Assembly (NCBI RefSeq): GCF_038561935.1
Contig: NZ_CP102770.1
Location: 6,882,001-6,946,000, forward strand
Length of the DNA stretch: 64,000 nucleotides
Direction: 5' to 3'
Source: Myxococcus stipitatus
GTDB lineage: Bacteria; Myxococcota; Myxococcia; Myxococcales; Myxococcaceae
Made by a program: the position numbers and the translations under genes. Under the pieces are notes generated by a model. That model was not told the DNA's origin. It searched no databases and worked only from the letters and a program-made list of their open reading frames with translations. Of the stretch, positions 1 through 64,000 are shown piece by piece. Numbering within the stretch: position 1 is the first letter of the stretch; each line of letters begins with the position of its first letter.

Positions 1-606
1 GGCAAGACGCTGGTGAGCAGCGGCCTCATCGACCGCGTGGCGAAGAGCCTGGGCCGCCGCGTCGTCGAAGTCCCGGTGGGCTTCAAGTGGTTCGTGGGCG
101 GCCTGCTGGACGGCTCGCTGGGCTTCGGTGGCGAGGAGAGCGCGGGCGCAGCCTTCCTCCGCCGCGACGGAACCGTCTGGACCACCGACAAGGACGGGAT
201 GCTGCTGGACCTGCTCGCGGTCGAAATCCTCGCGCGCACGGGCAAGGACCCCGGGGAGCACTATCGAGAGCTCTCGGGGCGGCTGGGCACGCCGTACTAC
301 ACGCGCATCGACCAGGCGGCCACGCCCGCGCAGAAGTCCATCCTGAAGAAGCTCTCGCCCGAGTCCGTGAAGGCCACGAGCCTCGCGGGAGAGCCCATCC
401 TCCAGCGCCTCACGCGCGCCCCTGGCAACGGCGCCGATATCGGCGGGCTCAAGGTCGTCGCGGAGAACGGCTGGTTCGCCGCGCGGCCCTCGGGCACCGA
501 GGACGTCTACAAAATCTACGCGGAGAGCTTCCGCGACGACGCCCACTTGAAGGCCATCCTCCAAGAGGCCCGCGCCATCGTCGACACGGCCTTCCAGGGC
601 GCATGA
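1..606 (+). CDS. pgm: Phosphoglucomutase, C-terminal part (5' end outside window)
   Basis: This is the last ~200 codons of an alpha-D-phosphohexomutase that interconverts glucose-1-phosphate and glucose-6-phosphate in the cytoplasm. The frame is open from base 1, so the start lies upstream. The sugar-binding loop GGEESAG (bases ~130-150) and the phosphate-binding loop [15 protein letters not shown] near the C terminus are both clear. These loops and the order of the segments fit the glucose-specific Pgm family better than phosphomannomutase. The TGA overlaps the ATG of the DoxX gene (ATGA), so the two are probably co-translated. Confidence 0.93.
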
Positions 607-968
607 AACACGTCCTGATGTACGTGCTCGGCCTCTTCATGGTGGCCGGCGGCATCAACCACTTCGTGAATCCGCGCGTCTACGTGCAGATGATGCCGCC
701 GTACCTGCCGTGGCATGGGCCCCTGGTCTTCTGGAGCGGCGTGGCCGAGGTGCTGCTGGGCGTGGGGCTGCTGGTGCCCGCGACGCGGACGGTGTCGGCC
801 TGGGGGCTCATCGCCCTGTTCGTCGCCATCTTCCCCGCCAACCTCCAGATGGCGCTCCAGCCGGAGCGCTTCCGGAAGATTCCCCGGCCCCTCCTCTGGG
901 CGCGGCTGCCCCTCCAGGGCGTCCTCATCCTCTGGGCCTGGTGGTACACCCAGGGGGCGGGCACCTGA
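603..968 (+). CDS. DoxX-family membrane protein
   Basis: A 121-residue inner-membrane protein with four hydrophobic segments at about residues 3-20, 39-58, 64-85 and 97-115. The early GGINHF motif and the [15 protein letters not shown] segment are typical of the DoxX/DoxD-like family. Members are linked to redox or thiosulfate metabolism, but many have no known role and none is assigned here. The start overlaps the stop of pgm by four bases, which makes ATG 603 secure. Confidence 0.85.
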
Positions 969-1022
969 GTGCCCCGAGGGGACGGCGCCTGTCCGCCCGC
1001 TCCCCCGCATGTGCGTCCTTCC

Positions 1023-1051
1023 TTGACTCCCCCAGGGGCGCTCTTTAGGTT
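1023..1051 (+). promoter_or_regulatory. Predicted sigma-70 promoter of rpoZ
   Basis: TTGACT (1023-1028) and TAGGTT (1046-1051) are separated by 17 nt and sit about 40 nt upstream of the omega start codon. The -35 box is strong and the -10 box weak. No experimental support. Confidence 0.45.
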
Positions 1052-1091
1052 TCACCGTTTCCGTAGCCCACCGAAATCCCAAGGACGTTCC

Positions 1092-1331
1092 ATGGCTCGC
1101 GTCACAGTCGAAGACTGCCTCCCCCTCGTCGACAACCGGTTCGCGCTGGTGCTGCTCGGTGCGAAGCGCGCGCGTCAGCTGATGGCCGGCGCCCGCCCCA
1201 TCATCGAGCAGTCCAAGAACAAGCCCCCCGTGCTCTCGCTGCGCGAGGTGGCGACCGGCCGCGTGAAGTTTGATCGCGACGTGCGCGAGGCGCTCTCCGG
1301 CAAGTACGCCGGCGAGGAGCCCCGCAAGTAG
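1092..1331 (+). CDS. rpoZ: DNA-directed RNA polymerase omega subunit
   Basis: A 79-residue protein matching RpoZ, the small subunit that chaperones beta' during core polymerase assembly and contributes a ppGpp site in proteobacteria. It begins MARVTVEDC and contains the conserved [16 protein letters not shown] helix and a P[10 protein letters not shown] segment. Length and start agree with the family. It is preceded by its own promoter candidate and is convergent with the NUDIX gene. Confidence 0.95.
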
Positions 1332-1349
1332 CAAGCGGTACCGACGTTC

Positions 1350-1835
1350 CTAGGTTCCCTTCCCCTCGGGCCCGACGGCCGGGGAAGGGGCCTCCGGAAG
1401 CAGGCCCTGTGCACGCATCCACCTCACGGCGCGCGCGGCCACGGCCTTCTCTCCCTTGTAGCCGAGCAGGGGCACCAGCTGTCCCACCGGCACCCAGCGC
1501 ACCTCATCCACTTCCACGCGCGGCCCCGGCAGCGGCCCCAGCGCTCCCTCCTGGTAGCGGAAGAGGAAGAAGTGGACGCGCTTGAAGATGCGCTGTCCCC
1601 GGAACTGGTAGACGTAGCGAATCTCCCCCAGCGGCGCGATGAGCGCGGCGGTGAGCCCCGTCTCCTCACGGACCTCCCGGCTCGCCGTCTGCTCCGGCGT
1701 CTCACCCGGGTCCACGTGCCCCTTGGGCAGTGCCCACAGAGGACGGCCATGGGGACGGATGACGACCACCTCCCAGGTGCCGTCACTCTCCCGGATGACA
1801 ATCCCGCCTGCGGACGCCTCGCGTGGCATGCCCAC
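1350..1835 (-). CDS. NUDIX hydrolase
   Basis: A 161-residue NUDIX-fold pyrophosphohydrolase. The NUDIX box runs GHVDPGE, seven residues, then REVREETGL at about residues 39-61, with all metal-binding glutamates present. The protein starts directly with the first beta strand (SAGGIVI), like diadenosine polyphosphate or ADP-ribose hydrolases. The substrate cannot be read from sequence. It is the last gene of a minus-strand run with two unknown genes, 33 bases after the stop of its neighbour. Confidence 0.9.
   Translation of the reverse strand: MGMPREASAGGIVIRESDGTWEVVVIRPHGRPLWALPKGHVDPGETPEQTASREVREETGLTAALIAPLGEIRYVYQFRGQRIFKRVHFFLFRYQEGALGPLPGPRVEVDEVRWVPVGQLVPLLGYKGEKAVAARAVRWMRAQGLLPEAPSPAVGPEGKGT
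1358..1388. terminator. Possible bidirectional hairpin between rpoZ and the NUDIX gene
   Basis: Arms CCTTCCCC (1358-1365) and GGGGAAGG (1381-1388) flank a 15-nt loop 26 bases after the rpoZ stop. The hairpin lies inside the last codons of the convergent NUDIX gene and has no T tract, so it may simply reflect coding sequence. Confidence 0.3.
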
Positions 1836-1868
1836 CTACCCTAACCGATAGCGAGGCGCCGCGGGGAC

Positions 1869-2513
1869 TCAACCTCCGTGGGCGAAGTGGCGGAGCTTCG
1901 CCTCCGCCCCCAGCCGGTAGGCATACCGGAGGTCCGTGAGGAGCCGGTCCAACCGCCGCTTCGCGACATGCCCCATCAGCCGCGAGCAGAACCGCTGGGA
2001 GAGCCGGTTGGCCTCCTGGTACCGCCAGCGCTCCTGGGCGGAGAGCCGCGCCCGGTAGGACACCCGCTCGAACAGCCGGGAGAACAGGACCTGGGCCCAC
2101 GCGCCCACGCCCTCGCCCCAGCGGTGCAGCAGGCACACGGCGAACTTGTCCACCTCCGCCTGGGCCTCCAGCTCCAGCAGGGACACCGTCCGCCCGTGCG
2201 CCGCGGTGTGCGCCATGTAGAGGAAGTGGCTGACGCCCTCGGCCACCTGGCAGTAGCCCGAGAGCTCCCCATCCAGCAGCTGCCCCGGTGGGCCGGCCTC
2301 GTAGGGCTTGAGCCGGTCGAGCAGCGCGGGCGACAGGTACAGGGCCAGCTCCAGCGAGTCCTCGGACTCGTGGACCAGCAGTTCCTCGTCGCTCCGGCCC
2401 GTGGCGCCCAGCCGGACGGCGGCCTCCGTGTCCACCACGAAGACCTCCGCCCGCGCCTCACAGGTAAAGCCGTAGATGGCCTCCAGGTGGTCCTGAACGC
2501 GGCCAATCATCAC
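1869..2513 (-). CDS. Conserved hypothetical protein (214 aa)
   Basis: I do not recognise a family. The product is soluble, without signal peptide or membrane segment. The middle has a helical VSHFLYMAHTAAHGR stretch, and the C-terminal third is rich in Arg and Leu (SRLFERVSYRARLSAQERWRYQEANRLSQRF) and probably all-alpha. It starts MMIG; either Met could be used. It follows the 2530-3132 gene by 16 bases on the same strand, so the two are likely co-transcribed and may work together. Confidence 0.75.
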   Translation of the reverse strand: MMIGRVQDHLEAIYGFTCEARAEVFVVDTEAAVRLGATGRSDEELLVHESEDSLELALYLSPALLDRLKPYEAGPPGQLLDGELSGYCQVAEGVSHFLYMAHTAAHGRTVSLLELEAQAEVDKFAVCLLHRWGEGVGAWAQVLFSRLFERVSYRARLSAQERWRYQEANRLSQRFCSRLMGHVAKRRLDRLLTDLRYAYRLGAEAKLRHFAHGG

Positions 2514-2529
2514 GCCTCCATCCCCGCGC

Positions 2530-3132
2530 TCAGTTGGGAAGCTGCCCCTTGGAGGTCCGCGGCATCATTCCCGCGTCCACCAGCACACGCTCCAGCCGGT
2601 CGCTGCCCGTGCGCGCCCACGTCTCGTAAACCTTCAGCGCCCCACTGGGCCCGGCGCTCACCAGGCCCCGCGCGGAGATCTCCTCCAGCACCTCCACCAC
2701 CGCGCGGAACTTGTCGTGCAGCTCGCGGTACATGCCCGCGAAGCCCGCCCGGGGGGACAGCTCCGCCACCTGGCCGTAGGCCGTTCCACCCATCTGGATG
2801 TAGTAGTCGGGCCCCACCACCCCGCCCTCCAGCGCGCCGGAGAAGAAGCCGACGGTGTAGAGCGAGACGTCCCCCAGGCGCCTCAGCGTGCGGATGCGGG
2901 CCTCCCGCTCCTGCTGCAGCGCCTGATGGTACAGCACCGCCAGCGGCTCATGGGCACGGCGCCCATCCTCCTGGCGGTCGAACAAGGTGTCCGCGCTCGC
3001 GAACTCCGCCAGCAGGTTCACCAGGTAGAACTCCGTCACCTCTTCCAGCCGCACCCTCTGACGCGCCGTGACTTCGTCGAGGAGCGACTTGAAGAACTCC
3101 TTCAGAGACAGGGACGCCACCAGTTGACTCAT
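2530..3132 (-). CDS. Conserved hypothetical protein (200 aa), possibly HrcA-controlled
   Basis: A soluble, mostly helical protein of unknown function starting MSQLVASLSLKEFF, with a GGAG ribosome site 9 bases upstream. I chose this start over an in-frame extension of 27 residues that looks non-coding. The middle contains VGPDYYIQMGGTAYGQVAELSPRAGF, probably a compact loop-rich core. It is the first gene of a minus-strand operon. A CIRCE-like element lies about 110 bases upstream of its start (3245-3271), between it and groES, suggesting possible heat-shock control. Confidence 0.75.
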   Translation of the reverse strand: MSQLVASLSLKEFFKSLLDEVTARQRVRLEEVTEFYLVNLLAEFASADTLFDRQEDGRRAHEPLAVLYHQALQQEREARIRTLRRLGDVSLYTVGFFSGALEGGVVGPDYYIQMGGTAYGQVAELSPRAGFAGMYRELHDKFRAVVEVLEEISARGLVSAGPSGALKVYETWARTGSDRLERVLVDAGMMPRTSKGQLPN

Positions 3133-3244
3133 CGACACTCCCGTCCACCCACCCGGCCATCCCTCGGCCTTCGGGGATGACGGAACGGTAGCAATCTGCC
3201 CGGAGTGTCGCAAAAGAGCCCCTCAATGATTCCGGGCACTTGCG

Positions 3245-3271
3245 CTAGCACTCGTGCCTTGCGAGTGCCAA
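3245..3271. promoter_or_regulatory. Degenerate CIRCE element (distal)
   Basis: CTAGCACTC, 9 nt, GAGTGCCAA: two changes from the CIRCE consensus (TTAGCACTC-N9-GAGTGCTAA), the operator of the HrcA heat-shock repressor. It lies 158 bases upstream of the perfect CIRCE copy. Read on the minus strand it overlaps a weak promoter-like pair (TTGGCA, 17 nt, CTAGCG), so it could serve the divergent unknown gene as well as groES. Confidence 0.75.
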
Positions 3272-3384
3272 TTTCCAGGCCCAGGGCACGCACCGGCGCC
3301 AGATGCGTCACGGAGGTGCCCGGAGTGAAAAAGGACAGCAATGCCGGGCAGTTGGCAGCGTGGATTGCGCTCAACCCGCGTGGC

Positions 3385-3412
3385 TTGACGGGTCGACTTC
3401 GCTGGTTATTAT
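3385..3412 (+). promoter_or_regulatory. Predicted sigma-70 promoter of groESL
   Basis: TTGACG (3385-3390) and TATTAT (3407-3412) with a 16-nt spacer. The perfect CIRCE element begins 17 bases after the -10 box, so it would occupy the start of the transcript. This is the usual arrangement for HrcA-repressed groE operons. Confidence 0.75.
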
Positions 3413-3428
3413 CCGCCGCGACTGGGCG

Positions 3429-3455
3429 TTAGCACTCGTGAGGTACGAGTGCTAA
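3429..3455. promoter_or_regulatory. Perfect CIRCE element (HrcA operator)
   Basis: TTAGCACTC, 9 nt, GAGTGCTAA, an exact match to the CIRCE consensus, located 94 bases upstream of the groES start. HrcA binding here would repress groESL until heat shock titrates HrcA off the DNA. The hrcA gene is not in this window. Confidence 0.95.
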
Positions 3456-3548
3456 TGCCGCGGGCCGTCACGGCCCATCTTCAACCCCTGAGGCGCCATG
3501 GGCCAGCCGGAGTTCCCGGATGGCGGGCGCCCATCGAAGGAGCAGACC

Positions 3549-3839
3549 ATGAAGATTCGTCCCCTGCAGGATCGGCTCATCGTCAAGCGGGTCGCCGAGG
3601 AGAACAAGACCAAGGGCGGCCTCTTCATCCCGGACACGGCGAAGGAGAAGCCCCTCGAGGGCAAGGTCATCGCCGTCGGCAACGGCAAGGTGCTGGAGAA
3701 CGGCTCCGTGCGTCCGATGGACATCAAGGCTGGCGACACCATCCTCTTCAGCAAGTACGCCGGGACCGAGATCAAGCTCGACGGCGAGGAGCACCTCATC
3801 CTCCGTGAAGAGGACGTGCTCGGAATCCTCGACAAGTAA
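3549..3839 (+). CDS. groES: Co-chaperonin GroES (10 kDa)
   Basis: A 96-residue protein that caps the GroEL ring during ATP-driven protein folding. The N terminus [14 protein letters not shown], the mobile-loop region [13 protein letters not shown] (about residues 24-36) and the [26 protein letters not shown] terminus are textbook GroES. An in-frame Met 17 codons upstream is rejected because ATG 3549 has an AAGGAG ribosome site and matches family length. It is the first gene of the CIRCE-controlled groESL operon, 33 bases before groEL. Confidence 0.97.
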
Positions 3840-5516
<1,677 letters not shown>

Positions 5517-5558
5517 TCGCCCCCACCCCGGTCCCTCCGGGGTGACTGCTCCACGCGC

Positions 5559-5590
5559 GGCCTCCGGTTCCTGTCAGGGAACCGGGGGCC
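5559..5590 (+). terminator. Terminator hairpin after groEL
   Basis: A 13-bp hairpin, with arms GGCCTCCGGTTCC (5559-5571) and GGAACCGGGGGCC (5578-5590), one G-T pair and a 6-nt loop, followed by a weak T-rich tail (GTGCTTT). It ends the groESL transcript 42 bases after the groEL stop. Confidence 0.75.
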
Positions 5591-5662
5591 GTCGTGCTTT
5601 CATGGCCCTTGGTGGCGCGCGCAAGGCCACGCCCTTACGTTGGGAATGAAGGAGGCATCAAC

Positions 5663-5920
5663 GTGAAGCCCGTGAAGATCTACACCACGAACTACTGTGG
5701 TTTCTGTGTCCGCGCGAAGGACCTGCTCAAGCGCAAGGGCGTGGACTTCCAGGAGCTGGACGTCACTGGAGACGACGACACCCGAGCGAAGCTCGTGGAG
5801 ATGAGCGGGGGCCAGCGCACCGTGCCGCAAATCTTCATCGGCGACACGCACGTGGGCGGCTACTCGGACCTCGCCCAGCTCGACAAGGACGGCAAGCTGG
5901 ACGCCATGCTCCAGGCCTGA
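5663..5920 (+). CDS. grxC: Glutaredoxin
   Basis: An 85-residue dithiol glutaredoxin, a cytoplasmic glutathione-dependent disulfide reductase. The active site is CGFC (about residues 11-14) after KIYTTNY, followed by the TVPQIFIG cis-proline strand and GGYSDL glutathione-binding loop. I chose the GTG at 5663 because a perfect AAGGAGG site sits 7 bases upstream; a longer in-frame Met adds a non-homologous extension. It is a separate unit after the groEL terminator. Confidence 0.92.
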   Translation: MKPVKIYTTNYCGFCVRAKDLLKRKGVDFQELDVTGDDDTRAKLVEMSGGQRTVPQIFIGDTHVGGYSDLAQLDKDGKLDAMLQA

Positions 5921-6016
5921 CGTCACGAGCAGGCGGGCGGACGCCCGGCCGGGGCCGCCCGCCACCGCGGTGCATAGCTTCACCCCAGGAGCACCACCCT
6001 TTCTCGGGAGGCGGCA

Positions 6017-6412
6017 ATGGCAGGTGAAGTGAGGCAGGCGGAGCGCCGGGACGTCCACCAGAGCGTCATCAGCGCGCTCTACCACCTGCTCAAGGGTGCC
6101 TCGGCGGCGGAGCGGTTCACCCAGGAAGCAGAGGCCGCGGGAGACCCGGAGCTGGCGCAGTTCTTCCGCGACTGGAGCGAGGAGCAGCGCCACCTGGCGG
6201 AGCGTGCGAAGAACCTGCTCGGCACACGCATGGCCTCCCTGCGCACGCCGGTGGGCGCTCGCAGGCGCTCGGACAAGGCCCCAGCCAAGGCCCCCGCGGA
6301 GCGCGCCTTCGCCAACCTGGGCGTGAAGTCCGGTGGCAACCCGTCCGATGACGGGGTCGATGAGCGGTCCAAGGAGTCCTTCCCCGCCAGCGACGCCCCC
6401 GCCACGTATTGA
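6017..6412 (+). CDS. Small helical protein with DERSKESFPASD tail
   Basis: A 131-residue soluble protein. Residues ~8-70 form a strongly amphipathic helical hairpin (HQSVISALYHLLKGASAAERF ... DPELAQFFRDWSEEQRHLAERAKNLL) resembling half of a ferritin-like or DUF2383-type bundle. The rest is a basic linker and a C-terminal DERSKESFPASDAP motif, which recurs in many small bacterial stress-type proteins of unknown role. The start has a GGGAGG ribosome site. Function is unknown; a stress role is only a guess. Confidence 0.75.
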   Translation: MAGEVRQAERRDVHQSVISALYHLLKGASAAERFTQEAEAAGDPELAQFFRDWSEEQRHLAERAKNLLGTRMASLRTPVGARRRSDKAPAKAPAERAFANLGVKSGGNPSDDGVDERSKESFPASDAPATY

Positions 6413-6418
6413 CGCAAA

Positions 6419-6448
6419 CCCCGCGCGTGACACTGGATTCGCGCGGGG
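6419..6448 (+). terminator. Hairpin after the 6017-6412 gene
   Basis: Perfect 9-bp arms CCCCGCGCG (6419-6427) and CGCGCGGGG (6440-6448) around a 12-nt loop, 6 bases after the stop codon. There is no T run, as is common for high-GC terminators. Confidence 0.55.
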
Positions 6449-6816
6449 TGTTCGTCTTGGATGCCGGGCCGTGAGTCGCAAGCGGCCCTTCCCACTTCCA
6501 CCAACACCACACGGCACGTTGGACGGCCTCCGCCCGGGCCCGTCGCGGCCCAGGTTCGCGCGGCGGCCACCGTGTGGTGGTGGACATTGGAAAGCCTCTT
6601 GGGAGCACGCTTTTCTGGTGTTCCTGGGGCCATGCCCGCTCGCCCTCCCCCACCCCCAGTCTCGAGCCCTCCCGCTCGGGGCGTCGATTCCACAGAGGGC
6701 GCCCGTGCAACAGCCTTCTGGGAAGATTCTTCCACGCGTGTTGCCCTGACGGCGGGGCACGCGCAGACGGTGCGACGGGCTTGCCCGCCCGGTCTCCTCG
6801 CACCTAAAGAGGACCC
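6449..6816. other. 368-base intergenic region, no gene seen
   Basis: The short open frames here lack ribosome sites and recognisable products. I looked for a sigma-54 -24/-12 element ahead of the regulator gene and found only a weak GG-N10-GC match, which I do not call. Confidence 0.5.
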
Positions 6817-8205
<1,389 letters not shown>

Positions 8206-8243
8206 GAGTCCCCTCGCAGTTTCACCCCAGGGAGAACACCCGC

Positions 8244-9455
8244 ATGTTGCGTCGTCTCGCCGTAGCCTCCGTCGTCTTCACCGCTGCTTGCGCCGGTCAG
8301 CAGAAGCCCGCTGAAACGGCCGCGCCGAACGGCAAGCCGCAGCCCACCGAGGAGCGCGTGCGCATTGGCAACCAGCCCGCCTTCGACGTGGCCACCTGCT
8401 TCCCCCGCGACCTCGCCCTGCCCCCGGCCAACCAGGCCGTGCTCGTGGGCGCCATCCTCACCACGCGCCCGGAGGTCATGGAGTGCCTGGTGGACCCCAA
8501 GAACCGTGGCCCCGCCGAGAAGACGGAGGTGACGGTGAAGTCCACGGTGACGGACACGAGCGCCACGCACGCCGTCTCGGGTGAGAACCTCAGCCCCACC
8601 GGCCAGGCCTGCATCCAGGCCGCGGTGGACAAGCTGGTCAAGCCGCCGCTGCTGAGCAAGGGCGCCCAGCCGGTGGAGGCCTCGGCCACGTTCGAGCACG
8701 AGACGGCCACCAGCGCGAGCGTCAAGTTCGGCATGAACGAGGGCTCCGACTACTCCGGCGCCATCCGCCTGGCCCAGCCGAGCTGGTGCGACTGCTACGC
8801 CAACTTCAAGGACTCCACGCCGCCGGTGCTCACCGCGCGCGTGACGCTGGTCAAGGGCCAGCCCGTCTCCGAGGTGGCGTTCGACCCCTCCGGCAGCACC
8901 GAGGGTGACCAGGTCGCCGCGTGCTTGAAGACGAAGCTCGCCGCCGTGCCGGCGAACGCCACGTCCGACAAGCTGACGTACCCGCACCGCTTCGTGCACT
9001 TCAACTCCGCCGGCAGCGAGACGGCCACGACGCTGCCCGCCAACCTGCGCTTCTTCCAGCTCGAGCTCATCCGCAACCAGCGCGCCGCCGCCGCCGCCAT
9101 CGCCCTGGGCGCGCGCATGGACACCGCGGTCGCGTACGACAACGTCGTGAAGAAGTTCAACTCGACGAAGAACTCCGGCCTGCTGGATGAGATGGTCAGC
9201 AAGTGCAAGGCCTACGTCGACGCCTCGCAGGGCGTGGTGAAGGCGCTGGAGGCGCAGCAGTCCGTGGACCAGGCGTCCCTGGCGCTGGTGCAGGAGCTGA
9301 AGGCCACCGACGCGGAGGGCTGGACGCCGGTGGAGACGGCCGGCAAGGCGTCCCTGGAGACCACGCAGCAGGACCTGACCAAGGCCACCGCGGAGGCCCA
9401 GGCGGCCCCCGGCATCTGCCCGAAGGTCAACTACGGGCCGAAGAAGAAGAAGTAG
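8244..9455 (+). CDS. Predicted outer-membrane-targeted lipoprotein, unknown function
   Basis: A 403-residue protein starting MLRRLAVASVVFTAACAG, a lipoprotein signal with Cys16 as the modified residue. The mature protein has a domain with four Cys (ATCFPRD, EVMECLVD, GQACIQA, WCDC) and a second half that is helical (RNQRAAAAAIALGARMD ... LEAQQSVDQASLALVQELKA). It ends in a Lys-rich tail. I do not recognise the family. The start at 8244 has an AGGGAGA ribosome site. The close spacing to the FHA regulator suggests co-transcription. Confidence 0.8.
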   Translation: MLRRLAVASVVFTAACAGQQKPAETAAPNGKPQPTEERVRIGNQPAFDVATCFPRDLALPPANQAVLVGAILTTRPEVMECLVDPKNRGPAEKTEVTVKSTVTDTSATHAVSGENLSPTGQACIQAAVDKLVKPPLLSKGAQPVEASATFEHETATSASVKFGMNEGSDYSGAIRLAQPSWCDCYANFKDSTPPVLTARVTLVKGQPVSEVAFDPSGSTEGDQVAACLKTKLAAVPANATSDKLTYPHRFVHFNSAGSETATTLPANLRFFQLELIRNQRAAAAAIALGARMDTAVAYDNVVKKFNSTKNSGLLDEMVSKCKAYVDASQGVVKALEAQQSVDQASLALVQELKATDAEGWTPVETAGKASLETTQQDLTKATAEAQAAPGICPKVNYGPKKKK

Positions 9456-9485
9456 CCGTCACCACGCCCCAGGCGTGAAACGCAC

Positions 9486-9524
9486 GAAGGCGCGGGAGCC
9501 CGGAAGTCCGGGGCCCGCGCCTTC
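9486..9524. terminator. Bidirectional terminator between the lipoprotein gene and smc
   Basis: Outer arms GAAGGCGCGGG (9486-9496) and CCCGCGCCTTC (9514-9524) pair perfectly, and an inner CCCGG/CCGGG stem closes on an AAGT loop. It sits between two convergent genes and is followed by TGTGTTT on the plus strand. Confidence 0.8.
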
Positions 9525-9604
9525 TGTGTTTCCAGCCTCTGGAGCGCCCGAACCGAAGCCCCCGGGGCGCCCTGATTGAGGCGTCCCGGGAAGCGGCGGG
9601 GGCG

Positions 9605-12600
9605 TTACGCGGACATCTTGTCGTCGTTGGCCGCGGTGGCCTCGCGGATGCGCACGCTGACGAGCTTGGAGATACCCGGCTCCTCCATGGTGACGCCATA
9701 GAGGGTGTTGGAGACCTCCATGGTCCGCTTGTTGTGCGTGATGAGGATGAACTGCGACTGGCGGCTCATCTCCTTCACCATGTCGTTGTAGCGGCCCACG
9801 TTGCCCTCATCCAGCGGCGCGTCGACCTCGTCCAGGAGGCAGAAGGGCGTGGGCTTGATGAGGAAGATGCCGAAGATGAGGCCCACGGCGGTGAGGGCCT
9901 TCTCGCCGCCGGAGAGCAGGTTGACGCTCTGGAGCTTCTTGCCCGGCGGCTGGGCGACAATCTCCACGCCCGGCTCGCCGTTGGGACCGTCGCTGGTGAG
10001 CACGAGGCTGGCGCGGCCTCCGCCGAACAGGCGGGGGAAGATGGCCTGGAACTTCTCGTTCACCACGTCGAAGGTCTGCTTGAAGCGCTCGCGGCTGGTG
10101 GCGTCGATGCGCTGGATGGCCTCCTTGAGCTGCTCCATGGAGGACAGCAGGTCCGTCTTCTGCGCCGTGAGGAAGTCGAAGCGCTTGGCCAGCTCCGCGT
10201 GCTCGTCGATGGCGGTGAGGTTGATCTCCCCCATCTTCTCCACCTGCCCGCGCAGGTCCTTCAGCTCCGCCTCCGTCTCCGGCGTCAGCGACGGGAGCAG
10301 GTGGTAGCGGTGCAGCTCCAGCGCCAGGTCCACCTGGTGCCGCTCGCGGATGCCCGCGGACAGGTGCTCCAGCTCCAGGGCAATCTCGCGCTCGCGCAGC
10401 GAAATCTGCGACAGGCCCTGCATCAGCTCCTCCACCCGGCCGCGCAGCTCGCGGAACTGGGTGTCCTGCTCACGCACCTCCACCGAAGCCACGGCGTGCG
10501 CCGAGCGACGGGCCTCCAGTGCCTCCGCGGCGAGCCGGTGCTCCTCCACGCGCGCGGCGAGCCCGGCCTCCGTCTCCGCGATGCGCTTCGCCAGCTCCCC
10601 CGTGCGCGTGCCGCCCTCGGCCAGCGTCGCCTGGAGGCGCGCCACGCGCGTCTCCATGTCCCGGCGCTGGGTGACGAGGCTGTCCAGCTCCTTGCGCGCG
10701 GACTCGCCGCGCTCGCTGCCGGCGGCGACCTTGATGCGCAGGCCCGTGAGGTCCGCGTTGGCCATCTCCGCGCGCTGGCGCAGCGACTCCTGCTCGGCGG
10801 CCAGCTGCTTGACGCGCTCCTCGCGGCCCTCGCGGTCCGTCTGGCCGTGGGCCACCTCGCCGCGGCTCGCCTCTTCCTCGTGGGCCAGCGCCGTCTGGCT
10901 CTGCGCCAGCTGGGCCTCTTCCTGCTCCTGGGCGCGCAGACGCTCGCGCACGCGCGCCAGGTCCTCGCCCGCCTTGTGCAGGTCCTTCTCCTGGCTGGCG
11001 AGGTTCACCTCCTCGGTGTGCTGGTTCTTCGCCAGCCCCTTGAGGACGCCCTCCGTGTGGCCCATCTGCTTCTGCAGCGTGTAGTGCCGGGTGAGGATTT
11101 CGTTGTAGCGCTCCTCCACCCGGGCGACCTCGGTCGCCAGCTCCGCGATTTCGCGCTTCTTCTGCAGCGCGCCCACCGCCGCGCCCTCGCGCTCACCGCC
11201 GACGATGGTGCCATCCGCGCGGAACACCTCGCCGTCCTGCGTGACGAGCGTGCACACCGGGCCACCGGCTTCCGCGTAGGCCCGCGCCGCCGCCACGTCC
11301 TGGACGATGATGACGTCGCCCAGCAGCAGGCGCACCACGGGCGCCAGGGCCTCCTCGTGCGTCACCTCGCGCAGCGCGTGGGCCAGCACGCCCGGGCGCT
11401 CGAAGTCGGGCTCCAGCACCGGAGGCAGCGCGTCCAGCGCGGGCACCGGCAGGAAGCTGCCGCGGCCTTCCGCGTGGCCCTTGAGGTAGTCGACCAGCTC
11501 CAGGCCCTTGTCGCGGCTCTCGACGATGACGTGCTGGAGCCGCTCGCCCAGGGCCGCCTCCACCGCGCGCTCGTAGCGCGGCGTGACGGTGAGCACATCC
11601 GCCACGAGGCCGAAGATGCCCTGCTCCCGGGCCACCGTGCCCGCGCGCACCATGACGGCGCGCACGCCCCGGTCGAACCCGTCGTAGTTCTTCTGGATGT
11701 CCTCGAGCGAGGAGAGGCGGCTGCGCTTGTCGCTCAGCTCCTCCCGCAGCGCGATGACCTGGATTTCGTTCTCCGTGAAGGCCGCGCGGGTCCGGGTGAG
11801 GGCGTCCTCCTCCTGCCCCTTGCGCTCGGCGAGCTCCGCGGCCAGGTGCCGGGTGTCCTCCACCCGCCGGGCCACGTCGCCGCGCACCGCCTCCAGCTGC
11901 GTCTCCTGCGCGCGCAGCGCCTCCAGCTCCGCCTGGAGCTTGGCGCGGCGGGTCTCCAGGTCCACGCGCTGGCGGGCCAGGTTGACGAGGTTGCTCTCGT
12001 GGTTGGCCAGACGCGCGGCGACGGCCACCAGGCCCGCGCGCTCCTGCTCCAGCCGCAGCGCCACCTCCGTCTGCAGCTGGGTGACGCGGCGCAGTTCCTC
12101 CTGCGCCACCTGCATCGACACCTCGTCTTCCTTCCACGAGCCGGCGATGCCAGACAGCTCCGCCTCGCGCGCGGCCATGGCGTCGGACATCTCCGCCTGC
12201 TTCGCCAGGAGGCCATCCAGCTCCGCCCGGGCCTGCGTCACGCGGGCGTTCGTCTCCTCATGGTCGCGGCGGCCATAGGCCAGGTCCTGCGAGTCGCGCT
12301 GCAGCGCGCTCTCCTTCGCGTGGACCTCCGCGGCCAGCGCCTGGAGGGCGGCGGCCTCCGCGTCCAGCTCCGCGCGGCGCCGCGTAATCCCCTCCTCCAG
12401 CTCCTTCACGCGGTCCAGGCTCTCGCGCTCCTCCGTGCCCAGGTTGGCCAGGCGCGACTGGAGGACCTGCTTCTCCGCGAGGAGCTCCAGGTGGCGGTGG
12501 CTGGCCGCGTGCAGGTCGATGTCCCGCATGCGCGCCTTGAGCTTCTTGTACTTCTCCGCCTTCTTCGCCTGACGCGACAGCGTGTCGAGCCGCTTCTCCA

Positions 12601-13204
12601 GCTCGGTGGTGATGTCCGTGACGCGCAGGAGGTTGGCCTCGGTGGCCTCCATCTTCCGCTCGGCGGCCTTGCGGCGCGCCTTGTACTTCGTGACGCCCGC
12701 GGCCTCCTCCAGCAGGTGGCGCCGGTCCTCCGGCTTGCTGGAGACGATGAGGCCCACGCGGCCCTGCTCGATGATGGAGTAGGCCTTGGTGCCCACGCCC
12801 GTGCCGAGGAAGAGCTCGGTGATGTCGAGCAGACGGCACTGCGTCTTGTTGATGAGGTACTCGGAGTCGCCGTTGCGGAACAGGCGCCGCGTCACGGTGA
12901 TCTCAGCGAAGCCCTGGTACTGGGGCGCCAGCTGGTCCGTGTCGTCCACGAGGAAGGTGAGCGACACCTCCGCCATGGACAGGGGCGGCTTGTTCTCCGA
13001 GCCGTTGAAGATGACGTCCTCCATGCCACGGCCACGGAGGTTCTTCGCGCTCTGCTCGCCCATCACCCAGCGGATGGCGTCCACGACGTTGGACTTGCCA
13101 CAACCGTTGGGGCCGACGATGCCTGTCACCCCTTCATCGAAGGTGAAGACGCTCCGCTCCATGAAGGACTTGAAGCCTGTGATGTCCAACCGCTTGATAC
13201 GCAT
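9605..13204 (-). CDS. smc: Chromosome segregation protein SMC
   Basis: A 1199-residue ATPase that, with ScpA and ScpB, compacts and segregates the chromosome. The N-terminal head has Walker A GPNGCGKS at residues 31-38. Two long coiled coils flank a hinge at about residues 510-660 (GIFGLVADVLTVTPRYE ... GGPVCTLVTQDGEVFRADG). The C-terminal head has the ABC signature LLSGGEKAL at 1096 and Walker B FCLLDEVD at about 1121. Length and start (MRIKRLDITGFKSF) match the family. It is transcribed alone; scpAB are not nearby. The dense antisense open frames over it are GC artefacts. Confidence 0.97.
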   Translation of the reverse strand: MRIKRLDITGFKSFMERSVFTFDEGVTGIVGPNGCGKSNVVDAIRWVMGEQSAKNLRGRGMEDVIFNGSENKPPLSMAEVSLTFLVDDTDQLAPQYQGFAEITVTRRLFRNGDSEYLINKTQCRLLDITELFLGTGVGTKAYSIIEQGRVGLIVSSKPEDRRHLLEEAAGVTKYKARRKAAERKMEATEANLLRVTDITTELEKRLDTLSRQAKKAEKYKKLKARMRDIDLHAASHRHLELLAEKQVLQSRLANLGTEERESLDRVKELEEGITRRRAELDAEAAALQALAAEVHAKESALQRDSQDLAYGRRDHEETNARVTQARAELDGLLAKQAEMSDAMAAREAELSGIAGSWKEDEVSMQVAQEELRRVTQLQTEVALRLEQERAGLVAVAARLANHESNLVNLARQRVDLETRRAKLQAELEALRAQETQLEAVRGDVARRVEDTRHLAAELAERKGQEEDALTRTRAAFTENEIQVIALREELSDKRSRLSSLEDIQKNYDGFDRGVRAVMVRAGTVAREQGIFGLVADVLTVTPRYERAVEAALGERLQHVIVESRDKGLELVDYLKGHAEGRGSFLPVPALDALPPVLEPDFERPGVLAHALREVTHEEALAPVVRLLLGDVIIVQDVAAARAYAEAGGPVCTLVTQDGEVFRADGTIVGGEREGAAVGALQKKREIAELATEVARVEERYNEILTRHYTLQKQMGHTEGVLKGLAKNQHTEEVNLASQEKDLHKAGEDLARVRERLRAQEQEEAQLAQSQTALAHEEEASRGEVAHGQTDREGREERVKQLAAEQESLRQRAEMANADLTGLRIKVAAGSERGESARKELDSLVTQRRDMETRVARLQATLAEGGTRTGELAKRIAETEAGLAARVEEHRLAAEALEARRSAHAVASVEVREQDTQFRELRGRVEELMQGLSQISLREREIALELEHLSAGIRERHQVDLALELHRYHLLPSLTPETEAELKDLRGQVEKMGEINLTAIDEHAELAKRFDFLTAQKTDLLSSMEQLKEAIQRIDATSRERFKQTFDVVNEKFQAIFPRLFGGGRASLVLTSDGPNGEPGVEIVAQPPGKKLQSVNLLSGGEKALTAVGLIFGIFLIKPTPFCLLDEVDAPLDEGNVGRYNDMVKEMSRQSQFILITHNKRTMEVSNTLYGVTMEEPGISKLVSVRIREATAANDDKMSA

Positions 13205-13450
13205 GCCAGCGGGCTCCTGGGGGACGCGCGAGGTACGAGTGAAAAGTGAGCGCGAGGCCGAAAAATCGGCCTCGGAATGATTTCTGGAGGACTACCAGCC
13301 GGTTCCCAGGCGATCAAGCGTGACCATGCCTCGCGTGGCCATACGTTCGGCTGCTTGCCTCTTTGGCGGGCCTGGCCAACCAAGGAAGGTCCGCTCCCGG
13401 ACTTGCACCCTGGCCACCCCACCCTACCTTCCCATTGACTTTTCCGGAGG

Positions 13451-14254
13451 TTGCCTACGTTCCAGCCCTTTCTTGCCGTGATGCTCCTCATGGGAGCGTC
13501 CCCTACGCCGGAGGTAGCACCCCGGTCTGACACGCAGGCGGTGGAGGCCCCGGCGGCCTGTCCCAACCCCTACTTTCCCCTCGAGGAAGGGCTGACGCTG
13601 ACCTACCGGGCGGGCACGTCCTCCACGTTCGTGATGAGCACCCACGGGGTGACGCCGACGCCCGAGGGGCTGAGCGGCAAGCTCCTGGTGAAGCTCAAGG
13701 ACCGGCAGGGCGAGACTGAAGCAACCTGTAGCGCCGAAGGCATGAACCTGGGCCTGGGCGGCCTGGAGGGCGCGCTGCTGTCGGCGTCCGGGATGGAAGT
13801 GCAGGTGGTGAGCTCCGAGGGTGTGGCGGTGCCCGCACCGGCGAGCCTGGTTCCTGGCGGCACGTGGAAGAACAGCCTCTCCGTCAAGCTGCGTCCTCCG
13901 GCGAGCAAGACGGGCGGACTCCGTCCCACCATCGCCACCACGTTCGACAAGGCGGCCACCGTCGAGGGTGAGGAGGACGTCACCGTGGCCGCGGGGACCT
14001 TCAAGGCGCTGAAGGTGCGCAACGTCGTCACCGCCCGGGCCACGCGTCCAGGCGCCGAGGGCCGCTCCATGGAGACCACCGTCTGGCTCGCGCCCGGCGT
14101 GGGCATCGTGAAGCTGACGACCGCCGACGGCACGGGCCTGGAGCTGCTCCAGGTGGAGCGTCCGCGCCCCGCTCAGGCCAAGGCCATCACGAAGGCGAAG
14201 CGGCCCGTGAAGAAGGCCGCCGCGGCCGACAAGAAGCCTCCCGCCGAGCCGTGA
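13451..14254 (+). CDS. Hypothetical secreted protein, DUF3108-like
   Basis: About 267 residues with a hydrophobic N terminus (FLAVMLLMGA), so probably exported. The body is beta-rich, and segments such as DVTVAAGTFKALKVRNVV and VWLAPGVGIVKL resemble the DUF3108 group of periplasmic or outer-membrane beta proteins. The C-terminal ~35 residues are a Lys/Ala/Pro-rich tail. The start is uncertain: the upstream stop is at 13436, the TTG at 13451 directly abuts a GGAGG, and the first ATG is 13481. It is convergent with the CNNM gene, 13 bases away. Confidence 0.7.
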   Translation: MPTFQPFLAVMLLMGASPTPEVAPRSDTQAVEAPAACPNPYFPLEEGLTLTYRAGTSSTFVMSTHGVTPTPEGLSGKLLVKLKDRQGETEATCSAEGMNLGLGGLEGALLSASGMEVQVVSSEGVAVPAPASLVPGGTWKNSLSVKLRPPASKTGGLRPTIATTFDKAATVEGEEDVTVAAGTFKALKVRNVVTARATRPGAEGRSMETTVWLAPGVGIVKLTTADGTGLELLQVERPRPAQAKAITKAKRPVKKAAAADKKPPAEP

Positions 14255-14267
14255 GCGCCCGGCGGGC

Positions 14268-15704
14268 TCAGGCGCCGGAGGACTCGCCGCCGGAGGAGGA
14301 CGCGGGCGGAACGTCTCCTGTCCCCGCCGCGCCCTGGACGGGCTCTCCTGGCGACGCCGCGGGGGCCTCCGTGGGCGAGCGCGGCGCCGCGCGGGACTGG
14401 GGCTCCACCGTCACCCGCACGACGCGGGGCCCATCGACCTCCTCCACCTGGATGCGCCACATGTCGAGCTTCAGCGAGTCGCCCTTCTCGGGAACCCGCC
14501 CCAGCCGCGTCATCAGGTAGCCGGCAATCGTCGTCACCTCGCCCTCTTCGTCCTCATCGAGGTCGAAGTTGACGTCGAGCCGCTCCTCCAGGTCATCCAG
14601 CTGCGCGGTGCCGGGCAGCTCGAAGCGCCCCCCCGGCAGCGAGCGAACCTCCTCCACCCGACGCCCCAGCTCCGCCACATCGCCGACGACCTCCGCCACC
14701 ACGTCCGCGATGGTGACCAGGCCCGACGTTCCGCCGTGCTCGTCCACCACCAGCGCCGTCTGGCGGCGGCGGCGACGGAACTCCGCGAGCAGCTGCTCCA
14801 GTGTCGCGTTCTCCGGGATGAAGAGCACCGGCCGCTGCACCTGCGCCAGGCTGCGCAGCTCGCCTCGGGACAGGAGGAAGAAGAGGTCCTTGGCGTTCAC
14901 CACGCCTTCCACCTCGTCCAGGTTGCCCCGGCACACGGGAAGCCACGTGTGGCCCGCCGCTCGCGCATCCGAGATGCACTTCTCCAGCGGCTCCTCCACG
15001 TCCAGGAACTTCACCTGGTTGCGCGGCACCATCACCTGACGCGCCGTCTTCTGCGCCATCTCCAGCGCGCGCTCCAGGAGCTCCGCGCGCGCCGTGGTGA
15101 TGGCCCCCGCCTGCGCGGAGCTGTGGAGGATGACGCGCAGCTCGTCCTCGCTGTGCGCCTCGTGTGCCTCGCCCACCGACTGGAGGCCGAACACGCGCAG
15201 CACCCACGCCGCCAGCCCGTTGAGCAGGACGATGGCCGGGTAGAAGAGGAAGTAGAACACCCGCATCGGCAGCGCCACCGCGAGCGTCGTCGCCTCGGCG
15301 CGCTGAATCGCCAGGCTCTTGGGCGCCAGCTCCCCCAGCACGATGTGCAGGAAGGTGATGATGCTGAAGCCGATGACGACCGACGCGGTGTGCGCCAGCG
15401 TCGTGCTGCCGCCCTCGGGCACCAGCTTCGTCAGCACCGGCTCCAGGAGCTTGGCGAAGGCGGGCTCACCCAGCCAGCCCAGCCCCAGCGAGGCCAGCGT
15501 GATTCCGAACTGCGTGGCGGAGAGGTACGCGTCCAGCTTCTCCACCATGCGCAGCGCCTGGGCCGCGCCCGGCTGGCCTTCGTCCACCAGCGACTGGAGG
15601 CGCGTGGCGCGAATCTTCACGATGGCGAACTCGGTCGCCACGAAGAACCCGTTGGCGAAGACCAGGAGGATCGCCAGCCCCAGGAACACCCATTCCATTC
15701 CCAT
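14268..15704 (-). CDS. CNNM/CorC-HlyC family membrane protein (DUF21 + CBS pair)
   Basis: A 478-residue inner-membrane protein of the hemolysin C/CorC-associated family, often linked to Mg2+ or Co2+ efflux. It has the DUF21 membrane domain (four hydrophobic segments within ~1-170, with KIRATRLQ after the first and ATQFGITLASLGLGWLGEPA). Two CBS domains follow (from ~200; VPRNQVKFLDVEEPLEKC and VLFIPENATLEQLLAEF), then a CorC_HlyC domain (GRFELPGTAQLDDLEERL). The C-terminal ~40 residues are low-complexity. It begins 3 bases after the stop of the TPR gene, so the pair is one operon. Confidence 0.92.
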   Translation of the reverse strand: MGMEWVFLGLAILLVFANGFFVATEFAIVKIRATRLQSLVDEGQPGAAQALRMVEKLDAYLSATQFGITLASLGLGWLGEPAFAKLLEPVLTKLVPEGGSTTLAHTASVVIGFSIITFLHIVLGELAPKSLAIQRAEATTLAVALPMRVFYFLFYPAIVLLNGLAAWVLRVFGLQSVGEAHEAHSEDELRVILHSSAQAGAITTARAELLERALEMAQKTARQVMVPRNQVKFLDVEEPLEKCISDARAAGHTWLPVCRGNLDEVEGVVNAKDLFFLLSRGELRSLAQVQRPVLFIPENATLEQLLAEFRRRRRQTALVVDEHGGTSGLVTIADVVAEVVGDVAELGRRVEEVRSLPGGRFELPGTAQLDDLEERLDVNFDLDEDEEGEVTTIAGYLMTRLGRVPEKGDSLKLDMWRIQVEEVDGPRVVRVTVEPQSRAAPRSPTEAPAASPGEPVQGAAGTGDVPPASSSGGESSGA

Positions 15705-15707
15705 GGC

Positions 15708-16523
15708 TCAGAACAGCGCTTCGAAGTCGGCGTCGCCCTTGAGGGCGTCGAACATGGGGTCCGTCGACAGCCACCCCATCACCTTCTGCCGGTCCGCCGT
15801 GAGCGCCGCCTTCAGGTACTGCACCGCGTCCTTCGGTCGGCCCCACAGGGCATACAGCGCGGACAGGTTGTAGTTGAGCAGCAGGTCTTCCGCGTTGAGG
15901 GCGCGGGCGCGCTCATAGGCCCGCTCGGCCTCCGCGTAGAAGCCCTTCTGCGCGTAGCAGATGCCCAGGTCGAGCTGCGCCTCGAAGTTCTCCGCCTCCA
16001 GCCGCACCACTTCCTTGAGCAGCGTGATGGCGGAGCGGTAGTCGCCCTCGTCCATCATCAGCGCCGCCAGCTCGTGCCGGGGGAACGCGTCCTGCGGGTC
16101 CAGCTCGATGGCCGCCTGGAGCTCGCGCATGGCCTCCTCCACCCGCCCCTGGTCCGCGTACGTGAGGCCCAGGTTGAGGTGCGCGTCCGGATACTCCGGG
16201 TCCAGCTCGATGGCCTCCTTGTACTCCTCCACCGCCATCTCGCCGGCGTGAGTGGAGAGGAAGCAGGCCAGGTTGTAGTGCGCCGTGGCGCTCTCCGGCT
16301 CCAGCTTCAGGGCCGTGAGGTACTCGCCGAGCGCCTCGCGGAAGAGCTTCTTCTCCGCGTAGACGGTGGCCAGGTTGTCGTGCGCGTGGGCCGAGCTCGG
16401 GTCCAGGTCGATGGCCTTCTTGAACTCCTTGATGGCCTCGTCCAGCCAACCCCGGTCCGCCAGCTCGATTCCACGAGTGTTGTGCTCGTCGGAGAGCGCG
16501 ATGTTGTCCTTTTCCCGGGCCAT
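15708..16523 (-). CDS. Tetratricopeptide-repeat protein
   Basis: A 271-residue soluble protein made almost entirely of TPR units, at least six, spaced about 34 residues with DLDP/ELDP caps (for example DEAIKEFKKAIDLDPSSAHAHDNLA). It lacks a signal peptide, so it is likely a cytoplasmic scaffold. The start MAREKDN is chosen because the open frame continues far upstream without other support. It is translationally close to the CNNM gene downstream and divergent from the CapA-like gene. Confidence 0.88.
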   Translation of the reverse strand: MAREKDNIALSDEHNTRGIELADRGWLDEAIKEFKKAIDLDPSSAHAHDNLATVYAEKKLFREALGEYLTALKLEPESATAHYNLACFLSTHAGEMAVEEYKEAIELDPEYPDAHLNLGLTYADQGRVEEAMRELQAAIELDPQDAFPRHELAALMMDEGDYRSAITLLKEVVRLEAENFEAQLDLGICYAQKGFYAEAERAYERARALNAEDLLLNYNLSALYALWGRPKDAVQYLKAALTADRQKVMGWLSTDPMFDALKGDADFEALF

Positions 16524-16586
16524 GAGAGCGCCGGGCAATCTACGCGCCGCGCAAACGCGGGTGCAAGGTAGAGTTTCCCTCCGCCC

Positions 16587-17804
16587 ATGCGCCACGCCGC
16601 CTTCCTGCTGTTGCTGTTCTCCGCCTGTCATCCACGCCCCGCCGCGGTGACGGACGCCCCCGCCCCCACCCCCTCGGCGCGGGCCCAGGCGGCCCCCGAG
16701 GACGCGGGCCCCCCCGCCGTGGCCCCCCTCGCCAGCCCCGAGGACGCCGGCACGCCCGTCCGCCCCATCACCCTCCTGGTGGGCGGCGACGTGACGCTCG
16801 GCCACAACCACCAGAAGTGGTTCGACGAGCAGGTGGCCAAGGGCCGCTCCCGGGAGGAGCTGCTCGCCTACGGCTTCAAGGAGGTGCGGGCGCTGGGCGA
16901 CGCCTCCGACCTCTTCGTCGTCAACCTGGAGTGCCCCTTCACCGAGGGCGGCGAGAAGCTGGCGAAGAACTTCAACTTCCGCGCGAGGCCGGAGCTGGTG
17001 GGCGCGCTCCTGGCCGGCGGGGTGGACGCGGTGAGCCTGGCCAACAATCACCTCATGGACTACGGCGCCCAGGGGCTGGTGGACACCCTGGTGACCCTCG
17101 AGGCCGCGCGAATCCCCTACTTCGGGGCGGGCCGGAACCTCGCCGAGGCGCGCAAGCCCGCCGTCATCACCGTGGGCGGCGTGCGCGTGGCCCTCCTGGG
17201 GTACTTCTTCCTGGGTGAGCGGAACATCGAGCCGCCCCAGGTCTACGCCACGGAGACGACCCCCGGGGTCGCCGGCCACTTCTCCGACGTGGACGTCATG
17301 GAGCGGATGCTGCGCGAAGACATCCTCGCCGCCAGGCACCAGGCGGAGGTCGTGTTGCCCTTCTTCCACTGGGGCCGCGAGGGCACCTACGTCCCGGAGC
17401 CCTACCAGGTCCGGCTGGCCCACGCGGCCATCGACGCGGGCGCCGCGGGGGTGCTCGGCAGCCATCCCCACGTGCTCCAGGCCATGGAGCTGCACCGGGG
17501 CGCCCCCGTCGTCTACTCGCTGGGCAACTTCGTCTTTGGAGGGAACTGGAACCCACGCGACAAGCGGGGGGCCCTGTGGAAGGGCCGCTTCGGTCCGGGT
17601 GGCTACCTCTCCAGTGAGGTGTTCCCGCTGCGCACGGACCGCTTTCCGGAGCTCCCCTTCCAGCCTGTGCCCGTCACCGGGGAGGCGGCCGAGGAGGTGT
17701 TTCGACTGCTGGTCAACAGCTCCGCGACGATGGAGCGCATGCTCCCCGAGCTGGAGCCGTGGGCCCGGCCGGCTCCCTCCCCCGCGACTGGAGGGAGGGA
17801 GTAA
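16587..17804 (+). CDS. CapA-family lipoprotein (poly-gamma-glutamate capsule-type)
   Basis: A 405-residue protein with a lipoprotein signal (LLLLFSAC, Cys15) and an Ala/Pro linker. A CapA/PgsA metallophosphatase-like domain follows from ~55: LLVGGDVTLGHN, VVNLECPFTEGG, SLANNHLMDYGAQGL, LPFFHWGREGTY and GSHPHVLQAME. These are the metal-ligand motifs of the family. Relatives act in capsule polymer synthesis or cell-wall phosphoester chemistry; no pgsBC partners are nearby, so the substrate is unknown. Confidence 0.88.
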   Translation: MRHAAFLLLLFSACHPRPAAVTDAPAPTPSARAQAAPEDAGPPAVAPLASPEDAGTPVRPITLLVGGDVTLGHNHQKWFDEQVAKGRSREELLAYGFKEVRALGDASDLFVVNLECPFTEGGEKLAKNFNFRARPELVGALLAGGVDAVSLANNHLMDYGAQGLVDTLVTLEAARIPYFGAGRNLAEARKPAVITVGGVRVALLGYFFLGERNIEPPQVYATETTPGVAGHFSDVDVMERMLREDILAARHQAEVVLPFFHWGREGTYVPEPYQVRLAHAAIDAGAAGVLGSHPHVLQAMELHRGAPVVYSLGNFVFGGNWNPRDKRGALWKGRFGPGGYLSSEVFPLRTDRFPELPFQPVPVTGEAAEEVFRLLVNSSATMERMLPELEPWARPAPSPATGGRE

Positions 17805-17812
17805 GCGGCGCG

Positions 17813-17935
17813 TCAGACCTTGTTGTTGGACTGGCCCCGCTTGGCGCGGGTACGGCGGCGCTTGAGCTGGGCCTTCCGACCCTTCGCGCGGTTGGCGACC
17901 TTCTTCTTGGAACGATTTCCCTTCTGGGCGGGCAT
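17813..17935 (-). CDS. 40-residue very basic protein
   Basis: A short open frame reading MPAQKGNRSKKK, then a run of Lys/Arg-rich codons, ending GQSNNKV and a TGA. About 17 of 40 residues are Lys or Arg and there are no acidic residues. A GGAG ribosome site lies 9 bases upstream. The composition resembles small ribosome-associated proteins, and the neighbour prfA is a translation gene, but I recognise no family. It is divergent from prfA and convergent with the CapA-like gene. Confidence 0.65.
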   Translation of the reverse strand: MPAQKGNRSKKKVANRAKGRKAQLKRRRTRAKRGQSNNKV

Positions 17936-18100
17936 GTGGAAGGACTCCGTGTGGTGATGTGAGACCGACCGCCTGGACACAAGACGTGGGCGGTGAGGGC
18001 GGCCCTTCTTTCATGCTACCGCCCGAGCGGCCAAGGAATTTCTTGACTCCGTCCGCCCTTGCCAGCAGCCGGACAAAGGGGCAATACCCCCGGAACGACG

Positions 18101-19191
<1,091 letters not shown>

Positions 19192-19195
<4 letters not shown>

Positions 19196-20073
19196 GCAGC
19201 GAGACCTGGACCATCCGCAGGGTCCTCACCTGGACGACGCAGCACTTCGAGAAGCGCCAGGTGGATGCCCCCCGCCTCACGGCGGAAATCCTCCTGTCGC
19301 ACGTGCTCAAGACGGGCCGCGTCCGGCTGTACGTGGACCTGGACCGCCCGCTCTCCAAGGAGGAGCTGTCCGCCTTCCGCGCCCTCATCGAGCGGCGCCT
19401 GTCGGGCGAGCCGACGCAGTACCTCACGGGCACCCGCGAGTTCTACAACCGCGCCTTCAAGGTGGACGCCCGCGTCCTCATCCCCCGGCCGGAGACGGAG
19501 CTGCTCGTCGAGGCCGCCCTGCGCGTGCTGCCCAAGGACGCCCCCGCGCGGGCCCTGGACGTGTGCACGGGCTCGGGCTGCATCGCCATCAGCCTCGCGG
19601 CCGAGCGGCCTCAGCTGTCCGTGACGGCCACGGACCTGTCCCCGGATGCGTGCGCCCTGGCGCGCGAGAACGCGGAGACGCTCAAGGTCTCCGACCGGGT
19701 GACGGTGCTCCAGGGAGACCTCTTCTCTCCCCTGCCCCCGGACGCGCGCTTCCACGTCATCGTCTCCAATCCGCCCTACATCGCCACGCATGAAATCGCG
19801 GGCCTGTCGGCCGAGGTGCGCCGCGAGCCCAAGCTGGCGCTGGACGGAGGGCCGGACGGACTGGTCGCCCTCAAGCGAGTGGTGAGCGAGGCCCGGAAGT
19901 GGCTGGAGCCTGGCGGCCTCCTTGCATTGGAGATGGGGGAGACGCAGGGCCCCGCCGTCCTGGAGCTCCTGCGTGCGGCCGGTTACGAGGACGCGCGCGT
20001 GGAGAAGGACCTGGAGCGGCGGGAGCGCATGGCATTTGGGACACAGCCCGCGGCCAGCGGGCCACAGGGCTGA
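19192..20073 (+). CDS. prmC: Release factor glutamine N5-methyltransferase
   Basis: A 293-residue SAM-dependent methyltransferase that modifies the GGQ glutamine of release factors. It has the helical N-terminal domain (residues ~1-85, [19 protein letters not shown] at its end), the SAM site ([16 protein letters not shown]) and the diagnostic NPPY motif at about 193-196. The start overlaps the prfA stop (ATGA), implying translational coupling with its substrate. Confidence 0.95.
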
Positions 20074-20087
20074 GGGCCGGAAGAATC

Positions 20088-21359
20088 ATGGACAAGATCG
20101 TGATGAAGGGCGGCGCCGAGCTGCACGGCGAGGTCCCCGTGTCGGGCGCGAAGAACGCGGCGCTGCCCATCCTGGCCTCCGCGCTGCTGGCGGATGGCAC
20201 GTCCACGTTCCGCAATGTGCCGGACCTGGCCGACGTCGCCACCATGCTCAAGGTGCTGCGCACCATGGGCTGCGGCGCGGAGCGGTTGGAAGGTCGCAAG
20301 AAGGACGTCTGCGAGGTGGGCGTCACCGGCCACATCACCCCGGAGGCGCCGTACGACCTGGTCAAGACGATGCGCGCCAGCGTGCTCGTGCTGGGGCCGC
20401 TCGTCGCGCGCTTCGGGCGGGCCCGGGTGTCCATGCCGGGCGGGTGCGCCATCGGCGCGCGGCCCATCGACCAGCACCTCAAGGGCCTCAAGGCGCTGGG
20501 CGCGGAAATCCACCTGACGGAGGGCTACGTGGAGGCCCGCGCCAAGCAGCTCAAGGGCGGCACCGTCAACTTCGACGTCATCACCGTCACCGGCACGGAG
20601 AACGTGCTGATGGCGGCCGTGCTGGCCAAGGGCCGCACCGTGATGGAGAACTGCGCCCGCGAGCCTGAAATCGAGGAGCTGGCCAAGGTCCTCAACAAGA
20701 TGGGCGCGCGCATCGAAGGCGCCGGCACCTCCATCATCACCATCGAGGGCGTGGAGGGCCTCACCCCCGTGGAGCACGCCATCCTCCCGGACCGCATCGA
20801 GGCGGGCACGCTGCTCGTGGCGGCGGCCATCTCCGGCGGCAACGTGCTGGTGAAGCACGCGGTGCCCGAGCACCTGGACGCCGTCATGGACAAGCTGCGC
20901 GAGGCTGGGTGCACGCTGACCGCGGAGGCCGGGGGCATCCGGTGCAAGGCGCCCAAGACGCTCACCTCGGTGAACATCACCACGACGGAGCACCCGGGCT
21001 TCCCCACCGACATGCAGGCCCAGCTCATGGCCCTCATGTGTGTGAGCCAGGGAACATCCGTCATCAGCGAGAACATCTTCGAGAACCGCTTCATGCACGT
21101 GCCGGAGCTGCACCGTCTGGGGGCGGACATCACCATCCAGGGACACACCGCGGTGGTGAAGGGCGTGAAGTCGCTGAGCGGCGCGCCCGTCATGGCCACG
21201 GACCTGCGGGCAAGCGCTTCGCTCATCCTGGCGGGCCTGCGCGCCGAGGGGCGCACGGACGTCAGCCGCGTCTACCACCTGGACCGTGGCTATGAGCGAC
21301 TGGAGCGCAAGCTGCGTGCCCTGGGTGCGGACATCCGGCGCGTCAAGGCGAAGGCCTGA
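20088..21359 (+). CDS. murA: UDP-N-acetylglucosamine 1-carboxyvinyltransferase MurA
   Basis: A 423-residue enzyme performing the first committed step of peptidoglycan synthesis, transfer of enolpyruvate from PEP to UDP-GlcNAc. The N terminus has [20 protein letters not shown]. The catalytic loop [16 protein letters not shown] carries the active-site Cys (about residue 120), so a fosfomycin-sensitive enzyme is expected. The open frame extends upstream into prmC, but ATG 20088, 14 bases after the prmC stop, fits the family. It is the last gene of the prfA-prmC-murA operon. Confidence 0.96.
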
Positions 21360-21487
21360 GGGGCACGGGGCCTGACGACCCCGGACGGCGCGTTGCGAAC
21401 AGAAGCGGCAACGTGGGTTGCATCCGAAATTTCGCGCGACCTATCATTCTCCGACCACTGGGGACATGGTTCCCCCACTGCAGGAGA

Positions 21488-21889
21488 ATGAACAGCGCCA
21501 TGGATTGCCCCAGCTGCAACGTCGAGATGACCGATCTCGCGGGGGATGAACAGACGTTGCGAAAGTGTGGAGAGTGCGGCGGGTTGTGGACGGACGCCGC
21601 GGACCTGAATCGGCTCCTGCTCCACAACAACCTCCCCGGGCTGGAGAGCCAGGGCGGCAAGGTCGACGCGGCGGCTTTGACCGGCCAATGCCCGGACTGC
21701 AAGGTCGACCTGGTTCGCGTCGACGGTGGAGACCGGCAGCACCCGCTTCACTACGACACCTGCGAGTCCTGCGGCGGCATCTTCCTGGAGTCGGAGTTCC
21801 AGGACGCGACGAACGTCGACGTCGCCACCAAGGAAATCATCGACTTCTTCCGCCACTTCAGCGGCAAGCGGAAGCAAGCCGCCCTCTGA
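21488..21889 (+). CDS. Double zinc-ribbon (zf-TFIIB) protein
   Basis: About 133 residues with two similar zinc ribbons: CPSC ... CGECGGLW near the N terminus and CPDC ... CESCGGIFLE around residues 58-95. All eight metal-binding cysteines are present. This is the zf-TFIIB family, whose bacterial members have unknown roles. ATG 21488 directly follows a GGAGA; ATG 21500 gives a protein four residues shorter. No signal peptide, so cytoplasmic. Confidence 0.85.
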   Translation: MNSAMDCPSCNVEMTDLAGDEQTLRKCGECGGLWTDAADLNRLLLHNNLPGLESQGGKVDAAALTGQCPDCKVDLVRVDGGDRQHPLHYDTCESCGGIFLESEFQDATNVDVATKEIIDFFRHFSGKRKQAAL

Positions 21890-21920
21890 GTCGGGCGGCC
21901 GGGCGTCGGCGCTTCGGCGC

Positions 21921-22760
21921 TCAGGGTTGGCCGCGGAAGGCGCGGCCCCACTCCTCGGCCACCGCCCCCTCCAGCTCCAGCGTGGCTCCAGCCGGGCTGC
22001 TCCCGTCCGGAGCGGCTCGCTGGAGGCGTGCCGTCACGCGTCCCTTGTTAGGGACCTCCAGCGTGAGTCGGGTACCGGACAGTGCGTAGCTGCCCGTCAC
22101 GGAGCTCGGCTCGCCGCCCTCCAAGGGCTCGTACGCGAAGCGGAACGTCCCATCGACGAAGAGGGACAGGAAGCGGTCCGGAGCGCCCTCCAGTCCACCG
22201 AACCAGGTCCCCAGCAAGGGGGCCAGCCGGGCGTCGTAGCGCAGGCGCGGCGCGAGCCAGGTGCCGTTGAGCGCCTTGCCTCCCGAGTAGAAGACCAGGT
22301 CCGTGACACACACCGGAGCGCCCTCGCGCGCGCCAGCGAAGCGCTCCACGACCTCCAGCGTGAAGCGGTTGCCCGTGAGGGCGGGGCTGATGGGGACGAC
22401 CTGGAGGCCGCGCTTGTCCTCGACCTTGAGGCTCTTGGCGGAGCTCACGCTCGTGAGGGTGAGCTTCCTGGCGCGCGCATGGGCCTTGTACGAGGCCCGG
22501 TCCGTTCCATCGCCCGTGTAGACGCGCACCTCGTCGATGGAGACGACGTCCTTGAAGCCGATGGTGACGGGCGCGGGGGACTCGCCCGAGGCGCACCAGG
22601 CGGTGGTGTCGCGGCCATCGAGCAGGTGGAGGGGTGAGTAGCGCTCGGGTTGGCGCTCGCGCTCCAGATAGTCGGAGGCCTGGGCGTAGCCGGGTGGAGC
22701 GTTGGACGCGGCAACGGCGGCGGTCGCCAGCAGCGACAGGACGAGGGGGATGCGGACCAT
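21921..22760 (-). CDS. Secreted protein with discoidin/NADase-translocation-like domain
   Basis: A 279-residue protein with a Sec signal peptide (MVRIPLVLSLLATAAVAA). The mature N-terminal half contains LLDGRDTTAWCASGE ... VTIGFKDVVSIDEVRVYTG, the pattern of the F5/8-type carbohydrate-binding fold used in NAD-glycohydrolase translocation domains. The C-terminal half (GTWFGG ... LFVDGTFRFAY ... TGSYALSGTRLTLE) looks like a small beta-barrel domain. Binding of a surface ligand is plausible but unproven. It is divergent from the PPC-repeat lipoprotein. Confidence 0.75.
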   Translation of the reverse strand: MVRIPLVLSLLATAAVAASNAPPGYAQASDYLERERQPERYSPLHLLDGRDTTAWCASGESPAPVTIGFKDVVSIDEVRVYTGDGTDRASYKAHARARKLTLTSVSSAKSLKVEDKRGLQVVPISPALTGNRFTLEVVERFAGAREGAPVCVTDLVFYSGGKALNGTWLAPRLRYDARLAPLLGTWFGGLEGAPDRFLSLFVDGTFRFAYEPLEGGEPSSVTGSYALSGTRLTLEVPNKGRVTARLQRAAPDGSSPAGATLELEGAVAEEWGRAFRGQP

Positions 22761-22911
22761 GGGCCCATCTTGGATCGCTCCGCGCGGGGTGCTCCAGTCC
22801 CCGGCCCGTCAAGGCGGACCGCGGCGAGGCTGGAACGGGGGCGGATGAAAGCGCCCGTCCGGGTGTTGGGGTGCTTGACACCCGGACGCCGCAAGGAAGT
22901 GATGCGGCCCG

Positions 22912-24891
22912 ATGCGGAGAGACAACGTGAAGCGACGCTGGGGGTGGGTCTGTGTGTTGGCCGCGACGCTGGTCGCCTGCAAGGAGGACAAACCCACCGA
23001 GGTCCCTGACGCAGGGCCCGTCGAGACGGGGCCGCAGGCGCTGACCGAGCAGGAGCCCAACGAGCGGCCCGAGCAGGCGCTGACGCTCACCCGGGACAGC
23101 ACGGTGACGGCGGACCTGTCGGCGCAGCCGAACAAGGTGGACGAGGACTGGTACCGGCTCGCGCCTTCATCGCCTCGGATGGTGGACGTCACCGTGTCGG
23201 GGTTGCCGGGCGGGGACATCACCCTGGAGGTCCATGACCGGGACCGCAACCGGCTGGCCGCCATCAACAGCGAGGGCGAAGGCAAGCCCGAGCGCTTCCC
23301 CAACCTCTACGTGGAGACGGAGCGCTGGCTTCGCGTGGCCCCCGCGCGCAAGGGCGTGGGTGGGGCCTACACGCTCACCGTGACGATGCGCGCCGCGAAC
23401 GACGGCGAGGAGCACGAGCCCAATGACCGCGCGGTGGACGCGGTGGGCCTCCCGCTGGGACAGACGGTGACGGCCTACCTGGGCCACGCGGGCGACGAGG
23501 ACTGGTACCGGGTGGAGCTGCCCGAGCCCGCCGTGCCCTCGCCCGACACGGCGCCTCCGGACGCCTCGGTGACGCCGGAAGGGGGCGAAGGCGCAGCGCC
23601 CGCCCCGGGGACGGAGGGTGTCGCTCCCCCAGGGGCCGCCGCGCCCGGCGAAGCCCCCGCGCAGGGCACGCCCTCCCCCGCCCCGGCGGCCGAGAATGGC
23701 ACGGCGACGGGCACCGCCGAGGAAGGCGTGGTGCCGCCTTCGCCCACGGGGACCTTTGGTGGGGGCGAGCCGCCTCCCGCGGGCTCGGGGGCGGTCGCGA
23801 TGACGCCGGACTCGGGGACGGTGATTCCGCCGGAGCCGCCGTCCGTGGCGCTGAAGATTGAGCTGTCGGGCGTGGAGGGCGTGCGGCCGGAGGTCTCCGT
23901 GTTGTCGGCGGCGGAGGCGCCGTTGTTCTCGCTGCGTGGCAAGGAGGGCGAGGCCCTGTCGCTGCGCAACATCGGCGTGCGCGCCACGGACCGGACCGTC
24001 TTCGTCGTGGTGAAGGGCGGCTGGACGGGGACGGGCAAGGAGGCCCGCCGCACGTTCAACTCGAGCGCGCCCTACACGCTCACGGTGACGCAGGAGGAGG
24101 CCGGAGCGAACGCGGAGCTGGAGCCCAATGACGAGCTCCACAAGGCCACGTCGCTGACGGCGGGGAGCTATCGCGAGGGGTTCATCTCGCCCAAGGGGGA
24201 TGTGGACCACTTCGTGCTGCGCACGACGGAGCCGGTGCTGGCGAAGGTGGAGCTGTCGGGGGTGGAGCGGCTGGACCTGGTGCTGTCGATGGTGGAGCCG
24301 CCCCAGGGCGACGGCAAGCAGGAGACGGTGTTGCTGCGCGCCAATGACGGGGCCCTGAAGGAGCCCGAGCGGCTCAACAACGTCGCGTGCAACGGGAGCT
24401 GCTGGTTCCGCGTGGAGGGTGCGTCGCGCAAGGTGGACGGCAAGTGGGTGAAGGACTTCGAGAACGCGGAGAAGCCCTACCGCATCAGCGTCACCACGGT
24501 GCCGGACAACGGCGGCGAGGAGCGCGAGCCGAACAACACGGTGGAACGCGCGCAGGAGCTGACGCCTGGCAAGGCGGTGCGCGGCACGGTGTTCCCGGTG
24601 AAGGACACGGACTACTACCGGCTCGACCTGTCGGACCGGCCGGTGCGCACGCCGCTGAAGGCGACGCTCCTGGGCATCCTCAAGGTCGACGTGGGGCTGT
24701 ACCTGCATCGCGTGCAGCCGGACGGGAAGCTCTCGCTCGTGCAGACGGCGGACCGCGCCAAGGGCGACCAGCCGGAGAGCATCCGCTACAGCGCCGAGCC
24801 GGGCGTCTACATCTTCGAGGTGCGCGACGCGAAGAACCGCGAGGCCAACTTCCAGGACTCGTACCAGCTCACCGTCGAAGAGGGCGAGTAG
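22912..24891 (+). CDS. Lipoprotein with four PPC-type repeats
   Basis: A 659-residue lipoprotein (LAATLVACKED lipobox). Four domains each open with an acidic ExEPN motif: EQEPNERPEQA (~43), EHEPNDRAVDA (~166), ELEPNDELHKA (~403) and EREPNNTVERA (~540). Each is followed by a DxDWYRL, DxDHFVL or DTDYYRL strand, the signature of bacterial pre-peptidase C-terminal (PPC) domains. A Pro/Ala/Gly-rich insert of about 120 residues (~200-320) interrupts the second domain. There is no protease domain. It is probably a surface or periplasmic binding protein. The start could also be the GTG at 22927. Confidence 0.82.
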   Translation: MRRDNVKRRWGWVCVLAATLVACKEDKPTEVPDAGPVETGPQALTEQEPNERPEQALTLTRDSTVTADLSAQPNKVDEDWYRLAPSSPRMVDVTVSGLPGGDITLEVHDRDRNRLAAINSEGEGKPERFPNLYVETERWLRVAPARKGVGGAYTLTVTMRAANDGEEHEPNDRAVDAVGLPLGQTVTAYLGHAGDEDWYRVELPEPAVPSPDTAPPDASVTPEGGEGAAPAPGTEGVAPPGAAAPGEAPAQGTPSPAPAAENGTATGTAEEGVVPPSPTGTFGGGEPPPAGSGAVAMTPDSGTVIPPEPPSVALKIELSGVEGVRPEVSVLSAAEAPLFSLRGKEGEALSLRNIGVRATDRTVFVVVKGGWTGTGKEARRTFNSSAPYTLTVTQEEAGANAELEPNDELHKATSLTAGSYREGFISPKGDVDHFVLRTTEPVLAKVELSGVERLDLVLSMVEPPQGDGKQETVLLRANDGALKEPERLNNVACNGSCWFRVEGASRKVDGKWVKDFENAEKPYRISVTTVPDNGGEEREPNNTVERAQELTPGKAVRGTVFPVKDTDYYRLDLSDRPVRTPLKATLLGILKVDVGLYLHRVQPDGKLSLVQTADRAKGDQPESIRYSAEPGVYIFEVRDAKNREANFQDSYQLTVEEGE

Positions 24892-24907
24892 CACGCAGGT
24901 GGGTGAC

Positions 24908-24937
24908 GGGCCCCGGAGGAGTCGAGGACCGGGGCCC
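24908..24937 (+). terminator. Hairpin after the PPC lipoprotein gene
   Basis: Perfect 9-bp arms GGGCCCCGG and CCGGGGCCC around a 12-nt loop, 16 bases after the stop codon. No T tract follows. Confidence 0.55.
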
Positions 24938-24967
24938 TCGATGCAGCCCCCATCGTGAGCGGCTACG

Positions 24968-25309
24968 ATGGGCCGCATGTACAAGAACGCCCTCTTCACC
25001 ATCGAGGACACGCGGTCCGGCGCGGTGGAGACACAGCGGGTGGCGTTCAGCGAGCGTCACTGGAAACGCGAGCAAGGCATCGTCATCGGCTCCGCGGAGG
25101 ACTGTGACGTGCGGGTCTCCGGCCCGGGCATCACCGCGCACCATGCACGGTGGTACACCGGCGGGCACCACATCTTCGTCTGGGTCCTCGACGAAGACGC
25201 CGTGGTGACCTCCAGCCGAGGTGACACGTATCGAGGCGGAGACACCCTGCGCGTCGACTATCGCCCTTTCACGCTGGGGCCGTATGTCTTCAACATCGGG
25301 TTCGACTGA
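24968..25309 (+). CDS. Small stand-alone FHA-like domain protein
   Basis: 113 residues, almost exactly one FHA domain. IVIGSAEDCDVRVSGPGITAHHARW matches the FHA core (the GR-x-S, D-x-x-V and S-x-x-H positions, partly diverged). It may bind phosphothreonine peptides, though the canonical Arg and Ser contacts are changed. A second Met at 24977 is an equally good start. No catalytic domain is attached; myxobacteria have many such small FHA adaptors beside Ser/Thr kinases, but no kinase gene lies here. Confidence 0.7.
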   Translation: MGRMYKNALFTIEDTRSGAVETQRVAFSERHWKREQGIVIGSAEDCDVRVSGPGITAHHARWYTGGHHIFVWVLDEDAVVTSSRGDTYRGGDTLRVDYRPFTLGPYVFNIGFD

Positions 25310-25367
25310 GAGAGCAGTCGAGTCACCCTCGACACAGAAGTCCTCGGGGCGAGGTAGGGTTCACCCC

Positions 25368-26909
25368 ATGAAGCCCACACCTGGAGACATCTTCGCTGTC
25401 TACACACCTCGCCTCAATGGCTACACCGCGGTGCAGGTCACCGCGCTGAAGGTCGACGGGAAGAGCGAACAGGCCGCGGTCCTGACCCTGGACTGGGTCG
25501 GCCCCACCTTGCCCGATGCGGCGGCCGTGGCGTCGATGGTGCCCGCGACCTTCAACTTCTTCTTCTGGAAGGAGCACCTCGAGCACCTCTGGGTCTCCGC
25601 GGAGATTCCGCGCGACTTCACCCTCGTGGGGAACCGGCCCCCGCTCGTGGACAAGGACACCAAGAGCTACGGAGGTTGGCCCTCGGGTGACAGCATCTAT
25701 CGGCAACGCGAGTGGGAGGAGATTCCGAAGGACAAACGGGATGTCTTCAAGGCCCTGGCCGACACACGCGACAACCAGGTGGTCCTCAAGCTCGGCGAGA
25801 AGGAGCTGTCTCGCTCGACACAGCGGCTCTACACAGAGGTGCTCCAGGCGGCCCCCACGTTGTCCGCGTTCGATGTGCTCCCCATCCTGACCTTCGTGGG
25901 CTGCGAAGCGCCCGTCCCGGGACTGTTCGAGTTCCTCCGCAGCCGGCCCTTCGTCTATGAGGCGGACATCACGAACCACGGTGAGCGCGTCGTGGACCTC
26001 CGAGGCTCACGCCTGAGCAGGCTCCGCTTGGACCTCACCGGCGTCCACGAGCTCTACTTGAACCAGGGGCTGAGCGAGTTGAACGCGTCCGGCACATTCA
26101 GCCCCGAGCTGAAGATTCATGCCGAGGCCGATGGCAAGTGGCTGACCTTGTCCCTGAAACAGCTGGCGACGGACTGGTCCGGACTGAGTGACTTGGACAG
26201 TCTGCATGTGAATCCCGCCAAGGACCTGGATGTGTCCGCCATCGTGCGGCGCTTCCCGAAGCTGACCGAGCTACGCGTCTGGGGTGCCCCGGGCTACCTG
26301 AGGAACACCGCGGAGCTCGCCGCGCTCCCTTCGCTCCAGGTGCTGACCCTGAACGAGATGTTTGGCATTGCGGCCGACGAGTTCCCCGGCCCCGAGCGCC
26401 TCCCCAACCTGGGCCGGCTCTGGATGACCAGCATCCCCGCGGACCTCGCCGCGTCCGTGAAGAAGGCCTACAAGAACGCGGCCCGTGATGGACTGGACCT
26501 GTCCGTGCGGCAGCCGCGCAAGGCGGAGTGGCTGGCCGAGAACCTGGACAATCCCTTTCGCGTCTGGGACGGGGCGGAGAACATCACTCCCGCGCAGGCC
26601 AAGAAGGCCGCGACGCTGTATCGACAGGCCCGGTCGGCGGCGCTGGCGGCCGCCTCCGAGCACAAAGGCTCGCCCGCGGCACTCGTGTCCACGCTCACGC
26701 CCATCGTGACGACCTACATTCAGGGCTTCAACAAGCTGGATGCCAAGGACACCTTCATCCACACCGAGGAGCGAGAGCACATCTACGTCGCGCTGATGGG
26801 CATCTGCGACGCGGTGGATGAACGTCTCAAGTCCGTGGGGGGCGCATCGGCGGAGCCCCTGGACCGCGATGCGGTGGTCTCCGTGATGGACTCGATTCGC
26901 GACTTCTAG
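25368..26909 (+). CDS. Large protein with leucine-rich-repeat-like centre
   Basis: A 513-residue cytoplasmic protein with no signal peptide. Residues 1-110 form a distinct domain (GDIFAVYTPRLNGYTAVQVTAL ... LTLDWVGPTLP ... FNFFFWK). Residues ~200-360 contain irregular leucine-rich repeats (LRLDLTGVHELYLNQGLSELNASG, FPKLTELRVWGAP, LPSLQVLTLNEM, LPNLGRLWM). The C-terminal ~130 residues are helical. I recall similar proteins in actinomycetes carrying the label gliding motility protein, but no experimental role is known to me. ATG 25368 is chosen; the frame is open further upstream. It is convergent with the AraC gene, one base apart. Confidence 0.78.
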   Translation: MKPTPGDIFAVYTPRLNGYTAVQVTALKVDGKSEQAAVLTLDWVGPTLPDAAAVASMVPATFNFFFWKEHLEHLWVSAEIPRDFTLVGNRPPLVDKDTKSYGGWPSGDSIYRQREWEEIPKDKRDVFKALADTRDNQVVLKLGEKELSRSTQRLYTEVLQAAPTLSAFDVLPILTFVGCEAPVPGLFEFLRSRPFVYEADITNHGERVVDLRGSRLSRLRLDLTGVHELYLNQGLSELNASGTFSPELKIHAEADGKWLTLSLKQLATDWSGLSDLDSLHVNPAKDLDVSAIVRRFPKLTELRVWGAPGYLRNTAELAALPSLQVLTLNEMFGIAADEFPGPERLPNLGRLWMTSIPADLAASVKKAYKNAARDGLDLSVRQPRKAEWLAENLDNPFRVWDGAENITPAQAKKAATLYRQARSAALAAASEHKGSPAALVSTLTPIVTTYIQGFNKLDAKDTFIHTEEREHIYVALMGICDAVDERLKSVGGASAEPLDRDAVVSVMDSIRDF

Positions 26910-26910
26910 C

Positions 26911-27948
26911 TCACGGTGAACCAGGCAGGAGCTCGCGGCGGTAGCGCTCCGGGCTCATGCCCCACCACCGCTTGAAGGCGCGGTGGAAGGCGGCCGGCTC
27001 CGCGTAGCCCAGCAGGAAGGAGACCTCCGCGATGGACATCCTCCGGCGCAGGTAGATGCCGGAGAGCTCCCGGCGCAGGGCCTCCACGATGGCCGCGTAG
27101 GACTGCCCCTCCTCCGCGAGCCGGCGCTGGAGCGTCCGCGTCGGGACTCGCAGCGCCCGCGCCACGGCTCCGAACGACGCATCTCCGCCCGAGAGCGCCT
27201 GCCGGACCTGCTCGCGCACCCGGTCCGCGGTGGTCCGCACCTCGGGGAGCCGCTCCAGCTCCCGCTGCGCCAGCCGCTCGAACATGCGGTGCAGCAGCGC
27301 GTCCGCATGGACGAAGGGACGCCGCTCGTCCTCTCGAGAGAACTCGATGTCGTTGAAGGGCGCGCCGAACTCCAGGGGACACTGGAACAGCGCCTCGTGC
27401 TCACGCAGGTCCACGGGAGCCGCATGCGTGAAGCGGACCCGCAGCGGGGGCACGTTCTCTCCCGTGAAGGCGCGCACGCCCGTGGCGAACTGGCTCAGCG
27501 CGGCCTCCACGAGGTGCCGGTGCGCCGGGCGCCACGTCCCCACGGGCGTGAAGCGCATCCGGACGCCCCGCTCCGTGTCCTCCATCCGGAAGCGCTCTCC
27601 ATCTCCCCAGACACGCTGATACCGGCACCCACGCTCCATCGAGTCCCGCAGCGTGGCGCTGGTGAGGACCACGAAGGTCGCCGGGTCATCCAGGTCCACC
27701 ACGTCCACGCGGGCCAGGTGCAGCCCCAGGTTCGCGTCGCCGGACAGCTCCGCCATCTGCTCCAGCAGGTCATCCAGGACGGCGTAGGGGATGCGCAGCT
27801 CGGGGTCGTCCAGGTCCGACAGGCGCAGCCCCGAGGCGCGCTGGAGCAGCTCCTCCACGGGCAGCCCCAGCTTGCTCGCGATGCGCAGCGCCTGACGCGC
27901 CATGCGCGCGGAGAGCGACGGCACGCCACTCGAGGACGTCTTCGTCAC
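26911..27948 (-). CDS. AraC-family transcriptional regulator (arabinose-binding-like N domain)
   Basis: About 345 residues. The N-terminal ~200 residues resemble the Arabinose_bd (PF12625) sensor domain (LGLPVEELLQRASGLRLSDLDDPELRIPYAVLDDLLE). The C-terminal ~100 residues are the double helix-turn-helix AraC DNA-binding domain (ARALRVPTRTLQRRLAEEG ... SIAEVSFLLGYAEPAAFHRAFKRWWGMSPERYRR). The start is uncertain: GTG 27948 or ATG 27903, neither with a clear ribosome site. It is divergent from the methyltransferase gene 93 bases away, its likely target. Confidence 0.88.
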   Translation of the reverse strand: MTKTSSSGVPSLSARMARQALRIASKLGLPVEELLQRASGLRLSDLDDPELRIPYAVLDDLLEQMAELSGDANLGLHLARVDVVDLDDPATFVVLTSATLRDSMERGCRYQRVWGDGERFRMEDTERGVRMRFTPVGTWRPAHRHLVEAALSQFATGVRAFTGENVPPLRVRFTHAAPVDLREHEALFQCPLEFGAPFNDIEFSREDERRPFVHADALLHRMFERLAQRELERLPEVRTTADRVREQVRQALSGGDASFGAVARALRVPTRTLQRRLAEEGQSYAAIVEALRRELSGIYLRRRMSIAEVSFLLGYAEPAAFHRAFKRWWGMSPERYRRELLPGSP

Positions 27949-28041
27949 CCGGAAACCGTAGCCGCCGGTTGGCGCATGCGGCAAGCCGTTCTGGCGCCTG
28001 CTGTCACTGCGGCGGCGCACCTCCACCGGCACCCTGGAGGC

Positions 28042-28857
28042 ATGAACGACACACTCCCGCCCCGTCCTCTCGTCCCGCGTCTGCACCTCTTCGAGTTCAT
28101 CGACCAGGACTGGTTCCCCCGCGCCCTGCGGGACCTGGCGACCGACTATCTGCACGCCGTCAGCACCCGCCTGGGCCTCTTCGATGGCGCGGCGGGGGTC
28201 CTGGCCCGGGGCCTCGCGTCCTCCGGAAGCAACGAACTGCTGGACCTGGGCTCCGGCGGCCGCGGCCCCCTGCCCCGCTTGAAGCGCCTGCTCGCCGAGA
28301 AGCACGGCGTGGATGCTCGCGTGCTCCTGTCGGACAAGTACCCCAACGCGGACGCCGCCGAGCACGCCCGGAGAGAGGGCGTCACCTACCTGGAGCGCTC
28401 GGTGGACGCGCGGAAGGTCCCCGCGGACTTGAGGGGGATGCGGACCCTGTTCAACGCCCTGCACCACTTCCGACCCGATGACGTCCGGCAGATGCTCGCG
28501 GACGCCAGGGATCAGCGCCTCCCCATCGCCGCGTTCGAGACCGTCCGCCGCACGCCCGCGGGCATCCTCTCCATGGCACTGGTGCCCTTGCTCGTCCTGC
28601 TCTTCACGCCGATGGTGCGCCCCCTGACACCCTGGAGGCTCCTGCTGACGTATGTGATTCCCGTGGCGCCCCTGCTCATCTTCTGGGACGGCCTGGTGTC
28701 CGCGCTGCGGGTCCACCACCCTCGGGAGCTGCGGGCGATGACGGAGTCCCTCTCCGTGCCGGGCTACACCTGGGAGGTCGGCGAGGTGACCGTCCCTGGC
28801 AAGGCGGCCATCAGCTACGTCCTGGGTCGGCCCGACGCGCCCTCATCGAAGCGCTAG
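28042..28857 (+). CDS. SAM-dependent methyltransferase-like protein with two membrane segments
   Basis: A 271-residue protein with a class I methyltransferase SAM site (ELLDLGSGGRGPLPRL, ~69-84) and the following acidic strand (VLLSDKYPNADAAE). After the catalytic half come two hydrophobic segments, ILSMALVPLLVLLFTPMV (~175-192) and WRLLLTYVIPVAPLLIFWD (~198-216), unusual for this fold. It may methylate a membrane lipid or quinone-like substrate. It starts 93 bases from the divergent AraC regulator and has a GGAGG ribosome site. Confidence 0.75.
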   Translation: MNDTLPPRPLVPRLHLFEFIDQDWFPRALRDLATDYLHAVSTRLGLFDGAAGVLARGLASSGSNELLDLGSGGRGPLPRLKRLLAEKHGVDARVLLSDKYPNADAAEHARREGVTYLERSVDARKVPADLRGMRTLFNALHHFRPDDVRQMLADARDQRLPIAAFETVRRTPAGILSMALVPLLVLLFTPMVRPLTPWRLLLTYVIPVAPLLIFWDGLVSALRVHHPRELRAMTESLSVPGYTWEVGEVTVPGKAAISYVLGRPDAPSSKR

Positions 28858-28950
28858 AAGCCCAGGCCCGCCGACATGACCAGGCTCCAAGTGTCTCCCG
28901 AGACAAATTCCCTCTTGGGAACCAAGTAACACCTGGAGCATGGTTTCAGG

Positions 28951-29913
28951 ATGAGCGCATCTCTAGGACCGATGGTCGGCGATCTGCTGTTGCTGTGGCT
29001 TCCCCTGTTGCTGGGATTCTTCACCGGCCGGCGGGTCCTGAAGCAGGTCGCTGCCCGGTCCGAGGTCCTCGCCCGCCTGGCGTCCTCCTCGTTCGCCGGG
29101 CCCTCGGCGCTCGTGGGGGCCTTGATGTCCGCGGGGTTGATGATGGCCACCAGCGCCGTGAATGCCCCGAGGACCCTCGCGTGGCTTCAGTTGAACAACG
29201 TGTTGCCCTTCTCGCCCACGCCCGGCCTGCTGAGCATCGTCTCCTGGGTCGCGGCCTTCTTCGTCGGGTACAACGTGAGCGGTCTGTTCCGGGGCTCCGC
29301 CACGCCCCCCGCCACTGCGTCCGCCCCCGGACTCGAGTCACCACCCCCTCCGCCCGGCAACAAGTACTCCAGCACGACGGTGATTGCCTTCATGTGCGCC
29401 ACGATTGCCGTGGGCCTGGGCCTGGGGACAGTGACGGTGGGAATGAAGAAGGGGGGCCTCCTGCGCACCTCGGACGTGGGACACCTCGCCGAGCTCGCCG
29501 CCATCCAGGAGCAGCTCCGCCCGCTCGGGGCTTGTGAAGTCCTCTACCGACAGGTGGATGGCAAGGGCCGACGCAAGTATCCGGACTCCGTGGTCATCCG
29601 GGACTGCTCGGGCAACTCCAGCCACGTCATCTACGTCCCAGTCCCTTCCTGGGCGAGCCAGGACGTGAGCTTCGAGATGGGCCGAGGCTCGACCTCGGCG
29701 GAGTGGAGCATCCTGGTCGACAAGGACGAAGTGCCCTTCCCCGCCCTCAAGGCGGCCCTGGAGCAGTTCGCGCCCATCATCATCGCGGAGTATCCGCGCA
29801 AGCAGCAGGAGGCTCGCCAGCGCGAGGAGGAGTTCCGCCACTGGAGCGAGGAGCAGCGGCGCGCGAAGGAGAAGAAAGAAAAGGAGAGCGCGAAGTCGAC
29901 ATATCCCGAGTGA
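28951..29913 (+). CDS. Membrane protein of unknown function (320 aa)
   Basis: Hydrophobic segments lie at about residues 8-24, 50-70, 88-106 and 146-166. They are followed by a soluble domain with paired cysteines (LGACEVLYR, VIRDCSGNS) and a charged helical tail (KQQEARQREEEFRHWSEEQRRAKEKKEKE). A Pro-rich linker separates the third and fourth membrane segments. I do not recognise a family. It is convergent with the small secreted protein gene at 29945. Confidence 0.7.
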   Translation: MSASLGPMVGDLLLLWLPLLLGFFTGRRVLKQVAARSEVLARLASSSFAGPSALVGALMSAGLMMATSAVNAPRTLAWLQLNNVLPFSPTPGLLSIVSWVAAFFVGYNVSGLFRGSATPPATASAPGLESPPPPPGNKYSSTTVIAFMCATIAVGLGLGTVTVGMKKGGLLRTSDVGHLAELAAIQEQLRPLGACEVLYRQVDGKGRRKYPDSVVIRDCSGNSSHVIYVPVPSWASQDVSFEMGRGSTSAEWSILVDKDEVPFPALKAALEQFAPIIIAEYPRKQQEARQREEEFRHWSEEQRRAKEKKEKESAKSTYPE

Positions 29914-29944
29914 CACCTCCGGGACCTCGCGCCCTCGCCGGCCC

Positions 29945-30316
29945 TCAGTTGCAGACGGTGGCTCGGAAGTTGTGGTCGTAGAAGTAGGACCAGGCCCGGC
30001 GCGCGTATCCCGCCGGGTCCGTATCATTCATGCCAGGCGTGAAGGTCTGCCATGAGCCGCTGTACCACTGGATGGAATACTCGACGATGTCGCAGCCGTA
30101 GGTCCCCGCACACTTGGTCGGGAAGAAGAACCGCAGGAGTGCATTGTCGGTCACCAGGGATGCGTCATCGTCGGCGGTCGCACTGTCCATCCCCACCGCC
30201 CACCGGATGTCGTACGTCGGGCTGGAGGGCCATGCCCAGCACGCCGCGGACGCCGTGCCACTCACCAGCATCCCCAACACGGCCCCCAGCCCCAAAAGGT
30301 TCGCCAGTCCGCGCAT
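29945..30316 (-). CDS. Small secreted protein, unknown family
   Basis: About 123 residues. A signal peptide ends in GTASA before a mature Cys-containing domain (ACWAWPSSPTYDIRW ... FFPTKCAGTYGCDIVEYSIQWYSG ... FRATVCN) with four cysteines, likely two disulfides. ATG 30316 has an AGGAG site 7 bases upstream; an in-frame ATG at 30331 is less well placed. A broken second copy of its C terminus lies 2.7 kb away at 32660-32746. The function is unknown. Confidence 0.75.
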   Translation of the reverse strand: MRGLANLLGLGAVLGMLVSGTASAACWAWPSSPTYDIRWAVGMDSATADDDASLVTDNALLRFFFPTKCAGTYGCDIVEYSIQWYSGSWQTFTPGMNDTDPAGYARRAWSYFYDHNFRATVCN

Positions 30317-30512
30317 CGCTCCGCTCCTCATGGCTCTTCGTGTTTGTCCGTCTCACCCGGGCACGAGGTCCGGACACCAGCTCACCGAGCCCAGTCCATC
30401 GTCGACACATCGGCCGGACGCATGACGTACACACGATTCGATGGTCGATGCAATTGATTGGCACTTCCGGGCAGGAGACCGTCCACTCGTGAGGGCGTCG
30501 GAAAGCTCCGCG

Positions 30513-30775
30513 TCAGGAATCGCGATGAAAGGTGGCCGCCAGTCGGGCGAGCCGGAGCAGCCCCTGCTCGAGCGTCGCAGTCCAACGGTTCCCGCAGTTG
30601 ATACGGAGATAATGGCGGTATCGCGCACGCGTCGAGAACAAGGTCCCCGGTGACGTGGAGATACCCTCCTCCAGCGCCCTCCGGTACAGCTCCACCGAGT
30701 CCACGCGCTTGGGCAGCTCCGAGAGGTGCCGCTCGTACTCCTTGGACGCCGGATAGCGGGCTAGCACCTCCACGC
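30513..30775 (-). pseudogene. Remnant of a MocR/PdxR-type GntR-aminotransferase regulator
   Basis: The frame ends with LYRRALEEGISTSPGTLFSTRARYRHYLRINCGNRWTATLEQGLLRLARLA in two blocks. It matches the C terminus of PLP-dependent GntR/MocR regulators (the ISxxPGxLFS and RLNCG motifs). Upstream, EYERHL is joined directly to SELPKRVDSVELY, as if an internal stretch was deleted. The DNA-binding and PLP domains are absent, so this is a degraded fragment. Confidence 0.65.
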
Positions 30776-31212
30776 GGCCCCCACCGTCCTGCCAGCCTGT
30801 CGCGGAGGGAGTCAGGGACACGAAATCAACGGCGTAAGCTCGCCCCGCTCGCGCGCGGCCTCGCGGGACAGCGGGGACGCAAGCAGCAGGAGGTGCCCAC
30901 ACAGCACTCTCGGAATGACAGTCTTCATGGAAGACACCTCGGAGCCGCGAAAGGTCGCCATCTTCCAGGGGCCGCGGCTCGTGCGGCGCACGAGGGACTC
31001 TCCAATCCATCACGGCTCCATCACCGCGGGCGCATCCCTTCGGGAGTGCCGGAATCGACGGTGCCCTCTCTCGCGCACACAATTAAATCAAACTATTCTC
31101 GAATTTCATCTTGTATGCCTCTCAGCCCAGGCAAATGCTCCCGAGGCGCCGCACGGTCGCTGGAATCCCAGGTCGGCGGCGCATTCCTCGCAGTCAGAAA
31201 CTCGGAGAGCCC
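30776..31212. other. Intergenic region with an AT-rich dip before the M57 protease
   Basis: No gene is seen. Bases ~31080-31120 are strikingly AT-rich for this genome (a string of AATTAAATC-, ATTCTCGAATTTC-type sequence) and probably hold the promoter of the protease gene, but I cannot assign clear -35 and -10 boxes. Confidence 0.4.
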
Positions 31213-32589
31213 ATGTTCAAGAAGACAGCCGTCCTTGCTGTCACCTGCGGCGCCCTGCTGGCCGGTTGCGGTGGTGACCTCCAGGCGGAGCAGGCGGTGC
31301 AGGACGAGATTGTTTCCAATCTGCTCCAAGCGGGCTTTCCCGCCAGCGACATCCTGGTCTCCGACGGTGACGTGTATGTGGGCCGTGACGCCCACGTCAC
31401 CCTCGAAGCCTCGCGCGAGATGCTCCAGGCGCCTCCTGCGAGCGAGGAGCAGTACCGCACGACGAACCAGGTCGGCGCGGGTGTGACGAAGATCTGTGTC
31501 AACCCCACCGCGGACTTCAACACCTACAACATGCTGAGCCAGGGACTGAACCTGGCCATCGCCAATTACAACGAGCGAGGGCTGCGCCTCACCTTCGCAC
31601 GCGGGCCGAGCACCGGGTGTACGGCCAACATCACCGCGCAGACCATGGGCGGCACGGGTGGCTCCGCGGGCTTCCCATCAGGCGGAATGCCCTATGGAAT
31701 CATCAACATCGGCACGGGCCTGAACAGCTACAGCGCCGACGTGAACGAGCACGTCATCACCCACGAACTGGGTCATGCCATCGGCTTCCGCCACTCGGAC
31801 TATTACAACCGCAGCATCAGCTGCAATGTCGGCGGTGACGAGGGAGACGCGGGCGTGGGCGCCATCCACATCCCGGGGACTCCCACGACGGCCGTCGTCG
31901 GCGGGTCGATCATGAACTCCTGCTTCCGAGACTCCGAAACCGGCGAGTGGACCGGCTCGGATATCACCGCGCTGAATGCGCTCTATGGCACCACCGGCGT
32001 CGCGAGCTGCTCGACCTACAACGTCCCGTCCTACCGTGGGCAGAACGGCACGCGGATTCAATGCTCCTGCGCTGGCGCGACGGGAGGGACGGTCTGGGGG
32101 ACGGACGTCTACACGGATGACTCCAGCGTCTGCGACGCCTCCATTCACGCGGGAGCGATTCCCGCCAGCGGTGGAACGGTGACCCTCACCATCCAGCCAG
32201 GGCAGAGCAGCTACACGGGCAGCACGCGCAATGGCATCACCACGAACGCCTATGGCGCCTGGGGCGGGAGCTTCACCGTCGGCGGCCAGACGCCGCCCGT
32301 TTCGGCCTGCTCGAGCTACAACTTCATCTCCTACCGAGGGCAGAACGGAACTCAGATTCGATGCAGCTGCCCCGCCGTGAGTGGCGGCACGGTGTGGGGG
32401 ACGGACCTCTACACGGACGACTCGAATGCCTGCGCGGCCGGCGTGCACGCGGGAGCGATTCCCGCCAGCGGCGGGACCCTGACTGTCACCATCCGCCCGG
32501 GACAGAGCAGCTACACGGGCACCACGCGCAATGGCATCACCACCCTCTCCTACGGCGCCTGGAGCGGGAGCTTCTCCATCAGTCCGTAG
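31213..32589 (+). CDS. Secreted M57-type (HEIGH) metalloprotease with two LCCL domains
   Basis: A 458-residue lipoprotein-signal protein (AVLAVTCGALLAGCGG). The catalytic domain carries HELGHAIGFRHSD at residues 184-196, the zinc motif of the dual-action HEIGH metallopeptidases (peptidase M57, the group of Myxococcus protease B). Two LCCL domains follow, at ~266-360 and ~366-458. Each has four cysteines and the pattern SYRGQNGT ... C-x-C ... GGTVWGTD-x-YTDDS ... AGAIPASGGT. The LCCL domains probably bind lipid or surface polymers. It would act outside the cell in predation or development. Confidence 0.88.
   Translation: MFKKTAVLAVTCGALLAGCGGDLQAEQAVQDEIVSNLLQAGFPASDILVSDGDVYVGRDAHVTLEASREMLQAPPASEEQYRTTNQVGAGVTKICVNPTADFNTYNMLSQGLNLAIANYNERGLRLTFARGPSTGCTANITAQTMGGTGGSAGFPSGGMPYGIINIGTGLNSYSADVNEHVITHELGHAIGFRHSDYYNRSISCNVGGDEGDAGVGAIHIPGTPTTAVVGGSIMNSCFRDSETGEWTGSDITALNALYGTTGVASCSTYNVPSYRGQNGTRIQCSCAGATGGTVWGTDVYTDDSSVCDASIHAGAIPASGGTVTLTIQPGQSSYTGSTRNGITTNAYGAWGGSFTVGGQTPPVSACSSYNFISYRGQNGTQIRCSCPAVSGGTVWGTDLYTDDSNACAAGVHAGAIPASGGTLTVTIRPGQSSYTGTTRNGITTLSYGAWSGSFSISP
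32008..32589 (+). repeat. In-frame tandem duplication encoding the two LCCL domains
   Basis: Two units with a period of exactly 300 bases (100 codons): 32008-32307 and 32308-32589. Long stretches are identical at DNA level, for example the GGGAGCGATTCCCGCCAGCGG block in each copy, which points to a fairly recent duplication. Confidence 0.85.
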
Positions 32590-32659
32590 CAACGCCAGAC
32601 ACATGAAGGACAAGGCCCTCTGGGAGTTGCATCTCAGGGGGCCTTGCCTTGTCCACGCG

Positions 32660-32746
32660 TCAGTGACAGACGGTGGCCTGGAAGTGGTGCTCGTAGAAGT
32701 ACGCCCAGGCACGGCGCACGTCGCCCGCCGGGTCCGAGTCATTGAA
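32660..32746 (-). pseudogene. C-terminal remnant of a second copy of the small secreted protein
   Basis: Read on the minus strand from 32746 to the TGA at 32660, the frame gives WFNDSDPAGDVRRAW followed by AYFYEHHFQATVCH. The intact gene at 29945-30316 ends GMNDTDPAGYARRAW followed by SYFYDHNFRATVCN. Similarity stops just upstream, and no start codon or signal peptide is present. This is a duplicated and truncated tail. Confidence 0.8.
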
Positions 32747-32752
32747 CCACGG

Positions 32753-33145
32753 CTCGACCGCCAGCCTGCCCCTCCCTCTCACGAGGAAGAGCGTGCGACC
32801 TGGCGAGCAGGGGCGCCACCCCAGAACCAGGGCCAGGCAGCCACTCGGACTCCCGCTGTCCCGACAGCAACCCGTCGCGAGGAAGCGCCCGGTGAATCAA
32901 CGTGTGTCTTGGCTCGTGGAAAGCCACGCAGGGCTGAATTCCGCCCCCTCAGCAGAAGACTCAGGCGTGCCTGGGGGGGAGCAGCGTCATCCCAGCAGCA
33001 CACTTCTTCCCAACTCGAGCCCTCGTGAAACCTCGTGGGCTTCGGCGCCCAGGGTGCGCCGCCCTTCGCATCGTGTGGCACAGCGAATGAAAGACGCCAC
33101 GCACCGAGCCATCGCGGCTCGAGCAAAGTCCAAGTGAGGCAGCAT
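32753..33145. other. Intergenic stretch, no gene seen
   Basis: Beyond the remnant at 32660-32746, this stretch holds only short overlapping open frames without ribosome sites or recognisable products. Confidence 0.45.
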
Positions 33146-34075
33146 ATGAAGGCGTGGGGTCGTTTCTGGGCGGGGACGGTACTGTGCTGTGGCTTCGGAT
33201 GGGCGAGTGCCGCGGGGGCGCATGAGCTGACGTGCGAGAAGAAGGTCAACGAAGCCCCCGTCGTGGTGGCCTCCACGTTCCCCTTCCTCGCGAACTACAG
33301 CTTCAAGGTCACCAACGTCCACCCCACGCTGCCCTCCATCCTCCTGTCCGCCACGGACAGCATCCTCACGAGCGAGGGTTTCGAATTCATCCCCGCGCCT
33401 CCCGTGAGCATCCCGGTGGGCGGCTCGCTCACGTCATCCTTCCCGTTGACCATCGAGAGCTTCAGCGACTGCAAGCTGCTGGCGATTCTCGATGGGACGG
33501 ATGACCTGAGCATCGACAACGTCTTCACCGCGACCTTCGAAGGAGGGGCGGCGATCTGCTCGGCGCGCGTCGTCTGCGAACAGCCCCCGCCTCCGCCTGA
33601 GTGCTCCCACGCGACACGGACCCTGGGCTTCTACAAAACCCATATCCCCGCGCTCGAGCAATGCCTTGCACTCGGCCCGATTCCGCTGGGGGCCATCGGC
33701 ACCATCACCACCCTGCCCTCGGCGGAAGGCATCCTCTGGGGAGACCCGGCGAAGTATCCCGACGACACGCCCCGTAGCCAGCTGGACCGTCTGCGATTCC
33801 TGCTCGCTCGCCAGACCCTCGTGGCCACCTGCAACCAGCGCCTCTTCGGCGCGACGCCGACGCCGCCCACCCTCATCACGGCGGCCGTCAGCGCGTTGAG
33901 CGGAACGGACTGCGCGACCATCTCCGCCCTCGTCCCCCAGGTGGATGCGTTCAACAACTCCTGCGATGCCGCGCCGTTCCCGCCAGGCTTCGTGCCCGGG
34001 CCCGCCACGCCCCAGCTCGCCGAGAGCATCGCCGTCGACCCCACGTCCGCGTCAGGCCAGACCTGCTCGCCCTGA
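33146..34075 (+). CDS. Secreted protein of unknown function (309 aa)
   Basis: A Sec signal (VLCCGFGWASAAGA) is followed by a beta-rich domain of ~140 residues (SFKVTNVHPTLPSILLSATDSIL ... CEQPPPPPEC) and a second, Cys-containing domain beginning CSHATRTLGFYKTH. That motif resembles the repeated TLGYWKTH-type segment of other secreted bacterial proteins of unknown role. No catalytic motif is seen. The lipoprotein gene starts 54 bases downstream, so the two may form an operon. Confidence 0.75.
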   Translation: MKAWGRFWAGTVLCCGFGWASAAGAHELTCEKKVNEAPVVVASTFPFLANYSFKVTNVHPTLPSILLSATDSILTSEGFEFIPAPPVSIPVGGSLTSSFPLTIESFSDCKLLAILDGTDDLSIDNVFTATFEGGAAICSARVVCEQPPPPPECSHATRTLGFYKTHIPALEQCLALGPIPLGAIGTITTLPSAEGILWGDPAKYPDDTPRSQLDRLRFLLARQTLVATCNQRLFGATPTPPTLITAAVSALSGTDCATISALVPQVDAFNNSCDAAPFPPGFVPGPATPQLAESIAVDPTSASGQTCSP

Positions 34076-34129
34076 ACGGCTCCCAGGTTCCAGGAACGAA
34101 TTCGAATCAAGCTCGAGAGGAATCTCCAC

Positions 34130-34738
34130 ATGAAGAAGCACTGGATGCTGTCCCTGTTCGGAGCCTCGACACTGGCTCTTGCCCTGACCGCCTGCGGGAG
34201 CGCGGAGAAGCCCCGCGGCCCCGAAGCCGAGCCCCCTTCCCCCGAAGCGCCCCCGCCTCCGCCCTCCCCTGATGCCACGCCGACGATTCCCGAGCCGGTC
34301 CCCCGCGCGGAGCCACCCGCGGAGCGCCGCTTCGAGCTGCGCATGCGCGGAGTGGGACTCGAGGGCTTCACCTCCATGCGGCTGCCCATCTCACGGGTGA
34401 GCGTCACCACGCTGGAGGGCAAGCTCCTGCCTGTGTTTCAACGCACCCGCGTGCTGGAGCTCGCGACGGCGGGGCACTCGCCGCTGCTCGCGCACTTCGA
34501 CGTGCCCACGGACCTGGAGCGCGTCCGAATCACGGTCTACTTCGCGGACCTCGGCGAGTTCGACCGCCATGGCAAGCATGAGAAGCTCGAGGCACGAGGG
34601 GCGCCGCTGAGCTTCGAGGTCAAGGTCAGCGACCTCGCCACGAGAGGCCGCGCGGTGCTCGCGTTGGATGCGGCACGCTCGGTGGTCCCCTTCGCCTCCA
34701 GCTCGGTGGTGATTCCCAACGGCGTCTTGTTGTTCTGA
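34130..34738 (+). CDS. Lipoprotein with DUF4382-like domain
   Basis: A 202-residue lipoprotein (LALALTACGS lipobox) with a Pro/Glu-rich linker (~25-65) and a beta-rich domain. ELRMRGVGLEGFTSMRLPISRVSV ... LLAHFDVPTDLERVRITV resembles DUF4382-type surface domains, here shortened. The function is unknown. Its closeness to the preceding secreted-protein gene suggests they are made together. Confidence 0.75.
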   Translation: MKKHWMLSLFGASTLALALTACGSAEKPRGPEAEPPSPEAPPPPPSPDATPTIPEPVPRAEPPAERRFELRMRGVGLEGFTSMRLPISRVSVTTLEGKLLPVFQRTRVLELATAGHSPLLAHFDVPTDLERVRITVYFADLGEFDRHGKHEKLEARGAPLSFEVKVSDLATRGRAVLALDAARSVVPFASSSVVIPNGVLLF

Positions 34739-34849
34739 GCACCGTGACGAAACACGCCACCTGCCCGGACGCTCGGGGCAGGTGTGCCGTGAACCAACAC
34801 ATGGGCGAGGACCTGGGAAGACACCTCGGCCCCGACGTGTCTCCCCGCC

Positions 34850-35740
34850 TCAGCCATGCTCCATCACCCAGTCGAGCGCCCGGCGCGCTCGCGTGGAGAG
34901 CTGTCTGCGTGAGGGATAGACGGCGAAGACCTCCCGGGGCTCGAGCGTGCGTCCCTTCACCGAGATGGGCACGAGCGCCTGGCCTTGGGCGTCCAGCATC
35001 TCCCTGGGCACGCTGACCACCCCCAGTCCTTCCAGGGCCGCGGCCAGGGCCACTCTCGGGTCATTCACCGTGGCACGCACGTGGCGCGGCCTCACCTCAT
35101 CCACTCCGCCATCCCGGCGTCGCAAGCGCCACACACCTCGCGACTGCGTCAGGACCGCCGGCACGTCCTCGAGCTCCGCACGCGTCAACACGGAGCGTCC
35201 CTTCAAGTGCTCGCGCACGAGGCGAGGTGAGGCCACGAGGACGGACTCGATGCTCCACAACCGCCGCGCCACCAGCTCTGCATCGCGGATGGGCCCCACG
35301 CGGAAGGCGAGGTCGAAGCCCTCTTCCACCAGGTCGACCAGGGCATTCGTGAGCACCAGCTCCACGTCCACACGCGGATGCCGGGCGGCGAAGGCGAAGA
35401 GCAGCGGAGCGAGTCGCTGGGCTCCGGTGGTCACCGGCGCGGTGACTCGCAGCTTGCCCGCGGGCTCCTCCTCCCGGTCCACCGACTGGTCGAGGACCTC
35501 GCTCAGCTGGTCCAGGAGCGGCCCCGCGCGCCCCAAGAGCCGGCTCCCTTCCGGGGTGAGCCCCACGCGTCGCGACGTGCGCTGCAGGAGCCGGGTTCCC
35601 AGCTGCTCCTCCAGGAGCGCCACCCGGCGGCTCACCGTGCTCACCGGAATGCCCAGGCGCTTCGCGGCCTCCCCGAAGCTCAGCTGCCGGGCCACGGCCA
35701 CGAAGATGCGCAGGTTCTCACTCGCCATCATTCCACCCAT
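34850..35740 (-). CDS. LysR-family transcriptional regulator
   Basis: About 296 residues. The winged helix-turn-helix lies at the N terminus (ENLRIFVAVARQLSFGEAAKRLGIPVSTVSRRVALLEEQLGTRL in two blocks), followed by a LysR substrate-binding domain (PAGKLRVTAPVTTGAQRLAPLLFAF). The sequence is closest in feel to the DsdC/AaeR-type LysR group. ATG 35740 has a GGAAGG site; ATG 35731/35728 are alternatives. It is divergent from an SDR gene 62 bases away, its most likely target. Confidence 0.9.
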   Translation of the reverse strand: MGGMMASENLRIFVAVARQLSFGEAAKRLGIPVSTVSRRVALLEEQLGTRLLQRTSRRVGLTPEGSRLLGRAGPLLDQLSEVLDQSVDREEEPAGKLRVTAPVTTGAQRLAPLLFAFAARHPRVDVELVLTNALVDLVEEGFDLAFRVGPIRDAELVARRLWSIESVLVASPRLVREHLKGRSVLTRAELEDVPAVLTQSRGVWRLRRRDGGVDEVRPRHVRATVNDPRVALAAALEGLGVVSVPREMLDAQGQALVPISVKGRTLEPREVFAVYPSRRQLSTRARRALDWVMEHG

Positions 35741-35802
35741 GGGATGCAGCCTTCCACATCGTCCCATGGTTGCAATCACTCCCTTTCGCTAGTCCTTGGG
35801 GC

Positions 35803-36519
35803 ATGAACCTCGAACAACAACATGTCGTGGTGGTGGGTGGTTCCTCCGGCATCGGACTCGGCGTGGCCCAGGCGGCGCTGGAGCAAGGTGCGTCGGTGAC
35901 ACTGGTGAGCCGTTCTCCCGAGAAGCTGGCGCGTGCCGCGGCCGGATTGGGAGCCCCGGGCCGGGTGCACACGCATGCCGCGGACGCGACTCGGGAGGAC
36001 GACGTGCGTCGCCTCTTCGAGGCGCTGCCCCCGGTGAATCACGTGGTCGTCACCACGGTGGAGGCGCACTACCTCTCCATCCGGCAGATGGACTTCGCCC
36101 TCGCGCGGCGCGTCATCGACTCCAAGCTCATGGCGGCCTTCCACGTGGCCAGGCACGCGCGGCTCCAGCCGGGTGGCTCGCTCACGTTCACGACGGGAAT
36201 CGCGTCGGCACGCCCCTCGCCGAATGGCTCGGTCATCGCGGCGGTGAACGGGGGCATCGAGTCCGCCGTGCGAGCGTGGGCCCTGGAACTGGCGCCGGTG
36301 CGCGTGAATGCCCTGTCGCCTGGCTGGATTGACACCCCCATCTGGGACAGCCTCGCGGGCGACGCCAAGGCCCAGCGCTTCGAGCAGCACGCGCGTCGCC
36401 TCCCCGTGGGCCGCATCGGCACGACCGCTGACGTGGGGCACGCAGCCGTGTTCCTGATGACGAACGGCTTCACCACGGGCGATGTGCTGCGCGTGGATGG
36501 CGGGCATCCGCTCGTCTGA
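35803..36519 (+). CDS. SDR-family protein lacking the Tyr-Lys catalytic pair
   Basis: A 238-residue short-chain dehydrogenase/reductase fold. The cofactor loop GGSSGIG is at residues 12-18 and the C-terminal PVRVNALSPGWIDTPIWD segment is intact. At the catalytic YxxxK position the sequence reads IAAVN (Ile145, Asn149), so the usual Tyr and Lys are missing. It may bind NAD(P) without classical dehydrogenase chemistry. I have the impression of a subfamily with this same substitution. It is divergent from and probably regulated by the LysR gene. Confidence 0.85.
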   Translation: MNLEQQHVVVVGGSSGIGLGVAQAALEQGASVTLVSRSPEKLARAAAGLGAPGRVHTHAADATREDDVRRLFEALPPVNHVVVTTVEAHYLSIRQMDFALARRVIDSKLMAAFHVARHARLQPGGSLTFTTGIASARPSPNGSVIAAVNGGIESAVRAWALELAPVRVNALSPGWIDTPIWDSLAGDAKAQRFEQHARRLPVGRIGTTADVGHAAVFLMTNGFTTGDVLRVDGGHPLV

Positions 36520-36672
36520 GGACCTCCTGGGCTCCCGGGGCCTGTATCAGCCTGTGTCTCGGGAGGAGTACATCCTGGGCGGAATTCTCACAGTTTCGTA
36601 AACAAGCATGGAATCTGCGGGGCGGGGCGCAACTCCTCGGGGGTAACCCGGAGAATAGGGGCAGGAGATCAC

Positions 36673-37359
36673 ATGACCGACTACCGCACGACATCTCGGA
36701 ACCGCCCCCGCATCCCCCAGGACTACGTCATCCAGAAGGGCGATACGCTCACGAAGCTGGCGGCCAAGTTCGGCACGACGGTCGACCAGTTGGTCCGCGA
36801 CAACAACATCGCGAACCGCGACCTCATCTTCACGGGCGCGAAGCTGAAGGTCGGTCACTCCACGAATGACTCGTTCCAGTCGAGCGGGAGCCGCCAGGGC
36901 CTCCGCGGTGGCCGCAGCCCGGTGGGCGGGGGCGAGGATGTCGGCGGTCCGACGGGCGCCGGCCCGAGCAACGCGTCGCCCGCGATGCGTCGGCTGGCCG
37001 AGGCGGCTCGCCAGGCGGCGATGGGCATGGGCGGCTACAACAGCCAGGGCCTCTGCGCCACGGGCGTGAGCCGGGCCATCCGCAACGCGCTGGGCATCGG
37101 CGTGTCGGGCAACGGCAACCAGATCGACAACAACCTGCCGCGCGACAAGTTCAAGCAGGTCAACATGTCGCTGGAGGAGGCGCTGAAGATTCCGGGCCTC
37201 GTCCTCACGTGGGAGAGCACCTCCACGCGCCTGGGCAGCATCTATGGCCACACCGCCATCACCACCGGCGACGGCCACACGTCCGCGAGCGACTTCATCG
37301 AGCGCAACACGACGAACAACGGCCGCACGGGCTTCAAGGTCTTCATGCCCATCATGTAG
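36673..37359 (+). CDS. LysM protein with CHAP/NlpC-like C-terminal domain
   Basis: A 228-residue protein without a signal peptide. A LysM domain (YVIQKGDTLTKLAAKFGTTVDQLVRDNNI ... IFTGAKLKV, ~16-61) is joined by a Gly-rich linker to a domain with GLCATGVSRAIRNAL (Cys ~124) and GHTAITTGDGH (His ~192). That spacing recalls CHAP or NlpC/P60 cysteine amidases that cut peptidoglycan peptides. Export would need a dedicated system or lysis. It is flanked by a strong terminator and stands alone. Confidence 0.78.
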   Translation: MTDYRTTSRNRPRIPQDYVIQKGDTLTKLAAKFGTTVDQLVRDNNIANRDLIFTGAKLKVGHSTNDSFQSSGSRQGLRGGRSPVGGGEDVGGPTGAGPSNASPAMRRLAEAARQAAMGMGGYNSQGLCATGVSRAIRNALGIGVSGNGNQIDNNLPRDKFKQVNMSLEEALKIPGLVLTWESTSTRLGSIYGHTAITTGDGHTSASDFIERNTTNNGRTGFKVFMPIM

Positions 37360-37386
37360 CTCCCGGCCCACACCGGTGATGCTCCC

Positions 37387-37428
37387 GAAGGCCCCGGGTC
37401 CCTCTGCGGACCTGGGGCTTTCTCTTTT
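37387..37428 (+). terminator. Strong intrinsic terminator after the LysM gene
   Basis: Arms GAAGGCCCCGGGTCC and GGACCTGGGGCTTTC form a ~15-bp hairpin with a short loop, followed by TCTTTT. One of the clearest terminators in the window. Confidence 0.85.
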
Positions 37429-37789
37429 CCGGGCGACGGGCTCGTGAGGACACACGCGGCTCAACAGGGGGCATTCGCTGGTGGTTGTGATTGGCACGGG
37501 TCCCCCCATTCACGCAGGGCTCGCGAGAAGCCCATGGGCGACAGAAGGGAGCAGGTGCCCGTTCAAGGTGGAACTGGGGAGGAGCAAGGGGCTGTACGAG
37601 GCGGTGAAGGAGAATCCTACATCGCTCCTGGCGGAGGGAGCGACGCGCGGCTCGGCCAGACACTGTGTGTTCCAGAAATTGCGGCACTCGAGACTGTCAC
37701 GGCTTCCAAGGTCTGTGCCGGCCGATAGCACTGGCAGGCGCGATCTGCCCGTTCGACCGAGGCAGGCGGGGTGGCCACGTCGTCGCTCA
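37429..37789. other. Intergenic stretch before the IS3 remnant, no gene seen
   Basis: Short open frames occupy both strands, but none has a credible ribosome site or product. It may be the decayed 5' part of the adjacent insertion sequence. Confidence 0.4.
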
Positions 37790-38229
37790 CGAAGCACGAC
37801 AACGAGCGAACCCACACACCCGGTGGCGGCCAACCTGCTCGACAGGGCGTTACGTCACCGCCGGCTGGCCGAGGGGCTCCTCCATCGCTCAAACCAGGAA
37901 TGCACCTGCGCGAGTGAGGATGACCACCGCCTCCTCGCCGGAACAGCCTCACTTGCAGCATGAGCAGACGCGGCCACTGCGACACCAAATCAGCCATGGA
38001 GTGCGAGTTCAATACGCTCGATGCGGAGTCAGGTGAGGTCTTCGAGAGCGTCGACGATGCAAGGGAATGACTGCTCGGCTCCATCGAGGTCTTCCACAAC
38101 CAGCAGCGCATGCACTCGGCAATCGGCTACGCTGCGCCGGCCAAGTTTGAACGGGCAGCGGCATTCCCTATCTGTCCATGTCAGCAAATCCATCCCACTT
38201 GGACTTCAGCAGCCCCACCGGCTGGCTGA
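37790..38229 (+). mobile_element. Degenerate IS3-family transposase fragment
   Basis: Two frames joined by a frameshift near 37960 encode the C-terminal part of an IS3 OrfB. They read PVAANLLDRALRHRRLAEGLLHRSNQECTCASED (two blocks), then MSRRGHCDTKSAMECEFNTL, then after an in-frame TGA (38068) SIEVFHNQQRMHSAIGYAAPAKFE. These correspond to the IS3 blocks around HHSDRG, SMSRRGxCxDNAxxES and YNxxRxHSALGY. The N-terminal half is missing and the catalytic Asp block is mutated, so the element is dead. A lipoprotein gene starts 20 bases downstream. Confidence 0.75.
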
Positions 38230-38248
38230 GAGCGGAGAGAGAACAACC

Positions 38249-38983
38249 ATGAAGAAGACCTTTGTTTCGTCGATGTGTGCGCTTTTGTGGCTGGGCTGTG
38301 GTGGAAACCCGACGCCGGTTGAGGACGCGGCGCGCACCGCCTCCACGGCGGAGCAGGCCCTGCCTTGCGCGGACTGCGACACTGGGAGCGCCGAGGCCGA
38401 CGTCCCGGGCACCCATGGCTATGAAATCGAGTTGCCCATCTGGCAGGGCAACTTCGTGCCGCCCGAGTGGGAGGTCTACTGTCCCGAGACCGTCGGCTGC
38501 CTCATCCGTCCGCGGAGCGGCGCCAGCATGGCCAACATGGACTGGCGCGGAGGCAACGTGCTCTACAACGTCCAGGAGACCCACCTTCCGTATCTCGCCG
38601 CTGGCCTCGCGCAGGGCAACGGCTACCAGGTCCTCGGCCACGTCACAGGCTTCTTCACCAACATCCAGCCCGGGAAGGTGCGCGGCTCGGTGCAGTTCGA
38701 GACGAGCCCCGGAGACCTACGGCCGAACGTCCAGGATGAGGTCGTGCTGGCCCTGCAGACGTATAACGGCACGGCCTGGACCGACGCCGCCGTCCGGAGC
38801 CTGCCGCTGTCCGTCTTTTTCTATGGCGAGGTGGAGGCCCTGCTGCCGCCGAACACCCCGGTGCGCATGGAGATCCGGATGCGCCAGCGCCCCGACTGGG
38901 CGCGGTCCGCGTACTTCACCGCCGTCCGCTTGTTCGGCGCGCAGTGCTACCCGGACTTCTCCAACAACGCGTCCTGCCTGTGA
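38249..38983 (+). CDS. Lipoprotein of unknown function (244 aa)
   Basis: It starts MKKTFVSSMCALLWLGCGG, a lipoprotein signal with Cys17. The mature part has a short Cys pair (LPCADCDTG) and a beta-rich domain with further cysteines (EVYCPETVGCLIRP, GAQCYPDFSNNASCL). It resembles a jelly-roll carbohydrate-binding fold in strand pattern only (VRGSVQFETSPGD ... VRMEIRMRQRPDWARSAYFTAVRLFG). No family is recognised. Its location directly behind an IS3 remnant suggests it may be mobile cargo. Confidence 0.72.
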   Translation: MKKTFVSSMCALLWLGCGGNPTPVEDAARTASTAEQALPCADCDTGSAEADVPGTHGYEIELPIWQGNFVPPEWEVYCPETVGCLIRPRSGASMANMDWRGGNVLYNVQETHLPYLAAGLAQGNGYQVLGHVTGFFTNIQPGKVRGSVQFETSPGDLRPNVQDEVVLALQTYNGTAWTDAAVRSLPLSVFFYGEVEALLPPNTPVRMEIRMRQRPDWARSAYFTAVRLFGAQCYPDFSNNASCL

Positions 38984-39118
38984 GCAGGAGGGAAAGACCC
39001 ATGTCGCGGCACCCGCGCTCTTCGCCATGCAGGCGGGTGCTCGTCTCCTGCGGTCCAATCCCTCTTTGTTGAGACGCCTGCTTCGACCGCATCATCTCTC
39101 GCCAAGCCTGACTCGGCG

Positions 39119-39150
39119 GGAGGAGCACGGGACTTGAACCCGTGGCCTGA
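39119..39150 (-). repeat. tRNA 3'-end fragment (T arm and acceptor strand)
   Basis: On the minus strand, a perfect T stem ACGGG/CCCGT encloses the loop TTCAAGT (39127-39143) and is followed by acceptor-like GCTCCTC. The D and anticodon arms are missing; the terminator of the tRNA-Gly gene lies in their place. Such 3' tRNA fragments typically mark one end of an integrated element or its scar. Confidence 0.5.
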
Positions 39151-39162
39151 GCCCCAAAGCAA

Positions 39163-39198
39163 GAAGGCCGGTGCTCCCCTGAGGGAACACCGGCCTTC
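39163..39198 (-). terminator. Terminator hairpin downstream of tRNA-Gly
   Basis: Arms GAAGGCCGGTG (39163-39173) and CACCGGCCTTC (39188-39198) pair perfectly, with further pairing of the inner TCCC/GGGA. On the minus strand it is followed by a T-rich tail (TTGCTTT), just after the tRNA-Gly gene. Confidence 0.8.
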
Positions 39199-39201
39199 GA
39201 G

Positions 39202-39274
39202 AGCGGCGGAAGGGATTCGAACCCTCGACCCCGAGCTTGGGAAGCTCGTGCTCTACCAACTGAGCTACCACCGC
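39202..39274 (-). tRNA. tRNA-Gly (anticodon CCC)
   Basis: A 73-nt cloverleaf: acceptor GCGGTGG pairs with CCGCCGC (one G-U), D arm GCTCAGTTGGTAGAGC, anticodon stem CGAGC/GCTCG with loop TTCCCAA giving anticodon CCC, and T arm GAGGG/CCCTT around TTCGAAT. The discriminator is U. No CCA is encoded, so it must be added enzymatically. It reads GGG codons. Confidence 0.93.
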
Positions 39275-39595
39275 GAGCGACGGGGTGGGATGTACCGCAG
39301 GCCCCCGTGAGCGTCAAGGACGTTGCCGCCTCCCCTCCGCTCCCCCGCCCGACGAACACCCTCAAATTGCTGGAGAACTTCCCCCTCCACTCGGGACGCT
39401 CCTCTCTCGACAACTCAGCGCGTCGGACGCTCCTCGCCCACCACACCCCGCGTCATCCACGACTCCACATCTCCACTTTAATCACATTTTTCAGACTAAT
39501 CTTGATTACTTGATATTTACGGTCAATACGTGCTTTCTCGCACTCCCAGTACCGCCCTCCCCCAGGGCGGCTCACCCGCAGCGCAGGAGCACGAC
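39275..39595. other. Intergenic region with an AT-rich probable promoter for the M36 protease
   Basis: Bases ~39475-39537 are about two-thirds A+T in a 70% GC genome and probably contain the promoter of the downstream protease. Candidate -35 boxes TTGATT (39502) and TTGATA (39510) exist but no convincing -10 partner can be chosen. A 68-codon open frame across the region is probably not a gene. Confidence 0.45.
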
Positions 39596-41650
39596 ATGAC
39601 CGTAGGTGCATACCGAAGGCGGCTGTTCCAGGCGGTGGTTTTCACGGCGACCCTCACCAGCTCCGCGGCGATGGCGGTGGCGCCCGAGTCCAGCGGCGAG
39701 CGCCACTTCGACGCGCGCGTCTCGTACAACGCGCAGGCGCGCTTCGGCTTCTCCGCGGCCCAGAAAGCCCGCGTGGAGCAGCTACGCCAGAGCATCCCGG
39801 AGCTGCGCGTCGAGCTGGACGAGCACAGCGGCACCGTGCGCTCTCTCTCCAACCCCGTGGGCGCGCTCTCCGGCCCCAGCAGCGGCGACCCGATGGCCAT
39901 CGGCCTGGACTTCGTCCAGAAGCACCACGCCGCGCTCGGCCTGGAGCTGTCCGACCTGGCCAGCCTCGAGGTCACGGACCGCGTCTACTCGGACGTCAGT
40001 GGCGCCACGCATCTGTATCTGCGACAGACCTACAAGGGTCTCCCCGTCTACAACGCCCAGCTGCAGATCAACGTGGGCAAGGACGGAAGCGTGCTGGGCG
40101 TCCACAGCGACTTCCTCCCCTCGCTGGACACGTCCATCGCCGGCGTGCAGCCTCGGCTGAGCGCGGGCGAGGCCGTGGCGGGGCTCGCCAGGCACCTGGG
40201 CCTGCGCCTCGCGGATGCCCCCCGCTCCCTGAAGGCGGAGCCCGGCGCGAAGCAGCGCACCTCCGTCGAGGTCGACGGCCTGTCGCGCGAGCCCATCGTC
40301 GCGGAGCTGGCGGTGCTGCCCATCCGGCGCGGCGAGGCCCGCCTCGTGTGGCACTTCCAGGTCCACACGCTGGACTCCCAGCATGACTACGACGTGACGG
40401 TGGACGCCGGCTCGGGCGAGGTGTTGACGCGCTTCGACTGGGTGGCCGCGGATTCCTACAAGGTCTACCCCGCCCCCGTGGAGAGCCCCAACCACACGTC
40501 TCCGCTGCCGCCCTCGGACGGCCGGGCGACGGTGGCGAACCCCGCCAACACCACGGCGTCTCCGTACGGCTGGCACGACACCAACGGCGTCGCCGGCGCG
40601 GAGTACACCATTCCCCGCGGCAACAACGTCCACGCGTATGAGGACCGCGACGCCAACAACGCGCCGCCCACCACCGGCCAGCCGGACTGCGGCGCCGCCA
40701 TCAACTGCGTCTTCCCCATCAACCTCTCGGCCGCGCCCTCCACGTACATCCCGGCCGCCGTCACCAACCTCTTCTACTGGAACAACGTCATCCACGACGT
40801 CCAGTACCAGTACGGCTTCAACGAGGCGGGCGGCAACTTCCAGCAGAACAACTACGGCCGCGGCGGCGTGGGCAACGACTACGTCCAGGCCGAGGCCCAG
40901 GACGGCAGCGGCACCAACAACGCCAACTTCTCCACGCCCGCGGACGGCAGCCGCCCGCGCATGCAGATGTACATCTGGACGGCGCCCACGCCGGACAAGG
41001 ACGGTGACCTCGACACGGGCATCATCGTCCACGAGTACGGCCATGGCATCTCCAACCGCCTGGTCGGTGGCCCCAGCAACGTGTCGTGCCTCACCAACCG
41101 TCAGCAGCCGGGCGAGGGCATCAGCGACTTCCTCGCGCTCTTCTACACGGCGCGCACCGGCGACACGGCCAACAAGATTCGCGGCATGGGCACCTACGCC
41201 CTGAACCAGGCCACCACTGGCACGGGCATCCGCGGCCAGCCGTACACGCTGGACTCCACGCGCAACACCTGGACGTACCAGAGCCTGCGCGGCATGGCCG
41301 TCCCGCACGGCGTGGGCTCCGTGTTCGCCCAGGGCATGTGGGAAGCGTACTGGGCGCTCGTCACGCAGTGGGGCTTCGACAGCAACCTCTACAACGCCAA
41401 CGGCAACGCCGGTAACCAGCGCATGATGCTGTACTTCACCGAGGGCATGAAGCGCACGGGCTGCCGCCCGACGTTCCTCATGGTGCGCGACGGCATCATC
41501 AACGCGGCCACCACCCTGCACGGTGGCGAGGACGTGTGCCGTCTGTGGAGGGCGTTCGCCGCCTACGGCATGGGCACCAACGCGACGACGACGGGACCGG
41601 ATGACGTCACCGCGGTGACCAACGGCTTCGCCGTGCCGTCCGGCTGCTGA
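39596..41650 (+). CDS. Secreted M36 (fungalysin-type) metalloprotease
   Basis: A 684-residue secreted zinc protease. A signal peptide (AVVFTATLTSSAAMAVA) is followed by an FTP/PepSY-like propeptide (~60-290; HLYLRQTYKGLPVYNAQLQINV, LVWHFQVHTLD) that must be removed for activation. The M36 catalytic domain has HEYGHGISNR at residues 479-488 and the third ligand in GEGISDFLALFY (~512). It is full length for the family. The ATG has a CAGGAG site; the frame is open upstream without support. It probably digests prey or matrix protein. Confidence 0.94.
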   Translation: MTVGAYRRRLFQAVVFTATLTSSAAMAVAPESSGERHFDARVSYNAQARFGFSAAQKARVEQLRQSIPELRVELDEHSGTVRSLSNPVGALSGPSSGDPMAIGLDFVQKHHAALGLELSDLASLEVTDRVYSDVSGATHLYLRQTYKGLPVYNAQLQINVGKDGSVLGVHSDFLPSLDTSIAGVQPRLSAGEAVAGLARHLGLRLADAPRSLKAEPGAKQRTSVEVDGLSREPIVAELAVLPIRRGEARLVWHFQVHTLDSQHDYDVTVDAGSGEVLTRFDWVAADSYKVYPAPVESPNHTSPLPPSDGRATVANPANTTASPYGWHDTNGVAGAEYTIPRGNNVHAYEDRDANNAPPTTGQPDCGAAINCVFPINLSAAPSTYIPAAVTNLFYWNNVIHDVQYQYGFNEAGGNFQQNNYGRGGVGNDYVQAEAQDGSGTNNANFSTPADGSRPRMQMYIWTAPTPDKDGDLDTGIIVHEYGHGISNRLVGGPSNVSCLTNRQQPGEGISDFLALFYTARTGDTANKIRGMGTYALNQATTGTGIRGQPYTLDSTRNTWTYQSLRGMAVPHGVGSVFAQGMWEAYWALVTQWGFDSNLYNANGNAGNQRMMLYFTEGMKRTGCRPTFLMVRDGIINAATTLHGGEDVCRLWRAFAAYGMGTNATTTGPDDVTAVTNGFAVPSGC

Positions 41651-41695
41651 GCCCCGCACGGACTTCCCGCACCGAGGCAAGCCGCTAGACAGTCC

Positions 41696-41733
41696 CCGGG
41701 GGCCTCTCTCACGAGGGGCCCCCGGTTTCATTT
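41696..41733 (+). terminator. Terminator after the M36 protease gene
   Basis: Perfect 9-bp arms CCGGGGGCC (41696-41704) and GGCCCCCGG (41717-41725) followed by TTTCATTT. Confidence 0.8.
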
Positions 41734-41835
41734 GAGGCGCCCCCGAGCTTCCCAAGCTCTGGGTCGGGGGTTCGCACGACCCACGTGGTCGCCCAGGGTC
41801 CGGGCCCCCATGGAGAGCGTAAGCTCCGGCCCGCC

Positions 41836-44800
41836 ATGCCGCTTCTCCCGCTGTCGCTGCTGCTGAGCTCGCTGACCCTGTCCACCCCCACTGACGACGC
41901 CTCCCCGGCCACTCCACGCTGGCGGGAATCGGAGCCCTTCGCCCTGACCATCAGCGGCGGCGTCAGCCTGGGCGCCTACGAGGCCGGGCTCTCGTGGGCG
42001 CTGGTCCGCTACCTCCGGGAGATTGAAAAGGACGCCCAGGCCAACCTCTCCGAGCGCCATCCTCGGCTCGTGACGGTGACAGGGGCCTCGGCCGGCAGCA
42101 TCAATGCCCTGCTGGTCGCGCTCGCCTGGTGCGCGAAGGATGACCAGGGCCGCATCAACACCGTCGATAACAATGACTTCCGGGACACCTGGGCTCCCGT
42201 GGGCTTCGATACCCTCCTGCCCTCGTCCCAGGAGAACCCCTTCTCCTTCGCCGAGCCGCGCTACTCGGCCACGGACGGCCTGCTCACCCGCCAGGCCTTC
42301 GAGTCCGTCATTCAGTCCTTCCACCGCAGGCTCGACTGGCGAAACAAGAACGAGTTGCGACAGCAATACCGATACCCCTGCGAGGTTCCCCTCGGCATCA
42401 CCGTCACGCGAGCCGTGCCCGAGACCGTCGAGGAGGCGGGGCTGCGAATCCCTCGCCAGCGCTTCAGCATCCTGTGGAAGCTGGAGACAGACGCCGGAGG
42501 GTCCGCGCATATCCGCAATCAATTCCTGACAGAGGAAGGCACGAACGACGCCCTCGTGTACCTCACCGAGACACCGAGGTCGCCCACCTCGGAGCCGGCG
42601 CTGAGAAGTCCCTCCTCCGTGGATGCCGACGCCGTCGTCAAGGCCATCGAAGCCTCCAGCGCGTTTCCGTTTGCCTTTGGCCCGGTGCGCCTCTCGTATT
42701 GCGCACCGAGCTGCTCGACCAGCGCGCCGCAAGCCTCGTCCACCGTCTCGGCCCCGGCCTGTGAGCAGATCGCCCAGGGACTCCGGAAGGCCGCACCTCC
42801 GGGAACGCGCGTCCCGCCGCTCCAGGTGTGCAGCCAGGACTTCTTCGACGGGGGCGTCTTCGACAATGCCCCGGTGGGCGTGGCGCTGCAGCAGGCGGAG
42901 CAATTCCTCACACAGCAGCAGGTCAACGGTTCCAATCCGTTGCGTCCGCTCACCTACCTCTTCGTGGACCCGGACTTCCGGCGGCTCCCCGCCTCGCCCT
43001 CCGGGGTCAAGACCCAGGAGGTTCCGGACCTCAGCAAGCAGGTCGACTTCATCCTCAGCGCCATCGGCACCGCGAGGAGCTTCCAGCTGCACACCGCCAT
43101 CCAGAACAAGGGCTGGAACCAGACGCTGCGCAGCCACGTCCGAGGCACCGCGGCCTGGCTGTCGGAGCTCGCCCAGCTCGCGGGAAGTCCTCCCATCCAG
43201 ACCGCGCCCACGGGCGAGCAGCGTCATGCGTTCGGCTGGCGACTCATCCGCTGTCTGGAGAAGTCGTCACCGGGAACTTCGACGCAGGCCTGCCTGTCGG
43301 CGGTCGACGCCACCCAGGTCGACAGCGAGAAGCCCGTGCCCTTCTCCTCGCTGGTCACCACGTCGCTGCGATTGAAGGAGCTGCTCACCCAGCGCGGCGC
43401 CCTGTGCGGGAGGGCCGCCCCGCCCTCTGGAATGGAGGCACAGGAGGTCTCCCAGGGACTCGGACTCGCGGCGCTCGGCCTGGGCTTCCTGTCCGAGGAG
43501 CTCAACCGCTCCGACTACGGCCGCGCCACTCCCGAAGAGCTGAAGGAGCTGCGGCAAGCCCTGCTCGGCGTCACCGCGACGCTGGGCCAGGTCCTCCCCT
43601 GCGCGGGCTCGCGCGACACGCGACGGCTCTCGTCGCTGAAGGAATCACTGGCCACGCGGGAGAAGGAGGCGGGGACCCTCGCGAACCTGAAGCAGGACCG
43701 CTCGATGGTGGTCTCCAGCCGCTTCTCGCCGCTCGCCTCCGCCCAGCTCCTCAACTTCGGGGCGTTCCTCGACGAGCCGCTGCGGATGACGGACTACTAC
43801 ATCGGCGTCTACGAGGCGGCGCACCAGCTCGCGGAGAACTTCTGCACCGAGCAGGACCCGTACAACCCCGAGGTCTGGAACGACAAGCCAGAGTCCCGGC
43901 AGCGCTGCATCGGCGAGAAGCTGAGGTTCATCACGGGCAAGCTGGACGTGGCGCGCTCCGGCCCCGCGTCACACGTCATCGAAACCCTGGCGAAGCGGGA
44001 GCTGGCGGCCACGCTCGGAAAGGACGGCCAGGAACGCGTCCTCGCCAGCCCCGAGTGGGCGTGGCTGGCGACCCTTCCGCCCTTCCCCCAGCATCGAAAC
44101 CTGCTGGACGACACCATCACCGTCTCGCAGGTCCTCAGGGTGCTGATGTCGAAGGAGGTGTTCTGTCAGGACCCCTTCGCGCGCGGCAAGTGCCTGGCGG
44201 ACCTGGACCTGGACGAGCTCAGCCAGGGGCTGGTGAAAGAAGGCTATCTGCCGCGAAGTGAGTCGATGCGACTCTTCCTGGCCGACCCTACGCGCTGGAC
44301 GTTGGAGCTCGCGACGCGCGGCACGAGCCGCGTCTCCACCCTCCAGGGCAAAGCCGGGCCGGCCTGGGAGCTCGGCCCGGCCCTGAACGCGGTCCGCTTG
44401 TTGACGACACGCGGGGCCGGCCTGCGCGAGTCGCTGCGCATCAATGCCTCCTCCGTCCCGCTGGGCCAGACACCCTCGGGAACGTCCGCCGCGACGCCGT
44501 GGCTCTTCACCCTGCTGCCCTACCGCGCCTCCATCGACGTGGCGCACCGGGGACTGATGCTGAGCTGGTTCGAGCCCACCCTCCGCCCCAACGAGCAGCT
44601 CACCGTGCGGCTGGGCCTCAATCCCCTCGAGCTTCGCTGGAAGGACTCCGCGGTCCCCCAGGTCTCGAGCAGCTTCACCCCGAGCCTGGCCGCAACCGTG
44701 TCCACGTTCGCCTCGGTGGGCGCGGGCCCCACGGTGGAGGCGCGGTGGCGCGAGCAGGGGCGTGAGCAGTGGGCGCTCGGCGCGGAGGTGTACGCGGACT

Positions 44801-44922
44801 TCGCCCAGGAGCGCATCCGGCTGGGCCTCGGCTTCCGCGACACACCCGGCACCCCGTGGGCGGGGCTCGTCTACCTGAGCTTCGCGGACGTCAACGGGAT
44901 GCTCTTCTGGATGACCCGGTGA
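41836..44922 (+). CDS. Patatin-like phospholipase with possible C-terminal barrel
   Basis: A 1028-residue exported protein (signal MPLLPLSLLLSSLTLS). The patatin domain has an oxyanion loop GGVSLGAYEAG (41-51), nucleophile Ser85 in GASAG, and the catalytic Asp338 in DGG, so all catalytic parts are present. The middle (~480-880) is a helical domain of unknown role. The last ~150 residues alternate polar and hydrophobic strands (LFTLLPYRASIDVAHRGLML, LTVRLGLNPLELRW, WALGAEVYADFAQERIRLGLGF) and end FWMTR, suggesting an outer-membrane barrel. It may be a surface or secreted lipase. Confidence 0.85.
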   Translation: MPLLPLSLLLSSLTLSTPTDDASPATPRWRESEPFALTISGGVSLGAYEAGLSWALVRYLREIEKDAQANLSERHPRLVTVTGASAGSINALLVALAWCAKDDQGRINTVDNNDFRDTWAPVGFDTLLPSSQENPFSFAEPRYSATDGLLTRQAFESVIQSFHRRLDWRNKNELRQQYRYPCEVPLGITVTRAVPETVEEAGLRIPRQRFSILWKLETDAGGSAHIRNQFLTEEGTNDALVYLTETPRSPTSEPALRSPSSVDADAVVKAIEASSAFPFAFGPVRLSYCAPSCSTSAPQASSTVSAPACEQIAQGLRKAAPPGTRVPPLQVCSQDFFDGGVFDNAPVGVALQQAEQFLTQQQVNGSNPLRPLTYLFVDPDFRRLPASPSGVKTQEVPDLSKQVDFILSAIGTARSFQLHTAIQNKGWNQTLRSHVRGTAAWLSELAQLAGSPPIQTAPTGEQRHAFGWRLIRCLEKSSPGTSTQACLSAVDATQVDSEKPVPFSSLVTTSLRLKELLTQRGALCGRAAPPSGMEAQEVSQGLGLAALGLGFLSEELNRSDYGRATPEELKELRQALLGVTATLGQVLPCAGSRDTRRLSSLKESLATREKEAGTLANLKQDRSMVVSSRFSPLASAQLLNFGAFLDEPLRMTDYYIGVYEAAHQLAENFCTEQDPYNPEVWNDKPESRQRCIGEKLRFITGKLDVARSGPASHVIETLAKRELAATLGKDGQERVLASPEWAWLATLPPFPQHRNLLDDTITVSQVLRVLMSKEVFCQDPFARGKCLADLDLDELSQGLVKEGYLPRSESMRLFLADPTRWTLELATRGTSRVSTLQGKAGPAWELGPALNAVRLLTTRGAGLRESLRINASSVPLGQTPSGTSAATPWLFTLLPYRASIDVAHRGLMLSWFEPTLRPNEQLTVRLGLNPLELRWKDSAVPQVSSSFTPSLAATVSTFASVGAGPTVEARWREQGREQWALGAEVYADFAQERIRLGLGFRDTPGTPWAGLVYLSFADVNGMLFWMTR

Positions 44923-44997
44923 GATACACGCGCGTCGGACGGCTCCTCGTCCACCGGGCACTTGACTGAACGGACTTTCAGTCGCACGCTGGCCTGC

Positions 44998-46035
44998 GTG
45001 AAAGCCCGTCCCATCGACAATCCGCCCAACCCCTGGGCGAGCACCGAAGTCGAATACCTGGACGAAATCCCTCCCTCGAAGCTGGAGGTCTGGGAGGACC
45101 ACAGCCGACAGGTCGTCTCCCACAACGACAGCCCGGACGTGGGCTTCAGCTGGAGCGTCAATCCCTATCGCGGCTGTCTGCACGCCTGCGCGTACTGCTA
45201 TGCGCGGCCCACGCACCAGTACCTGGACTTCGGCGCGGGCACCGACTTCGAGACGAAGCTCGTGGTGAAGCCCCAGGCCGCGGAGCTCCTGCGAGCCCAC
45301 TTCGAGCGCCCCTCGTGGAAAGGGGAGACCGTGGTCTTCAGCGGCGTCACCGACTGCTATCAGCCGCTGGAGGCCTCGCTGCGACTCACCCGCGCCTGCC
45401 TGGAGGTCTGCGCCGAGTACCGCAACCCCGTGGGCATCATCACCAAGGGCGTCCTCGTCGAGCGAGACCTCGACGTGCTCCAGCGCCTGTCGAGCGAGGC
45501 CCGGCTCTGGGTCAGCATCAGCCTCCCCTTCCACAACGCGGAGCTGGCACGTGCGATGGAGCCCTACGCGGCCTCACCCCAGCGGAGGCTGCTCGCGATT
45601 CGCCGCCTCTCGGAGGCCGGAATCGACGTGGCCGTCTCCGTGGCGCCCATCATCCCCGGGCTCAACGACGAGGACATCCACCGGGTGCTCACCGCCGCGC
45701 GCGAGGCCGGCGCCACCCGCGCGCACTACAGCATGGTCCGGCTTCCCGGCCCGGTGAAGGACGTCTTCGAGGAGCGGCTGCGCGCGAAGCTCCCGCTGCG
45801 CGCCGACCGGGTCCTGCATCGCATCCGGGAGACGCGGGGCGGAGAGCTCAACGACTCGCGCTTCAAGCACCGCATGCGCGGCGAGGGGCTCTACGCGGAG
45901 ACCATCCATCGCCTGTTCGCGACGACGGCGCGCAGGGTGGGCATGCGCGCCTCGTACATCACCGAGGAGGCGCCGGAGACCTTCCGGCGCCCGCCTCGCA
46001 AGCCCCCGGAGTCACCTCAGCTCAGCCTCTTCTGA
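44998..46035 (+). CDS. Radical SAM protein, PA0069/SplB-like family
   Basis: A 345-residue radical SAM enzyme. The cluster motif is CLHACAYC (CxxxCxYC, ~58-65), preceded by the family-typical start VKARPIDNPPNPWASTEVEYLDE. Later conserved parts are VFSGVTDCYQPLEASLRLTRACLEV, TKGVLVERDLDVLQ and SVAPIIPGLND. It is related to the spore photoproduct lyase group, but the substrate of this subfamily is not established. GTG 44998 is chosen to fit the family; TTG 44962 would add 12 residues. It is convergent with the small membrane protein gene. Confidence 0.88.
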   Translation: MKARPIDNPPNPWASTEVEYLDEIPPSKLEVWEDHSRQVVSHNDSPDVGFSWSVNPYRGCLHACAYCYARPTHQYLDFGAGTDFETKLVVKPQAAELLRAHFERPSWKGETVVFSGVTDCYQPLEASLRLTRACLEVCAEYRNPVGIITKGVLVERDLDVLQRLSSEARLWVSISLPFHNAELARAMEPYAASPQRRLLAIRRLSEAGIDVAVSVAPIIPGLNDEDIHRVLTAAREAGATRAHYSMVRLPGPVKDVFEERLRAKLPLRADRVLHRIRETRGGELNDSRFKHRMRGEGLYAETIHRLFATTARRVGMRASYITEEAPETFRRPPRKPPESPQLSLF

Positions 46036-46040
46036 CGGCC

Positions 46041-46059
46041 GCCGAGGGGCTTCCTCGGC
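46041..46059. terminator. Small hairpin between convergent genes
   Basis: Arms GCCGAGG and CCTCGGC around a 5-nt loop, between the radical SAM stop and the stop of the YeaQ-like gene. It lacks a T tract. Confidence 0.45.
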
Positions 46060-46308
46060 CTACTTGCGTATCGCCTGCACGATGCTGATGAGGATGACGG
46101 CGCCCACCGTGGCCACGGCCAGCGAGTAGAGGTTGAGCCCCGTCACGCCCCGGCCGCCCAGGATGCTGAACAGCCAGCCGCCAATCATCGAGCCGACGAC
46201 GCCGGTCGCGACGTTGGCGAACAGGCCCATCTTCGCGTTCGTTCCCTTGATGATGCTCGCCAACCAGCCCGCAATCCCTCCCAGCACCAGCCACGCGCAA
46301 ATTCCCAT
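46060..46308 (-). CDS. GlsB/YeaQ/YmgE-family small membrane protein
   Basis: An 82-residue protein with three hydrophobic segments and the Gly-rich pattern GGIAGWLASIIKGTNAKMGLFANVATGVVGSMIGGWLF (in two blocks), the transglycosylase-associated protein family. The role is unclear; some members are stress-induced. ATG 46308 has a perfect AGGAGG ribosome site; the upstream open frame is non-coding. Confidence 0.9.
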   Translation of the reverse strand: MGICAWLVLGGIAGWLASIIKGTNAKMGLFANVATGVVGSMIGGWLFSILGGRGVTGLNLYSLAVATVGAVILISIVQAIRK

Positions 46309-46492
46309 GACATCCTCCTGACCGGCGGGTGGAGACCCGCCCCGGCATCGCCGCCGTGCAGCCGGGCTCGTTCCTACTACGCTCCGCGTCCCCGCGTATT
46401 TCAAAGCCTCCGGGCCCCGGACGAAAACAGCAAGCGCCCCGCGCCTCTCGACGAGACACGGAGCGCCCGGGCCCTTCACGACGTGGACGTGC

Positions 46493-47053
46493 TCAGTCCT
46501 TGCCGAGCATGCCGTCCTTCAGGCCGCCATCCACCGGGTCCTTGCCCAGCCACACGGAGAAGAGCGAGTCGGCGAAGTCCTTGCCCTCGACCGAAATCTC
46601 CTGGCCGCCCTTGGTGCTCTGCACCTTGGTGCCCGTGCCGGGGATGTAGGTCAGGATGAGCTCGTCGCCCTTCTTCAGGTCCGGGATGGCCGCGTTGAAG
46701 GTGTCCAGCTTCGGCTTGAGCTCCGCGAGCTTCGCGCCCGCGTTCTTCTTGAAGCCGTCGGAGATGGCGTCGGTGATGGTCTTCTTGTCCAGGTCGCGCA
46801 GCATGTACATGCGCACGCGCTTGATCTGATCCGACGCGACAATCTCCGCGCCATCCTTCGACGGGTTCTCCAGGTACAGGCCCACGGTGTAGACCTTGAA
46901 GACCACCTTCTTGCGCAGGCCGACTCCGTTGAGCTTCAGCTCCTTGTCCTCCACCTTGGCGGTATCGGGATAGTTCACCCCGGCCACTTCCTTGGCGAAG
47001 GCAGGCATGGCGAACAGCAAGCAGAGCGCGGCGGCGGACAGCGTGGCTTTCAT
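46493..47053 (-). CDS. Chalcone isomerase-like periplasmic protein
   Basis: A 186-residue protein with a clean signal peptide (CLLFAMPAFA). The mature domain follows the bacterial chalcone-isomerase-like fold (VNYPDTAKVEDKELKLNGVGLRKKVVFKVYTVGLYL ... LILTYIPGTGTKV ... FADSLFSVWLGKDPVD, in separate blocks). Bacterial members probably bind fatty acids or other lipids rather than flavonoids. It lies 42 bases downstream of serC on the same strand and may be co-transcribed. Confidence 0.88.
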   Translation of the reverse strand: MKATLSAAALCLLFAMPAFAKEVAGVNYPDTAKVEDKELKLNGVGLRKKVVFKVYTVGLYLENPSKDGAEIVASDQIKRVRMYMLRDLDKKTITDAISDGFKKNAGAKLAELKPKLDTFNAAIPDLKKGDELILTYIPGTGTKVQSTKGGQEISVEGKDFADSLFSVWLGKDPVDGGLKDGMLGKD

Positions 47054-47095
47054 GAAACCTCCAGGTGGAATCAGTTCCGTGTGTTGAGACGCAGC

Positions 47096-48184
47096 CTACC
47101 CGCGCGTCTTCATGAAATGTTCCATGAAGGTGACGAGCGTGCGCACATTCTCCACCGTCACGGCGTTGTACGTGGAAACCCGGATTCCCCCCGCCGTGCG
47201 GTGCCCCTTCAGCCCCACCATTCCTTGCTGCTTTGCGTCAGCGACGAAGGCCGCGTCGAGCTCCGGCGTGGGCAGGTGGAACACGACGTTCATCACGGAG
47301 CGGGACTCGCGCTCCACCGGCGCCCGGTAGAAGCCCGAGAACTTGTCGAGCGCGCCGTACAGCAGGTCCGCCTTCTGGCGGTTCCATGCCTCGACTTGCG
47401 CCAGGCCGCCCACGTCCTTCATCCACGCGAGCACGTTGCGCACCAGGTAGATGGCCAGCGTGGGGGGCGTGTTGTAGAGCGAGTTGTTCTCCGCGTGGAT
47501 GGAGTAGCGGAAGATCTTCGGGATGTCCTTGCGCCCGCGCGCGATGAAGTCCTTGGCCGCCACCACCAGCGTCACACCGGAAGGCCCCAGGTTCTTCTGC
47601 GCGCCCGCGTACGTGAGGGCGAAGCGCGACAGGTCCATCTTCTTCCACAGGAAGTCGGAGCTCATGTCCGCCACCAGCGGCACGGAGCCCACGTCCGGGA
47701 ACGTGTGCCACTGCGTGCCGTAGATGGTGTTGTTCGTGGTGATGTGGACGTAGGCCGCCTTCGGGTCCAGGTTCAGCTCGTCCTGTCGGGGCACGCGGGT
47801 GTAGTGCTTGTCCGGCTGCACCGTCGTCGCCGCGACGCGGGGCGCGCCGTAGTACTTCGCCTCGTCCAGGGCCTTCTCGCTCCACACGCCCGTCATGAGG
47901 TAGTCCGCGCTCGCGCCGGGGGTGAGGAAGTTCATGGGCACCTGCGCGAACTGCTGCGACGCGCCTCCCGTGAGGAACAGCACTTGGTGGCTGGACGGCA
48001 GGTCCACCAGCTGTGTCAGCAGGGAGATGGCCTCGTCGTGGACGGCCTCGTAGTCCTTGCCCCGGTGGCTGTGCTCCATCACGGACATGCCCGTGGCCTG
48101 GAAGTCCAGGAGCTCCTCGCGGGCGCGCTCGAGCGCGGGAAGGGGCAGGCCGGCGGGGCCGGGGTTGAAGTTGATGACGCGCAT
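47096..48184 (-). CDS. serC: Phosphoserine aminotransferase
   Basis: A 362-residue PLP enzyme that makes 3-phosphoserine in serine and pyridoxine synthesis. Key parts are [10 protein letters not shown] at the start, [30 protein letters not shown], and the PLP-lysine segment [17 protein letters not shown]. The C-terminal [12 protein letters not shown] is also typical. Start [10 protein letters not shown] is fixed by homology; the open frame extends 85 codons upstream. It is divergent from the ECF sigma operon. Confidence 0.96.
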
Positions 48185-48353
48185 GGCGGGGTCCTCGCGG
48201 AATGGAGACGACGTGCCCCCATTCTTCCCCCCGAGGCCCCCCCGGGAGCTAGCGGGAAGCGAGGGGTTCCAGCGGCTTCCAGGTGACGCCGGAAGGAAAA
48301 CCGAGGAAAAAGGGTCGTGGCCACCGGCGAAGTCCGGGGGTCTGGAGGGACAG

Positions 48354-48929
48354 GTGGGTTCCACGGAGGGACTGGCGGAGTGGGTGCGGCGCGCGGCGAG
48401 TGGGGAGACCTCTGCCTTCAGTGAGCTGTACCGGCGCACTCGCCCTCAGGTGGCGAGGTTGATGGCGGGGTTCGCGCCCCTGGACTCCGACGAGGTGGAG
48501 GACGTCATCCAGGAGACCTTCGTCCGGGCGTTCCGCGCCCTGCCGCGCTTGAAGGAAGCAGCGGCCTTCGAGGCATGGTTGTTATCCATTGCCCGGAACC
48601 GGGCGAGGACCCGGTTGGAGCGCAAAGCGAACCTGCGGCGCCTGGAGGACGACATCGCGGACCCCGAGCCGGAGAGCGTCCCCGCCATCCCAGAGGCGCT
48701 TCAGCTCGAGCGCGACATCGACGCCGTCCGCCAGCTCATCGATGAGCTTCCGGAGGGCGAGGAGAAGAGAACAGTCCAGCTCTTCTATATCGAAGGAGAG
48801 CTGTCGGCCCGTGAGATTGCCGAGCAGTTGGGCGTTGGGAAAAGCGCCGTCACGATGAGACTCGAGCGCTTCCGGGGTCGTATCAAGAGAGAGTTGCTGC
48901 GGCGAGTGCTCGCAGGTCGGTGGGAGTGA
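48354..48929 (+). CDS. ECF-family RNA polymerase sigma factor
   Basis: A 191-residue group IV sigma factor. Region 2 ([17 protein letters not shown] ... [18 protein letters not shown]) is near residues 18-64 and region 4 ([32 protein letters not shown], in two blocks) at the C terminus. I chose GTG 48354 because GGAGG lies 5 bases upstream and the length fits; the frame is open 100 codons further without support. It is the first gene of a four-gene operon with a putative anti-sigma factor, a caspase-fold lipoprotein and a Cys-rich lipoprotein. I see no clear ECF-type autoregulatory promoter upstream. Confidence 0.92.
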
Positions 48930-48935
48930 GAGGTC

Positions 48936-49742
48936 ATGAGACACCTGGATGACGAGGCGCTCAGCGCCCTTGCCCGTCGAGAGCCAGCAGCGGAGGCGTA
49001 CTTCCGCGAGCACCTGGCCACCGCGTGTGAGGTGTGTGAGCTCTTCCTCGCCTCCCACTCCGGCCCCGACCTGCTGGATGGCCACACCGACGCCGCGCTC
49101 CTCGCCCTGGCCCCCGCCCCGTCCGAGCCGCGCCTGGACGAGGTCGGCTTCGCGCGGGTGCGCAAGCAGCTCAAGGCGCCGCAGCCCGTCGCGCGGCGCT
49201 GGGGCCTCATCACGGGCGCGGTGGCGGCGGCGCTGCTCGCGGTGGTGATGGTGCCTCGGCTGCGGCAGCCGAACGCGGACCTGGGCACCGAGCCCCCCGC
49301 GCCTGGCGTGAAGGGCCAGGTGGGCCGCATCGCGCTGGAGCTGGCGGTGGTGGCGCGCGGCGCGGATGGCAGTCTGCGCCGCCTGGACCCGGGCACCCTC
49401 GTGGATACCCGCGACGTGCTCCTGCTTCGCTACCACGCCACCGAGGCCGGCACCGCCCTGCTCTTCCAGCAGCGCGCGGGACACCCCCCCGAGCTCCTGG
49501 GCCAGTTCGCGCTGGAGGCGGGGACCCACGACCTGCAGGGCGCCCAGGGACTCTCGGGCGTCAGCCTCGAGGGAGAGTCCGGGCCGCTGACGCTGTGGCT
49601 GGCCGCCTCCCCCTCGGGCTTGGAGCCTTCCGCCGACGACGTGATGCGGGTCCTGGTGGGCGAAGGTGAGCGCTGGGAACAAGGCACCCTGGCCATCACC
49701 CGGTTCGACGTGCGAGTGAGAAGCGGCGACAATCTCCCCTGA
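48936..49742 (+). CDS. Putative membrane-bound anti-sigma factor (zinc-finger-like)
   Basis: A 268-residue single-pass membrane protein. The cytoplasmic N terminus has EHLATACEVCELF (His26, Cys31, Cys34), a slightly wider version (H-x4-C-x2-C) of the zinc anti-sigma HxxxCxxC motif. A membrane segment spans ~89-107 and the periplasmic part is a ~140-residue beta-rich domain with VDTRDVLLLRYHATEAGTALLF. It starts 6 bases after the ECF sigma stop, the usual place for a cognate anti-sigma. The periplasmic domain could sense the signal. Confidence 0.8.
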   Translation: MRHLDDEALSALARREPAAEAYFREHLATACEVCELFLASHSGPDLLDGHTDAALLALAPAPSEPRLDEVGFARVRKQLKAPQPVARRWGLITGAVAAALLAVVMVPRLRQPNADLGTEPPAPGVKGQVGRIALELAVVARGADGSLRRLDPGTLVDTRDVLLLRYHATEAGTALLFQQRAGHPPELLGQFALEAGTHDLQGAQGLSGVSLEGESGPLTLWLAASPSGLEPSADDVMRVLVGEGERWEQGTLAITRFDVRVRSGDNLP

Positions 49743-49746
49743 CCTG

Positions 49747-51399
49747 GTGAGTGTGAGGACTCTCCTTCCCATCCTGCTGGCGGCGCTGACGGCCTGCGCG
49801 ACTTCTTCGCCCCCGGGGACGGAGAAGGGAGGGCTCGTGCCTCTTCGGCTCGACGAGGAGGCCCTCTCCAGCGCGTACACCCCCCGACGCATGGCGTTGC
49901 TGGTGGGTATCTCCGAGTTCGATGACCCCCACTGGCGCAGCCTGCGCTACCCGGCCAAGGACGCCACGGACCTGGCGGCGGCGATGCAGGACCCGGCGCG
50001 CGGACGCTTCGACCAGGTGCGTGTCCTCACGCGCCCCGAGGAGACGACGCGCGCCGCCATCCTCCAGGCGCTGCGGCAGCTGCGCAAGGAGGCCCACCGG
50101 CCGGACGACGTCGTGGTCGTCTACTTCTCCGCGCATGGAACCCTGGCCCGCGACGCCACGGGTGAGCTGCGCCGCTTCCTGGTGACACGCGACGCGTCCT
50201 ACCGGGCCGTGGCCCAGACAGCGCTCGCCATGGACGCGCTCAAGGCGGAGTTCGACTCGCTCCCCAGCCGGCGGCGGCTCCTGGTGCTCGCCTCCTGTCA
50301 CAGCGGCAACGGCAAGTCGCTGCTGCCCAAGGAGCTGGAGACGGAGCTGAACGGCATCAAGTCGGGCTTCTATGCCCGGCCGCTGGAGGAGTCGTCCCGC
50401 GCCTCCATGGTGTTCGCCGCTTGTGATTGGGGCGAGACGGCCCGCGAGGACGAGGGGCTGCGCAACGACATCTACACGCACTTCCTCATCGAGGGACTGG
50501 GTGGTGGCGCGGACCGCAACGCGGACGGCGCCGTCACCGCGACGGAGGCCCACGACTACGCGCGGCGCCGCACCTTCGCCTTCACGGAAGGACGCCAGCG
50601 CCCCTCGGCGGAAATCATGGAAGTGGGCGCGGACCCCGTGGTGCTGTCGGGGAGCATCGCGCGCACGGGCCGCCCGGAGCTGTTCTCCTACAACCCTCGG
50701 CTGGATGGCTTCACGCTCAAGGTGGATGGAGAGCCGCGCGCGGAGCTGCCCGGCGGCGCGGCGGTGGTGCCCGGCAAGCGCACGGTGGAGCTGACCAAGG
50801 GCGACGCGGTGCTGGTGCGCCGCGAGGTGGACGTGGGCCTGGGAGAGCGGCTCCCCCTGGAGCAGCTGCTGTCCGAGGCGTTTCCCCGGCGCTCCCTGTC
50901 CCTGCTCGGCGGCATGTTCTCCTTCGTCGACGCGCGCAGCCGCTCCGAGCTGCTGCCCGTGGCCCCCGAGCTCGCCCTCTCCCTGCGGCTGGAGGACCGG
51001 CCGCTGCGCGACTTCGGGCTGATGTTCGATGTGAGCTTCAGTACGGGAAAGCGCGCCCTCATGCTCCAACCGGAGGACGAGGTGCCCTTCCGCTACACCA
51101 CCTTCTCCGCGGGGGTGGCCATGCCCTACCTGTGGAGATGGGAGCGGCTGTCGCTATTCGCCGGCCCGCGTGTGGCCGCCCTGTACCTGGGGCGGTCCTT
51201 TGATGAGGAGACGACCGCCGGTGGCCAGAGCTTCTTCACGGTCAGCCCCGGAGTCGTCGGAGGCGTGGTGCTGCGCATGGGCGAGCGGCTGGAGTTGATG
51301 ACGCAGGCGCAGCTCATGCTCACGTACGTGGTCGTGGACGGGGAAGGACAGGCCGTGGGTTTCACCGGCGCCTGGGCCGGTGTGGGGTACCGGTTCTGA
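49747..51399 (+). CDS. Caspase-fold lipoprotein with C-terminal barrel-like domain
   Basis: A 550-residue lipoprotein (ILLAALTACATS). Residues ~45-310 are a peptidase C14/caspase domain: MALLVGISEFDDPHWRSLRYPAKDATDLAAAM (two blocks), FSAHG (His130), LASCHSG (Cys184) and ACDWGETA. Both catalytic residues are present. DRNADGAVTATE (~256) is an EF-hand-like loop, and caspase-fold proteases are often Ca2+-dependent. Residues ~385-550 look like outer-membrane beta strands ending GVGYRF. It starts GTG, 4 bases after the anti-sigma stop. A protease at the outer membrane, made under ECF control, is the likeliest reading. Confidence 0.85.
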   Translation: MSVRTLLPILLAALTACATSSPPGTEKGGLVPLRLDEEALSSAYTPRRMALLVGISEFDDPHWRSLRYPAKDATDLAAAMQDPARGRFDQVRVLTRPEETTRAAILQALRQLRKEAHRPDDVVVVYFSAHGTLARDATGELRRFLVTRDASYRAVAQTALAMDALKAEFDSLPSRRRLLVLASCHSGNGKSLLPKELETELNGIKSGFYARPLEESSRASMVFAACDWGETAREDEGLRNDIYTHFLIEGLGGGADRNADGAVTATEAHDYARRRTFAFTEGRQRPSAEIMEVGADPVVLSGSIARTGRPELFSYNPRLDGFTLKVDGEPRAELPGGAAVVPGKRTVELTKGDAVLVRREVDVGLGERLPLEQLLSEAFPRRSLSLLGGMFSFVDARSRSELLPVAPELALSLRLEDRPLRDFGLMFDVSFSTGKRALMLQPEDEVPFRYTTFSAGVAMPYLWRWERLSLFAGPRVAALYLGRSFDEETTAGGQSFFTVSPGVVGGVVLRMGERLELMTQAQLMLTYVVVDGEGQAVGFTGAWAGVGYRF

Positions 51400-52505
51400 T
51401 GCACTCGAGACTTCACATCACGTTGGGTGCCGCGCTCCTCCTCTGCACCGGGGCCTGCGGCAACCTGGAGAACGCCCCCTTGCGCGTGGGCACCATCCAG
51501 GGACAGCTCTCCGAGTTCGACCCCGCGGTGGCCATGGTCGCCCTGGTGGAGGACCCCGAGGTGCGCACCACGGTGGATGCCGCCGGCCGATTCAAGCTGG
51601 AGGGCGTGCCCACCGGCGCCGCGGAGCTCTTCATCGTCGCCACCCCCGAGAAGGCCGCGCGCGTGGCGGTGAAGGTCTCCGGCGGCAAGGCGGTGGACGT
51701 GGCTCGGGTGGAGGCCCGGAGCGCGGGCTTCTTCGAGATGCGCGTGAAGGCGACGCACGGCGAGCGCGTCGCGGGCGTGCAGGTGGCCGTGCATGAGACG
51801 CCCTTCGAACGGCTGATTCTGGATGGCGCGGGCCGCCTGCGCGTGGGGCCGCTGCCGGATGGGTGCTACGCGCTGACGCTCGTCGGCGCGGGCTTCCCCG
51901 CCGTGACGACCGAGGCGTGTGTCGGGCCGGGTGAGAAGAAGGAGCTCAAGCTCGAGCTGGTGCCCAACGCGGGAATCGTCAACCGCTGCGGCCTGACGGG
52001 CTGCGCGGACGGCCTGGTGTGCGCTCCCGGCGGCAGGTGCGTGGAGTGCGTGCAGGATGGGCAGTGCGGCGAAGGGATGATGTGCAAGGGCTTCCGCTGC
52101 GGAGCGGCGGGCCCGAGCTGCGGCGCCTGTGGCGACAACGGGAGCTGCGACAAGGGCGCCACCTGCCAGCCCTTCTCCGATGGGAGCCAGGTCTGCGTGA
52201 AGGAGTGCACGGAGACGGTGAACGAGGACGAGCAGGACTTCGCGGCGAACCGCTGCGAGGCGGGCTTCACCTGCCAGAGGGGGCGCTGCCTGCCGGACCC
52301 CTCGCGCTTCGTCGGCTGCGGCGCGCTGGAGAGCATGGGGGCGGAGTGCGTGGACGACGGCCAATGCCAGAAGCAAGGCCTGGCCAAGGGCGTCTGCCTG
52401 GACAACCGCTGCACCGTGCCCTGCACCGAGGACCTGGAGTGCCCGAAGCTGTCCCACTGCCAGGACACCCGCCTCGGACGGGTGTGCTCGGTGCTCACCC
52501 GGTAG
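51399..52505 (+). CDS. Cys-rich lipoprotein with carboxypeptidase-regulatory-like N domain
   Basis: A 368-residue lipoprotein (LLLCTGACGN). Two Ig-like or carboxypeptidase-regulatory modules come first (IQGQLSEFDPAVAMVALVEDPEVRTTVDAAGRFKLEGVPTG, in blocks; ~30-190). About 175 residues with some 30 cysteines follow, arranged like Dickkopf or EGF-type repeats (CGLTGCADGLVCAPGGRCVEC, QDGQCGEGMMCKGFRC, DDGQCQKQGLAKGVCLDNRC). It starts on the last base of the caspase stop codon, so it is translationally coupled. It may be a surface partner or substrate of the caspase-like protein. Confidence 0.82.
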   Translation: MHSRLHITLGAALLLCTGACGNLENAPLRVGTIQGQLSEFDPAVAMVALVEDPEVRTTVDAAGRFKLEGVPTGAAELFIVATPEKAARVAVKVSGGKAVDVARVEARSAGFFEMRVKATHGERVAGVQVAVHETPFERLILDGAGRLRVGPLPDGCYALTLVGAGFPAVTTEACVGPGEKKELKLELVPNAGIVNRCGLTGCADGLVCAPGGRCVECVQDGQCGEGMMCKGFRCGAAGPSCGACGDNGSCDKGATCQPFSDGSQVCVKECTETVNEDEQDFAANRCEAGFTCQRGRCLPDPSRFVGCGALESMGAECVDDGQCQKQGLAKGVCLDNRCTVPCTEDLECPKLSHCQDTRLGRVCSVLTR

Positions 52506-52510
52506 CCGCG

Positions 52511-53236
52511 TCAGCCGAGAGGCGCGAGGACCAGGCCGTCCCGAGACAGGCGTGCCACCGCGTCCAGGATGTCGGCTTCGGGCATGCCCGTGGCCGCCGA
52601 GACCTCCGCGGCGGACAGTCCCTCCACCGCCATCTTCAGCACGAGCAGCGCGTGGGGCGTGGCCTCCAGGTAGTACGAGGCCAGGCTCTCCGGATGCCGC
52701 CACACCAGCGCCAGCTCCTCGCCGGGCGCGGGCGGTGCGCCCACGCCTCGGGCACGCACGTAGGCACAGAGCCGGAAGGAATGCTCCAGCACCACCAGCG
52801 TCGGGTTCGGCGTCAGCACCGCCACCTGCTGGGGCGACTCCACCCGTGAGGCGAATACGGCGAAGTCCGTCCACTCGAAGCGCGCCAGCGCGGGGATGAA
52901 CGGCGCGAGCGCTCGCGCGGGAAGGCTGTCCGCGAGGAAGGAGGCGAAGCCCTCGCCCAGGTGGTTCACCTCATGGTGCCGCGCGGGCCGGGTGCGCGTG
53001 TAGTCCTCCACCAGCAACCGCCACGCGTCCGGGCCCACCGCGCTCCGCACCAGCGGGAAGAGCTTCTCGAGCGCGCCTCGCACATGGCCTCGCACGAAGT
53101 CGCCGTAGAGCGACACGCGAGAGGACGGCGCCGCCCAGCCCGGATGCTCCGCGAACAGCCGCTCCAGCGACGCATGCCCGGGGTCCGCGAGATAGGCGCC
53201 CATGCTGTCGAAGAAGTGCTTGAGCACGGGCTTCAT
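52511..53236 (-). CDS. DUF2063 / BufC-HvfC-like partner protein
   Basis: A 241-residue protein matching the putative DNA-binding domain-containing family (DUF2063, PF09836): SRVSLYGDFVRGHVRGALEKLFPLVRSAVGPDAW (two blocks) and YTRTRPARHHEVNHLGEGFASFL. In bufferin systems such a protein (BufC) is the partner that brings precursor to the MNIO enzyme. Its ATG overlaps the stop of the MNIO gene (53233-53236), confirming an operon. The C-terminal ~70 residues look like a winged helix (LSAAEVSAATGMPEADILDAVARLSRDGLV, two blocks). Confidence 0.82.
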   Translation of the reverse strand: MKPVLKHFFDSMGAYLADPGHASLERLFAEHPGWAAPSSRVSLYGDFVRGHVRGALEKLFPLVRSAVGPDAWRLLVEDYTRTRPARHHEVNHLGEGFASFLADSLPARALAPFIPALARFEWTDFAVFASRVESPQQVAVLTPNPTLVVLEHSFRLCAYVRARGVGAPPAPGEELALVWRHPESLASYYLEATPHALLVLKMAVEGLSAAEVSAATGMPEADILDAVARLSRDGLVLAPLG

Positions 53237-54087
53237 CGCGCCTCCCCTTCCCGCAGCACCTTCCGCGCCAGGTCCGCCTCGTCCAGCACCGCCGCCATCG
53301 ACGGGATGTCCTGGTCCCACTCGATGAGCGTGGACACCGGTCCGGTGCGCTCCAGCACGTAGCGATACAGCGACCACACGTCGTCGCAGACGCGGTCGCC
53401 GTGCGTGTCGATGATGACGTCGGGATACGTCGTGTGTCCCGCGAGGTGGATCTGCACCACGCGCTCCAGCGGCAGCGCGTCCACGAAGGCGCGCGCGTCG
53501 TAGCCGTGGTTGCGCGCGTTGACGTAGACATTGTTCACGTCGAGCAGCAGGCCACAGTCGGCCTCCTCCACGACGTGCCGCAGGAAGTCCGCCTCGGACA
53601 ACGTGCCCCCGGGCATGTTCGCGTAGTAGCTCGGGTTCTCCAGCAGGAAGGGGCGGCCCACGCGGGCCATCACCTCGCGCACGCGAGGCACGACGTGCTC
53701 CACCACCGCCTCGCTGAACGGCAGCGGCAGCAGGTCATGGAGATACACGCCATCGAGCCGCGAGTAGCAGAGGTGGTCCGAGAAGAACGGCGCATCCACG
53801 TGCTTCACCAGCGCGGCCAGGCCCGTGACGTAGTCCACGTCGAGCGCATCCGGCCCACCGATGTCCAACCCCACGCCATGCGGCAACACCGGCCAGCGCT
53901 CGCGGCACGCCTCCAGCGCGCGGTGAGAGCGGCCTCCCAGCGAGAGGAAGTTCTCCGGGATGATCTCCACCCAGTCGAGCGCACGCTCGGTCCGGGGCAG
54001 CTCTTCGTAGAAGCTCCTGCGCAAGCCGACGCCCGCGCCCAGCGACTTCAGTCCGTGTCTTCGCGCGTACGTCACCACCACGGCCAT
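53233..54087 (-). CDS. DUF692 multinuclear iron oxygenase (BufB-like RiPP enzyme)
   Basis: A 284-residue TIM-barrel enzyme of the MNIO family. Metal-ligand motifs are in order: WVEIIPENF, FFSDHLCYS, LLENPSYYA, LLDVNNVYVNARNHG, IHLAGH, DTHG and IEWDQDIP. Family members oxidise Cys (or other residues) in ribosomal peptides; BufB converts Cys to thiooxazole in copper-binding bufferins, and other members act with other partners. It lies between a small Cys-motif precursor gene and a DUF2063 partner on the same strand, the bufferin order. Confidence 0.9.
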   Translation of the reverse strand: MAVVVTYARRHGLKSLGAGVGLRRSFYEELPRTERALDWVEIIPENFLSLGGRSHRALEACRERWPVLPHGVGLDIGGPDALDVDYVTGLAALVKHVDAPFFSDHLCYSRLDGVYLHDLLPLPFSEAVVEHVVPRVREVMARVGRPFLLENPSYYANMPGGTLSEADFLRHVVEEADCGLLLDVNNVYVNARNHGYDARAFVDALPLERVVQIHLAGHTTYPDVIIDTHGDRVCDDVWSLYRYVLERTGPVSTLIEWDQDIPSMAAVLDEADLARKVLREGEAR

Positions 54088-54182
54088 GCACCTCCAGGGA
54101 GCCTCATGAACCGGGCGGCGGGAGGTCCTCTTCCCACCGCCCAGGAGGCCGGTGACATCACCGGCCCTGGATACGGCCTGGA

Positions 54183-54437
54183 TTACTTCTTCTGACCGCC
54201 GCAGCCGCCCGAGCCGCAGGAGTGCTCAGCGCCCTTCTCCGGCGTCGCCGCGGGGGCGGCCGCATCCGTGCCCTCGGCGGCCTTGTTCTCCTCGGTCTTC
54301 GCGGCGCCGCAGCTGCCCTCGGCGCCCTTCTCCGCGGCGGCCGGCTGGCCCTCCGCCGCCTTCGTGGAGGCACAGCCAGTGGCGAGGGAGGCCAGGGACA
54401 GGGTGCCGACAATCGCCGCAAGAGCCTTCGCGTTCAT
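54183..54437 (-). CDS. Bufferin-like RiPP precursor with lipoprotein-type leader
   Basis: An 84-residue peptide. The first ~22 residues form an export signal with a lipobox-like LATGCA (Cys22). The mature part is low-complexity with two near-identical core motifs, EKGAEGSCG (36-44) and EKGAEHSCG (67-75), plus a final GGCGG; cysteines are 22, 43, 74 and 79. These echo the EGKCG cores of bufferins modified by MNIO enzymes. AAAGGAAG precedes the ATG. It is 95 bases upstream of the MNIO gene. Substrate status is inferred from context. Confidence 0.78.
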   Translation of the reverse strand: MNAKALAAIVGTLSLASLATGCASTKAAEGQPAAAEKGAEGSCGAAKTEENKAAEGTDAAAPAATPEKGAEHSCGSGGCGGQKK

Positions 54438-54502
54438 GGTGCTTGCTTCCTTTCGGTACTGCGTTGAGGGGGAACGACTTGCTGGTACCGCGTACCGCGT
54501 GG

Positions 54503-54520
54503 GGTTCGAGACGTTGAACC
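54503..54520. promoter_or_regulatory. Inverted repeat upstream of the bufferin-like operon
   Basis: GGTTC (54503-54507), 8 nt, GAACC (54516-54520), in the 83-base gap before the precursor gene. A direct repeat of GCGGTAC lies next to it (minus strand, ~54483-54500). Either could be an operator, but no regulator gene is adjacent. Confidence 0.35.
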
Positions 54521-55957
54521 TCATCTACGGATGCCGGGTGACTCGCGGATGTATCCCCGACTTTCCATCGCCTCGCGCAACAAACTGTCGCGAGCAGGGA
54601 CGAATTGAATGCCTTCTGATTCCGCCGTCACACCCAGCGCTTGTAGCAGACCTTCCTGCTCCACAAAAGCCGCGCGCTTGAGGTGACGCGCGAGCAATGC
54701 ATCGAAGAGTGGTCTTCCGGCGATGGCATCCACCGCCACGCCAAACGCTCCCAACGTCGAGCTCGGTCCTCGCTCCGCGAGCAACTCCAACACATCCTCC
54801 AGGTGACGACGGTTTCCAGTAGCACGGCGTATTTCCACATCGAGATGCAATGCGAGCAGTGCGCCCGTCCAGTACGTGCCGGGCGAGAATCCGTTTCCGG
54901 AGACAACCTCTTCCATGGTGCGGGCTCCCGCCACACGACGTCCGCGCGCGAAGCCATCCACCAACTCCTCCCATCCCCGCTCCGCGCTCTGCCGGCCGGA
55001 GCGCACGCGCGCGACCTCCGTGTAGTACGTGGCCAGGCCCTCCGACAGCCAAGGCACGCGCGGCAAGAAGGCGGGATGGGCCAGGTGCAGCATCTCGTGG
55101 AGCGCCACCCAATCCCGCTCGAAGGACGCGGCGCTCGCGTCCTGCCCCACGAGCACGGAGATGCTGGGCGGCGAGCTCCACAGCACCATGCCGAAGAGGC
55201 TGGGCCCCGCGTGTCCAGGCACGGGAATGACTCGCACGGTGATACGCGGATACGGGAAGGCCCGGCGGACCGTGAGCACTTCCTCCGCGGCCTGCTTCAG
55301 CCAGCCACAGACCTGATTGTCATCCAGCTGACGAAAGCGGCCCAGCACCGCCACGTCCAGCACCGCGTCCGGCACCACCACCTGACAGCGGCGCCCCCCG
55401 AAGCCGTGGAAGCCCGAGTCCACGAGGTCCTCCGCGCGAAGGCGATACAGGCCCGCCTCATCCGGCTGCCAGGGCAACAGCGCGTCCGCGCCCTCCACCG
55501 CCAACTCCACGCGCAGGTCCGGCGGCGTCTGATGAGGACGGATGAGGTACGCGCGCCCCGCGACATGCCATGCATCTCCCTCCCCCATTCCCGCGAACAG
55601 GCCCTGCCTGCGTGAGCGCGTCCGCGACTCCAGCGCATAGCGATAGCGCAGGAAGCGGATGTCCGAGGGCAGGGCCACGCGGCCCTCCTCCGTCACCGGC
55701 ACCTCGAAGTGCTCACCGTCTTCGCGATAGGCACTCACCGACGCCACGCCACCGGGTGACGTGAAGCGGAACACGCGCGGCGTGCCCCGCACCAACACCA
55801 CCTCCACGTCGAGCGCACGCGTGGGCTCGCGGACGAACGTGACGGTGTAGCGAAGCGTGGCCGGGTCCTTCGAGGGGCGGGGCCCCGGCACACTCACGCA
55901 TGACAGCCCCACGCAGAGAACGAGAGCCAGCAGCGGACACCAGTGCACGCGCGACAT
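54521..55957 (-). CDS. Lipoprotein metallopeptidase, M61/gluzincin-like
   Basis: A 478-residue lipoprotein (LLALVLCVGLSCVSV). The first ~190 residues are a beta-rich domain. The zinc motif HEMLHLAHP (~280) is followed by the gluzincin third ligand in LSEGLATYYTE (~301), the arrangement of glycyl aminopeptidase-like (M61) and related enzymes. The C-terminal helical region is typical. ATG 55957 has GGAGG 6 bases upstream. It lies directly upstream of the bufferin-like cluster on the same strand, separated by 83 bases from the precursor gene. Confidence 0.85.
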   Translation of the reverse strand: MSRVHWCPLLALVLCVGLSCVSVPGPRPSKDPATLRYTVTFVREPTRALDVEVVLVRGTPRVFRFTSPGGVASVSAYREDGEHFEVPVTEEGRVALPSDIRFLRYRYALESRTRSRRQGLFAGMGEGDAWHVAGRAYLIRPHQTPPDLRVELAVEGADALLPWQPDEAGLYRLRAEDLVDSGFHGFGGRRCQVVVPDAVLDVAVLGRFRQLDDNQVCGWLKQAAEEVLTVRRAFPYPRITVRVIPVPGHAGPSLFGMVLWSSPPSISVLVGQDASAASFERDWVALHEMLHLAHPAFLPRVPWLSEGLATYYTEVARVRSGRQSAERGWEELVDGFARGRRVAGARTMEEVVSGNGFSPGTYWTGALLALHLDVEIRRATGNRRHLEDVLELLAERGPSSTLGAFGVAVDAIAGRPLFDALLARHLKRAAFVEQEGLLQALGVTAESEGIQFVPARDSLLREAMESRGYIRESPGIRR

Positions 55958-56018
55958 CGCCACCTCCACCGGGCCCGGAGCATACAAGGCCGATTCGCTG
56001 GCGCAGGGACCGCGGACG

Positions 56019-56618
56019 TCAGTGACGCTTCTTCGTCGGCGGAGGTCCTCCGGCGAGCAGGGACGCCCGCGCGGCCTCCAGGATTTCGTCCGAGAGGGGC
56101 AGGCCCTTCGTCGCCCGCGCGAGCGTCATCGCACCGAAGAGGAGCGCCACCGTCGCCAGCGCCCGCTGCCGTCCGGTGACCCCCTCCTCACCAGGGACTC
56201 GCGCTCGCAGCGCGGCGACCAGTCCCTCCACGCCCTCGGCGAGCGCCTCACGCGACTCGGGGGCCGCACGCGTCAGGTCCGACAACACCGACGGCATGAT
56301 GCAGCCCGTCTCCATGTTGTCGCGGATGTTCTGGTTCAAGTAGCGGCGCACGAAGTGGTTCAGGAACTCCGCGCCGCGCAGCTCCTCCAGTCCTCCGAGC
56401 CAGCGGGAGTGCTGGTGCTGGAAGAACGCACGCACGGCCTCGGTGAGCAGCGAGTCCTTCGAGGCGAAGTGCGCATAGAAGCCGCCGACGGTCATTCCTG
56501 CGGCGCGCATGACGCGCTCCACGCTCGCGCCCGCGAAGCCCTCCTTCCGGAAGAGCGTCTCCGCCGCCGCCAGGATTCTCTCGCGCGTGGCCTGCTTGTG
56601 CTCGGGTGCGTACCGCAT
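56019..56618 (-). CDS. TetR-family transcriptional regulator
   Basis: A 199-residue repressor-type protein. The N-terminal helix-turn-helix is clear (TRERILAAAETLFRKEGFAGASVERVMRAAGMTVGGFYAHFASKDSLL, in blocks). The ligand domain has GCIMPSVLSDLTRAAPESREALAEGVEGLV (two blocks), resembling the fatty-acid or envelope-related TetR subgroup. It follows the thioesterase gene by 14 bases on the same strand. A perfect palindrome upstream of that gene (57177-57196) is its probable operator, giving autoregulation and control of the divergent ketoacyl synthase. Confidence 0.9.
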   Translation of the reverse strand: MRYAPEHKQATRERILAAAETLFRKEGFAGASVERVMRAAGMTVGGFYAHFASKDSLLTEAVRAFFQHQHSRWLGGLEELRGAEFLNHFVRRYLNQNIRDNMETGCIMPSVLSDLTRAAPESREALAEGVEGLVAALRARVPGEEGVTGRQRALATVALLFGAMTLARATKGLPLSDEILEAARASLLAGGPPPTKKRH

Positions 56619-56632
56619 CGTCGTGCCGTCTC

Positions 56633-57157
56633 CTACTCCCGGCCTCCCGGGCCCGAGGGCCGGAACACCATGCAGGTCGTGGTGCCATGCGCGTACAGCT
56701 TGCCGCTCGCGTCCGTCAGCCGGCCCTGGGCCGTCGCCACCCGGCCGCCCACGTGAATCACCTCGCCCGTACACGTCAGCCGCCCGGTGTCACCGGTGAT
56801 GGCGCGCACCAGGTTCACGTGCAGCTCCAGCGTGGTGTAGCCCGCGCCCACCGGCAGCGTGCTGTGCACCGCGCACGCGAGCGCCGAGTCCAGGAGCGTG
56901 GCCGCCAGGCCCCCATGCACCGTGCCGATGGGGTTGTAGTGGAACTCCGCGGGCTCCACCTCGAACACCGCCCGCCCTTCAGAGACCTCCACCAGCGAGA
57001 ACCCGAGCACCCGGGCGATGGGCGCCCCTGGCACCTCCCCCCGCGCGATGGCGGACAGGTACTCCAGCCCCGACATCGACTTCGCCGCCGCCATGCCCGC
57101 ACGAGGGTCCGCCCACGTCACGGTCCTGGTGCGCTCCCCAGCATCACCTTCACTCAT
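56633..57157 (-). CDS. PaaI-type hotdog thioesterase
   Basis: A 174-residue hotdog-fold thioesterase of the PaaI/acyl-CoA type. The signature is FHYNPIGTVHGGLAATLLDSALACAV (two blocks), with the HGG helix start, followed by TLELHVNLVRAITGDTGRLTCTGEVIHVGGRVATAQGRL (in blocks). It would hydrolyse an acyl-CoA or acyl-ACP thioester. ATG 57157 and the upstream GTG 57166 are both possible starts. It is the first gene of a two-gene operon with the TetR regulator. Confidence 0.9.
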   Translation of the reverse strand: MSEGDAGERTRTVTWADPRAGMAAAKSMSGLEYLSAIARGEVPGAPIARVLGFSLVEVSEGRAVFEVEPAEFHYNPIGTVHGGLAATLLDSALACAVHSTLPVGAGYTTLELHVNLVRAITGDTGRLTCTGEVIHVGGRVATAQGRLTDASGKLYAHGTTTCMVFRPSGPGGRE

Positions 57158-57176
57158 GGAACCCACACCTCGTCAT

Positions 57177-57196
57177 GAAATGATGTTCATCATTTC
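57177..57196. promoter_or_regulatory. Perfect palindrome, probable TetR operator
   Basis: Arms GAAATGATG (57177-57185) and CATCATTTC (57188-57196) around TT. It lies 20 bases upstream of the thioesterase start, inside the divergent intergenic region of the ketoacyl synthase. Binding here could repress both directions. Confidence 0.8.
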
Positions 57197-57235
57197 CCGA
57201 TTTCAAGCGGGAGACATTCTTCTTCGCAACGACAC

Positions 57236-57263
57236 TTGCAAGATGGGATGACACTCATAATAC
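57236..57263 (+). promoter_or_regulatory. Predicted promoter of the ketoacyl synthase gene
   Basis: TTGCAA (57236-57241) and TAATAC (57258-57263) with a 16-nt spacer, about 90 bases upstream of the ATG. The palindrome ends 40 bases upstream of the -35 box. Confidence 0.6.
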
Positions 57264-57352
57264 AAAGGGGAATCCAGTGCACGCCGGACATGGGAGGGCG
57301 CGCGAGCGGCCGGGCCGTTCGCCTTCCTGGCGTGCCATCCAAGGAGCAGTGG

Positions 57353-58597
57353 ATGCAGAAGCGGCGCGTCGTGGTGACGGGAATGGGGCTCATCAGCCCC
57401 TGCGGCACGGGCGTGGAGAAGAGCTGGTCCGCGCTGGTGCGCGGTGAGAGCGGCGTGGGCCCCATCACCCTCTTCGACGCGAGCCAGCTGGACTGCCAGA
57501 TTGCCGGCGAGGTGAAGGACTTCCGGGTGGAGGACCACATCGAGCGCCGCGAGGCCCGGCGCATGGACCGCTTCTCGCACTTCGCGGTGGCGGCGGCGGA
57601 CATGGCGGTGGCGGACGCGGGGCTGAAGGTCACGCCCGGGAACGCCGAGCGCGTGGCGACCATCATCGGCTCGGGGATTGGCGGAATCGGGAGCCTGGAG
57701 GACACGTTCCGCCTGGTCATGGAAAAGGGCCCGGACCGCATCAGCCCCTTCTTCGTCCTGCAGATGGTCATCAACATGGCGCCCGGCTACGTGAGCCTGC
57801 GCCACGGCTTCAAGGGTCCCTCCTGGGCCCCCAACTCCGCGTGCTCCACCAGCGCCCACGCCATTGGCGAGGCGATGCGCGGCATCCAGCGCGGCGAGTT
57901 CGACGTGGCGGTGGCCGGCGGCGCGGAGGCGCCCATCTCGCTCCTGGGTGTCGGCGGCTTCGCCGCCATGCGCGCCTTGTCCCTGCGCAACGACGCGCCC
58001 CATGCAGCGAGCCGCCCCTTCGACGCGGACCGGGATGGCTTCGTCATCGCCGAGGGCGCCGGCATGCTCGTGCTCGAGGCGCTGGAGCACGCCCAGGCCC
58101 GAGGCGCGCGCATCCTCGCGGAGCTCACCGGCTACGGCGCCAGCTCCGACGCGTACCACATCACCCAGCCCGCGCCCGAGCACGAGGGCGCCCAGCGCAG
58201 CATGCGCGCCGCGCTCAAGGACGCGGGCATGGGCCCCGGCGACATCGGCTACATCAACGCGCACGGCACCTCCACCGACGTGGGGGACCTGCTGGAGGCG
58301 CAGGGCATCGCCCAGGTCTTCGGGGAGACGGCCCGCGCGGTGGCCATCTCCTCCACCAAGTCCATGACGGGCCACATGAACGGGGCCGCGGGCGCGGCGG
58401 AGGCCGTCATCAGCGTGCTCGCCCTCACGCGAGGCGTGCTGCCCCCCACCATCAACCTCCAGCGACAGGACCCACGCATCACCCTGGACTGCGTGCCCAA
58501 CACCGCGCGCGAGGTTCGCGTCGACGCGGTGATGAGCAACTCCTTCGGGTTCGGCGGCACCAACGTGTCGCTCATCTTCCGCGGGATGATCTCTTGA
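57353..58597 (+). CDS. fabF: Beta-ketoacyl-ACP synthase II-type (FabF-like)
   Basis: A 414-residue condensing enzyme. The Cys-His-His triad is complete: Cys164 in [14 protein letters not shown], His304 in [11 protein letters not shown] and His341 in [10 protein letters not shown]. The start [15 protein letters not shown] is typical and has AAGGAG 6 bases upstream; a longer in-frame start is unlikely. It stands apart from a fatty-acid synthesis cluster and faces a thioesterase-TetR unit, so it is more likely a specialised or accessory KS than the housekeeping FabF. Confidence 0.88.
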
Positions 58598-58617
58598 GTG
58601 GCTCCCCTGCTCCCCAT

Positions 58618-58640
58618 GTAAACCAGGAATACTCGTTTAC
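58618..58640. promoter_or_regulatory. GTAAAC inverted repeat upstream of the ScfR-like gene
   Basis: GTAAAC (58618-58623), 11 nt, GTTTAC (58635-58640), with a third GTAAAC at 58674-58679 next to TTGACA (58682-58687). Together with the palindrome at 58840 it fills much of the 326-base gap between the ketoacyl synthase and the next gene. The binding protein is unknown. Confidence 0.4.
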
Positions 58641-58839
58641 CAATACGTGTCGAGCGTGTGGCGCGCCGCGGCGGTAAACATTTGACAACGTGCGTCGAGA
58701 GGCGCTCCGGACGCACATCCACCCGAGGATAACTTCAAGCAATTCCATGAGGTTACAGATACTCAAAGGGTAAGCGCCCGGTGGAGGACGCCCCGTTCGT
58801 CGCCATCCGCACAGGGAGGGGGGCCTCCGAAAACGTTGA

Positions 58840-58865
58840 TTGCAAATCGGTAAATCGATTTGCAA
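58840..58865. promoter_or_regulatory. Probable autoregulatory operator of the ScfR/RamB-like regulator
   Basis: Perfect 10-bp arms TTGCAAATCG (58840-58849) and CGATTTGCAA (58856-58865) around a 6-nt spacer. The TTTGCAAA core matches the RamB recognition motif known from corynebacteria. It lies 59 bases upstream of the start of the RamB-like gene. Confidence 0.75.
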
Positions 58866-58923
58866 AGTGGCTGAAGGGGCCCGGGGCGCGAGGCCTGGAG
58901 CACCCGACGGACCCGACTCAGCC

Positions 58924-60585
58924 ATGAACGACAACGCACTGAACGCCAACGTGGGCTTGAAGCTCCGCGGCCTGCGTCTTGCCCGGAACATCAAGCAAGC
59001 CGACGCGGCGAAGGACCTGGGAGTCTCTCCCGCCTACCTGAACCTCATCGAGAAGGGGAAGCGGGTGATGCCCTTCCCGCTGCTCTGGAAGGCGCTGAGG
59101 TACTTCGACCAGGACCCCGAGCAGTTCATGTCCACGCTGGGCGAGGGCCGCGTGGATGAGGCGCTCGCCAAGCTCCTCGACGAGCCGCTGCTCAAGAGCC
59201 TGGACATCGACCCGGAGTCGCTCCAGTCGCTGTCGGCGGAGCCGAAGCTGGCCGGCACGGTGGCCGCGCTGTTCAACCTCTACAAGAACACCCGCACGCA
59301 GCTGGAGAACGTGCTGGCGCAGCTCAACGTGGAGGAGCGCACGCGCGCGCAGGGCGGTGCGGGCAACGGCACGGTGCCCGGCGTGCGCTTCGACTACTCA
59401 CCGTTCGACGAGGTGAGTGACTTCCTGGAGACCCACCGCAACTACTTCCCGGAGATTGAAGAGCAGGCGGAGGAGCTGCGGCGCGACGTGAGCCTGGAGC
59501 GGCAGCTCACCAGCGGGCAGCTCGTGCAGCTGCTGGAGCGGCGCTTCGGCTATCGCGTGCGCTTCGACACCGCGCCCAGCGGCTCGTCCGTGGTGCGGCG
59601 GTTGGACCCGGAGGAGCAGACGCTCACGCTGTCGCCGGACCTCACCGAGCAGCCGCTCAAGTTTCAAATCGCCGCGTCCATGGGCCTGTTGATGCTGGAC
59701 CGCGAGAAGCTGGTGGAGCGCATCCTCGGCGCGGGGCGCATGCGGCACGCGGAGACGCAGCGGCTCATCAAGGTGAACCTGGCCAACTACTTCGCCGGCG
59801 CGCTGATGCTGCCCTACGGGGACTTCTTCAAGGAGGTGCAGCGCACGCGCTACGACGTGGAGCTCTTGTCGAGCATCTTCGGCTCCACCTACGAGACGGT
59901 GGCCCACCGGCTGTGCAACCTGTCGGACCCCAAGCGCCCCGGCATCCCCTTCCACTTCCTGCGCTCGGACATCGCCGGCAACATCTCCAAGCGCTACAGC
60001 GGCACCGGCATCCGCTTCGCCACCGGCGGCGGCAGCTGCGGCAAGTGGGCCGTGCACCTGGCCTTCCTCAACCCGTCCCAGCTCACCCGGCAGTACTCGA
60101 TGATGCCGGACGGCACGACGTACTTCTGCTTCGCGAAGGTGCAGCTGCAGCCCATCGAGGGCTCCATCGTCAAGGGCACCGCGTACTCCATCGGCCTGGG
60201 CACCCACGCGGAGAACGCCAAGTTCCTGGCGTACGGCCTGCCCACCCATGACTTGCGCAAGGATGCCATCCCCTCCGGCATCTCCTGCCGCTTCTGCGAG
60301 CGCACCGACTGCAACCAGCGCGCGGCCGCCAGCTACCGCTTCGCCTTCGCCTTCGACGAGTACACGAAGAAGGACTGTTTCTTCTCCCCGCTGCTCGGCT
60401 ACGAGCAGGGCGACAAGCAGGAGAAGGACCGTCATCACGGGCACCACGGTGGGTCCACCGCGGGGGCCCACGCCGCCACCGGAAATGGCGACCCGCTGCA
60501 TCCGGGCGTCAACGGCGCTGACCGGAGCGAGAAGCACGATTCGTTGGACAAGGCCGCCCGGCGCCGCAAGGGTGGTGACGCGTGA
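58924..60585 (+). CDS. ScfR/RamB-type XRE regulator with degenerate IrrE domain
   Basis: A 553-residue transcription factor. The XRE helix-turn-helix is N-terminal (GLKLRGLRLARNIKQADAAKDLGVSPAYLNLIEKGKR, in blocks; ~11-48). A central ImmA/IrrE-like domain follows (~250-340), then a C-terminal DUF2083-type domain with CRFCERTDCNQRAAAS. The IrrE zinc motif is lost: where HExxH is expected the sequence reads IAASMGLLML. RamB-type proteins regulate acetate, propionate and glyoxylate metabolism and may sense acyl-CoA. The C-terminal ~50 residues are a low-complexity His/Gly tail. Its likely operator lies just upstream. Confidence 0.88.
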   Translation: MNDNALNANVGLKLRGLRLARNIKQADAAKDLGVSPAYLNLIEKGKRVMPFPLLWKALRYFDQDPEQFMSTLGEGRVDEALAKLLDEPLLKSLDIDPESLQSLSAEPKLAGTVAALFNLYKNTRTQLENVLAQLNVEERTRAQGGAGNGTVPGVRFDYSPFDEVSDFLETHRNYFPEIEEQAEELRRDVSLERQLTSGQLVQLLERRFGYRVRFDTAPSGSSVVRRLDPEEQTLTLSPDLTEQPLKFQIAASMGLLMLDREKLVERILGAGRMRHAETQRLIKVNLANYFAGALMLPYGDFFKEVQRTRYDVELLSSIFGSTYETVAHRLCNLSDPKRPGIPFHFLRSDIAGNISKRYSGTGIRFATGGGSCGKWAVHLAFLNPSQLTRQYSMMPDGTTYFCFAKVQLQPIEGSIVKGTAYSIGLGTHAENAKFLAYGLPTHDLRKDAIPSGISCRFCERTDCNQRAAASYRFAFAFDEYTKKDCFFSPLLGYEQGDKQEKDRHHGHHGGSTAGAHAATGNGDPLHPGVNGADRSEKHDSLDKAARRRKGGDA

Positions 60586-61460
60586 GCATGCATCCTTCCG
60601 AAGACACCGAACGCGCCCACCTGCTCGAGGCGCTCCAGAAGCAGAAGAACACGCTGGCCTCGCTGCGCATCACCGGCTCGCCCACCCAGGTGGGGCAGGA
60701 GCTGGTGAGCCTGGCGGAGGTGCACGGCCTGCTCGAGGACCATGCCGCGAGCCGCCAGTGCTACGAGGAGGCGCTCGCCCTGTTCAAGGAGGCTGGCTAC
60801 AAGCCGGGCCAGGCCCAGGCCTGCTTCGGGCTGGGCGTGGTGAAGGCGAACTTCGAGGACCACCGCGGCGCGGTGGAGCTCATGGCCCAGGCCGCCATGC
60901 TCTTCAACGAGACGAAGGACCGCGAGGGCGAGGCCATGTGCCGCGCGTGCGTCGGCGAGTCCCTGCGCGCGCTGGGCCAGCCGGAGGCCGCCGAGGAGAA
61001 GTACCAGGAGGCCCTCATCCTCTACCGCCAGACGCGCAACACCGAGCGCACCGCGCGGCTGCTGCTGGATATCGGCGACATCCGCATGGAGAAGGCCGAG
61101 TACGAGCCGGCGCGAAAGCGCTTCCTCGAGGCCATTCCCATGCTGGAGAAGGGCGAGGACCCGGAGGCGCTCGCGCTGGGACACCTGCTCCTGGGCGAGT
61201 CCGAGGGACTGCTGGGTCAGCACGAGGCGGCGCGTACGCACCTCTTGCGCGCGGTGGAGCTCTACCAGGAGCTGCACGACCACGTGTACGAGGCCCGCGC
61301 CCGCTGGGACCTGGGCCTGTCCTGCTTCTACACGCAGGACCTGGCCGCCGCGCGCGAGCAGCTGGAGGCCGTGCTCCCGCTCTACGAGGAGCAGGGCCGC
61401 GCGGACGAGGTCGCCAAGGTGCGCAACATCCTGGCCCACTTCGCCGCGCGCGGCGCCTGA
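60582..61460 (+). CDS. Tetratricopeptide-repeat protein (292 aa)
   Basis: A soluble protein built from about six TPR units (CYEEALALFKEAGYKPGQAQACFGLGVVKANFEDHRGAVELM, in blocks; further units at EEKYQEALILYRQTRN, EPARKRFLEAIPMLE, AARTHLLRAVELYQEL). The GTG start overlaps the upstream TGA (GTGA), so it is translationally coupled to the ScfR-like regulator and probably works with it, perhaps as a binding partner. An ATG two codons in is an alternative. Confidence 0.85.
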   Translation: MSMHPSEDTERAHLLEALQKQKNTLASLRITGSPTQVGQELVSLAEVHGLLEDHAASRQCYEEALALFKEAGYKPGQAQACFGLGVVKANFEDHRGAVELMAQAAMLFNETKDREGEAMCRACVGESLRALGQPEAAEEKYQEALILYRQTRNTERTARLLLDIGDIRMEKAEYEPARKRFLEAIPMLEKGEDPEALALGHLLLGESEGLLGQHEAARTHLLRAVELYQELHDHVYEARARWDLGLSCFYTQDLAAAREQLEAVLPLYEEQGRADEVAKVRNILAHFAARGA

Positions 61461-61491
61461 GGACGCCGCCACACACCCGAGGGGCGCCGCA

Positions 61492-61986
61492 TCACGCCTG
61501 GATGCCAGCGCCCACCGCGAGGGCCAGGAGGCCCAACACGCCCACGGCGATGAGGGCATAGCGCCACTCGCCGCGCAGTCCCAGGAGCGTCCCCGCCACC
61601 CCCAGCCGCGCCACGGGCGTCACCAGCAGGAGTGACGCCGCCGCCTTGCGCAGCTGGTCGATGGCGACGTGGATGCTCTCGGTCTCCGGCAGCGCCTCCA
61701 GGCAGAGCGACAGCACGAACATGCCGCCGCTCAAGAGCGCGCCCACGCGCAGCACCCGCGCGATCCAGCGGTCTCCCGCGAGCGTCCTGTCCCGGACGCG
61801 GCCCAGTCCCGGCGCGGGCGCCTGGGCGGTGGCCGCGGTGACGGGCTCCGCATCCAGCTCCGGGGCGGTCTCCACCCTCGCCCGGGCCGCCACCAGGGTG
61901 TTGTGTCCCAGGGACAGGGGGTCCGCCATCATCGCCGCGGAGACAGGCGGCGGCACGCCACCACCGTCCGGCTCTTCCTCTCTCAC
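61492..61986 (-). CDS. DUF1634-type membrane protein
   Basis: A 164-residue protein with three hydrophobic segments in its C-terminal half (VGALLSGGMFVLSLCLEAL, SLLLVTPVARLGVAGTLLG, YALIAVGVLGLLALAVGA). This arrangement is typical of DUF1634 proteins encoded beside TauE/SafE permeases. The GTG start overlaps the permease stop (GTGA), supporting translational coupling. The N-terminal ~70 residues are a soluble Ala/Pro-rich extension. Confidence 0.82.
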   Translation of the reverse strand: MREEEPDGGGVPPPVSAAMMADPLSLGHNTLVAARARVETAPELDAEPVTAATAQAPAPGLGRVRDRTLAGDRWIARVLRVGALLSGGMFVLSLCLEALPETESIHVAIDQLRKAAASLLLVTPVARLGVAGTLLGLRGEWRYALIAVGVLGLLALAVGAGIQA

Positions 61987-62765
61987 TTCCACACGCTCGG
62001 CCACAGTCCCGCCCCTCCCTTCCACAACATCTGCCCCGCCACCACCAGCAGCACCAGCGCGAAGAGCTTCTTGAGCACCGTCGTAGGAACCTTGGGCATC
62101 AGCTGGCCGCCGGCATACGCACCCGCCAGGACCCCCACCACCAGGGGAGACACCAGCGCCAGCTTCAGGTGTCCGCGGAGGGCATAGGCGGCCACGCTCG
62201 CCGCGCCCGTCACGCCAATCATCAGGTTGCTGGTGGCGCTGGCCACCTTGAAGGGCACGTGCATGCCGTAGCTCATCAGCGGCACCTTCAGCGGTCCGCC
62301 CCCCACGCCCAGGAGCGCGGAGAGCCCTCCCGCCACGAACGAGCCGGAGATGCCCAGCGGATAGTTCGTCGGCCGGTAGTCGTCGAGCGTCGCGGGCTCC
62401 GCGCGCGGCGAGCGCAGGAACAGCATCTGCAGCGAGACGTAGAGGGTGAACAGGCCGAACACCACCGCCACCATCGCGGGCGCGAGCAGCGCGGCCACCA
62501 GTCCTCCGGCGATGGCCCCCAGCACCGTGGACAACTCCAACGTCAGCCCCAGCCGGATATCGCTCAGGTGGTTGTCCACGTAGCCGGCCGCCGCGGCGCA
62601 GGAGTTGGCCACCACGCATAACAGGCTGGCCGGTATCGCCTCCTCCAGGGGGACGTTGAAGCCCAGCACCAGGGCCGGCACCAACACGATGCCGCCGCCA
62701 ATGCCCAGCATCGCCCCCAGCGCCCCCGCGAGCACGCCCACCACCATGAGGAGAAGAACCGTCAT
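61983..62765 (-). CDS. TauE/SafE-family permease (DUF81)
   Basis: A 260-residue inner-membrane permease with about eight hydrophobic segments and the family halves GAMLGIGGGIVLVPALVLGF (N-terminal) and ALLGVGGGPLKVPLMSYGM (C-terminal). The two halves are internal repeats. Family members move sulfite, sulfonates or similar organic anions; the substrate here is unknown. The DUF1634 partner follows with overlapping codons. Confidence 0.92.
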   Translation of the reverse strand: MTVLLLMVVGVLAGALGAMLGIGGGIVLVPALVLGFNVPLEEAIPASLLCVVANSCAAAAGYVDNHLSDIRLGLTLELSTVLGAIAGGLVAALLAPAMVAVVFGLFTLYVSLQMLFLRSPRAEPATLDDYRPTNYPLGISGSFVAGGLSALLGVGGGPLKVPLMSYGMHVPFKVASATSNLMIGVTGAASVAAYALRGHLKLALVSPLVVGVLAGAYAGGQLMPKVPTTVLKKLFALVLLVVAGQMLWKGGAGLWPSVWK

Positions 62766-62891
62766 TCCTTCACGAGAATAGGAGCGCCACCGCACGGCGC
62801 CCAGCGGCATTCCCCGAGGGGAACCTGGCTCGCCAGGACGGTTGCTCCGCGCGCGTAATATCTCCTGCACCCCGGGGCATGGGGCCGCCCG

Positions 62892-63785
62892 CTACGCGGC
62901 GCGGGCCCCCAGGGTTCCCTCGGGGAAGGCCTCCAGGAAGCGGGCTCGCGTACGGGGTGTGAAGGTGCCCCTTGCCATGTAGCCGTGCAACCTCCGAAGC
63001 ACGCCCCGCGCCGACTCCAGCGCACCCTCGACCTCCTGGGCGAAGTCGAAGGTGTCATTGCGATACAGCTCCTGGAAGGACAAGCGAGCAAACGCCGGGA
63101 GCGCGCGCGTGCGTCCCATGGGGCTGGAGAGAAACAACCCGGAGACATAGAGGCCGCGCACCCACCCGTCGACCTCGGCCTTGGCGGGGGCCTGCCCCAC
63201 GCGCTCCTGCGAGGACAGCCGCACCAGCTCGTAGATGCCGCGCCCGATGCCGCGCCATGGGAAGCCCGGACTCTTCACCACCTGACACTTCTCGCGCAGC
63301 CGGGGCGTGCCCAGGAGGTCCATGCCGTGCAGCTCGCGCAGGTAGAAGAGCGTCTGGGCCCACTCGATGTCACGGTGCGCGGACAAGGGCCGCTCGCCCC
63401 GTCGGCGGTGCCGCTCCACCAGCCCGTCCACCACCGGATACAGCCGCCGGTCCAAGCACAGGTGCGTGAAGTATCCGGCGAGCAGGGCCAACCCCGGCTC
63501 GGTGCCCACCAGCGCGCCCGTCGCCACCAGCTCCGCCATCTTCAGCCCGAAGCCCACCGGCGCGCGCTCGTGATACAGCCGCGCGAAGGGAGGCAGCTCG
63601 CGCTCCGGAAGGAACGCCGCGAGCCCGCCCCGGATGCCCTCGCACAGCGGCAGGTCCGGCAGCGCCGCGCCGAAGCGCGCGTACGGCAGGTCCTCGGAGA
63701 GCGCGCGCACCCAATCCGCCGGCAGCTCTCCGGGATTCACGGCCAACCGTTCGATGGCGGTCAGATGCATCAACAAGGTGGGCAT
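62892..63785 (-). CDS. Zinc-dependent phospholipase C-like domain protein
   Basis: A 297-residue soluble protein. The N terminus MPTLLMHLTAIERLAVNPGELP and the later ALLAGYFTHLCLDRRLYPVV and SAHRDIEWAQTLFYLRE provide the His and Asp ligands expected of the zinc-dependent phospholipase C/S1-P1 nuclease fold (PF00882-type). There is no signal peptide. The role is unknown; cytoplasmic members are often annotated only by fold. ATG 63785 is chosen over an upstream Met that adds a non-homologous segment. Confidence 0.72.
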   Translation of the reverse strand: MPTLLMHLTAIERLAVNPGELPADWVRALSEDLPYARFGAALPDLPLCEGIRGGLAAFLPERELPPFARLYHERAPVGFGLKMAELVATGALVGTEPGLALLAGYFTHLCLDRRLYPVVDGLVERHRRRGERPLSAHRDIEWAQTLFYLRELHGMDLLGTPRLREKCQVVKSPGFPWRGIGRGIYELVRLSSQERVGQAPAKAEVDGWVRGLYVSGLFLSSPMGRTRALPAFARLSFQELYRNDTFDFAQEVEGALESARGVLRRLHGYMARGTFTPRTRARFLEAFPEGTLGARAA

Positions 63786-63918
63786 TGCCCTGACTGCTAC
63801 CCAGCCCCTCGCGGCAATGCAACGCTCGAATGGAATCCAACGCTTTGCGTGCAACAAGGCGGGCGTTACAGTCCGCGGCTTCGATTCCCCCCTCTCCCGT
63901 TCAGGAGTTCATCGGCCC

Positions 63919-64000
63919 ATGAATTTCACCTTCGTCACCGGCGACGCCACCCTTGCGAATGGCGAGCTGCTCGTCATTCCGCTCTTCGAGGGCGAGCTGA
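63919..64000 (+). CDS. pepA: Probable leucyl aminopeptidase, N-terminal fragment
   Basis: The first 27 codons read MNFTFVTGDATLANGELLVI then PLFEGEL, and the window ends inside the gene. The pattern (a short beta strand, then LLVIPLFEGEL) fits the N-terminal regulatory domain of M17 leucyl aminopeptidases, whose catalytic half lies outside the window. The call rests on few residues. Confidence 0.5.
   Translation, partial: MNFTFVTGDATLANGELLVIPLFEGEL

Follow-up and report, generated by a model that had tools for sequence, protein, structure and literature searches.

A small basic gene between prfA and a PGA_cap-domain gene

The window, that is, the whole stretch of 64,000 nucleotides analysed here, comes from the 10.17 Mb genome of Myxococcus stipitatus. 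It contains a frame that is read from an ATG at 17935-17933 to a TGA at 17815-17813 and whose product, MPAQKGNRSKKKVANRAKGRKAQLKRRRTRAKRGQSNNKV, has 9 Lys, 8 Arg and neither Asp nor Glu among its residues (Table 1). A sequence-only reading of the same DNA, which gave no strand for the frame, had described a complete 40-residue frame with a GGAG ribosome site, about 17 Lys/Arg and no acidic residues, divergent from prfA. The frame and the site were borne out by the sequence and its translation and the composition by the count, and the opposite strands of the two genes, separated by 165 bp, agree with the divergent arrangement. The GGAG is also present in the genus rows shown of the locus alignment.

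Table 1. Positions of the genes and candidate elements around the small gene, numbered from the first letter of the window
Feature	Position	Strand	Basis
Gene for a 40-residue Lys/Arg-rich protein	17813..17935	minus	Translation, family conservation, coding signal, predicted helix 13-37
GGAG Shine-Dalgarno site of the small gene	17945..17948	minus	Sequence; 9 nt ahead of the ATG
prfA (peptide chain release factor 1), divergent neighbour	18101..19195	plus	PCRF and RF-1 domains
PGA_cap-domain gene, convergent neighbour	16587..17804	plus	PF09587, E 2.8e-70
Imperfect palindrome CAAGGAATTTCTTG, intergenic; candidate operator or promoter element	18032..18045		Conserved block
G/C-rich hairpin directly past the stop codon; candidate terminator for both the small gene and the PGA_cap gene	17773..17801		Sequence, predicted fold

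Upstream of the gene, the palindrome site was the genome's sole exact occurrence of CAAGNAATTNCTTG. The palindrome is exact in 20 of the 26 genus loci (L001-L026) and is possibly a dedicated operator or promoter element; the flanking intergenic DNA is likewise well conserved in the genus. On the other side, the hairpin is contained in the 3′-terminal part of the PGA_cap gene and has no T run. The predicted fold of 17760-17815 has an energy of -31 kcal/mol and a z of -1.80, and 11 of 200 shuffles were as stable. A consensus scan of 17700-18150 found neither a sigma-70-like promoter nor a classical terminator. Compared by eye, the loop of the hairpin differs between species and its stem is mostly kept.

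The frame is a real gene under purifying selection

The conserved flanking DNA might suggest that the frame arose by chance where a non-coding RNA or a regulatory region is conserved. Summed over pairs of related sequences, which are not independent, pN/pS among 14 distinct DNA versions from the genus was 0.31 in the frame of the gene, the lowest of the six frames, compared with 0.65, 1.36, 1.46, 1.85 and 4.36 in the other five. With 31 distinct versions, reaching into related genera, it was 0.48 in frame and 0.92-1.50 elsewhere. Variation also followed the codon: among the variable columns of the genus over codons 1-31, 4, 1 and 10 fell on codon positions 1, 2 and 3 (P 0.009), and over 39 codons the numbers were 6, 3 and 11 (P 0.04).

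Conservation at the protein level was position-specific, with the pattern N-R-S-K-K ... R-A/S-K ... K-R-R-R. R8, K10 and R16 are invariant in all 57 aligned proteins, and R26 and R28 are found in 55 and 53 of them. Beneath these residues the codons vary. Across a set of 73 distinct core DNAs, all six Arg codons occur at R8 and four at R16, and K10 is AAG in 69 and AAA in 4; a set of 74 cores also contained L040, which was excluded here. Since the cores were anchored on R-[STLV]-K-[KRQ], a pattern present in every member, the invariance of R8 and K10 is read from the alignment, and that of R16 from both the alignment and the cores. The conservation therefore goes beyond mere basicity. Protein-level conservation also extends across bacterial families with differing gene contexts, and a search of 17400-18400 up to E 1 found no Rfam family. 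The frame at 17813-17935 is thus a real protein-coding gene; a chance frame retains hardly any probability, and we take it as refuted by the coding signal.

Within the genomes searched, the protein family is confined to Myxococcales

In a tblastn search of 61 genomes, all but one of the 27 genomes from the genus matched the small gene with E values from 1.3e-17 to 7.7e-14. The exception, G011, gave a chance-level match only (E 0.585). A 23-sequence profile at E<=0.01 recovered the family from 134 of the 147 class genomes, at a single place per genome, and from the same number when all 195 genomes of the phylum were searched; a 17-member profile made mostly of distant members again gave 134 of 195 at E<=0.001, likewise with one place in each. 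All the positive genomes fall within the 145 genomes of the order Myxococcales. At E<=0.001, none of the 50 phylum genomes outside the order had a match (2 from another order of the same class, 48 from other classes). Among high-quality genomes of the order (>=90% complete, <=5% contaminated), 111 of 115 carry the gene, as counted from the tables, and genomes as small as 2.1-2.7 Mb (G135, G136, G137 and G047) have kept it.

A 57-sequence profile at the looser threshold of E<=0.05 matched 138 of 195 genomes. The four extra matches (G057, G163, G175 and G187; E 0.017-0.048) and a second place in G144 (E 0.005) were taken as chance after inspection of those in G057, G163, G187 and G144. In G144, G057 and G163 the matches fall within frames of 101-279 codons, and in G175 within a 97-codon frame interrupted by a stop. 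In G187, a would-be homologue outside the order, the match falls in 32 residues flanked by stops, and no start codon precedes it. The small gene defines a conserved protein family that, within the reach of these searches, is confined to a single bacterial order.

An exact-peptide scan of the GTDB collection with K[GS]NRSKK[KS][LVI], which reaches close relatives only, returned 110 stretches, 29 of them encoding relatives. These came from Myxococcus, Pyxidicoccus, Citreicoccus, Corallococcus, Hyalangium and Archangium as well as from myxobacterial metagenome bins. Among the relatives is also a record with the title Comamonas sp. KCTC 72670 (L118), which has the gene at 95% identity and is probably mislabelled.

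Neighbouring genes differ between bacterial families

We compared gene neighbourhoods by clustering the loci, with Pfam names taken from one or two members per bacterial family. In the window's own family, the release factor gene is divergent from the small gene in 60 of 62 loci (a hand count in which some places were fetched twice); the exceptions are L070, without an RF1 match, and L069, with one 3.7 kb off. Elsewhere the neighbours are others. In all 13 loci of f5, a topoisomerase VI A-type gene (one member checked by Pfam) directly precedes the small gene in the same orientation; a metallo-beta-lactamase-fold gene adjoins in 6 of 7 loci of f7, a chloride-channel gene in all three loci of f9 and a prolyl-oligopeptidase gene in both loci of f6. 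An adenylosuccinate-lyase gene is, with the metallo-beta-lactamase-fold gene, also among the neighbours outside the window's family. In two f5 loci, L082 (640-2817) and L085 (2862-3959), the small gene was seen just 3′ of topoisomerase VI genes (PF09239 and PF21180), which belong to the archaeal-type enzymes.

Because the neighbours in the examined loci of other families are unrelated, the vicinity of prfA gives no functional clue. Instead, the varying neighbours indicate that the small gene stands by itself. In the loci examined it is never part of a ribosomal protein cluster, and we counted this, together with the change of neighbours between families, against a ribosomal role.

The topoisomerase VI neighbour in f5, together with the richness in Lys and Arg, would suit a nucleoid protein that binds DNA in the manner of a minimal histone-H1-type tail. 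This neighbour is limited to f5 among the examined loci. Tails of the H1 type are low-complexity repeats of Lys, Ala and Pro, whereas the small protein has invariant residues at specific positions and no such repeat, and its family members, at 34-51 residues, leave no room for a second domain. We consider a nucleoid protein improbable.

Anatomy of the protein

Of 95 loci fetched, 91 were used, representing 66 distinct proteins, with some places fetched twice. L045, L049 and L050, which came from weak tblastn matches, hold no family member and were left out, the genes of their genomes being represented by L090, L069 and L077; L040 was left out for want of a start codon. Start codons were assigned by a script that preferred the nearest ATG, and on this rule 88 of the 91 genes start with ATG. 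In the 91 loci, Lys and Arg make up 41-59% of the protein, and acidic residues number zero in 77 loci and two at most. Residue 2 is Pro, Ala or Ser in 90 loci, a choice of residue that predicts removal of the first Met, and a Shine-Dalgarno-like tetramer precedes the gene in 86.

AlphaFold2, run with 57 sequences, predicted a turn at residues 7-9 and a helix at 13-37, with a mean pLDDT of 78 overall and 93 for residues 21-30. Cationic helical peptides can be antimicrobial, and a secreted or antimicrobial peptide, or else a leader peptide controlling a neighbour, was weighed. In a reported case, bS22 of C. acnes inhibits growth in disc assays (PMC10085706). For the 40-residue protein, however, no hydrophobic signal segment was seen by eye, and a near-universal single-copy gene under purifying selection fits poorly with either kind of peptide. 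Both neighbours of the small gene in the window, the divergent prfA and the convergent PGA_cap gene, lie on the opposite strand, which leaves it without a downstream gene on its own strand to attenuate. Such a role is very unlikely.

Comparison with known protein families

The single protein had no significant match in Pfam or NCBIfam. When the 57 members were searched up to E 1, Pfam gave nothing beyond one chance match (E 0.55) and NCBIfam gave no match. Likewise, PDB sequences searched up to E 10 had no match to the single protein or to the 57-sequence profile. A narrower profile had matched the N-termini of eL39 and bL32m (E 1.1 and 4). This is a weak, non-significant likeness of the first 15-16 residues only, and kinship was rejected as the matches were gone up to E 10 with the 57-sequence profile.

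The sequence-only reading had proposed an unknown basic protein that is ribosome-associated or binds nucleic acids, and had named conservation by tblastn and synonymous versus non-synonymous change as checks. Both checks came out in favour of the frame, which is kept within the genus, with the lowest pN/pS of the six frames there, and is followed by the profile through most of the order. Conservation, purifying selection and the lack of a significant Pfam, NCBIfam or PDB match uphold the first part of the proposal, a real and previously unknown basic protein, whereas the second part stands as a plausible best guess only.

Several very small ribosomal proteins resemble the family in general character. 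The closest precedent is bS22/mS38 (AURKAIP1/COX24 domain, PF08213), which is tiny, 55-65% basic, helical, lineage-restricted and easily overlooked by annotation. Its short and highly basic helix is like the predicted helix of the myxobacterial protein, although the prediction of an isolated helix says little of function. None of the 57 family members matched PF08213 up to E 1. In 41 genomes, this profile gave nothing above the cut-off and one sub-threshold match, within a 147-residue frame of G045; the reach of this search is limited, since 1 of 14 control genomes scored above the cut-off and the Bacteroides control was silent, and a divergent bS22 could escape it. Bacteroidetes are known to have bS22. 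Membership of bS22 would also imply binding in the 16S h2/h27/h44/h45 pocket. An hhalign comparison with a bS22 profile, of low power because that profile consists of three near-identical actinobacterial sequences, scored 10.5, and 26 of 100 column-shuffled controls scored as high. With no PF08213 match and a profile comparison equal to shuffled controls, we did not assign the protein to bS22. By analogy, the family may nevertheless work like bS22.

Other identities were also set aside. The ribosomal protein bTHX (NCBIfam TIGR04560) is very short and basic and occurs in some lineages only, and in these respects it is like the myxobacterial family; TIGR04560 matched none of the 57 members up to E 1 and none of 41 genomes above the cut-off. 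A substitute for bS21 was rejected because PF01165 was above the cut-off in 10 of 10 genomes searched, including that of the window. By eye, bL36 was recognised in the ribosomal cluster of the window's genome. The bL37 of actinobacteria is a small, helical and lineage-specific ribosomal protein that was hypothetical in the C. acnes annotation; it is set apart from our family by the lack of a PDB match to the 57-sequence profile up to E 10.

There are precedents for ribosomal proteins that escape annotation. In Borrelia, cryo-EM revealed two that were missing from the genome annotation, bS22 and bL38, and bS22 there is 61% Lys/Arg (PMC10618245). The coordinates stated there correspond to 30 residues. 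Its authors expect bS22 in further species, with its shortness and a possible non-canonical start hampering annotation, and their mass spectrometry identified every ribosomal protein but bS22 (PMC10618245). The C. acnes study gives a bS22 of 33 residues and a bL37 that had been filed as a hypothetical protein (PMC10085706). Among the best-ranked matches in open-licence PMC, compared by titles and abstract starts, none was on this protein or on myxobacterial ribosome structure; the nearest on topic, a study of myxovalargin, uses E. coli ribosomes (PMC9853869). Three pieces of the conserved motif had no match in open-licence PMC.

Codon usage and a putative ribosomal role

Codon usage was scored against 47 gene-like frames of the window as background and the S10-spc-alpha cluster of the same genome as the ribosomal protein set, from which the frames of map, adk, secY and rpoA were left out and in which that of IF-1 was left (names assigned by eye). 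On a scale with means of 0.039 for ribosomal proteins and -0.038 for background, the synonymous codons of the small gene scored 0.045 per codon. Of 1591 background windows, 54 scored as high, and 159 of 265 ribosomal protein windows scored at or below it. In a composition-matched simulation against the background, P was 0.025 for the window's copy and weaker in most other genus members, and 15 genus versions scored from -0.007 to 0.069. Codon usage is thus compatible with that of ribosomal protein genes and lends modest support, from sequence, to high expression.

We consider it somewhat probable that the product is a ribosomal protein specific to Myxococcales and acts like bS22 or bTHX. It shares with that class the traits of a small and basic protein from a near-universal single-copy gene, which 134 of the 145 order genomes carry. 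The ribosomal reading is plausible on composition, near-universality, a modest likeness in codon usage to ribosomal protein genes and the predicted helix; the expression level, binding to the ribosome, the subunit and pocket, and the removal of Met are inferred. The first Met would be removed to leave a protein of 39 residues, which would bind into a pocket of the rRNA during assembly. There, the N-terminal stretch K-G-N-R-S-K-K would make specific contacts and the Lys/Arg-rich helix (about residues 13-37) would pack along one or two rRNA helices. The protein would in this way neutralise charge and stabilise the fold, as bS22, bTHX and bL37 do elsewhere in bacteria.

Composition, helix and distribution also fit with a small RNA-binding, ribosome-assembly or hibernation factor that is transient on rRNA or mRNA, such as an RNA chaperone or SRA-like protein, instead of a stoichiometric ribosomal protein. 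The free-standing gene points the same way, as does the conserved palindrome upstream in the genus, unique in the genome, which suggests regulation. In contrast, codon usage is modestly in line with ribosomal protein genes, and retention in the genomes of 2.1-2.7 Mb points to a core and not a conditional role. We regard a transient factor as rather unlikely, though worth serious consideration.

If the ribosomal reading is correct, social, predatory and antibiotic-producing bacteria that serve as a model group have a ribosomal component that has gone uncounted. Whatever its ligand, the gene is near-universal and strongly conserved and has no Pfam or NCBIfam model to recognise it.

Origin of the family and genomes without the gene

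A ribosomal protein of this kind may have arisen at the base of Myxococcales and become a near-universal part of the ribosome there, in a pocket that elsewhere is empty or filled by the unrelated helices of bS22, bTHX or bL37, so that a new gene reached the same solution independently. We find this history quite possible, if short of probable. It would add another lineage that has gained a ribosomal protein.

Eleven of the 145 genomes of the order had no match. Four of these belong to the window's family (G011, G092, G110 and G138), and there the search for RF1 gave matches of 33-42% only, which are RF2-like. Since a full RF1 could not be found there, a gap in each assembly at this locus is the probable cause. 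Four further misses (G062, G072, G076 and G057) are 61-86% complete. The remaining genomes, G045, G050 and G054, with sizes of about 3 Mb, are all three members examined of genus g20 in family f3. A narrow search of L140-L143, from two g20 and two f10 genomes, found no small basic ATG frame near RF1. With no match in g20 or in the 50 genomes outside the order, ribosomes can do without the protein. If the protein is ribosomal, its absence from one genus and from sister groups permits a direct test of its role. In g20, the gene seems truly lost or too diverged to be recognised: G050 and G054 have a full RF1 match despite the lack of the small gene, and, unlike g20, its f3 relative G038 carries the gene.
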